Assembly: GCA_019348255.1 (NCBI GenBank)
Contig: JAHWJU010000014.1
Coordinates: 1-35,022, forward strand
Reading direction: 5' to 3'
DNA length: 35,022 nucleotides
Source of the DNA: Actinomycetota bacterium
Lineage (GTDB): Bacteria > Actinomycetota > Acidimicrobiia > Acidimicrobiales > CADCTF01
The notes beneath the pieces were generated by a model, which did not search any database, had not been told where the DNA came from, and worked only from the letters and a program-made list of their open reading frames with translations. This document shows, piece after piece, positions 1-35,022 of this stretch (positions are counted from its first letter, which is position 1; each line of letters begins with the position of its first letter). The position numbers and the translations under genes are program-made.

Positions 1-420
1 CTCGGCCACCCGCCACCGGGGGCGCTCCTCGCTGCCCACGTTCTCCGCCGCCAGAGTCGTGCCCTTGGCGCCCGCAGCCCAGTTGGCAATCAGGCGCCGG
101 ACATGGCGGCCGCTGACCCGCAGCCGCTCAGCTGCCGCCGCCGTCGACAGCCAACCCTCCTCGCCCCGGCAGCGCCGGCCCTCCTGCGGTCGGGGTGCAC
201 ACACCAGCGGCTCGCCGGTGGCCGGGTGACGCCCCTCAAGCAGCGCCCGGAAGGCCTCGGGCTCGACCAGCCCCGACAGGCCCAGCTCGGCCGACAGCGA
301 TCCCACCCAGCGACCCGGCGCCTCTCCCGCCCCCGTGTAATAGGCCTGCGCGTTGGGCGCCACCTCGGCCAGGAAGTAGTCCGCCGCTCCGGTGGCGGCC
401 AGGCGGGCGATGGACAGCAC
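1..420 (-). CDS. MobF/TrwC-type conjugative relaxase, N-terminal part (runs off the left edge)
   Basis: The reading frame is open from GTG at 420 to the window edge (140 codons). A TAG three codons upstream fixes the start, and AGAGGG lies just before the GTG. The N-terminus VLSIARLAATGAADYFLAEV, the paired tyrosines in AYYTGAGEAPGRWVG (about residues 27-28) and HPATGEPL (about 65-72) match the opening of actinobacterial MobF relaxases. These proteins nick oriT and attach to DNA through N-terminal tyrosines. The residues after HPATGEPL are unusual: WLSTAAAAERLRVSGRHVRR looks like a winged or MerR/excisionase-like helix-turn-helix lying where the relaxase core normally continues. The metal-binding histidines and helicase domain would be beyond the window. 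It marks the left accessory DNA as a mobilisable or conjugative element. The family call is good; whether the gene is complete is unknown. Confidence 0.75.
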   Translation of the reverse strand, partial: MLSIARLAATGAADYFLAEVAPNAQAYYTGAGEAPGRWVGSLSAELGLSGLVEPEAFRALLEGRHPATGEPLVCAPRPQEGRRCRGEEGWLSTAAAAERLRVSGRHVRRLIANWAAGAKGTTLAAENVGSEERPRWRVAE

Positions 421-430
421 GTCCCTCTAT

Positions 431-486
431 GGCCGCGTTCGCGGCCCGCGCCGGACACACGTCGCCACGTCCCGAGGGGACGTGGC
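431..486. repeat. Two inverted repeats upstream of the relaxase (possible oriT or operator)
   Basis: Two perfect dyads lie between 10 and 66 bp before the relaxase start. GGCCGCG-TT-CGCGGCC occupies 431-446, and GCCACGTCCC-GAG-GGGACGTGGC occupies 464-486. MobF relaxases often act at an oriT beside their own gene, and inverted repeats flank or overlap such nick sites. The hairpins could equally be an operator or a terminator. The structure is seen directly; the oriT role is inference. Confidence 0.5.
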
Positions 487-630
487 AAGTCTGTGTGCCG
501 CATATGGGGCTCGCCTCCACGGGCTCAAGCTTTCGCCAGCCATGCCGACCGGTGGCGAAGGGTGAGGCAGAGCAGCCATCGCAACGCATGCTCAGCGGCT
601 CGCGACCGAAGCTGCCGGAAAGCGGCGGGC

Positions 631-970
631 TCAGGGCCAGAAGCAGACCTCGGTCCCGCCCGGGCTCAGAGCGATTTCGACGCGGATGCCGGCCTCGCGG
701 GCGCGACGCGTATCGACCCGCTAGCCCCCGGTCCGCCGCCACCTGCTCGATGCCGAAGCCGACGCGGTCGTCTCGGACCGAGGCCATCAGCCGCTTGTCC
801 GCCAGGTCGCGACCGGCATAGACGGTGATGTGGATGGCAGCGGCGTGCTTGGCCGCATTGGTCAGCAGCTCGGTGACGATCGCCCTCACCACCACCACCC
901 GCTCGGATGCAGCCTGGGGAAATCGGGGTCCAGCGCCAGCGCCGCCTCGACGCCGTGGACCGGGATGACC
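631..970 (-). pseudogene. Decayed sensor histidine kinase ATPase domain
   Basis: Pieces of a NarL-family-type histidine kinase HATPase domain lie in order but in different frames. The first is EAALALDPDFP. The next is RAIVTELLTNAAKHA (N-box), followed by VRDDRVGF (G1 box-like). Near 670-640 comes REAGIRVEIALSPGGTEVCF, ending at TGA 631-633. At least two frameshifts separate them, so no intact kinase can be made. The N-terminal sensor part is not recognisable. It sits between the relaxase and the tRNA-derived repeat, so it belongs to the left element or to the old junction. Remnant status is clear; the exact upstream limit is not. Confidence 0.6.
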
Positions 971-1216
971 GCTCCAGCCTCGGCTGCTCCATTTCAACGT
1001 CGGGGCGAGCCGACAGGTGCGCCAGCGCGACAGGTGGCTGTCGCAGGACGCTCCACCGAGGGGCTCGCGGCCCCGCCTGTCGGTTGCATTCCATCCAACA
1101 TTTATCCAACATTTGTTGTCGGCCGAGGCCGTCCGCCAGCGTTCGCCAGAAGGCGCCCACCCCGCCTGACCTGCGCTTTTAGTCCCAGGGCGTCCGCCAC
1201 CGTTCGGCCGTTTTGA

Positions 1217-1261
1217 CTTCCCAAGCTGAGAACGCGGGTTCGATTCCCGTCGCCCGCTCTC
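1217..1261 (+). mobile_element. Attachment site: 3' part of tRNA-Gly(CCC), copy 1
   Basis: The bases run from the anticodon loop (CTTCCCAAG, anticodon CCC) through the T arm (GCGGG-TTCGATT-CCCGT) to the acceptor strand CGCCCGC plus T. This is the 3' portion of a tRNA-Gly. No matching 5' half exists upstream, so it is a displaced tRNA end and not a gene. The same 45 bp recur at 9011-9055 with two differences. Tyrosine integrases commonly cross over in the anticodon-loop region and leave exactly this remnant. It marks the right end of the left element and the left end of the 1262-9010 element. Confidence 0.85.
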
Positions 1262-1266
1262 TGGTG

Positions 1267-1307
1267 AAGAGGCTGGTCAGGGCCACTACGTCCTTGACCA
1301 GCCTCTT
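1267..1307. terminator. 13-bp inverted repeat downstream of integrase
   Basis: AAGAGGCTGGTCA at 1267-1279 and TGACCAGCCTCTT at 1295-1307 are a perfect inverted repeat with a 15-nt loop. It lies between the integrase stop (1332) and the attachment site. It could end integrase transcription, although there is no clear U run, or it could be an arm-type recombinase site. Confidence 0.5.
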
Positions 1308-1331
1308 GCGCGTCAGCGGACCATCCGCCTT

Positions 1332-2450
1332 TCATCCGGCATCCGCTTCTTCATCCGGCGCGTCGTCGCCGGATGCCATGGCCTGACGCAGCTCGTCGAA
1401 GATGCCTTGCGCCATTGCGCGATCGGCCTGCGCGGTCCTGTGGAGGTAGCGCAGCGCGGCTTGCGGCGATGACTGCCCGAGGCGCGCCATGAGGTCCTTC
1501 AACGTCGTGCCGGGCACCTTCGCCGCCATCGTGTTCGCCAAGTGCCGGAGGTCGTGCGGCTTGAGGTCGGGACGGACGCCGGTCTCCCGAAGTGCCTTAT
1601 GCCACGCCTTGTAGAACGAGGCGCGCCGCACGCCGCCCTTGCGCCCCGGGAACAGCGGCGCACCGGGACCAGCCGCGACGTGGTGCTCGAGGTGGGCTTC
1701 GAGCAAGGGGACAACCGACTCCGGCATCGTGACGTCGCGGACGCCGGCGGTCGACTTCGGACGACGCACCTGGATGCCGGACGACAGCTCCTGGCGCTGC
1801 TTGTTCACGATGACGCGCCGGTGGAGGAAGTCGAGATCGGCGCGTGTGAGCCCGAGCAGCTCGCCGAGGCGCAGACCGCACGTCGACGCGAGCAGCAGGA
1901 GCGCCCCGTACGGCGGGTCGATCGCCTGCACGAGCGCCAGGGCATCGCTGACCGGGATCAGCGGTCGCTCGTCGCTGGTCTCCAACGCCGCGCCTCGGAC
2001 GCGGCATCGGTTCTTCGCGATGAGGTCGTCCTCGGCGGCCGTGTTCAGGAACGCCATCAGGAGCCGGTAACACTTCGCTGCCTGCGACGGGCTCACGCGC
2101 GCTGACAGGTCGGCGTGCCACAGGCGGACGGCTCGTCTCGTGATCGCGTTCAGCGGTGTGTCGCCGAACGTCGCGACGATGTGCTTGAGCTGGCTCGCGT
2201 AGACCTCCTGGGTCCGCGGCGCGAGCCTCCGCGTCCGCATCCACTCGTCGGCGTACGTCCGCAGCGGGACACGTCCGGCCGTCGGATCGATCCACCGGTC
2301 CCGAGCGCGGTCCGCGCGCTGCTCTGCCTCCCATGCCAGCGCGTCACGCTTCGCGTGGAACGTCTTGCTGTACTTCGTGCCGTCTGGTCGGCGCAGCTCG
2401 ACGTCGTATGCGGTCTTGCCGTTGCGGAGCCGCCTCGTCCGGATGGCCAT
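1332..2450 (-). CDS. int: Tyrosine recombinase/integrase of the tRNA-Gly island
   Basis: This 372-aa protein has the phage-integrase layout. There is an N-terminal arm-binding region (to about residue 60), a SAM-like core-binding domain (about 65-160), and a C-terminal catalytic domain. Visible catalytic residues are Arg in CGLRLGE, Lys in RRPKST, HDLRH, and Tyr in LRYLH. The usual LGH is LGQ here, a substitution seen in some integrases. It catalyses site-specific integration and excision, most likely at the tRNA-Gly repeats 1217-1261 and 9011-9055. The ATG at 2450 has an excellent GGAGGAG ribosome site 9 nt after the stop of the upstream excisionase frame, so the two form a xis-int unit. The gene points toward the tRNA remnant and ends about 70 bp from it, as expected for a tRNA-targeting integrase. 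Confidence 0.93.
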   Translation of the reverse strand: MAIRTRRLRNGKTAYDVELRRPDGTKYSKTFHAKRDALAWEAEQRADRARDRWIDPTAGRVPLRTYADEWMRTRRLAPRTQEVYASQLKHIVATFGDTPLNAITRRAVRLWHADLSARVSPSQAAKCYRLLMAFLNTAAEDDLIAKNRCRVRGAALETSDERPLIPVSDALALVQAIDPPYGALLLLASTCGLRLGELLGLTRADLDFLHRRVIVNKQRQELSSGIQVRRPKSTAGVRDVTMPESVVPLLEAHLEHHVAAGPGAPLFPGRKGGVRRASFYKAWHKALRETGVRPDLKPHDLRHLANTMAAKVPGTTLKDLMARLGQSSPQAALRYLHRTAQADRAMAQGIFDELRQAMASGDDAPDEEADAG

Positions 2451-2459
2451 CGCTCCTCC

Positions 2460-2782
2460 TCAGGAAGCCGGCCGCCGACGCCGACCGGTGGCCGGTGCGT
2501 CGGGGAACAAGAGGGGCTGGTCGACGCGGAGGTCGATGACGCCCGAGGGCTGCTCGCCATCATCAACGGTAGACGGGCGGTGTGACGTCGACGTCTCCTT
2601 GTTGAGGTCGGCGACGAGGCCTCGATGTCCTCGGTGCGGACACGGCGACAGCCATCGATCATGACCGACGGCAGGCGCCCGCTCGCGAGCAGCTCGTAGA
2701 GCTTCGACCTTCCAATCGAGAGGACGTGCGCGGCGTCCTCCGGACGGAGCAAGTACCTGTCCACCTCCACCTCCGTTTGCAT
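2460..2782 (-). pseudogene. xis: Excisionase-like helix-turn-helix protein, one-base frameshift
   Basis: From ATG 2782 the frame encodes a MerR/excisionase-type helix-turn-helix: RYLLRPEDAAHVLSIGRSKL, then YELLASGRLPSVMIDGCRRV, then RTEDIEA. The frame then departs from the family. The expected continuation FVADLNKE lies in the next frame (VADLNKETSTSHRPS and onward), which ends at TGA 2460-2462, 9 nt before the integrase start. Restoring one T near 2617 (GCCTCGTC to GCCTTCGTC) gives a single 108-codon reading frame. Excisionases bind attachment arms and direct integrases toward excision. If the frameshift is genuine the element may be locked in place; a sequencing error or programmed slippage are alternatives. 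Confidence 0.75.
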
Positions 2783-2883
2783 GGATGCGTGCACATGCGG
2801 AGATGCGCGTCCTCGCCGCCGGGAACGCAACGCGGGGAGTCCCCGCACCCGCGACCAGCCAGTCGAGGGAGTCCCCCGCGCAG

Positions 2884-3300
2884 TCAGCGCTTGCGCTTGC
2901 GCTCGTTGCGCTCCATCGCGCGCCGCTGTTGGCGGCTGAGTCCGGGCTCGCGCGAGGGGACGGCCGGGTCGTGCCGCTCGAGCAGCTCGCGGATCCGCGA
3001 CCGGGCAAATGCAAGGTCGGCCTCCGTGCTCCGCAACTGCGCCTGAGTCCGCTCAAGGTCGGACTCCAGGCGTTCGACGCGTGTCGTCGTCCGTTCGAGC
3101 GCCGCTTCGGCGCGGGTGCGTCCGCGAAGCGCATCGCTCAGCTGACGCTTGAGGACTCGGTGCTCCACTCGCAGCTCGTCGACGCTGGCGTGCTCCTCCG
3201 CCTTCCGTTGCCGGTACGCGCGCACGCGTTCGGCCTCGTTGGCCCACTTCCGCGGTCGGCCAGGCCCTCGAGACGGCTCAGGCGCATCCGCCGTCGACAT
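2884..3300 (-). CDS. Small basic coiled-coil protein with AT-hook-like motif
   Basis: This 138-aa protein begins at ATG 3300. The N-terminus has RGPGRPRKW (about residues 10-18), an AT-hook-like minor-groove-binding motif, followed by ERVRAYRQRKAEEH. The middle (about 35-105) is a long charged helix with heptad character: RVEHRVLKRQLSDAL, RTTTRVERLESDLERTQAQL, and EADLAFARSRIRELLE. The C-terminus is strongly basic (RRAMERNERKRKR). Such proteins sit beside integrases in actinobacterial islands and plasmids and may be DNA-bridging or regulatory factors, but I do not recognise a named family. It lies upstream of xis-int on the same strand, about 100 bp away. Confidence 0.7.
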   Translation of the reverse strand: MSTADAPEPSRGPGRPRKWANEAERVRAYRQRKAEEHASVDELRVEHRVLKRQLSDALRGRTRAEAALERTTTRVERLESDLERTQAQLRSTEADLAFARSRIRELLERHDPAVPSREPGLSRQQRRAMERNERKRKR

Positions 3301-3356
3301 GGTAATAACCGTACGACATGAAACCGTCCGGCGGTACCCGTGCATATTGTGTGAGC

Positions 3357-3550
3357 CCGGCGACCCCGGCCGCCGGCCTACCCCTGCACCCTCGCCCCAC
3401 CCCCGGCCCGCGCCCACCCGACCCGGGCCCCGCCCGCGCCCTCCCCGGCCCCTCGCGCCCGTGCGTCCTCGCCGCCCACCCGGCCCGGTCCTCCGCCACC
3501 GGCCGTGCCCGCCGGGCCGCGTCCCTGCTCTGCCTCCGCCCCCGAACGAA
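3357..3550. other. Strand-asymmetric C-rich tract with G-quadruplex potential
   Basis: This is the non-coding stretch between the divergent genes at 3300 and 3634. The plus strand is dominated by C with very little A or T. The minus strand over about 3380-3412 has four or more closely spaced runs of three to five G, which fits a G-quadruplex pattern. Several Pro/Arg-rich open frames cross it but look like composition artefacts. No clear promoter hexamers were seen. It could affect transcription or replication of the element. Confidence 0.55.
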
Positions 3551-3633
3551 CCGCGACCACCGGCGCCTGTCTCGGACGCCGCCGAGCCCGTTGTTGCGCT
3601 GCATGGCGGCGCCGCGAAGACCATCCTGGATGC

Positions 3634-4065
3634 GTGGAACCGCGGTTTGAGCTCCGCTCCGACGGGATCGTCGACTGTCTGCTGGATGGTCGGAGCTTGC
3701 TCAACGAGGCGCTCGCAGATGCAGTTTCCAGTCGTGCTCCGCGCGGTGCGCTGCATCCCGGTCTCTCGACTTACTGGATCGATCGCACCGAAGAGGCCGT
3801 CCGACGGGCAGTCCAGCATCGGCTGCAAGAACCGTTCGCGACGGGGAACGTGACCTACCTCAGCCTCAAGGGCGACCTTGTTGTCGCCGCATACGACTTC
3901 GATGGCGAGGACGGGCAGACCGAGTCGATTCCGGTCGACGAGTTCGTCCACATACTCACCCTTTGGCGTCAGGAGGTTGTGGGTGCGGGTGGGGTCAGCG
4001 GCGACGACGCCGCTGCTCTGCAGGACGAACCGCGCGCCCGTCCGATGCCTCCGGCGTCGGAGTGA
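3634..4065 (+). CDS. Uncharacterised protein, first gene of the dioxygenase-HEPN cassette
   Basis: GTG 3634 gives 143 aa. The coherent part runs from FELRSDGIVDCLLDGRSLLN through NVTYLSLKGDLVVAAYDFDG to PVDEFVHILTLW. It is an alternating strand/helix pattern typical of a small folded alpha/beta protein. The tail after about residue 110 is polar and probably disordered. It ends 13 bp before the dioxygenase-like gene, suggesting co-transcription. The antisense strand is also open here because codons are in register, but the plus reading is favoured by its hydrophobic pattern and the two plus-strand genes that follow. Longer in-frame starts upstream would cross the C-rich tract and are less likely. 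I do not recognise the family. Confidence 0.6.
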   Translation: MEPRFELRSDGIVDCLLDGRSLLNEALADAVSSRAPRGALHPGLSTYWIDRTEEAVRRAVQHRLQEPFATGNVTYLSLKGDLVVAAYDFDGEDGQTESIPVDEFVHILTLWRQEVVGAGGVSGDDAAALQDEPRARPMPPASE

Positions 4066-4078
4066 TGAGAATCCATCC

Positions 4079-4741
4079 GTGAACAGCGGCCCGACTACAG
4101 CAACGACCCTTCGCATCGCGATCGACGAGGCGAAGAGGACTGGCTGGGCCCGGTACGAAGGCGAATTTGCGGACGTGAGCTCGTCGGCGCTCGAGCTTGG
4201 CTACGTACCTGTCCCGACGAGGAAGCATGACCCAGAGGTCGCGCTGATTCAGCCCCGCGATCCATCCTCTGCCCGGCGCATGTCCATGAGCGCAAGGTAT
4301 GGGCTCGGCTCGCTACCGCTCCACACCGACGGCGCACACATGGCAATGCCGCCAGAGCTGACGATCCTTACGTCGGATCGCGAGAGCGGTGTCGGCACGT
4401 ACCTGCTGTATGTGGGCACCGGTGCGATGCCGCCCGATGTGGAGGAGGCTGCTCGCCACGGGGTCTTCGCCGTTCGTGACGGAGCGGCCGTGCGAAGTGT
4501 CACCGCTCGTCAGCGAGACGGAGCCCTGCGATTCGACCCGGTAGCTATGGCACCACGTGACGATCTCGCCCGGGCCGTCGTCCGCTACTTCGAGCAGGCT
4601 ACGTACGCTGCAGAAGTCCACCGTTGGCAGGCGCGTGAGGTTCTAGTGATCGACAACACATCGGTGGTTCATGGCCGCGAGAAGGCGGAGAACTCTCCCG
4701 ACCGTGAGTTGCGACGCTTGATGCTCCGGAGGGCGCCGTGA
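4079..4741 (+). CDS. TauD/TfdA-like Fe(II)/2-oxoglutarate dioxygenase
   Basis: GTG 4079 gives 220 aa. It has the Fe(II)/2-oxoglutarate dioxygenase signature. H82-x-D84 lies in PLHTDGAHMAMPPELTIL. The distal His198 and Arg200 are in VLVIDNTSVVHGR, and basic residues in ELRRLMLRR can bind 2-oxoglutarate. The VIDNTSVVHGR block strongly resembles the C-terminal part of the clavaminate-synthase/TauD fold. These enzymes hydroxylate small molecules, amino-acid side chains or nucleic-acid substrates. At 220 aa it is shorter than typical TauD (about 280), so some lid elements are missing. Its stop overlaps the next gene's start by 4 nt (GTGA), so it is probably translationally coupled to the HEPN gene. 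The substrate is unknown. Confidence 0.8.
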   Translation: MNSGPTTATTLRIAIDEAKRTGWARYEGEFADVSSSALELGYVPVPTRKHDPEVALIQPRDPSSARRMSMSARYGLGSLPLHTDGAHMAMPPELTILTSDRESGVGTYLLYVGTGAMPPDVEEAARHGVFAVRDGAAVRSVTARQRDGALRFDPVAMAPRDDLARAVVRYFEQATYAAEVHRWQAREVLVIDNTSVVHGREKAENSPDRELRRLMLRRAP

Positions 4742-5640
4742 CCGCGAAACCGTTCGACCATGAATCCCTTTGGCTCAAGGCCAAGTCATTCATCAATCGA
4801 TCATTCGCCGCGGCCGACACCGGTGACTTCGACGAGGCCGCGTTGTGGGCATCATGCGCACTCGAGCTTCTTGGAAAGGCTGCGCTGAGCAAGGTCAGTC
4901 CTTTGCTCGTCGCGGACCCAAGCGACGACGGCAAGAGTTTGTTGATCGCCGCTGGACTCTCGTCAGACTTCGCCGGATTCAAATCGATCCAGGCCAAGGC
5001 GGTGTTCAGCCGATGCGCGCGAGCGTTCCCGCCGTTCAGCGAATTGAGAGCGAACCAGATCGCGGTCAACCGCAACGAGGAGCTGCATTCCGGTGGCCTG
5101 CCTTTCGCTGCGGTCCACCAGGACGTGTGGTGGCAGACGTTCTGGGCTCTGGCGACCGTGTTGGCGCAGGCACGGGACCGCACACTCGATGAGCTTGTCC
5201 CCGCGAACCGAGTCAAGACGGTTGAAGAGCACCTGGCACGCAATGCGGAGAACATCAAGCTGCGGGTCGAGTCGCTTATCCAGCGAGCGACCCAGCGGCT
5301 TCAGCTCCTCGATGCCGCAGTTCTGACTGCGCAAGTTCACGCCGAGCTGTCAGCTCGAGCCGCCGCAATCTCGCTCGAACACCTCGCGTCACACCGATGC
5401 CCGGCCTGCGGCGGAATCGGGTTCCTGCACGGCGACTACGTCGGGGAGAGCGACGTGCAGTACGACTACGAGGACGCGACAGCTACGGAGACACTCACCG
5501 TCTTGGTCGAGAGCTTCTCGTGCGAGAACTGCGGCCTCGTTCTGCCCGAGCAGGAGTTCATCGCCGTTGCCGAGCTACCGGACACCTTCATCGTCGAGCG
5601 TGAGTACGAACCGGAATACGACGACTACGGCAACGAATGA
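4738..5640 (+). CDS. HEPN-domain protein with C-terminal zinc ribbon
   Basis: GTG 4738 overlaps the dioxygenase stop; 300 aa. The N-terminal helices (FDEAALWASCALELLGKAAL, about residues 31-50) resemble the first HEPN helix pair. R112-N113-x3-H117 (RNEELH) fits the HEPN RNase motif R-(N/D/H)-x3-H, whose Arg and His are catalytic in many HEPN toxins and defence nucleases. Residues 150-215 are helical. C221PAC224 and C262ENC265 form a probable zinc ribbon, and the C-terminus is acidic (EREYEPEYDDYGNE). HEPN proteins commonly cleave RNA in toxin-antitoxin and anti-phage systems. Coupling to a dioxygenase is unusual. Activity is inferred from the motif; the partner relationship is inferred from operon structure. 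Confidence 0.75.
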   Translation: MTAKPFDHESLWLKAKSFINRSFAAADTGDFDEAALWASCALELLGKAALSKVSPLLVADPSDDGKSLLIAAGLSSDFAGFKSIQAKAVFSRCARAFPPFSELRANQIAVNRNEELHSGGLPFAAVHQDVWWQTFWALATVLAQARDRTLDELVPANRVKTVEEHLARNAENIKLRVESLIQRATQRLQLLDAAVLTAQVHAELSARAAAISLEHLASHRCPACGGIGFLHGDYVGESDVQYDYEDATATETLTVLVESFSCENCGLVLPEQEFIAVAELPDTFIVEREYEPEYDDYGNE

Positions 5641-5662
5641 TCGCCGTGTGACTCGCGTTGCG

Positions 5663-6241
5663 CTATGCCGTGTCGCCATCCTTGACCGCACGAAGGCGGC
5701 GCGGGTCAGCGGGCAGCGACTCCCACACCTCCTCGTCCACGAGCCGTGGGAGCTCCTTGGGCGCCAGGTGTTCCTCGAAGATCGCGAAGGTCTCACCGAG
5801 GCGGGTGGCCGCCGGCGCCAGGATGCCGTGGAGCCCAAGCTGATGAGCCGCGCGCGCGACCTGCCAGCACGGTTCGTACTCGCCGACGGGCGAGCGGAGG
5901 TCCGCCTCCGACAATCCGACGGACGCAGCTGCCGCCGGGTCCCGGAGGTCGAGCACATCAGACACGCCGACCTCGACGAGGAGCAGCCGACGGGGCTGCA
6001 CCATGTCGCCTGTCATGCCGTCGAACGGATCGACAAGGTGCCGGTAGGCCTCCACGACGACTGACGCTCGTGGCCGCCCGAGATACAAGACCGAGAACGC
6101 GCCGGGCGGCCCCCAGCGGCCGCCCGCGCTGCTCCCGGTAAGCCCTCGCCAGTCGCGGCTGGCATGGCGCTCGAAGGTGCCCTCGACCTGCGTGCGCGGC
6201 GCCCGGCCAACAGCGACGATGAGTTCCCGGCGGCTGACCAC
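5663..6241 (-). CDS. RES-domain toxin (NAD+-targeting family)
   Basis: GTG 6241 directly follows the antitoxin stop (TAGGTG); 192 aa. RES-family features are GTFERHAS (conserved Arg), GGRW, SVLYLGRPRASVVVEAYRHL (conserved Glu) and, near the end, HGILAPAATRLGETFAIFEE. RES toxins degrade or phosphorolyse NAD+. The family is named for conserved Arg, Glu and Ser. The position normally read as PS-A in this last block is PAA here, so the expected Ser appears to be Ala. The toxin may be inactive, or another residue may substitute. It forms a bicistronic module with the gene at 6242-6595, in the antitoxin-first order typical of Xre-RES systems. Confidence 0.83.
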   Translation of the reverse strand: MVSRRELIVAVGRAPRTQVEGTFERHASRDWRGLTGSSAGGRWGPPGAFSVLYLGRPRASVVVEAYRHLVDPFDGMTGDMVQPRRLLLVEVGVSDVLDLRDPAAAASVGLSEADLRSPVGEYEPCWQVARAAHQLGLHGILAPAATRLGETFAIFEEHLAPKELPRLVDEEVWESLPADPRRLRAVKDGDTA

Positions 6242-6595
6242 CTACATCGCTCCCGCTCGCAGGCGCTCCACCGACTGGACCACCGGCTGGAAGTCGCCGG
6301 CGGCGAGGAGGTCGATGGGGCGGGCGCCCTCGAATTCTGGGTTCTTGGCGTGCATCCAGATCTCGACGCCCTCCGGGCGGTACACGGCGCCGAGCAGACG
6401 GACCACGTAGTGCGTGTCGACGAGCCGATCCCGAGTCTCGTCGCGTGGGCGCGAACTACCCGCAGCCCAGTGCTGCACTTGCCGTTCCTTGACTCCGGTC
6501 GCCCTGGCGATGTCGCAGTTGCTGAGGCCGGCCGCCCTGATCTCACGAACGATCTCTTGATAGGAGAACCCGGCCTGAGGGGTTGCTTGGGTCAA
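6242..6595 (-). CDS. Xre/MbcA/ParS-like antitoxin of the RES toxin
   Basis: This 117-aa protein starts at TTG 6595, preceded by a GGGGGTG ribosome-binding stretch. The N-terminal half is a helix-turn-helix (SNCDIARATGVKERQVQHWA, about residues 25-44). The C-terminal half (WMHAKNPEFEGARPIDLLAA, then VVQSVERL) matches the MbcA/ParS/Xre antitoxin toxin-binding domain. It neutralises the downstream RES toxin and probably represses its own promoter. The stop abuts the toxin start, ensuring coupled translation. The promoter region contains a 12-bp-period repeat (6634-6652) suited to autoregulation. Confidence 0.85.
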   Translation of the reverse strand: MTQATPQAGFSYQEIVREIRAAGLSNCDIARATGVKERQVQHWAAGSSRPRDETRDRLVDTHYVVRLLGAVYRPEGVEIWMHAKNPEFEGARPIDLLAAGDFQPVVQSVERLRAGAM

Positions 6596-6633
6596 TGTGG
6601 CACCCCCGTTCTGACTCCCTGAATAGCATACTG

Positions 6634-6652
6634 GATGACGTAGTAGATGACG
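6634..6652. promoter_or_regulatory. Candidate antitoxin operator
   Basis: GATGACG occurs at 6634-6640 and again at 6646-6652, giving a 12-bp direct periodicity. It lies 40-60 bp upstream of the antitoxin start and just before the divergent gene at 6698. Xre-type antitoxins usually bind repeats in their own promoter. The repeat is seen directly; the role is inference. Confidence 0.4.
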
Positions 6653-6697
6653 CGTACCATAGCGTCACTTCCTCCGCATGACGAATCGAGGTGCCTG

Positions 6698-7915
6698 ATG
6701 GCACAGCTCCTCATCCGGCCGTCGCTCAACGACCACCAGGTGATCGCGGACCTCCTCGCGCCCCCGCCGATGCCGACGATCCGGCGGTCGCGCCCACCGA
6801 TCGCTCAGCTGGTCGCCGATGCGCACATCGCCGCGCAGCGCCCGACGCTTGCCGAGTCGGCGAACGACGCGGGCATCCCCTTCCTGGTCGATCCGACGAC
6901 GGTGCTCCTGCAGAGCGACGTCGATCCCACCTCCTCCTGGGCGAAGCTGCCGTTCGCATCGGCGCGACCGCTGTCGGTCGATGACATCGACGTCGAGGGT
7001 CTGGTCGAGCAGGTCGTGCAGTTCCAGATGGAGCAGGGCGCCACACGGATCATCGCTCCGTACCTGTACGCATCTGAACCGGGGGATCCGGCGTTCGCCA
7101 TGTCGATCCGTTTGCTGGCATCGACGGCTCACTACGTGCGCGACAACGACGTCCCCCTTCCGGTTGTGGCAATCCTCTGCGGCCAGCTTCGCCAGTTCGC
7201 GAGCGCTCAGGCGCTCGATCTCGGCGTGGGTCGCTTCGTCGATGCCGCGGAGGCGCATGGCGTTCACACGGTGGGACTGTGCTTCTCCCCTGTGGGAACG
7301 CCGGGCGATAGCTACTCGAAGTTGGTCGGGCTGTTTCGGGCGGCGGCCCGTGCGACTCGGGCGCCGATGCCGATCGTTGCGTGGCGACAAGGCATCTACG
7401 GGCCGGCGCTCGTTGCGGCGGGTCTGGCTGGCTACGAGACCGGCATCGGGACAGGCGAGCAGACGAACATCGCGCGCCAGCAGGCCAACCGCCGCGCCAA
7501 GGACAAGGCGAGGCGGACCGGTGGCGGGCCGGGTACCTACCTCGACCAGTTCGGGCGGAGCATCCCGAAGCCAGCGGCGGAGCTGCTCCTGGGCATCAAC
7601 GAGATGCGCCCGAAGCTGATGTGCGATGACGAGGGGTGCTGCCCGACGGTCGCCGACACGCTCGACAACGGACGCCCGCATGCCGTGCGCAGCCGCGCCC
7701 GCCAGCTCGCCGAGCTCGCGGAGCAGCCTCACCGCCGCTGGCGGCTCCACACCGTGGCGCGACACGCGGAGGCGGCTGCCACTCTCGCCAAGCAGGCGAA
7801 CCGCGTGCTGGAGTCAGCAGCCATCAAGCACAAGATCGGCACGAAGAACCTCGAGGCGTTGGCCCAGGTGATGACCGAACTGGGCCAGGCGGACCAGACA
7901 TCGCGCTCGGCGTAG
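6698..7915 (+). CDS. Uncharacterised 405-aa protein, barrel-like pattern
   Basis: ATG 6698 has GAGGTG seven bases upstream, so it is preferred over an in-frame ATG at 6647 that lies inside the antitoxin operator repeat. The middle alternates hydrophobic strands and helices (GIPFLVDPTTVLL, TRIIAPYLYASEPG, VPLPVVAILCGQL, VHTVGLCFSPVG, PMPIVAWRQGIYG), resembling a TIM-barrel-type fold. AGYETGIGTGEQTNI follows. After a basic linker (RRAKDKARRTGGGPG), CDDEGCCP is a cysteine cluster that could bind metal. The C-terminus is helical. I recognise no named family. It is transcribed divergently from the toxin-antitoxin pair and shares that intergenic region. Confidence 0.7.
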   Translation: MAQLLIRPSLNDHQVIADLLAPPPMPTIRRSRPPIAQLVADAHIAAQRPTLAESANDAGIPFLVDPTTVLLQSDVDPTSSWAKLPFASARPLSVDDIDVEGLVEQVVQFQMEQGATRIIAPYLYASEPGDPAFAMSIRLLASTAHYVRDNDVPLPVVAILCGQLRQFASAQALDLGVGRFVDAAEAHGVHTVGLCFSPVGTPGDSYSKLVGLFRAAARATRAPMPIVAWRQGIYGPALVAAGLAGYETGIGTGEQTNIARQQANRRAKDKARRTGGGPGTYLDQFGRSIPKPAAELLLGINEMRPKLMCDDEGCCPTVADTLDNGRPHAVRSRARQLAELAEQPHRRWRLHTVARHAEAAATLAKQANRVLESAAIKHKIGTKNLEALAQVMTELGQADQTSRSA

Positions 7916-7973
7916 ACGGACGAACGCCGGACCAGCGTCAGCACGCCACTGGCTCGCTCGGCAGTATTCACTC

Positions 7974-8330
7974 GTGTCCGAGCGTACGAGTGACGACGAC
8001 CTCGCGAGATTGACGTCGAACATCGCCGAGGAGCTGCGCGCTCAGAGCGCGCTTCGCGACCTCGGTCTGTCGGAGGTCACCATCGAGGAGGTCGCTAGCG
8101 CAATCGCCGTGAACATCGACTACGCGTTCACTGTCGCGTGGTCCCCGCGCTGGGTGAAGCCGGGCGACGCTCACTACGGGATGGAGCCGGACAGTGAATC
8201 GCCGACAGGCGAGAACCACTTCGTCGAGTGCCTCCAGTGCCAGTGGGTCTGTGCGTCGAATCCGTCTCGTCGTGACGCGGAGCAGAAATACGGGCGCCAT
8301 CTTCAGCGTGAGCACACTTCGCCGTCATGA
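7974..8330 (+). CDS. Small C2H2-type zinc-finger-like protein
   Basis: GTG 7974 gives 118 aa. The N-terminal half is a helical, acidic region (DDDLARLTSNIAEELRAQSA, then LGLSEVTIEEVASAIA). The C-terminal part has C-x2-C (VECLQCQWVC) followed about 20 residues later by HLQREH. This spacing resembles a single C2H2 zinc finger and would suit nucleic-acid or protein binding. It follows the 405-aa protein by about 58 bp on the same strand. No clear ribosome site was seen. No named family is recognised; the small size and island location suggest an accessory role. Confidence 0.6.
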   Translation: MSERTSDDDLARLTSNIAEELRAQSALRDLGLSEVTIEEVASAIAVNIDYAFTVAWSPRWVKPGDAHYGMEPDSESPTGENHFVECLQCQWVCASNPSRRDAEQKYGRHLQREHTSPS

Positions 8331-8374
8331 CCCAACCGGTCCGGCCGTCAACTGCTGCCATCGCGGGCGGCGGG

Positions 8375-8829
8375 TCACCCGTCCGGCGTCGGTCGGACCG
8401 GATAGTGCTGCTCGACCGCCTTGAGGGCCTCGATGATCGGCGGTAGATGCGACTGATCCAAGTTCTCGAGATGGAACTCCAGCTCGTTCCCGACGCCGGG
8501 GTGGTCGTTCACTGATCCAGCAATCGTGAGTGACCCGTTGCGTTCGCATCGCACCGTCAAAGTGATCCACCCGTCGAGCGACGCCAGAACCGCCTCGCCG
8601 TCGAGGCGCTCGTACACGCCTTCCAGCTCCGAGCGGAAGCGCCGCAGCTCCTCCGCTCGGAGGTCGGCCGGCAGCGTTCCGCTGAATCGCCGACTCGCAG
8701 CTCGATAGGGGTGACGAGCCAGTTCCCATCCCAGTAGTCAGTAGCGCTCGGGATCTCGCGTCCGACCACACGGATGCGGACATGGTCGCTCTCCGCGCCA
8801 CCGATGAGCACCTCGACCATCTCGGACAT
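8375..8829 (-). pseudogene. WapI-like immunity protein, one-base frameshift
   Basis: ATG 8829 begins a frame with VRIRVVGREIPSATDYWDGN and WLVTPIELRVG, the N-terminal signature of WapI-family immunity proteins. The continuation FSGTLPADLRAEELRRFRSE, then LEGVYERLDGEAVLASLDGW and so on to YPVRPTPDG, is in another frame. Inserting one G near 8686-8690 (GGCGATTC to GGCGGATTC) joins them into about 151 aa. WapI-type immunity proteins neutralise contact-dependent polymorphic toxins. No cognate toxin gene is in the window, so this would be an orphan immunity gene. It may be genuinely dead or an assembly indel. Confidence 0.72.
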
Positions 8830-9010
8830 GTTCGACCAGCCTGGCCGCTCGACAGGAGCGGTGCTCGTCAATCGCAGCGTCAGAGCAGACACCGAGTATC
8901 CGCCATCCATCCGGCATCCGCCCGCGATCGCACCTGTCCGGATCAGTCCGCGCACCCGCGCTGACCAGCACATTCGTCCACGCCGGTCCGCTCAGATCCG
9001 GGCGTAATCG

Positions 9011-9055
9011 CTTCCCAAGCTGAGAACGCGAGTTCGATTCTCGTCGCCCGCTCTC
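9011..9055 (+). mobile_element. Attachment site: 3' part of tRNA-Gly(CCC), copy 2
   Basis: This direct repeat of 1217-1261 runs from the anticodon loop to the acceptor end, again without a 5' half. The two differences (9031 A for G, 9041 T for C) are partners in the T stem, so GCGGG/CCCGT becomes GCGAG/CTCGT with pairing preserved. It marks the right boundary of the 7.8-kb island; host-type genes begin after it. Confidence 0.85.
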
Positions 9056-9124
9056 GCAAAAAAGTTGCTCAGATGCTGTTCTGGAAAACCCTTGCGGGCA
9101 CCTGGACGGTTCCATCCAACAGCG

Positions 9125-9412
9125 ATGTCTATCCTCATTTGTGTGCGCCCGCTGCCGGCATGGGTAGCCCCAGCTACGACGGTGCTGGGTTTCGCCCTCT
9201 TCGCGCCGGTGAGCATCCTCTTCCTTGCCAGCGGGCTCATCGTCCCCCAGCCGTGGCTCACCATGTTCTGGGCCGCTGGCGCCGCCTTTCTGGCCTACGC
9301 CATCGCGAACCGACACCGGCCCTGGATCGTCCTGGCAACACCAGTGGCCGCCGTGCTGCTCTGGATCGCTCTAGTCACTCTGGGCGGTGCATTCCTGGAC
9401 TGGACGGCCTAG
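9125..9412 (+). CDS. Small integral membrane protein
   Basis: ATG 9125 gives 95 aa with about three hydrophobic segments: PATTVLGFALFAPVSILFLA, LTMFWAAGAAFLAYAI, and IVLATPVAAVLLWIALVTLG. Short loops such as NRHRPW contain the only charged residues. It lies just beyond the island's right attachment site and is the first non-island gene. No family is recognised. It converges with the OsmC-like gene. There is no strong ribosome site, so an upstream start is possible, but sequence before 9125 lacks membrane character. Confidence 0.6.
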   Translation: MSILICVRPLPAWVAPATTVLGFALFAPVSILFLASGLIVPQPWLTMFWAAGAAFLAYAIANRHRPWIVLATPVAAVLLWIALVTLGGAFLDWTA

Positions 9413-9481
9413 AGGGTCCGGGAAAGGTGTCCGACCTCCATCTCTGCTCCGATCATCGAGCTCGTCTCGAGATCGTGTCGC

Positions 9482-9946
9482 TCACCCGCTCTCGTCGAGC
9501 GACGTCGTGATCTCGATCGCTGCCTCGAGGCTGCGGGCGACGGGGCAACCGTCGGCGTGGGCTTCGAGAGCGCGCTCAGCCGCCTCCCACCGATCCTCGG
9601 GGATGGTGACGCCCCGGTAGGTGACGTGGATGCGCTTGATGACGAGGACCTTTCCCTCGAGCTCGATCTCACCCCGTGCGTGCCCCACCAGACCGGTGGG
9701 GTCGATCCGCCGGGCCCTGAGAGCACCGGCGAACGTGCCCGTCAGTCAGCCGCCGGCGGCGGCGACGACGTGGTCCAAAGTCGTCGCGTGGACCTCGAAG
9801 GCACCCTCGGGGACGCCGTAGTGCTCGGCGACGGCACCGTGGACGCCGTAAAAGGTCGGCTGCTCCTCGCCCGGCAGGAACGCCGCCCGGTTCGGGCCGT
9901 CACGACGCTCGATCCTCGACTCTGATACGTACACGACTTCGCCCAT
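9482..9946 (-). CDS. OsmC-family redox protein with in-frame TGA (probable selenoprotein)
   Basis: From ATG 9946 the frame encodes 66 residues ending DHVVAAAGG, then TGA (9748-9746). It continues in the same frame with LTGTFAGALRARRIDPTG, through GKVLVIKRIHVTYRG, to CPVARSLEAAIEITTSL and a TGA at 9482. OsmC proteins are thiol peroxidases. Their two conserved cysteines lie in GGC and in CPV; here the first is TGA and the second is kept (DGCPV). This is the pattern of selenocysteine replacing the peroxidatic Cys (residue 67 of 154). A hairpin at 9708-9731 fits a bacterial SECIS. OsmC-like selenoproteins are known. The gene diverges from the TGA-containing rhodanese gene across 162 bp. The alternative is a nonsense mutation. 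Confidence 0.8.
9708..9731 (-). promoter_or_regulatory. Candidate bacterial SECIS of the OsmC-like gene
   Basis: Read on the minus strand, CGCCGG pairs perfectly with CCGGCG around a 12-nt loop whose second base is G. The loop begins 21 nt after the TGA. Bacterial SECIS models require a hairpin with a G among the first two loop bases about 16-37 nt after UGA. High-GC sequence forms hairpins easily, so this is supportive and not proof. An alternative longer fold pairs part of the loop. Confidence 0.5.
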
Positions 9947-10108
9947 GGCGACGTTCTACCCGTTCGCCGACCTCCGACCAAGGCGCCTTTCGAGCAGGCA
10001 ACGCCGAGTGAAGTGCGCCAACCGTCGCCACAGGGGGACCCTCGCGACACCTCGCTGGACGGTAGCGGTGAGACTGGTCCGGATCTCCACGCAAAGACAG
10101 GAGGCCCC

Positions 10109-10798
10109 ATGCCCACCGAGGTCGACCGCCACCAAGTCCAGGAACTGCTAGCCAAAGGTGCCCAACTCGTCGACGTGATGGGCGCCTCGGAGTGGGACGA
10201 GTCCCACATCGCCGGCGCGGTCCACGTTCCACTAAAGGAGCTGAGCGAGCTCGCCGCCGAGAGGCTCGATGCCGGCCGCCCCGTGATCACCTACTGCTAC
10301 GACTCGCTCTGAGACATGAGTCCCCGAGCCGCGTGGCGGCTCGAGAGCCTGGGATTCGACGAGGTCTATGACTACGTGGGCTCCAAGATGGACTGGATCG
10401 GGGAGGGCCTTCCGTTCGAGGGGGCGCTGGTGGACCGGCCCCGGCTCGGGACCCTCGCCGATCCTGGAGTGCCCACGTGCAAGCTGGACGACGCGGTGTC
10501 GCAGGTCCGGCCCCGGCTCGGGCAGTGGCCGCTGTCGCTGGTCGTGACAGGCGCCAGCCGGGTGGTGCTCGGCCTGGTTCGCGCCGAGAACCTCGGTGGC
10601 GACGGTGACCGGCCGGTAGCAGAGGTGATGCAGGAAGGACCCAGCACCTACCGACCGCATGTGACGGCAGAGGAGATGTCGGGCAAGCTGAAGGACAGCC
10701 GGGCGAGGTGGGTCGTGGTCACGACGCTGTCCGGTCAGCTCGTGGGCGTGGTGCAACCGGAGAAGATCCACGAGGCCGCGGAGGCAGCCCGAGCCTGA
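10109..10798 (+). CDS. Rhodanese-CBS fusion protein with in-frame TGA at the catalytic position (probable selenoprotein)
   Basis: ATG 10109 follows AGGAGG. The rhodanese domain reads QLVDVMGASEWDESHIAGAV, then VITYCYDSL, TGA (10310-10312), and DMSPRAAWRLESLGFDEVYD in the same frame. The active-site loop is C-x5-R; with TGA as residue 68, the Arg of DMSPR falls five positions later. TGA thus occupies the sulfur-carrying cysteine position (related proteins have CDLSPRAAWRLE). The C-terminal part (about 110-225), with WPLSLVVTGASRVVLGLVR and RWVVVTTLSGQLVGVVQPEK, resembles a CBS-domain pair. The full product would be 229 aa. Rhodanese-type selenoproteins have been described. The hairpin at 10325-10343 fits a SECIS. 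selA, selB, selC and selD are not in the window. Confidence 0.82.
10325..10343 (+). promoter_or_regulatory. Candidate bacterial SECIS of the rhodanese gene
   Basis: CGAGCCGC-GTG-GCGGCTCG is a perfect 8-bp stem with loop GUG, starting 12 nt after the TGA. The loop begins 21 nt after it and opens with GU. This matches the published bacterial SECIS layout (short apical loop, G in the first two positions, 16-37 nt from UGA) and the same distance as the OsmC hairpin. Confidence 0.65.
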
Positions 10799-10828
10799 GG
10801 CTCGGCCAGCGGGAGGCGGACGCGCGCC

Positions 10829-11500
10829 TCAGTCGCCCTCGCGAACCTCATGCCAGGGGGTGCCAGACTTCCAGAAGGCCCTGATGCGCGACTCGTGGTC
10901 CCTGCTTCTGAACTCCACCTCGACCTCTTCGGGACCGTCGTCCTCCACCTCCACCTGGAACCCGGGTTTCGGCCTGGCCCACATCAGCTCGACGCGCCCT
11001 GACTCGTACCGGACGGCAACCTGGCCGCCGATGCTGTCGATCGTCTTCGTCGTCGCCGTGGCGCCGCCGGGTGCGGTTGGGGAAGGTGCCGCCGTGGTGG
11101 ACGGACTCGTCGCCGTGGGAGCCACGGTCGTGGCGGGCGAGGTGCTGGCCGTGCTGCTGGGAGGGGCCGGCGCCGGCGTCGCAGCCCGTCGAGGAGACGG
11201 GGTCGGCGTCGGCAGCGGCGGCGACTGAAGGGGCTCCACTCGAGGCGGCGTGACGGAGGGCGGCGGCACTACGGGGACGGCGGGCGGCGACGCTGACGGT
11301 TCTTCGGCGTCCGACCGGCCAGGAGCCGGAGCCTTCGCCGACTCCGCCCGCAGCGCCTGGGCGACGTCAGCGCTCGACATGGGGCTCACCCGTCTCTCGG
11401 TCACCTGCGAGGCCACGACCTGAACACCATTCCAGGCGAGAGCCACCGCGGCCGCGGTGGCGGCGCTCCAGATGACGACCACGAGCACGACGCGCCGCAC
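10829..11500 (-). CDS. Membrane-anchored protein with Pro/Thr/Ser-rich linker
   Basis: This 223-aa protein has one N-terminal membrane segment or uncleaved signal (VVLVVVIWSAATAAAVALAW, about residues 4-23). A low-complexity Pro/Ala/Thr/Ser linker spans about 55-150. A short folded C-terminal domain follows (GGQVAVRYESGRVELMWARP, then EVEVEFRSRDHESRIRAFW). The layout suggests an extracytoplasmic domain held away from the membrane through a wall layer. It diverges from the OmpR-type regulator at 11599, and the roughly 100-bp intergenic region holds candidate regulator sites. It may be a target or accessory of that system; no family is recognised. Confidence 0.7.
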   Translation of the reverse strand: MRRVVLVVVIWSAATAAAVALAWNGVQVVASQVTERRVSPMSSADVAQALRAESAKAPAPGRSDAEEPSASPPAVPVVPPPSVTPPRVEPLQSPPLPTPTPSPRRAATPAPAPPSSTASTSPATTVAPTATSPSTTAAPSPTAPGGATATTKTIDSIGGQVAVRYESGRVELMWARPKPGFQVEVEDDGPEEVEVEFRSRDHESRIRAFWKSGTPWHEVREGD

Positions 11501-11533
11501 GCGGCAAACGATGGCGCATGACGGGACTGTGTG

Positions 11534-11551
11534 GCGCTAAGGGTGCCCTAA
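11534..11551. promoter_or_regulatory. Candidate OmpR-type regulator site, autoregulatory
   Basis: GCGCTAA (11534-11540) and GCCCTAA (11545-11551) form a direct repeat with 11-bp spacing, typical of winged-helix response-regulator dimers. The 10-mer GCGCTAAGGG recurs inverted at 13609-13618, upstream of the glycosyltransferase operon. The function is inferred from the repeat. Confidence 0.45.
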
Positions 11552-11598
11552 ATGGTGGTGAAGAGCGCTCCCGGAGCCGGCGCGGCCTCTAGCTTGTT

Positions 11599-12282
11599 GT
11601 GGTGGCGTCGGTCTCGCTGATCGAGGACGATCCGCGGATCCGATCGGCGTTGGTACGGGTTCTCGCCGCCCGGGGCCACGCGGTGCGCGCCGCGTCCACG
11701 GCCATGGACGGCCTCCGCCAGGTGGTGGAGTTCCCTCCGGACGTGGTGGTGCTCGACCTAGGGCTTCCGGACATGGATGGCTCCGAGTTGCTCAAGATGA
11801 TGAGGGCCGTCACCGCTGTGCCTGTCATCGTGGCCACGGCGCGCGACGACGAGACGGAGATCGTTCGCCTTCTCAACCTGGGTGCGGACGACTACGTCGT
11901 CAAGCCGTTCTCCGGCGAGCAGCTCGACGCTCGCATCGGCGCCGTCCTTCGCCGCGCCGGCGCCTCCCGGGACGCCGCGAATGTGGTCGTGGGGGAGCTG
12001 CGCATAAACCTGAAGAGCCGGGAAGCGACCCTCGGCGGGCGTCCCTTGGACCTCGCCCGCAAGGAGTTCGACCTCCTGTCGTTCCTCGCGCTCAATGCCG
12101 GCACGGTTGTCACCAAGCCAGAGTTGCTGGCGGAGGTGTGGCGTCAACCGCTCGGCGGGGGTGACAAGACCGTCGACGTGCATCTCTCGTGGCTGCGGCG
12201 CAAGCTCGGCGAGACCGCAGCCGAGCCGCGCTACCTGCAAACAGTGCGGGGCGTGGGGGTCAAGCTGGTGGCACCCGAGTGA
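11599..12282 (+). CDS. OmpR/PhoB-family response regulator
   Basis: GTG 11599 (or GTG 11602) gives 227 aa. The receiver domain (about 1-115) has the acidic pair in LIEDDPR, the phospho-acceptor Asp53 in VVLDLGLPDMDG and Lys in YVVKPF. The winged-helix effector domain (about 130-225) includes LDLARKEFDLLSFLALNAG and the recognition helix KTVDVHLSWLRRKLGE, ending YLQTVRGVGVKL. It activates or represses genes when phosphorylated by the kinase encoded next. The stop overlaps the kinase start by 4 nt. Repeats in its own promoter and upstream of the 13723 operon suggest both as targets. Confidence 0.93.
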   Translation: MVASVSLIEDDPRIRSALVRVLAARGHAVRAASTAMDGLRQVVEFPPDVVVLDLGLPDMDGSELLKMMRAVTAVPVIVATARDDETEIVRLLNLGADDYVVKPFSGEQLDARIGAVLRRAGASRDAANVVVGELRINLKSREATLGGRPLDLARKEFDLLSFLALNAGTVVTKPELLAEVWRQPLGGGDKTVDVHLSWLRRKLGETAAEPRYLQTVRGVGVKLVAPE

Positions 12283-13574
12283 GGCCGCGTCTCATTCTGC
12301 TGACCGCAGCCACGACTTGGCTGGTGGCCTTGGCCTTCCTCGTGCCACTGGCTCTGCTCGTGCGGACCCTCGCCAGCGACCGCGCCATGGGCGCGGCCGA
12401 GCTCGAGGCCCAGTCGCTGGCGCCGGTTCTGGCGTTGACCGACGACCCCCACGTCATCCAACCCGCCATCGAGGCCACCACCTCCGGGGCGCAAGGACGA
12501 CTCACCATCTTCCTCGACGACGGCCGGAGCTTTGGTGCCCCCGCCGACCGCAGGCACAGCCTTGCTCTCGCCCGGCAGGGGCGCACATTCTCGACGCCTG
12601 CTCCGGGCGGGACCGAGGTGCTCGTGCCCGTTGTGGTGGGGGACGGTTCTACCGCCGTCGTTCGGGTGCTCGTGCCCTCCGAGGCGCTGCACCGCGGAGT
12701 GGGTCAGGCGTGGCTCGTCCTGGTGGCCCTCGGAGTTGCTCTGGTACTCCTGGCCCTGGTCTTCGCCGATCGGATGGCCCGCTCGATCGTGGGTCCTGTC
12801 GAACGCCTTGCGGAGGCGGCTCACCGGCTGGGCGAAGGTGACCTCGAGGTGCGAGTCACACCGGAGGGACCACCCGAGATAGCCGAGGTGGGACGGGCCT
12901 TCAACCGGGTCGCGGGGCGGGTGAAAGAGCTGCTCGCCGCCGAGCGGGAGGCAGTGGCCGACCTCTCCCACCGGCTCCGCACCCCGCTCACCGCGCTGCG
13001 CCTCGACACCGAGATCCTCACCGACCCCGAGGAGCGCCGGCGCATCGCGCAGGACGCAGAGGAGCTCGAGCGGGTCGTGGACAGAATCATCATCGACGCC
13101 CGCCGTCCCATACGTGGGGGGATGGCATCGAGCACCGACCTCAACCATCTCGCCCGCCAGCGGGTCGAGTTCTGGGCCGCTCTGGCCGAGGAGCAGGGCC
13201 GGCGCTGGTCGATCGAGACCCCGGACGCGGCCCTGCCGGTACCCGTCGACAGCGACGACTTGGAGGCCGCGCTGGACGCCCTCCTCGGCAACGTCTTCGC
13301 CCACACGCCCGACGGCAGCGGCTTTCGGGTGCTGGTCGAGGCAGGCCAGGAGGGCGAAGCCAGGATCATCGTCGAGGACGAGGGCCCGGGCTTCCAGAGC
13401 GAAGCCGTGGTGGCCAGAGGGGCGAGCGGCGCCGGCTCCACCGGCCTCGGCCTGGACATCGCCCGCCGCACGGCCGAGGCGGCGGGAGGATCACTTCGCG
13501 TCGTCGGCACAGGCAATGGTGGCGGACGGGTTGAGATGGAGTTCCCCCCGCACAACGGTGAACTCCCGCGGTGA
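12279..13574 (+). CDS. Sensor histidine kinase partner of the OmpR regulator
   Basis: GTG 12279 overlaps the regulator stop (GTGA); 431 aa. It has an N-terminal membrane helix (about 3-28), an extracytoplasmic sensor of about 110 residues, and a second helix (WLVLVALGVALVLLALVFAD, about 147-166). HAMP follows (RSIVGPVERLAEAAHRLGEG), then HisKA with the phospho-His in ADLSHRLRTPLTALRLD (about 230). HATPase motifs are present (ALDALLGNVFAHTPDG, EDEGPGF, GAGSTGLGLDIARRTAEAAG). It autophosphorylates in response to an envelope signal and passes phosphate to the preceding regulator. The ligand is unknown. Confidence 0.93.
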   Translation: MRPRLILLTAATTWLVALAFLVPLALLVRTLASDRAMGAAELEAQSLAPVLALTDDPHVIQPAIEATTSGAQGRLTIFLDDGRSFGAPADRRHSLALARQGRTFSTPAPGGTEVLVPVVVGDGSTAVVRVLVPSEALHRGVGQAWLVLVALGVALVLLALVFADRMARSIVGPVERLAEAAHRLGEGDLEVRVTPEGPPEIAEVGRAFNRVAGRVKELLAAEREAVADLSHRLRTPLTALRLDTEILTDPEERRRIAQDAEELERVVDRIIIDARRPIRGGMASSTDLNHLARQRVEFWAALAEEQGRRWSIETPDAALPVPVDSDDLEAALDALLGNVFAHTPDGSGFRVLVEAGQEGEARIIVEDEGPGFQSEAVVARGASGAGSTGLGLDIARRTAEAAGGSLRVVGTGNGGGRVEMEFPPHNGELPR

Positions 13575-13608
13575 GGACGAGAACCCAACTTTGGCAAGAA
13601 CAAGGCTC

Positions 13609-13626
13609 CCCTTAGCGCTGTCCTAA
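13609..13626. promoter_or_regulatory. Candidate regulator site upstream of the glycosyltransferase operon
   Basis: CCCTTAGCGC (13609-13618) is the exact reverse complement of the 10-mer at 11534-11543. It is followed by GTCCTAA (13620-13626), so two CTAA half-sites face each other. It sits about 100 bp before the operon's first start codon. Control by the OmpR-type system is inferred. Confidence 0.42.
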
Positions 13627-13722
13627 CGGTGCGGCGTCCACCATGAGGGGGCCAGGGGGCGTGGCCCTGACGCTGCCCTCCCGCCGGGCGCCACCACGCC
13701 CTTTCCCGAAACCGGACAGTCG

Positions 13723-14940
13723 ATGGGATCAACAGAACGGATCCTGATCTACAGCCACGACACCTACGGGCTCGGGCACCTGCGCCGCTGTCTGCGCATC
13801 GCGGAGGGACTCTCCCGGCTCAGCCCCCGCCCCTCGGTCCTGATCGCCACCGGGTCGCCCCGCGCCCAGTCGTTTTCCCTCCCCCATGGCTGTGACACCG
13901 TGAAGCTGCCGGCAGCCACCAAGGGGCCCGACGGACGGTACCGTGCCCGCTCCCTGGCGATCCCCCTCGACGAGTTGGTCGGGATTCGCAGCGACCTGCT
14001 CCGCACCGCCGCCTCCTCGTTCCAGCCCGACCTCATCCTCGTCGACCATGCGCCGGTGGGGATGGCCGGCGAGCTCCTGCCACTTCTCAAAGAGCTCCAC
14101 CACCGCGCCCGCCCTCGGCTCGTCCTGGGACTGCGGGACGTGGTCGACGAAGCCCGGCGGGTACGGGCCGAGTGGGAGCAGGCCGGCGCATGGCACCTGC
14201 TCGAGACCATGTACGACGCCGTGCTCGTCTACGGAGACCAGAGGGTTCTCACCACCGCCGAGGAACTGGGTCTGGCGGACCGTCTCGGCGGGAAGGTGCA
14301 GTTCGTCGGCTATCTGGGCGGCCGCGCCGCGGTCACAGATCCACCCCTCGGGAACGAGCCTCCAAGCATCGTCGTCACAGCGGGAGGGGGTGGTGACGGT
14401 CAGCGGCTCCTGCGCTCCTATGCCGCCTTCCTGGAGCAGTTTCCGGCGCCGGCGCCGTTCCGGTCGGTGATCGTCACCGGGCCGCTGCTGTCCGAGCACC
14501 GCCAAGCGGAGCTGCGGCGGCGGTTCTCCGCCCTCGGTCATCCCCTCGAGTTGCTCACCTTCACCGAGCGCCTCGAGGAGCTGCTTTCGCGAGCCGCGGG
14601 GGTGGTCGCCATGGCCGGCTACAACACGGTCACCGAGATCCTCTCCGCCCGAGTCCCCGCCCTGTTGATGCCCCGGGGTGAGCCCCGGCGCGAACAGCTG
14701 CTGCGGGCTGAGCGCCTGGTGGGGCTGACCGGGCTGGAGATGTGTCCTCCGGGAGGTGACCAGGTGGCCGCGATCGCCGAGTTCGTGCCCCGAGCCCTCC
14801 ACCGGGGTCGCCTGCCGGTGCCGGCGCTTCGCCTCGCAGGAGTGGAGACGGTCGCCGCCGAGATGGCACGACTGGTGCAGACGGGCGCTGGAGCCTCAGC
14901 CTTGGTCGAGAGGGGGGACCGTGTCGCCCGCGTCGTCTGA
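13723..14940 (+). CDS. Predicted glycosyltransferase, GT-B fold (COG4671-like)
   Basis: ATG 13723 gives 405 aa, the first gene of the operon. The N-terminus ILIYSHDTYGLGHLRRCLRI carries the GxGHxxR loop of MurG/GT28-like and COG4671 glycosyltransferases. DLILVDHAPVGMAGELLPLL follows. The C-terminal nucleotide-sugar domain has SIVVTAGGGGDGQRLLRSYA and ends with AGVVAMAGYNTVTEILSARV and PALLMPRGEPRREQLLRAERL, the donor-binding region. It likely transfers a sugar from a nucleotide donor at the cytoplasmic face. Its last 20 nt overlap the next glycosyltransferase. The donor and acceptor cannot be read from the sequence. Confidence 0.88.
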   Translation: MGSTERILIYSHDTYGLGHLRRCLRIAEGLSRLSPRPSVLIATGSPRAQSFSLPHGCDTVKLPAATKGPDGRYRARSLAIPLDELVGIRSDLLRTAASSFQPDLILVDHAPVGMAGELLPLLKELHHRARPRLVLGLRDVVDEARRVRAEWEQAGAWHLLETMYDAVLVYGDQRVLTTAEELGLADRLGGKVQFVGYLGGRAAVTDPPLGNEPPSIVVTAGGGGDGQRLLRSYAAFLEQFPAPAPFRSVIVTGPLLSEHRQAELRRRFSALGHPLELLTFTERLEELLSRAAGVVAMAGYNTVTEILSARVPALLMPRGEPRREQLLRAERLVGLTGLEMCPPGGDQVAAIAEFVPRALHRGRLPVPALRLAGVETVAAEMARLVQTGAGASALVERGDRVARVV

Positions 14941-16192
14941 GGGATCGCCGCTGCGCGTGGGGTACGTCCTCAAGAAGTACCCGCGCCTGTCGGAGACCTT
15001 CATCCTCGACGAGATCCTCGGAGTGGAAGCGGCGGCGGTCGAGGTTGCCGTGTTCTCCCTCCGCCCTCCCGACGACGGGCACTTCCACGCGCAGCTGGCG
15101 CTGGTGCGGGCCCGGGCCCACTACCTGCCCCCCTTCGGGGGGGCGTCGACCATGGAGGCCCTCCAGCTGATCCCGGCCCTGCCCGATGGCTCCGAGCGGC
15201 TCGGCCGCGTGCTCGCCTTCGCCGGAAGCCTGCGGCCCGAGCGCCGCGCGGGTCTGCTCGTGCAGGGTCTGCACCTCGCCAAGCTGGTCGGGGAACACCG
15301 ACTCGACCACCTGCATGCCCACTTCATGACCATCGCCTCCCACACCGCCTACGTCGCCCATCTACTGACCGACGTCCCCTTCACGGTCACTGCGCACGCC
15401 AAGGACATCTACCGGTCGGAGGTGGACGTCCGGGTGTTCCGTGAAGTGGCCGCGGCGGCGAACGCTGTCGTTACCGTGTGCGAGGCCAACCGCCGCTACA
15501 TCTGCGAGACCCTTCTGGGCGCCGAGGCCGCTCGGAGCCGGGTCGTCCGGGTCTACAACGGCGTCCCCATCGGTGCGCTCACCGCCGGCTCCGCCGGGCG
15601 CGAGCCGGGTCTCGTCGTCGCCGCCGGCCGTCTGGTGGAGAAGAAGGGGTTCCACATCCTGTTCCAGGCCTGCCGTCTGTTGCTCGACAGCGGCACACCT
15701 TTTCGCTGCGTCCTCATCGGTGATGGCGATCAGCGAGAGGAGCTGGCGGCCCTCCGCTCCCGCCTCGGACTCGAGGCTCATGTGGAGATGGCGGGCGCGA
15801 TGCCTAGGGAGGAGGTGCTCGGCTGGATGCGCCGCGCCCGGCTCCTGGTCGCACCCTGCGTGACAGCCCGCGACGGCAACCGCGATGCCCTCCCGACCGT
15901 CCTCCTCGAGGCACTCGCCCTCGGCCTGCCCGTGGTGGCTTCCACGGTTGGCGGCATCCCGGAGATCGTGGACGACGGCAGCGAAGGCCTCCTGGTCGAG
16001 GAGGGGGACCCGGAGGCGCTGGCCGCCGCGGTGGCACGGATCCTCACCGACGAAGGGCTCTGCCAGCGTCTGGCTGCCGCCGGGAGAGATAAGGCGCTGG
16101 CACGCTTCGATCGCGCTCAGACCATTCCCCACCTAGTCGGGTTGCTTGGCGGAAAAGGGCCCGGCCGCTTGCCCGTGACGGTACCGGCATGA
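14921..16192 (+). CDS. Glycosyltransferase family 4 protein
   Basis: GTG 14921, with an AGGGGGG ribosome site inside the previous gene, gives 423 aa. The N-terminal domain reads LRVGYVLKKYPRLSETFILD, then DHLHAHFMTIASHTAYVAHL and PFTVTAHAKDIYR. The C-terminal donor domain has GLVVAAGRLVEKKGFHILFQ and the E-x7-E-type motif in LPTVLLEALALGLPVVASTV, followed by GGIPEIVDDGSEGLLV. These are the usual landmarks of retaining GT4 enzymes that extend surface glycans or glycolipids. It overlaps the first gene by 20 nt and the third by 4 nt (ATGA). Confidence 0.92.
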   Translation: MSPASSEGSPLRVGYVLKKYPRLSETFILDEILGVEAAAVEVAVFSLRPPDDGHFHAQLALVRARAHYLPPFGGASTMEALQLIPALPDGSERLGRVLAFAGSLRPERRAGLLVQGLHLAKLVGEHRLDHLHAHFMTIASHTAYVAHLLTDVPFTVTAHAKDIYRSEVDVRVFREVAAAANAVVTVCEANRRYICETLLGAEAARSRVVRVYNGVPIGALTAGSAGREPGLVVAAGRLVEKKGFHILFQACRLLLDSGTPFRCVLIGDGDQREELAALRSRLGLEAHVEMAGAMPREEVLGWMRRARLLVAPCVTARDGNRDALPTVLLEALALGLPVVASTVGGIPEIVDDGSEGLLVEEGDPEALAAAVARILTDEGLCQRLAAAGRDKALARFDRAQTIPHLVGLLGGKGPGRLPVTVPA

Positions 16193-17301
16193 AGATCTTC
16201 CATGTCTGTGCCGACCGTGGTGTCCCTCTCGACGGGACGAAGGGAGCCTCGGTGCACATGCGCGGTCTGGCGGCGGCACTCGTCTCCGGCGGCCACGAGG
16301 TCGTCGGCTTCACCAGTGCCGTGCCCCGTCCGGAGCCGGACTCACCGGTCTACCCGGCACCGCTGCACATCATCGACTCGCCCCACTCCATCATCCGGGC
16401 CGCCTGCTCGACGGGGACGCCGGACATCGTCTATGAGCGGTACTCGCTCGGGCACAGAGCCGGCCTCGTGGCCGCCCGGCGGTTGGGTCGGCCTTTCGTC
16501 CTCGAGGTCAATGCCCCACTGGTGGTCGAGGCCCGTCGCCATCGTCCCGCTTCAGTGGGCCCTGGCGACGCCGACTTGGAGCGCACCCTCTTTCGGGAGG
16601 CCGACCTCGTCGTCGCGGTGTCCGAGCCCCTCCGGCGCCACGTGGCCGCGGTGCGGGGCAGCGACGAGGGCACCGTCGTGGTCACCAACGGGTGCGATCC
16701 CGCCTTGCATCCCGTCCCGGCGCGACTCGACGCGGCGCCAGAGGCCACGCTGGTCTTCCTGGGTCACCCCAAGCCCTGGCACGGCGCCGAGCAGCTGCCT
16801 CCCGTCGTCGCTCTTCTCCGCCGGCGCGGCCGGAAGGTTCGGCTTCTGGTCATCGGCGGGGGTAAGGGGGCCGAGGCGATGCGCCGGGCTGCCCACCGTG
16901 CAGGTGTGGCACCGTGGCTCGAGGTGACCGGCCCCCTCGTCCCTGCGCTGGCCGCCGCCCGGCTCGTCGAAGCCTCGATCGCCGTGGCCCCGTACCCGGC
17001 CGACCCCTTCTTCTACTTCTGCCCGCTCAAGGTCATCGAGTGCATGGCCGCCGGGCTTCCCGTGGTCACCACCGACCAGGGTGATCTGGGGGCGATCGTC
17101 GGGGATGGCGGCGTCTTGGTGGCGCCGGGCCAGACCAAGGCGCTCGTCGCGGCGATCGAGGACCTGCTCGACGACGGACCCCGTCGTCGCCGGATCGGGT
17201 CTCTTGCCAGGGACCGAGCACTGTCCCGTTTCACCTGGGAAGCGGCCGCTCAATCCCTCGTATCGGCAGTTGGGCGGCTCGGGGTCGGGGAAGCGGCATG
17301 A
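16189..17301 (+). CDS. Glycosyltransferase family 4 protein (second)
   Basis: ATG 16189 overlaps the previous stop; 370 aa. The N-terminus KIFHVCADRGVPLDGTKGAS plus VHMRGLAAALVSGGHEVVGF is a GT4 acceptor-domain start. YERYSLGHRAGLVAARRLGR and FVLEVNAPLVVEARR follow. The donor domain carries TLVFLGHPKPWHGAEQL and VRLLVIGGGKG. The motif FCPLKVIECMAAGLPVVTTD is in the position of the GT4 nucleotide-sugar site, with GDLGAIVGDGGVLVAPG after it. It is distinct in sequence from the preceding enzyme, so the operon probably adds at least two or three different sugars. The stop overlaps the ABC exporter start. Confidence 0.9.
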   Translation: MKIFHVCADRGVPLDGTKGASVHMRGLAAALVSGGHEVVGFTSAVPRPEPDSPVYPAPLHIIDSPHSIIRAACSTGTPDIVYERYSLGHRAGLVAARRLGRPFVLEVNAPLVVEARRHRPASVGPGDADLERTLFREADLVVAVSEPLRRHVAAVRGSDEGTVVVTNGCDPALHPVPARLDAAPEATLVFLGHPKPWHGAEQLPPVVALLRRRGRKVRLLVIGGGKGAEAMRRAAHRAGVAPWLEVTGPLVPALAAARLVEASIAVAPYPADPFFYFCPLKVIECMAAGLPVVTTDQGDLGAIVGDGGVLVAPGQTKALVAAIEDLLDDGPRRRRIGSLARDRALSRFTWEAAAQSLVSAVGRLGVGEAA

Positions 17302-19070
17302 GGTTCAGGCCCCCCACGTTTCGCGGCCTGTCGGCATCGACACTGAGGGAGTCGTGGCGGACGTTCGGACCCGCGCTCGAGGGACAAGGACGCCAAGTGC
17401 AGCGGGCGGCATTGCTGTCGATCATGACGACGGGGCTGGAGCTGGCCCGGCCCTGGCCGCTCAAGGTCGTCTTCGACCGAGTGCTCCTCGCCCGCGGGAC
17501 CGCGGACCCGTGGGGCCTGGCCCCCGTGACGGTGCTGGTGCTGGCAGCAGTCGCCACCTTCCTCACGCCGCTGCTCATCGGCACCCTCAACGTCCGTTCA
17601 ACCGTCGCGGTGGCCCAAGTCGGGCGGAAGGCCACCACCCGGATCCGTCGGCAGGTCTTCGAGCACCTGCACCGGCTCCACTTCCCGTTCCACCAGTCGA
17701 GCCGCACCGGAGACCTGCTGGTGCGGTTGATGGGAGATGTCAACATGGTCCGCGACCTGCTGTTCGCGTCGTGGATCAACGTCCTCGCCCGCGGCGCTCT
17801 CGTCCTCGCCACGGCGCTGATCATGGTCGTCCTCGACCCCCTGCTCGCGCTCGTGGCTCTCGCGCCCATGCCGCTCCTGGTGATCGGCGTGGGCCGTTCC
17901 TCGCGGAAGCTGAAGGAAGTGACCCGCAAGCAGCGCCGGCGGGAGGGTGACGCAGCCGGTCGAGCGGCCGAGACCCTCCGCCAGATCAGGGTCGTCAAGG
18001 CCTACGCAGCCGAGGGGCGCGCCACGGAGCAGTTCGCCACCGACGCCCGTGCCGGGGAACGGGCCGGGGTCAAGGCCGCCAAGTTGACGGCGGAGATGGG
18101 CCGCCTCACCGAGACCCTCACCGGCGCCGGTCTGGCGCTGGTCCTGTTGGTCGGCGCCCGACGCGTCCTCGCCGGCTCGCTTTCGCCGGGGGACCTGCTG
18201 GTGGTCATGTCCTACGCCCGTTCGCTGTACAAGCCGCTCAACAAGATCTCGGGCGAGGGAGGGCGGCTGTCGAAGGCGGGCGCATGTGCCGAGCGACTGC
18301 TGGAGGTGCTCAGGGAGCCGCCCGAGGACACAGCTCGAGGCCGGCCGGCGCCCTACTTCCACGGGGAGGTCATCGTCCGGGACCTGCACTACGCCTATCC
18401 GACCGGCGTCGAGGCTCTCCGAGGTGTTTCGATGGAATTGCGGCCCGGGACGCTCGCTCTCGTCTGCGGCGCCAATGGCTCCGGCAAGTCGACGCTGCTG
18501 TCGATCCTGCTCCGCCTCCTCGTCCCCGACCGGGGGCTGGTGCTCCTCGACGGACAACCCGTGGAGGCCTTCCAGCTCGACTCCTACCGCGAGCGAATTG
18601 CCTATGTACCCCAGGACGCCCTCCTCTTCGGGGTCACCGTGAGGGAGAACATTCTCTACGGGCGCCCGAGCGCCACGGACGCCGAGGTCGAGCAGGCGGC
18701 GCGGGACGCCATGATCCATGACGTCATCGCCGCGCTACCCGATGGTTACGAGACGGAGCTCGGGGAGAATGGCGCCAGCCTGTCGGGCGGGCAGGCCCGC
18801 CGGCTCATGCTGGCCCGGGCCGCTGTCCGGGCCGCTCCCATCCTCCTCCTCGACGAACCGCTGGCCGGCCTGGACCCCGCCGCTCGCCCCCTCGTGGCCC
18901 AGGCGATCCGCCGCATGAGCACAGGGCGCACGACCATCGTGGTGAGCCACGGGAGCGACCCGGAGCTGGAACCCGATGTCATCGTCCGCCTGGGTGAAGG
19001 TCGCGTGGAGGCGGTTGAGGACCGGGTCCGACGACCGTCACCATCGAGCGAGTCGGTAACGAGCGGGTGA
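17298..19070 (+). CDS. ABC exporter half-transporter (membrane plus ATPase)
   Basis: ATG 17298 overlaps the previous stop; 590 aa. The first 330 residues are an ABC-exporter transmembrane domain with hydrophobic segments such as VTVLVLAAVATFLTPLLIGT and VLATALIMVVLDPLLALVAL. The coupling-type stretch RTGDLLVRLMGDVNMVRDLL is present. The ATPase domain has Walker A GANGSGKST (about 391), Q-loop YVPQD, signature LSGGQ (about 495), Walker B ILLLDEP (about 517) and the H-loop VVSHGS. It should work as a dimer to export or flip a lipid-linked or glycosylated product, given its position among glycosyltransferases and kinases. Confidence 0.94.
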   Translation: MRFRPPTFRGLSASTLRESWRTFGPALEGQGRQVQRAALLSIMTTGLELARPWPLKVVFDRVLLARGTADPWGLAPVTVLVLAAVATFLTPLLIGTLNVRSTVAVAQVGRKATTRIRRQVFEHLHRLHFPFHQSSRTGDLLVRLMGDVNMVRDLLFASWINVLARGALVLATALIMVVLDPLLALVALAPMPLLVIGVGRSSRKLKEVTRKQRRREGDAAGRAAETLRQIRVVKAYAAEGRATEQFATDARAGERAGVKAAKLTAEMGRLTETLTGAGLALVLLVGARRVLAGSLSPGDLLVVMSYARSLYKPLNKISGEGGRLSKAGACAERLLEVLREPPEDTARGRPAPYFHGEVIVRDLHYAYPTGVEALRGVSMELRPGTLALVCGANGSGKSTLLSILLRLLVPDRGLVLLDGQPVEAFQLDSYRERIAYVPQDALLFGVTVRENILYGRPSATDAEVEQAARDAMIHDVIAALPDGYETELGENGASLSGGQARRLMLARAAVRAAPILLLDEPLAGLDPAARPLVAQAIRRMSTGRTTIVVSHGSDPELEPDVIVRLGEGRVEAVEDRVRRPSPSSESVTSG

Positions 19071-20389
19071 GGACGCTGGCGGGACGGGCACCGTGGGGCA
19101 ACCTCGCCGAGCTCCACCGCCTCCTGTCGCCGGTGCCGGCCCGCTCTCTCCTCGTTGATGCGGGCATCGATGTCACCGCCGTCGACCCCGGCTACCTACG
19201 GCTGAAGCCGGAGACGGGGGCGCTGGTCGGCCTGACCATCGAGGGACGGGGCTCCCAGGGCGAGCACGTGCGGCTGCCTGCCTACGTCCGTACGACGACG
19301 GGTGAGCGGGCGGCGGCGCTCGCCGCCAAATGGGGACGGGCGAAGGGGCCCACCCCTCTCGGTCCCGCTGTTCGGCTTCTGCCGGGTGGGCAGAGCGTCC
19401 TCTTCCTCTTTCCGGCCGATGCCCGTCTCCGCGAACTGTCATGGGTGATGAAGATGCCCAAGCTCAAGCGGCGACTCGGCGGCCTCGATGCGCTGGGCCC
19501 GCCCGGGTTCGTGGTCAGCGGCCGCCGCTCCAGCTTGGAGTTGTTGCGCTACAAGCCGGAACGGCGGATCGTGGCCCGCGCCAACCTCAGGTTGTCCGGC
19601 TCGGACGGTTGGAGATTGAGAAGGGCGGTGATCCTGCGCTACTTCTCTGACAAAAGGGGCGTGGCTCTGGCCGGCGCCGCCGATCGTGTCCGGTCGTCGT
19701 CGCTCGGTCCTCTCGTCCCGAAGCCCCTCGGCACCCTGTTCGAGGGGCGCTTGTTCTTCGAGGAGGAGGTGAGCGGCGTCGAGCTGGCGACGGCCGTCCT
19801 GAACGGCGGCGCCGAGGCGGAGCCGGTGGCGCAAGCACTGGCCCGGCTCCACGAGTCGTGCCTGTCGTTCGGGCCCGCCCGGCCGCCCGGAGCGCTCCTC
19901 GTCAGCGCCGCGCGGGGGCTGCACAACATCGCCCTCCTCGCCCCCGGCCTCCGCCCCCAGGTGGACGAGGTGGTGGCGCGGTTGTCCGAACGCAACCACG
20001 CCGCCACCACCGTGCCGGTGCACGGCGACCTCCACCTCCACCAGGTGGTCGTCACCGGCGCCGGGCCGGTGCTGGTCGACCTCGAGCGGGTCGCCGACGA
20101 CGACCCGTTGCTCGACCTGGGTGGACTGGTGGCTCACCTCCGCGTCCTCGCTCTTCGCCACCAACTCGGTGCCATCCTGCGCCCGTTCGAAGAAGAGCTG
20201 GTCGAGACCTACCTGAGATTGGCCCGGCCGGCAGTCGACGGGGACCTCGGCTTCGCCGTCAGCTGCGGGCTGCTCCAACAGGCGCTTCTCGCCGCTCGCT
20301 GCGTGGAACGAGAATGGCCCCGTCTGGCCGAAGCGGCACTGGAGCTGGCCGACTCTGCCCTGGACGAGTTCCCTCCGGGGCGACTTTGA
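19067..20389 (+). CDS. Aminoglycoside-phosphotransferase-like kinase (first)
   Basis: GTG 19067 overlaps the exporter stop (GTGA); 440 aa. The C-terminal half has the APH/choline-kinase fold. The catalytic loop is VPVHGDLHLHQVVV (about 320-333) and the metal-binding motif VLVDLERVADDDPLLDLGGL. An N-lobe lysine-containing segment (ELLRYKPERRIVARANLRLS) precedes it. The first 130 residues are an extra domain of unknown role. The family phosphorylates hydroxyls of sugars, aminoglycosides, choline or lipids. In this operon a sugar or glycolipid acceptor is more likely than antibiotic resistance, though that is inference. The following kinase is a distant paralogue. Confidence 0.85.
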   Translation: MRTLAGRAPWGNLAELHRLLSPVPARSLLVDAGIDVTAVDPGYLRLKPETGALVGLTIEGRGSQGEHVRLPAYVRTTTGERAAALAAKWGRAKGPTPLGPAVRLLPGGQSVLFLFPADARLRELSWVMKMPKLKRRLGGLDALGPPGFVVSGRRSSLELLRYKPERRIVARANLRLSGSDGWRLRRAVILRYFSDKRGVALAGAADRVRSSSLGPLVPKPLGTLFEGRLFFEEEVSGVELATAVLNGGAEAEPVAQALARLHESCLSFGPARPPGALLVSAARGLHNIALLAPGLRPQVDEVVARLSERNHAATTVPVHGDLHLHQVVVTGAGPVLVDLERVADDDPLLDLGGLVAHLRVLALRHQLGAILRPFEEELVETYLRLARPAVDGDLGFAVSCGLLQQALLAARCVEREWPRLAEAALELADSALDEFPPGRL

Positions 20390-20391
20390 CC

Positions 20392-21507
20392 TTGCCGCAA
20401 CGACCACTTGCCGGCCCCGCCCCCCACGTCGCCACCAGCGCGGGATCGCCCGCGGCCGGCAAGGGCCAGTCCCTTCAATGGGATGTCCTCTACCCCCGCG
20501 TCCACGGCTCATGGTCGGCGATCCTCAGCCATGGAGGGAAGGAGAGGGCATACGGGCTGTACGACCCCATCGACAAGACGCTGCAGGAGGTGGCGCCCGC
20601 CCAAGACCTGGTGCTGCCGACGCTGGGGCGGTGGCTGACCCGCGGCGAGTTGGTCAGCTACCGTGTCGGCCGCCGCGCCGTGGTCCGTACTGTCGCTGGC
20701 GACGCGACCGCCTACGCCAAACTCGTGGCCCCGAAGAGGGCGGCGAGGCTGGTGGCGAGACACGAGGATCTGTCAGCGCTCTCGGCTGCCGACCCAGGCT
20801 TCCCCGGTGTCCCGGCCGTGGTCGGGGCCGGCGTCGACGACGCCATCCTCCTCGCTGACGCCAGGGGTACATCGCTCCACGACCACCTCGCGCGTCGGCT
20901 GCCTTGCGACTCTCCGGTGCTCGTGCACTTGGCCCGGGCGTTGGTCCGGTTCCACGGGACGCCTGCCTTCACCTTGGACGTCCCGAGCGCAACGGGCCCG
21001 GCCCTGGGCCAGTGGGCCTCTCTGGTGGCGGCCCAGTTCCCGGCGTGGCGCAAGCGTTACGGCGAGGTGCTGCAAGCGGTTGAGGGCGCCGAACCCGGGG
21101 CCCCGCGCTACGTGGACCGCCTGGTCCACGGCGACCTCCACGACAAGAACGTGATCCTGAGGGGCCATCGCGTCGTGCTGCTCGACGTCGACGCCCTGAG
21201 ACGGGGAGACCCGGCCGAGGACATCGGCAACCTCGCCGCCCACTTCGTACTTCGGGCCCTCCAGCGTGGAGATCCGGCCGAAGGCGGCCGAAGCCAGGCG
21301 GCCCGGTTCACCGCTGTCTACCGGAGGGCAGCCGGTGATGTGGACCCTGCAGCCGTGGTGGCGGCCGGCGCCCGCTCGCTCTTCCGTCTCGCCTGTCTCT
21401 ACTGCTTCCGTCGGCGCTGGCAGCCGATCGTCCCTGCTCTTCTCGCCGAGGCCGTCGCCTGGTCCACTGGCCCAGAGACTCTCGGAGGCAACACCAGCCC
21501 GCTGTGA
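20392..21507 (+). CDS. Aminoglycoside-phosphotransferase-like kinase (second)
   Basis: TTG 20392, two bases after the previous stop, gives 371 aa. The start is uncertain because no ATG or GTG lies in frame before the conserved part. The kinase features are AYAKLVAPKRAARLVARHED (N-lobe Lys), VDRLVHGDLHDKNVIL (catalytic loop, about 243-258) and VVLLDVDALRRGDPAEDIGN (metal-binding Asp). An N-terminal region (LQWDVLYPRVHGSWSAILSH) resembles a small beta domain. Two kinases in one exporter operon imply two phosphorylation steps or two substrates. No terminator is obvious before the convergent phosphoesterase. Confidence 0.82.
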   Translation: MPQRPLAGPAPHVATSAGSPAAGKGQSLQWDVLYPRVHGSWSAILSHGGKERAYGLYDPIDKTLQEVAPAQDLVLPTLGRWLTRGELVSYRVGRRAVVRTVAGDATAYAKLVAPKRAARLVARHEDLSALSAADPGFPGVPAVVGAGVDDAILLADARGTSLHDHLARRLPCDSPVLVHLARALVRFHGTPAFTLDVPSATGPALGQWASLVAAQFPAWRKRYGEVLQAVEGAEPGAPRYVDRLVHGDLHDKNVILRGHRVVLLDVDALRRGDPAEDIGNLAAHFVLRALQRGDPAEGGRSQAARFTAVYRRAAGDVDPAAVVAAGARSLFRLACLYCFRRRWQPIVPALLAEAVAWSTGPETLGGNTSPL

Positions 21508-21646
21508 GCACCACACCACGACCCAGGCTCATGCCAGCGTGCCCAAGCACGAACACCACGAGATGGGTCAGGGCACCCACAACGCCCACTCCAGAATCCC
21601 TTATTGCCCGCCGGAGGACGCCAGCGGCCACAGAGGCGATTGACCG

Positions 21647-23587
21647 CTACCGTCCGTCTACGGGTCCGCAGGTGGGGCCTGTAGAGGGCCCTCGACGCCG
21701 GCGCAGAGCAATGGCGCCGGCCAAGGTCGCCGCTCCCACTGCCAGCGGCAGCGAAGCCTCGGCTCCGGTGGCGGGCAGAGTGGCGCCGCCGTCTCCTGCC
21801 GGCTTCCGGGTTACGGCTGGCGGAGATGAACTCGGCGCCAGCTGGAACGGTGCCGCCACGAGCAACTCGACGTTGCGATCCTCCGCTGTCCCCAATGCCT
21901 TGGCGTGGTCACGCTGGTGGTCGTTGGCCGACAGCTCCCGGCTCAGCGAGGCAAGGTCGAGCAGCCCGGTGGCGCCGGGGGCGGCAGCAGCGGGCGCCAG
22001 GTGGTCGACAAGGGTCCCGAACACCGACAGGGTCCCATCCCGGTTGTCCACGATCTCCACCAGCCGCGCCTGGCTCGGGTAGTCGACATGGGCCGAGGTC
22101 AGGATTTCCCAGAAGCCGCCCGATCTCGGATCCGGGTGGGGAAGCACCTGGTTGCGGTGACTGTGCCCGTTCACCCACGCGATCACGTTCGGGAATCGGT
22201 GGAGCAGCGCCTTGATCGCAGGTCCCAACACCCGCCGGCCCGGGGTGGTCGGATCGGGGGTTTCGTTGTTCATCGTGTCGAGGTTGTGGTGGCTGAAGAC
22301 GACGATGAGCCGGTCGGCGGATGATGTCCTGACGAGGCTGCCGGCGCCGTCGAAGTAGCGGGACGAGTGCTCCTTGAGCCGCTCTTCGAGCCACGCGAAC
22401 TGTGCGGCGTCGAGCGAGCCTTGCTCGACGCCACCACGATCGACCGTGTCCAGCGAGATGCCCACGACGGCGGGCGCCACGTCGAAGGTGTAATAGAGCA
22501 CGCCCGAGGTCGCTGCCGTCGCCGGCAGTCCGTGGCCGACGGGGCCGGGGCTGGGCGGTGACGCGAGGTGCAGCTGCGCCCACTCCTGGGGCGACAGGAA
22601 CCGTCGCCGGCGATCAGGGGTGACCACCCGAGCGGGGGCCTCGGCCAGCGCCGCCAGCACCGCCGGATTCCCCGTCTGGAGTCCGTTCATCAGCGTGACC
22701 GGGCTCATCCCCGGGGGGACGTCCACCACCTTGACCGGTCCTGTGGCGATCGCCTCGAAGGCCGGATTGGCGGGAGCAGTCCCCTGTGCGAGCCCGTCAT
22801 GGTTGCCGTAGATCGTGTACCAGGGGACCCGGAGTCCCGAGGCCGTGAACGGCTGGGCTGCCGCAGCCAGCAGGCCTGGATGGGACGGGAACCCGCGGAA
22901 CTGCTTGTAGAAGTCACCATCGGGCCGCGGGTCGTCCGGGTGCCAGTAGTGCCGGTCGTAGGTCGTCGGCTCCTGGTCCTGCACTCCTTCATAGTTGGGG
23001 CCCCCGCTGCCAGCGGCCACCCGGCCGCCGTCGAGCAGGGTGATGAACCACGACAGTTCGTTCTCCTGGCGGTTGTCGCCGTTGTCCCCGGTCGAGACGG
23101 CACAGTCGAAGGGGCGACCGGTGATGGGCCCGCCGGACAGACTGTTGACCCGACGTACCATCGCCTCCGCGACCTGAGCCGTCAGCGTCTCCTGAGGGCG
23201 GAAGGCCGCCTTGAACCGATCGGGCGACGGAGGATCGGAATAGCGGTCCAGGAACTCGACCCGGGCGGGGCTCTCCGTGTCGATGATGTGGATGTCGGTG
23301 AGGTGGACGATCGAAGCCAGCGGCACCCGGCGGTTCTCCCGACCCGCTCTGGCCTCAGGCCCCAGGGTCCGCACCAGCGTCGGCCACCCGGGGGCTTCGG
23401 TGAAGCGGCGATAGCCGGCGCCGACCGGCACCAAAGTCGACTCCAGGGTGGTGCCAGCCGGTGACGCAGCGGTCGCCAGAGTGATCCCCCACGCCCGCTC
23501 CTGGGCCCGGAGCAGGTCTGGATTGGCGAGGCCGGCGGCCGCCAACACACCGGCCCGCTGCAGGAACGCCCGCCGGGAAAGCCGCAT
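21647..23587 (-). CDS. Secreted metallophosphoesterase (TIGR03767/PPA1498-like), Tat signal and LPXTG anchor
   Basis: ATG 23587 gives 646 aa. The start is chosen because RLSRRAFLQRAGVLAAAGLA is a twin-arginine signal. The phosphoesterase motifs appear in order: SIVHLTDIHIIDTE, STGDNGDNRQ, YGNHDGL, VVFSHHNLDT and WVNGHSHRNQ. They coordinate two metals. Near the C-terminus comes LPATGAEASLPLAVGAATLA, then GAIALRRRRG, a sortase LPXTG signal with hydrophobic span and basic tail. It should therefore be folded in the cytoplasm with its metals, exported by Tat and fixed to the cell wall. Its substrate is unknown. It converges with the glycosyltransferase operon and could act on an exported phosphorylated product, which is speculative. 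Confidence 0.9.
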   Translation of the reverse strand: MRLSRRAFLQRAGVLAAAGLANPDLLRAQERAWGITLATAASPAGTTLESTLVPVGAGYRRFTEAPGWPTLVRTLGPEARAGRENRRVPLASIVHLTDIHIIDTESPARVEFLDRYSDPPSPDRFKAAFRPQETLTAQVAEAMVRRVNSLSGGPITGRPFDCAVSTGDNGDNRQENELSWFITLLDGGRVAAGSGGPNYEGVQDQEPTTYDRHYWHPDDPRPDGDFYKQFRGFPSHPGLLAAAAQPFTASGLRVPWYTIYGNHDGLAQGTAPANPAFEAIATGPVKVVDVPPGMSPVTLMNGLQTGNPAVLAALAEAPARVVTPDRRRRFLSPQEWAQLHLASPPSPGPVGHGLPATAATSGVLYYTFDVAPAVVGISLDTVDRGGVEQGSLDAAQFAWLEERLKEHSSRYFDGAGSLVRTSSADRLIVVFSHHNLDTMNNETPDPTTPGRRVLGPAIKALLHRFPNVIAWVNGHSHRNQVLPHPDPRSGGFWEILTSAHVDYPSQARLVEIVDNRDGTLSVFGTLVDHLAPAAAAPGATGLLDLASLSRELSANDHQRDHAKALGTAEDRNVELLVAAPFQLAPSSSPPAVTRKPAGDGGATLPATGAEASLPLAVGAATLAGAIALRRRRGPSTGPTCGPVDGR

Positions 23588-23665
23588 CGGGGCCAGCCTA
23601 GGAGAGGGAGCCGGTCGCCACGCACGAACCAACCCGGCCGCAGCTCCTGCACCCGCTCGTCTGGA

Positions 23666-24455
23666 TCAGTGTGCGGTGCCATCCCACCACAACGCCACCA
23701 CGCGCTGCGGCTGAGCCCCGTGCTCCTCGAGCAGGACGGCGATCTCGTGGTCTCGATCAGCACCCAGACAGAGGCGCCGGCGGGCGAAGGCGACAACTTC
23801 CGGAGTGACCTCCCGCCACCGGGGCGGCACCTCGATCTCGGTGCGATGGACTTCCAGACCCATCGCCCCCAGCACCGCCCAGGCGTCGTCCGCGGTCGGA
23901 GCGGTCGGACGGTCGAGCCCGTGGAGCGCCTTCCACAGCGCGTTGAGGGGCGACTGCGGATGGTGCTGGGTGAGCTCCACGACCACCCGGAGGCGGGCGT
24001 GGTCGGTGAGGGCGGCGGCGAAAGGCTCCAGGTCCCCCACGTTGTAGAAGACGTGATGGCACACCACCACGTCCGCCGGCCCCACCTGGTCCGCCGCCTC
24101 CGGCCATCGCCCCTGCACCGCCCGGGCGGCGACGCCGGCGGCGCGGGCGGCTTCTTCGAAGCTGCGCAACATGTTGTCGCTCTCGTCCACGCCGGTGATG
24201 AGCCCGACGCGGGGAACGAGGCCGAGGCTGGACGCCCCCCCTCCTACGCCCACGTCTATCACCGACCCACCGGGAGGTAGTGCCTCCAGCGCCCGGAGGC
24301 GGGAGGGCCGCATCTCGCTGTTGCGGTCCTCGTTCGGCTTCCAGCGGAACAGCTCCGGTGGGAAGCCCCATGGTCGCTCGGGGGCGGCCTCGACGATGGC
24401 CTCTGGGATCGCCCACTGTCCCAGTGCCTCCCGCCAACGCAACGAAGGCTGTGTC

Positions 24456-24457
<2 letters not shown>
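23666..24457 (-). CDS. SAM-dependent methyltransferase
   Basis: ATG 24457 gives 263 aa. The class I SAM-binding motif I is GGSVIDVGVGGGASSLGL (about 87-104). The motif II acidic residue is in GLITGVDESDNMLR, and the post-motif region is PADVVVCHHVFYNVGDLEPF. The N-terminus (SLRWREALGQWAIPEAIVEA, then FPPELFRWKP) is a helical cap. The substrate cannot be inferred. The start codons of this gene and the divergent kinase gene overlap in the single palindrome CATG (24455-24458), so the two probably share a small promoter region inside coding sequence, or the kinase starts later. Confidence 0.85.
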
Positions 24458-25844
<1,387 letters not shown>

Positions 25845-25913
25845 GTGCTGGGCACGCCGGGCCGGATTGCGACAGAATGCATCCGATTGCTCACCGAGCC
25901 GTAGGGGGACTGT

Positions 25914-26429
25914 GTGCCGAACATTGACGCAATGCTCATCAACGACCACATGCGAATCAAGCGGATGTTTCGCGGCTTCACGCGCTGGACAGGGGACCAC
26001 GACCTGGCCATGGCCATCGGCTACGAGCTGACGGCCCACGCCACGATAGAAGAGGAGATCCTCTACCCCTTCCTGCGCCAGGTCGACGCCAGGCTGGCCG
26101 ACCACGCAGAAGAAGAGCACGCGGAGGTCAAGGCCTTGATCACCAGGCTCCAGGAGATGGACCCGGAGTCGAAGTCCTTGCGGCCCACGGTCCTGCGCCT
26201 CAAGTTCGACGTCGAGGCCCACGTGGAGGAAGAGGAGCACAAGGTCTTCCCCCTCCTGGCGCCGTACAAGCAGGAGCTGTTCGACATGGGCCGCCAGATG
26301 GTTACACGCCAGCAGGAGCTCCTGCAGAACCGTGACGCGCCGAAGGCGCTGACCAAGCTGGCCACCAGCAACACCGGCTGGGGCCGCAACAGCTCCGGCC
26401 GGCTCGACGTCGCCAACGCCGGCTGGTAG
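25914..26429 (+). CDS. Hemerythrin-like (HHE) protein
   Basis: GTG 25914, with AGGGGG upstream, gives 171 aa. The HHE-type four-helix pattern with di-iron ligands is visible: INDHMRIKRMF (first His), HATIEEEILYPFL (His and Glu), HAEEEHAEVKALI, and HVEEEEHKVFPLL. Such proteins bind oxygen or nitric oxide or store and sense iron. The last 30 residues are polar and probably disordered. It is a single gene followed by a strong hairpin terminator. Confidence 0.9.
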   Translation: MPNIDAMLINDHMRIKRMFRGFTRWTGDHDLAMAIGYELTAHATIEEEILYPFLRQVDARLADHAEEEHAEVKALITRLQEMDPESKSLRPTVLRLKFDVEAHVEEEEHKVFPLLAPYKQELFDMGRQMVTRQQELLQNRDAPKALTKLATSNTGWGRNSSGRLDVANAGW

Positions 26430-26449
26430 CCGCCGGGTGATTCGGCACG

Positions 26450-26483
26450 GGCCCGGTCCCACACCAAAGGGGCCGGGCCTTTG
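26450..26483 (+). terminator. Rho-independent terminator after the hemerythrin gene
   Basis: An 11-bp stem (GGCCCGGTCCC with GGGGCCGGGCC, one T-G pair) closes an 8-nt loop and is followed by TTTGTC. It lies 20 bp after the hemerythrin stop and may also serve the convergent gene ending at 26523. Confidence 0.7.
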
Positions 26484-26522
26484 TCGTCCCCGCAGACGCG
26501 GACGCTCGCCGACTGCGCAGTC

Positions 26523-27452
26523 TCAGGTTCGCGGCTCGTTGCGGAACCGCACCAGGTGGTAGAGCAGCAAGAGCTGAACGACTGCGAGCGGCTCGCTCCG
26601 AGTCTCCGGGCTCGCAGCTCCCGCTGGCCCGAGTTGTCCGAGACAATCCGGCAGAGGCCGCTCCGTGCCCAGCTGCGCCCATATCGCCTCCTGCACCTGG
26701 CGCGTCACCTCGGCGGGGGCGTATCCGTGGACGTGGAGGGCGTCGACCGGCTTGCCGTCCTCGTCGCGCAACAGCTTGAGGTGGATGGCCTTTTGGTGGT
26801 CGGGGTTCACAATGGCCATCAGGTCCGGATGGGGGATGGTCGGGCGTAGCAGCACAGTCGCGCTCAGGGGATCCGAAATCCCCTCACCCCGCTCCTCGAT
26901 GGGCGCAAAGCGCACGACGATGTCGGCATGTGCCCGCTGCGGCCGGATGAAGGCCGCCGCATCCCGCTCCCGCCGGTCCAGCTGGGCCACCACCTGCTCC
27001 TCTGTGTAGCCCCGGCGGTGCACGTCGCGCCGGATCTTGAGCATGCGTCGCGCCGCCTCTTGGAACTCGATGTAGACGGTAACGTCGAAGCAGGCGCGAG
27101 CCACCTTGCTGTGCAGGGGATGGAAGCCCTCCACGATCACGAACTCGTGCGGCACTATCAGCCTTGGCCGCCCCAGCCGGCCCGTGGCGTGGTCGTACAC
27201 CGGCTGCAGGATGGGCTGGCCCAAGGCCAGCAGCTGCAGATGCTGGTCCATCACCTCGAGGTAGTTGGCGGCCGGGTTCATCGGGGTGAGGTCCTGTGCC
27301 GCCCGTTCCGAGCGCGTGTGGCGGTGGTAGTTGTCGACGTCGATGGTGGTGCTGCGGGTCGCGCCGAGGGCATCGACGAGGCCGCGGGCGAGCGTGGTCT
27401 TCCCGGTGGCGCTGTCGCCGACGATGGCCAGCATCGCCGGGCGCCCGTCCAT
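26523..27452 (-). CDS. prk: Phosphoribulokinase/uridine-kinase-like protein
   Basis: ATG 27452 gives 309 aa. The P-loop is VGDSATGKTTLARGL. The phosphoribulokinase markers are VDNYHRHTRSERAAQDLTPM, NPAANYLEVMDQHLQLLALG, QPILQPVYDHATGRLG and FVIVEGFHPLHSKVARACFD. This arrangement matches phosphoribulokinase, which makes ribulose 1,5-bisphosphate, more closely than uridine kinase. No RuBisCO gene is in the window. A CbbR-like regulator lies 2 kb away, which supports a link to pentose or carbon-fixation metabolism. It diverges from the NarL-type regulator with 86 bp between starts. The C-terminal 40 residues are variable. Confidence 0.85.
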   Translation of the reverse strand: MDGRPAMLAIVGDSATGKTTLARGLVDALGATRSTTIDVDNYHRHTRSERAAQDLTPMNPAANYLEVMDQHLQLLALGQPILQPVYDHATGRLGRPRLIVPHEFVIVEGFHPLHSKVARACFDVTVYIEFQEAARRMLKIRRDVHRRGYTEEQVVAQLDRRERDAAAFIRPQRAHADIVVRFAPIEERGEGISDPLSATVLLRPTIPHPDLMAIVNPDHQKAIHLKLLRDEDGKPVDALHVHGYAPAEVTRQVQEAIWAQLGTERPLPDCLGQLGPAGAASPETRSEPLAVVQLLLLYHLVRFRNEPRT

Positions 27453-27538
27453 GGCGCCACGGTACGGTCGGATACCTGGGCCGTCGTCCCCCCAGTAGGG
27501 GAACGAGCGAGTGAGCCGCCATTGCCGCGCGGTACCTT

Positions 27539-28210
27539 GTGCAGGTGTCGGGCCCTGAGCCTCCCATCAGGGTCGTGCTCGTCGACGACCATCAGATCGT
27601 GCTCGACGGTCTGACCGCGATGCTGCAGCCCCACCAGGACCGGGTCCAGATCGTGGCCCAGCTCACCGACCCGACCGCGGCAGGCGACACCGTGGCGCGC
27701 CTCCTCCCCGACGTGGTGCTCCTGGACGTCCGGCTCAAGGGCGCCAGTGGCCTGGATGTGTGTGAGGAGCTACGGGCGCGGGTCCCTGCGGCCAAGGTCG
27801 TGTTCCTCACGGTGTACGACGACGAGCAGTACCTCTTCCAGGCCCTGCGGGCCGGCGCCTCCGGGTTCCTCCTCAAGCGGGTGACGGCTCCGGAGCTGGT
27901 GGGGCACCTCGAGCGGGTGCTCGACGACGAGGTCGTCGTCGATCCCGCCCTGGCGGGACGGGTGGCTCTGTCGGCGGCGCGGCTCCAGAGTGGGGAGTAC
28001 TGGCCCGGGGCCCACCTCGGGCTAACCCAGCGCGAGAGCGAGGTCCTGGAGCTGATGGTGCGGGGACTGTCCAACCGCGCCATCGCCGTGCAGCTGGTGG
28101 TCGGAGAGGAGACGGTGAAGACCCACGCCCGGTCGATATACCGCAAGTTGGAGGCCGGCGATCGGGCCCAGGCCATCGCCGCTGCCCTCAGGGAGGGGGT
28201 CTTCCACTGA
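27539..28210 (+). CDS. NarL/FixJ-family response regulator
   Basis: GTG 27539 (or GTG 27545) gives 223 aa. The receiver has VVLVDDHQIVLDGL, phospho-acceptor Asp63 in VVLLDVRLKGASGLDVCEEL, and the Lys in GFLLKRVTAPEL. The C-terminal LuxR-type helix-turn-helix is GLTQRESEVLELMVRGLSNR, then AIAVQLVVGEETVKTHARSI. It is the output of the adjacent GAF-containing kinase, whose start overlaps its stop. Possible targets are the divergent phosphoribulokinase gene or the nearby metabolic genes. Confidence 0.93.
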   Translation: MQVSGPEPPIRVVLVDDHQIVLDGLTAMLQPHQDRVQIVAQLTDPTAAGDTVARLLPDVVLLDVRLKGASGLDVCEELRARVPAAKVVFLTVYDDEQYLFQALRAGASGFLLKRVTAPELVGHLERVLDDEVVVDPALAGRVALSAARLQSGEYWPGAHLGLTQRESEVLELMVRGLSNRAIAVQLVVGEETVKTHARSIYRKLEAGDRAQAIAAALREGVFH

Positions 28211-29400
28211 CCAGCGGCGAGGTCGGCGACGCTCAGCGCTGGAATTCCCTGTTTCGCCGGATCATCGAGCTCACCGCCCTCGACCTGAGCCTCCCCGAGG
28301 TCCTGGGCCGGGTGGCGGCCCTGGTCACCGATGCGACCGGCACCGACGTCTGCTTCGTACACCTTGTCGACGAGGAGCGGGGGCGGCTCACGCTGGCCGG
28401 CGCCACGCCCCCCTTCGACGAACTGGCGGGGACGATCGAGCTCGCGGTGGGGGAAGGGATCGCGGGGTGGGTTGCCCGGCACGGCGTGCCGGCGGTGGTC
28501 GATGACAAGTGGAGCGACACCCGCTACAAGTACATTCCGGCCCTGCGAGGGGAGGACTTCGCGTCTTTGGTCTCACTGCCGATGATCCGTCGGGCGAGGC
28601 GGGTGGTGGGGGTGGTCAACCTGCATTCGCGGCGGCCTTGGACGTGCCCGCCGGAGGAGCTGGCGGTGCTCACCGATGTCACCGGGCTCCTGGCGGGGGT
28701 GGTGGAGAACGCCCGGCTCTACCACCGGCTGGCGGCCCGGGAAGCCGAGCTCGAGCGGTTCGCGTCCCGAACAATCGAGCTGCAGGAGCTCGAGCGCAGG
28801 AGGGTGGCGGCGGAGATCCACGATGGCATCAGCCAGCCGCTGGTCAGCCTCTGGTACCGGTTATCGGCGGCGCAGGCCGCCAATCCCGAGTATCCCGAGG
28901 TGGTGGCATCGCAGTTGACAGCCGCCCAGGAGCTCACCACTGCGGCGTTGGAGGAAGCCCGCCGCACCATCGTCGGCCTGCGCCCAGCCGTCCTGGACGA
29001 CCTCGGCCTGGGTGCGGGCATAGAGAGCCTTGCCCACAGTCTGGCCGCCGGCGGCGTCCACGTGCAGGTCGAGGTGGAGCAGTGCGAGCTGGCCCCCCAC
29101 GTCGAAACCGCCATCTTTCGCATCACCCAGGAGTCCTTGCAGAACGTGGCCAAGCACGCCGAGGCCACTCATGTACGGGTCGAGCTGTCCACCACAGCCG
29201 GAGGAGCCCGGTTGGTGGTTGCCGACGACGGAGCCGGGTTCGACCCCGAGCGGATCGGGAGCGAGCGCCGTGCCGACTCCTTCGGGCTCGCCGGGATCCA
29301 CGAGCGGGCCGCGCTCGTCGGCGCCACCGTGCGGATCGCATCCCGCCCCGGCGAGGGAACGACCGTCAGCGTGTTCGTGCCGCGGGAGCCACGAAGCTGA
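28207..29400 (+). CDS. GAF-domain sensor histidine kinase (HisKA_3), probable CTG start
   Basis: The coding pattern begins at about 28210 (WNSLFRRIIELTALDLSLPE), well before the first GTG at 28312, and no ATG, GTG or TTG lies between. CTG 28207 overlaps the regulator stop and has GGGAGGGGG seven bases upstream, so it is the likely start (397 aa). A GAF domain spans about 20-165 (DVCFVHLVDEERGRLTLAGA; LAVGEGIAGWVA). The dimerisation/phosphotransfer segment is RRRVAAEIHDGISQPLVSLW with the His in EIHDG. The HATPase part has ESLQNVAKHAEATHVRVELS, VVADDGAGFDPE and FGLAGIHERAALVGATVRI. It is soluble, so it probably senses a cytoplasmic ligand or redox state. Confidence 0.87.
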   Translation: MTSGEVGDAQRWNSLFRRIIELTALDLSLPEVLGRVAALVTDATGTDVCFVHLVDEERGRLTLAGATPPFDELAGTIELAVGEGIAGWVARHGVPAVVDDKWSDTRYKYIPALRGEDFASLVSLPMIRRARRVVGVVNLHSRRPWTCPPEELAVLTDVTGLLAGVVENARLYHRLAAREAELERFASRTIELQELERRRVAAEIHDGISQPLVSLWYRLSAAQAANPEYPEVVASQLTAAQELTTAALEEARRTIVGLRPAVLDDLGLGAGIESLAHSLAAGGVHVQVEVEQCELAPHVETAIFRITQESLQNVAKHAEATHVRVELSTTAGGARLVVADDGAGFDPERIGSERRADSFGLAGIHERAALVGATVRIASRPGEGTTVSVFVPREPRS

Positions 29401-30343
29401 GCCCCTCCGGGGTCAGGTGAAAACGCTCGGCAGACGGCCCGTTGTCCACCAGATGATGCAGGAACCGGCGGGCGCCGGCGGCCAGGCTCTCACCGTCACG
29501 AGCCACGAGGTGCCACTCTCGCTGGAGGGGCAGGGGCCCATACCGCCATTCCTCGATCACCTGCGACTCCAGCTCGCCGGCCACGGCGTCAGCCGAGATG
29601 AGCGTGATGCCCAGCCCGATCTGGACGCTTTCGCGGATCGCGCTGTTGGAGCCGAGGGTGAGGATGGCCGGCGACAGGCCCAGGTCCGCGAACACCTCTT
29701 CGGTGGTGGCGCGGGTGCCCGATCCCGCCTCCCGCACCAGCCACGTCGCGCGGGCCAGGTGGTTCCTGTTCACGGCGCGCCAGCCTGTGCCCGCTGGATC
29801 ACCGGGGCCTGCATCGGCGGAGGGCTGCTCGGCCGCGGCGGCCACGATCAGGCGGTGGGACCGGGTGGCGAGCGACGTCAGCCCCCGCTCCGTCGGAGGA
29901 CGGCCACCCACCGCCAGGTCCACCTCGCGGTGGACCAGCAGGTCCCACACCCGCTCCCGGTTGCCCACCTCGATCACGATCTCCGCCTCCGGGAACTGCG
30001 AACGGAAGGAGCGCACCGCCAGCGGGACGATGCGCTCGCCGGCGGTGGTGACGGCGGCTACCCGCAGGCGGGACCGGTCGGCCTCAGCTCGCCCGGCGGC
30101 GGCGGCTGTGGCCTCTTCGAGGAGGGCGAGTGATCGACGGGCGTAGCCCGCGAACTCCTCGCCTGCCGCCGTCAGCCGCAGGCCCCGCCCCTCCCGTTCC
30201 ACCAGCGCCACCCCCAACTCGCGCTGCAAGGCGGCGATCGCCGACGACACCGCCGGCTGGGTCACCACCAGCTGTTCGGCGGCCGCCCGGACAGAACCCA
30301 TGGCCGCCACGGCCAGGAAGGTACGGAGCTGGCCGAGGGTCAC
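29366..30343 (-). CDS. LysR-family regulator, CbbR-like
   Basis: GTG 30343, with AAAGGTG upstream, gives 325 aa. The N-terminal helix-turn-helix is LGQLRTFLAVAAMGSVRAAA, then EQLVVTQPAVSSAIAALQRE. The effector domain (about 90-300) has LRVAAVTTAGERIVPLAVRS, EVGNRERVWDLLVHREVDLA and SNSAIRESVQIGLGITLIS. The sequence resembles CbbR regulators of Calvin-cycle genes, which respond to metabolites such as phosphosugars. A phosphoribulokinase gene lies 2 kb away. It converges with the GAF kinase gene and overlaps its 3' end by 35 bp. No carbon-fixation operon is visible beside it. Confidence 0.87.
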   Translation of the reverse strand: MTLGQLRTFLAVAAMGSVRAAAEQLVVTQPAVSSAIAALQRELGVALVEREGRGLRLTAAGEEFAGYARRSLALLEEATAAAAGRAEADRSRLRVAAVTTAGERIVPLAVRSFRSQFPEAEIVIEVGNRERVWDLLVHREVDLAVGGRPPTERGLTSLATRSHRLIVAAAAEQPSADAGPGDPAGTGWRAVNRNHLARATWLVREAGSGTRATTEEVFADLGLSPAILTLGSNSAIRESVQIGLGITLISADAVAGELESQVIEEWRYGPLPLQREWHLVARDGESLAAGARRFLHHLVDNGPSAERFHLTPEGLSFVAPAARTR

Positions 30344-30417
30344 ATCACCTTTACCTAATGCCCCCGGTTCGCTTCGTCAACTAGCAGTTAGTCGTCCTCA
30401 CACCAGGGCAGAAGCAG

Positions 30418-30888
30418 CTAGAGCGACGACGAGCCGAAGCCCGGTCCCGAGCTGTCCTGGCCGAAGGGGTCCTGGCTGAACAAGCTCGAGTCCTCGCCGC
30501 CGGCGGCTGCGAGCCGGAGTTCGGCGAAGGACTGCTCCAGGTCCCGCCCCCACAGATCCCAGCTCGAGATCCGCAGCCCCAGCACCTGGATGGCGATGGG
30601 TGCGGCCAGAAGCGTGTTCGCGTCGAGCAGATCCAGGCCCTCCGACCTCAGGGCAGCGTCGATGGGCGGTCGACGGTCCTCGAGGCGCGGAGGCAGATCG
30701 GCCCGGACGAGTACCGTGTCCGGGCCGATCCACAACGCCGCAGCGGCGTCCCCACTAGCCATCAGGGTCGCGCCTTCGATGTGATAGTTCTCGGAGTGGC
30801 CGGTTGTCTCCCGCCGGACGAAGGCCCGAAGCAGCGCTTCGTCGTCTTCGTAAGCGGGACCGGCGGGTTCTCCGAACGGCGGAAGCAT
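30418..30888 (-). CDS. Uncharacterised 156-aa protein
   Basis: ATG 30888, directly preceded by GGGGGGG, gives 156 aa. A folded N-terminal part (AYEDDEALLRAFVRRETTGH, then SENYHIEGATLMASGDAAAA, LWIGPDTVLVRADLP) leads to a helical segment (NTLLAAPIAIQVLGLRISSW). A Ser/Gly-rich tail follows (GEDSSLFSQDPFGQDSSG). It is the last gene of a four-gene minus-strand unit with small membrane proteins. No signal peptide or family is recognised. An open frame extends upstream but lacks coding character and overlaps the neighbour. Confidence 0.65.
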   Translation of the reverse strand: MLPPFGEPAGPAYEDDEALLRAFVRRETTGHSENYHIEGATLMASGDAAAALWIGPDTVLVRADLPPRLEDRRPPIDAALRSEGLDLLDANTLLAAPIAIQVLGLRISSWDLWGRDLEQSFAELRLAAAGGEDSSLFSQDPFGQDSSGPGFGSSSL

Positions 30889-30899
30889 CCCCCCCGAAA

Positions 30900-31154
30900 T
30901 CAGCTGGCCAGCCGCTCGGCCTTGGTGGCCACCTGCTCGAGACCAGCGGCCACGTCCGCCAGCTCCGGGTTGAGCTGGTCGACGGCGGGGCCGATCACCA
31001 GGCACTGCGTCTCGACGGCGCGCACGCCGAAGGTGATCTTCGACAGCGTCCGGGAGATGCTCCGCAGCTGGATGGAGATGCGGTTGAGGAAGTAGCCGAG
31101 AACCGCCACCAGCAAGACGATCTCGAGGACGGTCAGAAAGATGCGCAGCGTCAT
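30900..31154 (-). CDS. Small membrane-anchored helical protein
   Basis: ATG 31154 overlaps the previous stop; 84 aa. One N-terminal membrane helix (IFLTVLEIVLLVAVLGYFL) is followed by a long helix with heptad-like spacing (RISIQLRSISRTLSKITFGV; LNPELADVAAGLEQVATKAE). The layout resembles the two preceding genes in the unit, so these are probably partners in one membrane complex. No family is recognised. Confidence 0.7.
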   Translation of the reverse strand: MTLRIFLTVLEIVLLVAVLGYFLNRISIQLRSISRTLSKITFGVRAVETQCLVIGPAVDQLNPELADVAAGLEQVATKAERLAS

Positions 31155-31435
31155 CGACGGCCTCCCAGCTCGGCGTCAAGCAGTTGGTTGTGGAGCCCGA
31201 CTTCGGTCTTCAGGGCTTGGACCCGCCTGACCGTGTGATGGAGCTGCCACGTCGTGGCGGTGTTGGCCGCGAGTCGGGTCGCGGTGTCCCAGGCATCCTT
31301 GAGGTTCTCGTCGATGTCCTTCACGAAGCTGGTGAGCAACGACAGCAACACGATGACGGCGGCGATCACGACGGCCCCCATGCCCAGCGTGATCCACCAG
31401 AACGTCACGTGCTCGGCCTGCAGCGCGAAATTCAT
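31151..31435 (-). CDS. Small membrane-anchored helical protein
   Basis: ATG 31435 overlaps the previous stop (ATGA) and has GGAGGCAGGGG upstream; 94 aa. A single membrane helix (WITLGMGAVVIAAVIVLLSL) precedes a helical tail (VKDIDENLKDAWDTATRLAA; TVRRVQALKTEVGLHNQLLD). It is translationally coupled at both ends, which argues for equal production with its neighbours. Its function is unknown. Confidence 0.7.
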   Translation of the reverse strand: MNFALQAEHVTFWWITLGMGAVVIAAVIVLLSLLTSFVKDIDENLKDAWDTATRLAANTATTWQLHHTVRRVQALKTEVGLHNQLLDAELGGRR

Positions 31436-31707
31436 TCCCCTGCCTCCAAAATGGTTCGAGCGGCCATGGCGTGCTCGCCGGTGACGCGCAGACTGTCGTT
31501 GACCTTGGCCACGTCCCACAACGGCAACGTGTTGATGCGACCTTCGTCGAGTGCAGCGACGACCTCTTCGGCCTGGACGCCGATGCGGCGAGCCAGTCCG
31601 AGGATCATGCCGACGAGCACGACGACGGCCGAGATGACGACAAGAGCGATGACGTAACCGACGTACCACCCCGTCAGGACGGCCTCACCCTGTTGTGCCG
31701 TAAGCAC
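31432..31707 (-). CDS. Small membrane-anchored helical protein, first of the unit
   Basis: GTG 31707 gives 91 aa. The membrane helix GYVIALVVISAVVVLVGMIL is followed by a soluble helical part (ARRIGVQAEEVVAALDEGRI; VAKVNDSLRVTGEHAMAART). AGGGGGGGTG before the GTG is a good ribosome site. It diverges from the 31814 gene, so the unit's promoter should lie in 31708-31813. Its function is unknown. Confidence 0.7.
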   Translation of the reverse strand: MLTAQQGEAVLTGWYVGYVIALVVISAVVVLVGMILGLARRIGVQAEEVVAALDEGRINTLPLWDVAKVNDSLRVTGEHAMAARTILEAGE

Positions 31708-31813
31708 CAGGCACCCCCCCTTCCTCTGTGTGTGCCGTCACAGTAGACCGGCAACACTTAGCGGGCAAGGCAACGGCCCGCACTTTCGTGCCGGCGCAGG
31801 TACGTTGGTCCCT

Positions 31814-32632
31814 GTGAGCCAGCCCAGGAGCGACCATACCCATCCAGATAGCGCCGAGGGCACGGGCAATGCCTCTGGGGTCGGAGCGACGACGGAGCCG
31901 ACGGTACCGCCACAGCCCCAGCCCGTCGGCCCTGAAGATCCCGTACCGACGCCGCCGCCGCCGAACGAACCAGTTGGTCCGTCGAACCCGCCAACGCCGC
32001 CGCCTCCGGCTTCCCGGCGGTGGCTTCTCATGGCACTGGGCGCGTTGGCGCTGATGGCGGTGCTGGTGGGCGCGTTCCTCCTCGGTCAGAGGGCAAGCGA
32101 ACCCACCGCCCCTGCCCAGCCGGCGCCGTCGACGTCGTCCGCTCCGAGACCCGTCCCAGCTGACTTCGTCACCTACACCGACTCCGATGCCGGGTTCAGC
32201 CTGAAGCATCCGAACACGTGGCGCAGGGTGCCCACGGAGGACCTCCAGGTGCCCGACCCGCCGAACCTGGTGCTCAGCCCCGGCGGTCTCGACTACGTGT
32301 CGGTGCGGGTGACCGAGCTCGAGGGCAAGGTGGGGCCGGACAACGTCGGCGACCTCAAGGCCGTGACCGACGCCATCATCTCCGAGGCTGAAGTCCGGGT
32401 GCTCGAGCAGCGGTCGGTGACGGTCAACGGCATGGTCGGCTACTACTACCTGTACACCTTCAGCGACACCGCCTCTAAGCAGGAGGGGCTGCACTCCCAC
32501 TACTTCCTGTTCCGGGACAACAAGATGTACGCCGTGGTCTTCCAAGCCGTTCCGGCCGAAGCCATCCGGCGCCTCGAGCCCACCTTTGACGCCATTCGCG
32601 ACAGCTTCGTGAGCACCGAGAAGAGCGGCTGA
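31814..32632 (+). CDS. Membrane-anchored protein with Pro-rich N-terminus and extracytoplasmic domain
   Basis: GTG 31814 gives 272 aa. The N-terminal 70 residues are cytoplasmic, disordered and Pro-rich (VPTPPPPNEPVGPSNPPTPP). The membrane helix is WLLMALGALALMAVLVGAFL (about 75-95), followed by a Pro/Ser linker. The folded C-terminal domain (about 115-270) begins YTDSDAGFSLKHPNTWRRVP. It continues with LDYVSVRVTELEG and MVGYYYLYTFSDTASKQEGL, ending LEPTFDAIRDSFVS. The F-S-x-K-x-P-x-x-W opening and the final DAIRDSF pattern are typical of PsbP-like or DUF1795-type lipoprotein domains. Its role is unknown. Confidence 0.72.
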   Translation: MSQPRSDHTHPDSAEGTGNASGVGATTEPTVPPQPQPVGPEDPVPTPPPPNEPVGPSNPPTPPPPASRRWLLMALGALALMAVLVGAFLLGQRASEPTAPAQPAPSTSSAPRPVPADFVTYTDSDAGFSLKHPNTWRRVPTEDLQVPDPPNLVLSPGGLDYVSVRVTELEGKVGPDNVGDLKAVTDAIISEAEVRVLEQRSVTVNGMVGYYYLYTFSDTASKQEGLHSHYFLFRDNKMYAVVFQAVPAEAIRRLEPTFDAIRDSFVSTEKSG

Positions 32633-32765
32633 TACCTCCTCAGTGGGTGTAGGGAGCATCTACGTGTCACTGGTAGGTGTCATCTGCAGTTATTGACGGC
32701 GCACCTCCGCTGGGGCAAAACGGGGGGCGAAGGCCCGCTCGGGCTGGGGAAGGAGCGCCAGATCA

Positions 32766-32954
32766 ATGGCTGACCAAGAAGGTGAAGTGCGGGGGTTCGG
32801 GATCCTCCGCGAGTGCTGGAGGGACATCCGTGAACGGCGGGGGCCGGCACCGGATGAACAAGACGAGACCGGACCTTCGGCCATGGACCCGGTAGGCGGA
32901 GTGAGGCTGACGCCAGAGCACCGCCGGCGGATGGAGGACAGCTTTCGGGAGTAG
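32766..32954 (+). CDS. Small 62-aa hydrophilic protein
   Basis: ATG 32766 has AAGGAG ten bases upstream. The product is charged and probably partly helical (GEVRGFGILRECWRDIRERR; LTPEHRRRMEDSF). It is bounded downstream by a strong hairpin terminator, which supports a real short gene. No family is recognised. Confidence 0.55.
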   Translation: MADQEGEVRGFGILRECWRDIRERRGPAPDEQDETGPSAMDPVGGVRLTPEHRRRMEDSFRE

Positions 32955-32976
32955 CCGGCTGCCACTTCATGGCCAC

Positions 32977-33023
32977 GCGAAAGAGCCAGGCCCGGTGACC
33001 CCCCACCGGCCTGGCTCTTTCGC
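32977..33023. terminator. Bidirectional rho-independent terminator
   Basis: GCGAAAGAGCCAGGCC and GGCCTGGCTCTTTCGC form a 16-bp perfect stem, extended by GGTG/CACC with one bulged C. Terminal A and T runs suit termination on both strands. It serves the 62-aa gene on the plus strand and the coiled-coil gene array ending at 33051 on the minus strand. Confidence 0.85.
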
Positions 33024-33050
33024 TTGAAGCGGGTCCGAGTGTCTAAGGAG

Positions 33051-33677
33051 CTATGTCCCTGCCCCTTCGCAGCCGGGCCCAGGCGCCGCGCCCACACGGA
33101 CGGCGCTCTGGCAGTTGATGGAATTGGCATGGCCGTGGATGGTTTCGTTGCTCGGGTTGCCGTGGCCGGCGGGTGTGGCGGTGCCGACCTCGGCCAAGAC
33201 GTTGTCGAGGTCGATCTTGATTCCGGCCACCAGCCCGATGACCCGGTCGACGCGGCCGTTGATGGCAGCCACGCCGTCGTTGATCGAGCGCACCACCGGG
33301 GCCAGGGTGTTGACGTTGCCCTGGATGCCCCTCACCGTCCCGTTGATCGAGATGGCGTTGCCCTCGATCTTGGTGACCGTGCCGTCGATCGACCTGGCGA
33401 TGGTGTTGATCTCCTGGGCCTGGGCCGCCAGCGGCTGGGCCGCAGCCAGGATCTGCTGGGCGATCTCGTCGGTCTGGTCCAGCTTGGGCACGTTGGTGAG
33501 ATCCTCGGCGATGGGATCCACCTCGCCCACGATCACGTCCACCCGGTCGTCGATCTGCTGGGCGGCCAAGGTGGTGCGGGTCAACTGGATCACCGCGAAC
33601 AGGGCGAAGGCGAGCGTCATCGCCAGTGTCAGAGCGACGACGCCCTCCTCCCCTCTGCGTGAGGTGCCCGACGACAT
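33051..33677 (-). CDS. Membrane-anchored coiled-coil protein (array member A)
   Basis: ATG 33677 (or GTG 33686, which overlaps the upstream stop) gives 208 aa. The N-terminal membrane segment is VVALTLAMTLAFALFAVIQL. A long helix with repeated I-x-G-x-V units follows (ARSIDGTVTKIEGNAISING, TVRGIQGNVNTLAPVVRSIN), suggesting a coiled coil or stalk. The C-terminus has two cysteines and SAVRVGAAPGPGCEGAGT. Its last 55 bp are identical to the end of the gene entering at the right edge. It is the last gene of a same-strand paralogous array. No known family is assigned. Confidence 0.75.
   Translation of the reverse strand: MSSGTSRRGEEGVVALTLAMTLAFALFAVIQLTRTTLAAQQIDDRVDVIVGEVDPIAEDLTNVPKLDQTDEIAQQILAAAQPLAAQAQEINTIARSIDGTVTKIEGNAISINGTVRGIQGNVNTLAPVVRSINDGVAAINGRVDRVIGLVAGIKIDLDNVLAEVGTATPAGHGNPSNETIHGHANSINCQSAVRVGAAPGPGCEGAGT
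33053..33107 (-). repeat. 55-bp identical repeat, copy 1
   Basis: These bases match 34968-35022 without a difference. They encode the C-terminal 18 residues of array member A. The copy at the window edge encodes the same C-terminus of another member. Confidence 0.9.
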
Positions 33678-33679
33678 GG

Positions 33680-34360
33680 TCAGCACTGCCTCGGTCGGGT
33701 GCCCTGCGCCCCCACGGCCTGGGAGTTGCAGATGCTCCTCAGGTGCATGTTGACGTCCCTCAGGCCGCCAAGGATGTTGGCGGCGTCGGCCTTGGCCGCC
33801 GTCAGGCTGTGCGGGTTCTGGCCCATGAAGCCCTGGTTGCCGACGCCGTTGGCGTGCGCCACCCGCTGGTGGATGTTCTGGACACCCAACTTGTCCGGCG
33901 GGTCGTCGGCATCGACGAGCATGCCCCTGATGGTGGTGGCCTGACCCAGGATCGCCTTGAGCATCGAGGAGGTGTCCTTGAGGGAGCCATCGGTGCGCTT
34001 GAGCTTCGTGTCGATGGAGGTCAAGGCGGCCCTGATGTCCTCGGTCGAGCCCCGGATGGGCTTGAGCGCCGGGTCGATGCCCTCGAGGCTGGCGTTGATC
34101 GAATCGATCTGGTTGGGCAGGTCTCGCACGTCCCCGCCGGCTTGCAGCACGCCCTGGTCGGCGTCATCGAGGCCCGTGGTGATCGAGGACAAGGAGTTGG
34201 TGATGACGGTCAGGAAGACCACCACGACCACGGTGACGACGGTCAGGAGCACCACCCAGACCACCAACCACCGCTTCAGGAACTCCGACTGCCCTACCGA
34301 TGCCCGGGCCATCGCCCGGCGTGACGGTCCAATCGTCTCAGCAGCGGCCACTATCCCCAT
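33680..34360 (-). CDS. Membrane-anchored coiled-coil protein (array member B)
   Basis: ATG 34360 gives 226 aa. GTG 34351 is possible because GGATGGGG sits better before it. A membrane helix (WLVVWVVLLTVVTVVVVVFL, about 31-50) is followed by a helical stalk (DLPNQIDSINASLEGIDPAL; STEDIRAALTSIDTKLKRTD; GSLKDTSSMLKAILGQ). A distinct C-terminal part follows (QNIHQRVAHANGVGNQGFMG) with two cysteines near the end. It shares layout but little sequence with members A and C. It is separated from A by two bases and is probably co-transcribed. The cell-surface role is unknown. Confidence 0.72.
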   Translation of the reverse strand: MGIVAAAETIGPSRRAMARASVGQSEFLKRWLVVWVVLLTVVTVVVVVFLTVITNSLSSITTGLDDADQGVLQAGGDVRDLPNQIDSINASLEGIDPALKPIRGSTEDIRAALTSIDTKLKRTDGSLKDTSSMLKAILGQATTIRGMLVDADDPPDKLGVQNIHQRVAHANGVGNQGFMGQNPHSLTAAKADAANILGGLRDVNMHLRSICNSQAVGAQGTRPRQC

Positions 34361-34387
34361 CCCTTCTTTGCGTAGTCACGTGCCCCG

Positions 34388-34969
34388 TCACTTGCAGTGC
34401 CCGTCGTTGTTGCCGGTAAGGCCGGCGTCGATGCAGGCAGCGTTCTTCACGGCCTCGTTGGCCTCACCCAGGATGCTGGCGGTGTCGCCCCTGATCGCCT
34501 GGACCAGCTTGATCGTCTCGTCGACGTTCCGGTTGATCTGTTCGACGCCCCGGTTGATCGACCTGGCCACGTCCAGGATCTGCGCAGCCGTGCCGTTGAT
34601 GCCTCTGGCCGTGCCGTTGATGGTGAGCGCCGAGTCGGTGATGCTGGTGGCGGTGCCGTCGATCGACGCCGCCAGGTTGACGATGTCGGCCAGGTTCGGC
34701 GACAGCGGCGTCGACGACTCGAGGATCGACGTCCCCAGCTTGTTCGTGTTGTCCAGTCGGATGATGGACTTGGTGGCGGTGTTGATGCCCTCGCCATTCT
34801 TGGCAATCGACTCCGACTGGCGGTCGATGTCGTTGGCCAGCGTGGCGGTGCGGATGAGCAGGCCGACGGCGGCCACCAGGACCACCACCACCGCCGCCAT
34901 AGCTATGGCGCCCTGGCCCTGCTCGCCTCTTGAACGGTGCTGCGCTTTCATTGCGGTTTTCCCCCTCAT
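34388..34969 (-). CDS. Membrane-anchored coiled-coil protein (array member C)
   Basis: ATG 34969 overlaps the upstream stop (ATGA); 193 aa. ATG 34951 with AGGGGG nine bases upstream is an equally good start. A membrane segment (AIAMAAVVVVLVAAVGLLI) leads to a stalk with GTA/GTV-type units (NLAASIDGTATSITDSALTI, NGTARGINGTAAQILDVARS, INRGVEQINRNVDETIKLVQ). The C-terminus has two cysteines (NAACIDAGLTGNNDGHC). The I-x-G-T pattern matches member A, so the genes are paralogues. Its function is unknown. Confidence 0.75.
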   Translation of the reverse strand: MRGKTAMKAQHRSRGEQGQGAIAMAAVVVVLVAAVGLLIRTATLANDIDRQSESIAKNGEGINTATKSIIRLDNTNKLGTSILESSTPLSPNLADIVNLAASIDGTATSITDSALTINGTARGINGTAAQILDVARSINRGVEQINRNVDETIKLVQAIRGDTASILGEANEAVKNAACIDAGLTGNNDGHCK

Positions 34970-35022
34970 GTCCCTGCCCCTTCGCAGCCGGGCCCAGGCG
35001 CCGCGCCCACACGGACGGCGCT
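34966..35022 (-). CDS. C-terminus of a fourth array member (runs off the right edge)
   Basis: The frame encodes SAVRVGAAPGPGCEGAGT and stops at TGA 34966-34968, overlapping the start of member C. It is identical to the end of member A at both protein and DNA level. The rest of the gene lies beyond the window, so only its relation to member A can be stated. Confidence 0.7.
   Translation of the reverse strand, partial: SAVRVGAAPGPGCEGAGT
34968..35022 (-). repeat. 55-bp identical repeat, copy 2 (truncated by the window)
   Basis: Perfect match to 33053-33107. The match reaches the window edge, so the full repeat may be longer. Confidence 0.9.

Follow-up and report, generated by a model that had tools for sequence, protein, structure and literature searches.

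A truncated relaxase gene at the contig edge

The window, that is, the whole stretch of DNA analysed here, is one complete contig (G000:C263) of 35,022 bases from an assembly of 2.99 Mb in 314 contigs. Its left end is occupied by the 5' part of a MOBF relaxase gene on the minus strand (1..420), which has no in-frame stop up to the contig edge. The open frame (426..1) runs off the contig, and GTG at 420-418 is the likely start codon; the first 140 codons are present and the rest is removed by the contig end. Upstream, at 464..495 on the same strand, lies a hairpin that we consider a candidate oriT. Further to the right, a tyrosine integrase gene (1332-2450, minus strand) adjoins one copy of a 45-bp direct repeat (1217-1261 and 9011-9055, 2 mismatches) whose letters resemble the 3' half of a tRNA-Gly; no complete tRNA was detected in the window by a tRNA search. 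The two copies appear to bound an integrative element of 7.8 kb, in which case the relaxase gene would belong to a neighbour on its left. A RES-domain gene is located at 5663-6241 (minus strand; Pfam RES, 60.8 bits).

A sequence-only reading of this stretch had claimed a standard MobF N-terminus before HPATGEPL. This was borne out by a match to the TrwC relaxase profile (Pfam PF08751, positions 2-68 of 286, 55.4 bits, cut-off 25) at 190..393 on the minus strand, corresponding to residues 12-79 of the 142-residue frame. The catalytic tyrosines occur as YF at residues 15-16 and YY at residues 27-28 of the 140-residue reading, and Y15, Y27, and Y28 are invariant among nine insert-bearing sequences, the window included. 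On this fragment of a gene cut by the contig end, the NCBIfam MobF equivalog scored 46.9 bits against a cut-off of 100.

Past HPATGEPL, the sequence departs from the TrwC pattern and continues into weak helix-turn-helix (HTH) matches at residues 90-122, all below their own cut-offs (HTH_23, 20.4; HTH_29, 16.9; HTH_17, 16.6 with a cut-off of 27; TIGR01764 'excise', 17.6 bits). The visible part of the predicted inserted winged HTH (wHTH) occupies 1..153 on the minus strand, from WLSTAAAAERLRVSGRHVRR (153-94) to RWRVAE, while its last helix and the HUH core fall past the contig end. In an AlphaFold2 model of the fragment, HTH helices were predicted at residues 93-100 and 104-117 with block pLDDT values of 80, 81, and 65, the first helix falling in a block of about 80; confidence in the whole model was low (54.2). 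Thus, of the earlier claim that an HTH precedes the expected core, the HTH is found in the window, whereas the core lies outside it and is seen in relatives only. When the core and helicase region of a relative was used as query against this assembly, it yielded no continuation of the gene and only five other MobF loci. Four of these (C34, C173, C207, and C248) read straight through without the HTH segment; the fifth (C132) has a shifted frame at the corresponding place.

Distribution of the insert among related relaxases

With the window fragment alone, a scan of genome contigs gave 159 pattern matches, none of which was a relative, and tblastn against plasmids gave no match. These failures were overcome through full-length relatives. 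In a search of 198 related genomes, relatives were aligned through the HTH, and the five best had open frames of 1139-1311 codons and identities of 47-54%. Named genomes were then scanned with an alignment of these five and the window, yielding 53 relatives. Eight of them (L075-L082, all from actinobacterial MAGs and five identical to genes from the 198-genome search) carry the segment in register; 41 were scored by a motif script as having no insert, and L088, L090, L093, and L127 had no row in that script and are unclassified. The relatives without the segment pass directly into the core, which makes the segment an insertion in the relaxase domain, as the sequence-only reading had proposed. 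Plasmid matches of unusual length came from Arthrobacter-type, Clavibacter, and Nocardia plasmids; eight of ten plasmid loci (L065-L072) had no motif-script row and, besides the record from Iamia sp. SCSIO 61187, are unclassified.

In 80 distinct MobF cores, the G-x-W and P-K-S motifs were mostly 40-65 residues apart where the insert is absent and 122-197 residues apart where it is present, a few rows being wrong by the motif rule, including insert-bearing L018 and L080. A profile of insert plus core, applied to 397 genomes of the order, listed 41 full-span matches in 28 genomes, 26 of which have open frames of >1000 codons. Outside the order, among 396 genomes spread over the phylum, the sole strong full-span match was in G435 (E 1.3e-36). 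The insert occurs in three variants, namely clade A (to which the window belongs), clade B, and another group, exemplified by Iamia sp. SCSIO 61187, which was judged by eye to have a tandem pair of wHTH units with a degenerate first one. L056 likewise has two wHTH stretches. In addition, 13 actinobacterial MobF loci have a different insert between the same two landmarks, which was judged from sequence to be helical.

These data bear on the explanation that what the window shows is the usual relaxase core, a gene that is broken, or an error of assembly. The window copy is indeed cut by the contig end; however, full insert-plus-core matches in 28 of 397 genomes, most of them with long open frames, and an intact insert-bearing relaxase on the complete plasmid of Iamia sp. 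SCSIO 61187 make this exceedingly improbable. For the family, a broken gene and an ordinary core were both rejected on the basis of intact full-length relatives with a complete wHTH insert. The Iamia plasmid (NZ_CP050949.1, L298) is typed as 'non-mobilizable' by MOB-suite, yet it carries a MobF relaxase gene at 22015-25272 (minus strand; TrwC, 215 bits) with a candidate oriT just 5' of it, which starts at 25329 on the minus strand.

Predicted fold and position of the insert

Relatives L075-L082 score 263-291 bits for the TrwC relaxase domain. In L075, the HUH motif (H232-T233-H234) is invariant in the eight sequences and is followed by an AAA_30 helicase domain (162.7 bits), both in the region past the contig end of the window. 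In an alignment with solved TraI, residues 1-66 of L075 pair with TraI 1-62 and residues 150-363 with TraI 75-290; therefore, residues 67-149 face about 12 residues of TraI. AlphaFold2, run on L075 with seven relatives, returned a model (pLDDT 76.2) with a complete strand-helix-helix-wing-helix unit at residues 91-146. The unit consists of a strand (91-93), two helices (94-101 and 105-113), two wing strands (119-123 and 130-135), and a further helix (136-146), and is flanked by a helix at 53-60 and a strand at 154-159.

The whole L075 model resembles the TrwC-oriT complex 1osb (Z 29.1, rmsd 2.8, 278 residues aligned). The insert was compared by VIA-align, where a Z near 8 alone may reflect a common arrangement. 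It resembled DNA-bound BldC (6ama, Z 8.6, rmsd 2.2, 54 aligned; 6amk, Z 8.2, rmsd 1.2, 51 aligned), the Xis protein of mycobacteriophage Pukovnik (4j2n, Z 7.7, rmsd 2.1, 56 aligned), the excisionase RdfS (8dgl, Z 6.5), and several MerR proteins. The excisionase/MerR-like character claimed earlier from the letters is thus upheld for residues 89-147 of the L075 model, with MerR proteins scoring lower than BldC and Xis. The HTH_17 profile scores agree only in part with the structural match: among ten relatives scanned, L056 (39.0, two stretches) and L062 (27.0, covering almost the full profile) reached the curated cut-off of 27, L075 (26.1, profile positions 1-50), L076 (25.0), L079 (24.6), L081 (20.7), and L080 (14.7) remained below it, and L077, L078, and L082 had no row at E 1.

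Comparison with full-length MobF relaxases showed an insertion, and the predicted structure of L075 a complete winged HTH. Since eight relatives share the segment in register and AlphaFold2 folds that of L075 as a full winged HTH, the HTH segment after HPATGEPL is confirmed as a real observation beyond chance. The alignments and the model support the view that the insert is a complete wHTH of the excisionase/BldC/MerR type, standing in place of some 12 residues that otherwise link the N-terminal helices to the HUH core. Judging by how helices and strands follow one another in the model, we read its position as the alphaC-beta3 loop. This place tolerates additions, since other relaxases have the helix-like insert between the same landmarks. 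According to the cryo-EM study of the F relaxosome (PMC12117103), the alphaC-beta3 loop is a main contact of the TraI transesterase with double-stranded oriT DNA, at +10 to +15, and additionally contacts the TraI VH domain. TrwC Arg81, which contacts G17 (PMC4176350), aligns by profile with an invariant Arg of the K-x-R-P-G motif right behind the insert.

The insert-bearing relaxases share with TrwC of R388 and TraI of F the HUH fold, the TrwC and helicase domains (as in L075), and a hairpin by the putative nick region. They differ from them in that about 12 alphaC-beta3 residues have given way to at least 80 residues with a wHTH, and to more in the tandem forms. BldC, phage Xis, and MerR, whose winged HTH fold the insert shares, are free-standing regulators or excisionases and not parts of relaxases. 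The nearest analogue would be the MOBT relaxases with an N-terminal HTH, which are apparently alike in working and belong to another family by catalytic domain and HTH position. As described in PMC9371924, the MOBT relaxase RelSt3 of ICESt3 has an N-terminal HTH and a Rep_trans-like catalytic domain. Its own HTH, without which nicking is not efficient, binds an inverted repeat of the oriT at a distance of 68 bp from the nic repeat. In the relaxases described here, the catalytic domain is TrwC and the HTH is internal, so that they fall outside the MOBT definition (Rep_trans plus N-terminal HTH); the HTH is placed inside the HUH domain and the stem directly adjoins the core, a picture drawn from sequence and predicted structure. 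In the literature searched, which lay mostly outside subscription journals, no MOBF relaxase was described as having a wHTH within its nuclease domain. What appears to be new here is the combination of a predicted wHTH in the MOBF nuclease domain with a long hairpin upstream of the insert-bearing relaxases.

A long hairpin upstream of insert-bearing relaxases

The candidate oriT of the window (464..495, minus strand) consists of the core CACAGACTT (495-487), a 10-bp arm (486-477), a 3-nt loop (476-474), and the second arm (473-464). It is the sole match to CACAGACTTGCM in its assembly, and when the 200 bp upstream were dinucleotide-shuffled 60 times, its arm length was never reached. As single-stranded DNA (454..506, plus strand), the region is predicted to fold into this hairpin and a weaker outer extension (-15.2 kcal/mol, z -3.37), with none of 200 shuffles folding as well.

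Nine clade A genes were compared first, namely L075-L082 and that of the window. In seven of them, AGACTTGC abuts an inverted repeat, upstream and on the relaxase strand. The repeats are 9-12 bp long with a 3-nt loop, that of L076 containing one mismatch; the insert-bearing L077 and L081 have no recognisable long-stem site upstream. The genome of L077 (G186) has long-stem sites on other contigs. Read on the opposite strand, the clade A site is a hairpin followed by GCAAGTCT-GTG, an order like that of the R388 oriT, where the oligonucleotide printed in PMC4814116 shows a hairpin and then GTATTGTCT/ATAG. The stem read from that oligonucleotide is 5-6 bp, compared to 8-12 bp here. In clade B, the stem measures 11-12 bp in five genes, where the loop is 3 nt long, and 8 bp in L063, with differing cores, e.g., ACACATTTGC; L052 has no upstream stem site. 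In general, the hairpin of insert-bearing relaxases lies flush with an ACAC/ACAG-type core and has a stem of 8-12 bp (usually 11) and a loop of 3-4 nt, the stem beginning in fixed register immediately past the core. The long-stem pattern had no match in viral contigs.

Among 23 distinct 11-bp sites, two-sided changes occur at eight of the 11 pairs. The covariation score was 0.469; shuffles gave 0.113, and sliding the alignment gave no more than 0.108. In total, 99.2% of cells pair, a percentage that is inflated because the sites were picked for having a stem; that choice alone need not yield two-sided changes. From the sequence of these sites, we infer that the upstream hairpin is the oriT of the insert-bearing relaxases, the putative nick position included.

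Stem length in relaxase genes with and without the insert

In the first of two tests, the sole requirement was a perfect inverted repeat in the nearest 200 bp. Arms of at least 9 bp were found in six of nine genes with the insert and in two of 37 taken as having none (L088 and L091; arms of 9 or 10 bp). In the second test, the rule was an ACAC, ACAG, or CAAAG core followed by a net stem of at least 7 bp with a loop of 3-4 nt, in windows of up to 800 nt. A site was present in 32 of 40 insert-bearing loci (window included), in 7 of 82 loci without insert, and in none of the 12 usable loci with the helix-like insert, in which we saw no HTH. Dinucleotide shuffles of the three sets gave 13/800, 35/1640, and 3/240 sites, respectively. 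All 32 insert-bearing positives had net stems of 8-12 bp, and of the seven positives without insert, six had 7 bp and one had 8 bp. At a threshold of at least 8 bp, the counts were 32/40 versus 1/82 (Fisher p 9e-21, with loci counted as if unrelated).

The rule was fixed after sites or near misses of 22 of the 40 loci were known, and the CAAAG core was added for L016. Of the 18 insert-bearing loci whose site was unseen before the rule, 12 were positive, some being near-copies of each other (near-copies among the positives include L220, L221, and L262). No site was found by this rule in eight of the 40 (L200, L019, L017, L212, L211, L225, L227, and L264); L017 and L212 were near misses, and L225 offered only 388 nt of sequence. 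The set without insert comprised 88 genes assigned by motif and not individually inspected, 82 of them with usable windows. Omitted were L267, L268, and L269 (helix-like or unclear) and L206 and L214 (too little upstream sequence). L055, with an 11-bp stem, is absent from the count, probably due to masked bases, and L050 and L226 have inserts but were not full-span profile hits and are uncounted.

The result is consistent with the following reading, which we consider probable: the inserted wHTH extends oriT recognition along the longer stem. A wHTH of the excisionase/BldC/MerR kind would have been spliced into the alphaC-beta3 loop of a MOBF (TrwC/TraI-type) nuclease domain. The HUH domain would read the conserved core and the hairpin base as usual, and the inserted wHTH, or two in tandem, would read further base pairs of the lengthened stem, making origin choice stricter and tying each relaxase to its own stem sequence. 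From the alignments and the predicted fold, the wHTH presumably binds the hairpin stem. The suggestion of oriT-specific recognition made in the sequence-only reading thus gains support from the predicted alphaC-beta3 position and from the longer, covarying hairpin.

Shared ancestry could inflate the correlation between insert and stem, because there are few independent origins. In a tree of the core alone, from which 19 of the 80 core sequences were omitted as close relatives, a single origin of the insert was not rejected (AU p 0.243), and the best tree needs at least two changes. The tree gives just one or two independent contrasts for insert and stem, too few for a phylogenetic pair test, and shared ancestry is therefore the main threat to the reading of a stem-binding insert. 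According to this alternative, a wHTH insert and a long oriT stem simply happen to coexist in one lineage and do not touch each other. However, the stem sequences drift with paired changes, and the cores vary by group (CACAGACTTGC, ACACATTTGC, and GACACCCTTGC) while the 11-bp length and the 3-nt loop are mostly kept. We regard ancestry as the sole cause as unlikely.

The insert might also serve as a protein-protein contact or a spacer in the relaxosome instead of reading DNA. The contact of the alphaC-beta3 loop with the VH domain in the F relaxosome would fit this function, as would the helix-like inserts at the same landmarks in other actinobacterial relaxases. Yet none of the 12 usable helix-like-insert relaxases has the long stem, and the complete wHTH fold resembles DNA-bound structures of BldC and MerR. 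We consider this role quite improbable.

Sites away from insert-bearing genes

The loci from the 198 genomes together with the named loci contained 73 distinct CACAGACTTGCM sites. Five of them, with the core CACAGACTTGC and a stem of 4-5 bp, are located 51-535 nt upstream of the N-terminal segment of MobF genes without insert (L083, L086, L096, L159, and L160; the L159 gene is cut soon after the N-terminus). Sixteen of the 73 sites had net stems of 9-12 bp, and six of these adjoin an insert-bearing relaxase gene. At the ten others, no relaxase was detected by the N-terminal and core profiles within 0.5-1.5 kb on each side. Phage-integrase domains (Pfam) are encoded near the long-stem sites L129, L132, and L146, the first two of which also have a Xis-like gene (HTH_17) in their vicinity; an integrase also lies near L148 (Pfam), which has a degenerate stem. 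As a lead, it is possible that the relaxase-free long-stem sites mark mobilisable elements that borrow a relaxase.

These sites also bear on the explanation that the palindrome is an operator by which the wHTH represses the promoter of its own relaxase gene, the HUH domain alone recognising the origin. A palindrome upstream of a gene for an HTH protein is the usual picture of autoregulation, and the first sites were found 40-140 bases before the relaxase gene start. An operator would not, however, account for a stem in fixed register directly behind the core, for the occurrence of this core, followed by a short hairpin, before five MobF genes that lack the insert, or for ten long-stem sites without a detectable relaxase, some of them beside integrase and Xis-like genes. 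We thus consider this explanation unlikely; an operator role could be additional to origin recognition.

Returning to the reading in which the wHTH reads the stem, conjugation hinges on the relaxase choosing the right origin. If a regulator-type DNA reader does reside inside the nuclease domain with a matching longer origin, this would help in reading origin choice from sequence and in predicting which mobilisable elements a relaxase serves, and would provide a natural experiment on specificity change in relaxases. A further-reaching version, which we put forward only tentatively, is that specificity is modular: the HUH domain may keep a common core, and the inserted wHTHs may act as exchangeable stem readers that replace separate DNA-binding proteins of the relaxosome. 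If so, the relaxase-free integrative elements with a long-stem origin, an integrase, and Xis-like genes would be hitchhikers copying the stem.

Two loci show arrangements of their own. At L132 (G171:C108, approximately 1432-1580), two long-stem oriT-like sites lie close together in inverted orientation, between genes whose resemblance to the window's RES, xis, and int genes was judged by eye. At L047, a second CACAGACTTGCC core with a stem of only 4 bp is present on the complement at position 1180 (G066:C12:30308-30319); the long-stem site follows some 1.5 kb downstream.

Follow-up and report, generated by a model that had tools for sequence, protein, structure and literature searches.

A mobile gene pair encoding a predicted HEPN ribonuclease and a 2-oxoglutarate-dependent oxygenase as a candidate bacterial conflict module

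HEPN RNases are central effectors in bacterial conflict. The preliminary description of the 35,022-nt stretch of DNA analysed here (the window, which is one entire contig of a 3.0-Mb assembly with 314 contigs) had singled out three same-strand genes in an integrative island, encoding an unknown protein, an Fe(II)/2-oxoglutarate (2OG) dioxygenase and a HEPN/zinc-ribbon protein, as a possible undescribed conflict cassette. This raises the questions of whether the three genes form a unit, and of what a hydroxylase-like enzyme could do for a HEPN protein. The three frames do lie on the plus strand, with a gap of 13 bp between genes 1 and 2 and an overlap of 4 nt between genes 2 and 3 (Table 1). 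The island was borne out as well: a tyrosine integrase gene is present, and two flanking 3' ends of tRNA-Gly(CCC) enclose an element of about 7.8 kb that contains the oxygenase-HEPN cassette. An intact tRNA-Gly(ccc) with the identical 3' end is located on a different contig (C141) of the genome. As neither copy in the window is more than a 3' fragment, it is possible that the element integrated in tandem or at a secondary site.

Table 1. Coordinates of the cassette, the surrounding mobile element and neighbouring genes in the window
Feature	Position	Strand	Basis
Left tRNA-Gly(CCC) 3' end copy, attachment-site copy	1217-1261	+	45-nt repeat
Tyrosine integrase of the element	1332-2450	-	PF00589, E 1.5e-15
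Gene 1, orphan open frame	3634-4065	+	no family, no homologue
Gene 2, TauD/clavaminate-synthase-like Fe(II)/2OG oxygenase, 220 aa	4079-4741	+	PF02668, E 1.1e-8
GTGA 4-nt overlap, HEPN start within oxygenase stop	4738-4741	+	
Gene 3, HEPN/zinc-ribbon protein, 300 aa, predicted RNase effector	4738-5640	+	motif, four Cys, AlphaFold
Codons for the conserved C-terminal end (YGNE), candidate site of modification or docking	5626-5637	+	
RES toxin	5663-6241	-	PF08808, E 2e-16
Xre/MbcA/ParS-type antitoxin	6242-6595	-	PF09722, E 1.7e-6
Right tRNA-Gly(CCC) 3' end copy	9011-9055	+	45-nt repeat

The element carries further genes. The RES/Xre toxin-antitoxin pair, which also has an NF049845 match, is convergent with the HEPN gene and is a neighbour outside the oxygenase-HEPN module. 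A small frame adjoining the integrase gene (2884-3309, minus strand) encodes a protein that starts with MSTADAPEPSRGPGRPRKW and contains a long coiled coil; it had no PHROG match. A protein of 422 aa is encoded at 6647-7915 (plus strand), and it matched no family in Pfam, NCBIfam or PHROGs.

GTDB genomes were scanned with a profile of the HEPN protein, and the oxygenase was left out of the query. An earlier scan of genome contigs with the single window protein had yielded no match, whereas the profile recovered 64 loci, which belonged to the Actinomycetota, the Alpha-, Beta- and Gammaproteobacteria, the Magnetococcales, the Planctomycetota and the Verrucomicrobiota. The oxygenase gene was found directly upstream of the HEPN gene in 63 of the 63 genome loci that keep the HEPN frame, the oxygenase being a remnant in one of them. 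When plasmids were included, the two genes overlapped by 4 nt in 45 of 73 pairs and by 8 nt in another 21, such that these two arrangements accounted for 66 of the 73. The distance matrices of the two proteins were highly correlated (r = 0.915, n = 65 pairs), and the best of 999 permutations reached only 0.115. Among 72,556 plasmids, the HEPN protein was encoded on 50 records. When the oxygenase from one clade served as the query, 46 plasmids were retrieved, all of which were, by organism and accession, among the HEPN-bearing records. Two of the records with a HEPN match only were inspected, and they contained distant Streptomyces relatives without oxygenase. The pAt plasmids of Agrobacterium were also considered as carriers of a HEPN gene without oxygenase, but this was rejected, as an unannotated frame immediately upstream encodes the oxygenase (E 6e-8). 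Based on the strict pairing, the plasmid reciprocity and the correlation of the distances, the oxygenase and the HEPN protein are one co-inherited unit.

Gene 1 does not belong to this unit. Searches by tblastn of the 72,556 plasmids (E<=1) and of 198 genomes belonging to the class, where the best E-value was 1e-3, gave no homologue, no relative was present in any locus with the oxygenase-HEPN pair, and the codon-position composition left even the coding strand ambiguous. It was therefore rejected as a third component. Thus, the proposed three-gene cassette shrinks to genes 2 and 3: co-occurrence far beyond chance holds for these two, but not for gene 1. For the remaining pair, the proposal stood, i.e. 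a conserved unit in defence-like neighbourhoods that is undescribed in the sources searched.

The product of gene 2 is a predicted 2OG-dependent hydroxylase. Its PF02668 (TauD) score exceeds the Pfam gathering threshold, and the sequence profile matched clavaminate synthase 1 best (E 3e-16). The HxD...H and HGR motifs noted before were recovered as H82-T-D84 and H198-G-R200, with R209 and R213 further downstream. In an alignment of 47 diverse homologues, H82, D/E84 and R213 were conserved in 47 of 47 sequences, and H198 and R209 in 46 of 47, the exception for H198 being a frameshift. The AlphaFold model had a pLDDT of 95.7, and the closest PDB folds were AsnO (2og7, E 4.6e-11), followed by clavaminate synthase (1ds0) and other amino-acid hydroxylases, including lysine and arginine hydroxylases. 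In the alignment, R209 and R213 fall on a pair of arginines near the C-terminus of clavaminate synthase, of which the former binds the 2OG carboxylate and the latter holds the substrate carboxylate. With a double-stranded beta-helix, an HxD/E...H site and a 2OG arginine, the protein belongs to the TauD/clavaminate-synthase-like Fe(II)/2OG oxygenases, and the label "cupin" used in the preliminary description was loosely right, the precise fold being a double-stranded beta-helix as in the clavaminate-synthase group. The protein is about 100 residues, or about a third, shorter than its AsnO and clavaminate-synthase relatives. This small size suggests an open active site that would be suited to a peptide.

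The product of gene 3 is likely a member of the HEPN superfamily and a predicted RNase. R112, N113 and H117 of the RNxxxH motif and the four cysteines (C221xxC224 and C262xxC265) were present in 47 of 47 homologues. Since the motifs of both proteins are invariant or nearly so in diverse homologues, they are not chance occurrences. The AlphaFold model was of high quality (pLDDT 92.9, pTM 0.86); its N-terminal half is helical with high confidence, and the R-N-x3-H motif lies in the helix comprising residues 102-118. Family matches were weak: the Pfam HEPN match had an E-value of 0.13, with no family over threshold, and relatives matched DUF3644/PtuB with E-values of about 0.01, under any curated threshold. 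A search of solved structures with the HEPN profile gave chance matches only, and the viral fold library contained no significant match. The fold comparison of the model with Foldseek gave HEPN entries as best plausible matches (2hsb, 1wol, Csm6 and AbiV), the match to 2hsb having a TM-score of 0.66 (by target), all with E-values above 1 and thus insignificant. Therefore, the HEPN assignment rests on motif and topology, and of the two folds expected, that of the oxygenase was recovered clearly and that of the HEPN protein in the form of these matches.

Genes adjoining the pair were rich in defence functions. The 110 proteins of nearest neighbours matched 191 PADLOC models and the 95 next neighbours 239 models (E<=1e-10), compared to 17 models for an equal-sized gene set from arbitrary actinobacterial positions; the high counts are inflated by model redundancy, and the control was not taxon-matched. 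Individual matches were unambiguous, among them those to Gabija (GajA, E 1e-286; GajB, E 1e-266), a type I restriction enzyme (R-M), PDC-S06, PDC-S68 and AbiH; a Ppl-like ATPase was also matched. In seven alphaproteobacterial or plasmid loci (L009 2325-6915, L011 2304-6906, L037, L044, L046, L048 and L052), a gene for a Ppl/TrlF ATPase is located directly upstream of the oxygenase gene, at a distance of 8-9 nt or overlapping. Two of these, L009 and L011, also have a gene for a GIY-YIG nuclease downstream of the HEPN gene, and a TrlF-oxygenase-HEPN-GIY-YIG arrangement is a possible extended, four-gene version. A HEPN/zinc-ribbon relative without oxygenase is encoded immediately after a Shedu-like SduA (DUF4263) gene in L004 (255-2418, a region shared with L101). 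The pair was also observed on large plasmids of clinical-type bacteria, namely a megaplasmid of P. aeruginosa (L010) and an OXA-23 plasmid of Acinetobacter wuhouensis (L094). A phage origin of the pair was rejected, as 50,697 phage records yielded no match and IMG/VR a single contig.

This context bears on one alternative, i.e. a metabolic or stress-response pair without a role in conflict, which is in keeping with the mostly metabolic functions of TauD-like enzymes and the common annotation of the oxygenase as "TauD/TfdA family dioxygenase", but which we regard as very improbable in view of the plasmid, island and defence-gene context, the variable neighbours, among which no metabolic operon partner was seen, and the sporadic occurrence (in 2 of 396 genomes from the phylum).

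Because of the pairing, the overlap, the intact active sites and the context, it is quite probable that the two genes form a conflict module whose effector is a HEPN RNase. The observed pairing, overlap, co-inheritance, catalytic residues, HEPN-like and AsnO/clavaminate-synthase-like folds and mobile, defence-rich context are the basis of the following proposal. The HEPN/zinc-ribbon protein would be the effector, most likely a dimeric RNase that its partner either restrains or arms. This partner, the minimal oxygenase translated together with it, would act as a modifying regulator, most likely by hydroxylating a residue in the HEPN protein, and the modification could either silence or arm the latter. 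The HEPN activity would then depend on the modification, and hence on O2, 2OG or Fe; phage interference with the oxygenase would be an alternative input. To this reading as a whole, a mobile two-gene conflict module in which hydroxylation of the effector controls its activity, we give an even chance. That the HEPN protein is the substrate is the most economical assumption, its probability being just short of even.

If the HEPN protein is modified, its C-terminus is the best candidate for the site. The protein of the window has an acidic tail with the end EYDDYGNE, and the commonest tail in relatives is exactly ...YGND-COOH. Of 74 HEPN proteins linked to an oxygenase, 73 have an Asn among their five C-terminal residues (the background of Asn being 2.5%), compared with none of six relatives without oxygenase, which end with RDVT, DVDY, YRDR, YRER, YGGR and PQAG; these counts are phylogenetically non-independent, and relatedness inflates both of them. 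The sole oxygenase-linked member without this Asn is from Agrobacterium and ends with ...YQDE. YGND as a universal signature was weakened by an alphaproteobacterial clade with the tail ...NNER, which has Asn at positions -3/-4, and the feature shared by the clades is an Asn close to the C-terminal end. As this conserved Asn coincides with an AsnO-like partner that is about 100 residues shorter than its relatives, the tail stands out as the best candidate for a place where the oxygenase could act or dock. That the HEPN protein is modified is made more plausible by how strictly the two genes are paired, by the resemblance of the oxygenase fold to AsnO and by the conservation of the Asn-containing C-terminus. 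Nevertheless, an action specifically on the tail stays tentative, and the fully specified version, in which the HEPN RNase is switched by 2OG/O2-dependent hydroxylation of the Asn/Asp of its own tail (...YGND-COOH) by a dedicated AsnO-like enzyme, is doubtful.

Two other explanations were weighed. According to the first, the oxygenase makes or destroys a small-molecule or RNA/nucleotide signal that is sensed via the zinc-ribbon part of the HEPN protein, and the tail serves for docking or oligomerisation only. A protein substrate is indeed challenged by the fact that the nearest characterised oxygenases, AsnO, clavaminate synthase and the lysine and arginine hydroxylases, act on free amino acids or similar compounds, and the full conservation of R213, whose counterpart in clavaminate synthase holds a substrate carboxylate, fits such a substrate. 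The logic of a signal combined with a HEPN protein is, furthermore, known from type III CRISPR. However, the oxygenase lacks about 100 residues of these enzymes, the strict 1:1 pairing, the gene overlap and the tail conservation better suit a protein partner, and no distinct signal-binding domain was seen in the HEPN protein beyond the C-terminal zinc/beta region. We therefore consider a signal unlikely, while taking it seriously.

According to the second, the pair is a conventional toxin-antitoxin system, in which the oxygenase-fold protein neutralises the HEPN protein by binding and catalysis is incidental. The arrangement of a small upstream gene and a downstream HEPN gene with a 4-nt overlap is in line with this, as are four copies in which the oxygenase is kept and the HEPN gene is broken (L013, L061, L077 and L097). 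In L077 (5974-6393), the HEPN protein ends after about residue 100 at a foreign coding sequence while the oxygenase is intact, probably due to the insertion of a mobile element. Yet pure binding would not need metal- and 2OG-binding residues that are invariant over several phyla, and in two copies the HEPN gene is intact and the adjoining oxygenase gene damaged, on a plasmid of B. quebecense (L008, N-terminal frameshift) and in Pseudonocardia (L015, C-terminal frameshift). These two copies speak against a strict antitoxin role, unless the damage is a sequencing error or the product is partly active. Deriving a direction of antitoxin control from the broken copies was given up, as four broken HEPN genes versus two broken oxygenase genes are not decisive. 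Taken together, neutralisation by mere binding appears improbable.

Control of the HEPN effector through hydroxylation can be compared with several known systems. Known HEPN controls include nucleotidylation, cyclic oligoadenylates and binding partners. If the proposal is true, hydroxylation of a protein (or a signal) joins this list, with a built-in dependence on O2, 2OG and iron. For such a hydroxylation-controlled toxin or defence effector, a tentative idea at present, no bacterial precedent was found in the sources searched. PADLOC had no match to window proteins at E<=1 and no model for either protein of the pair, NCBIfam and PHROGs held no useful model for them, the pair is undescribed in Pfam, and the open-access journal literature yielded no system combining HEPN with TauD, TfdA, 2OGFeDO or dioxygenase. 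A survey of HEPN proteins contains no mention of dioxygenase or oxoglutarate and does not describe an oxygenase partner (PMC3710099). It does describe HEPN proteins of the DUF3644/DUF4145 type that have an RN(x)3H motif, and in some cases zinc ribbons, and that are encoded near R-M and defence genes (PMC3710099); the protein studied here has the HEPN motif in common with them, and the DUF3644 match of its relatives is weak and sub-threshold.

The oxygenase shares the fold, the HxD/E...H triad, the 2OG arginine and the following arginine with the AsnO/clavaminate synthase/VioC group, but it is about 100 residues shorter, has an identity of only about 18%, and adjoins a HEPN gene, whereas that group is found in antibiotic clusters. 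With the Ppl/TrlF defence ATPase, the pair, in part extended by GIY-YIG, shares an operon in the seven loci described above; as most loci, the window among them, lack the ATPase, it is an optional associate and not part of the core.

The closest parallel is the HEPN-MNT (HepT-MntA) type VII toxin-antitoxin system, in which the partner enzyme modifies the HEPN protein (PMC11586414). Both consist of two genes, for a HEPN RNase (predicted in the present case) and an enzyme, with a mobile context and a similar gene order (PMC11586414). Pairing and gene order thus fit a type VII comparison, while L008 and L015 are at variance with its strict version. The differences are considerable: the partner is a PF02668 2OG oxygenase instead of a minimal nucleotidyltransferase, modification of the HEPN protein is presumed here, the latter possesses a zinc-ribbon/beta region in its C-terminal part as well as a conserved tail at the terminus, and a sequence relation to the HEPN proteins of HEPN-MNT was undetectable by the searches that were run. 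The oxygenase-HEPN pair therefore looks like an undescribed conflict module among the HEPN modules with an enzyme partner, in which this partner is an oxygenase that is strictly paired, plasmid-borne and phylum-crossing; as a simple two-gene system, it is sufficiently defined by profiles, residues and tail to be sought in any genome.
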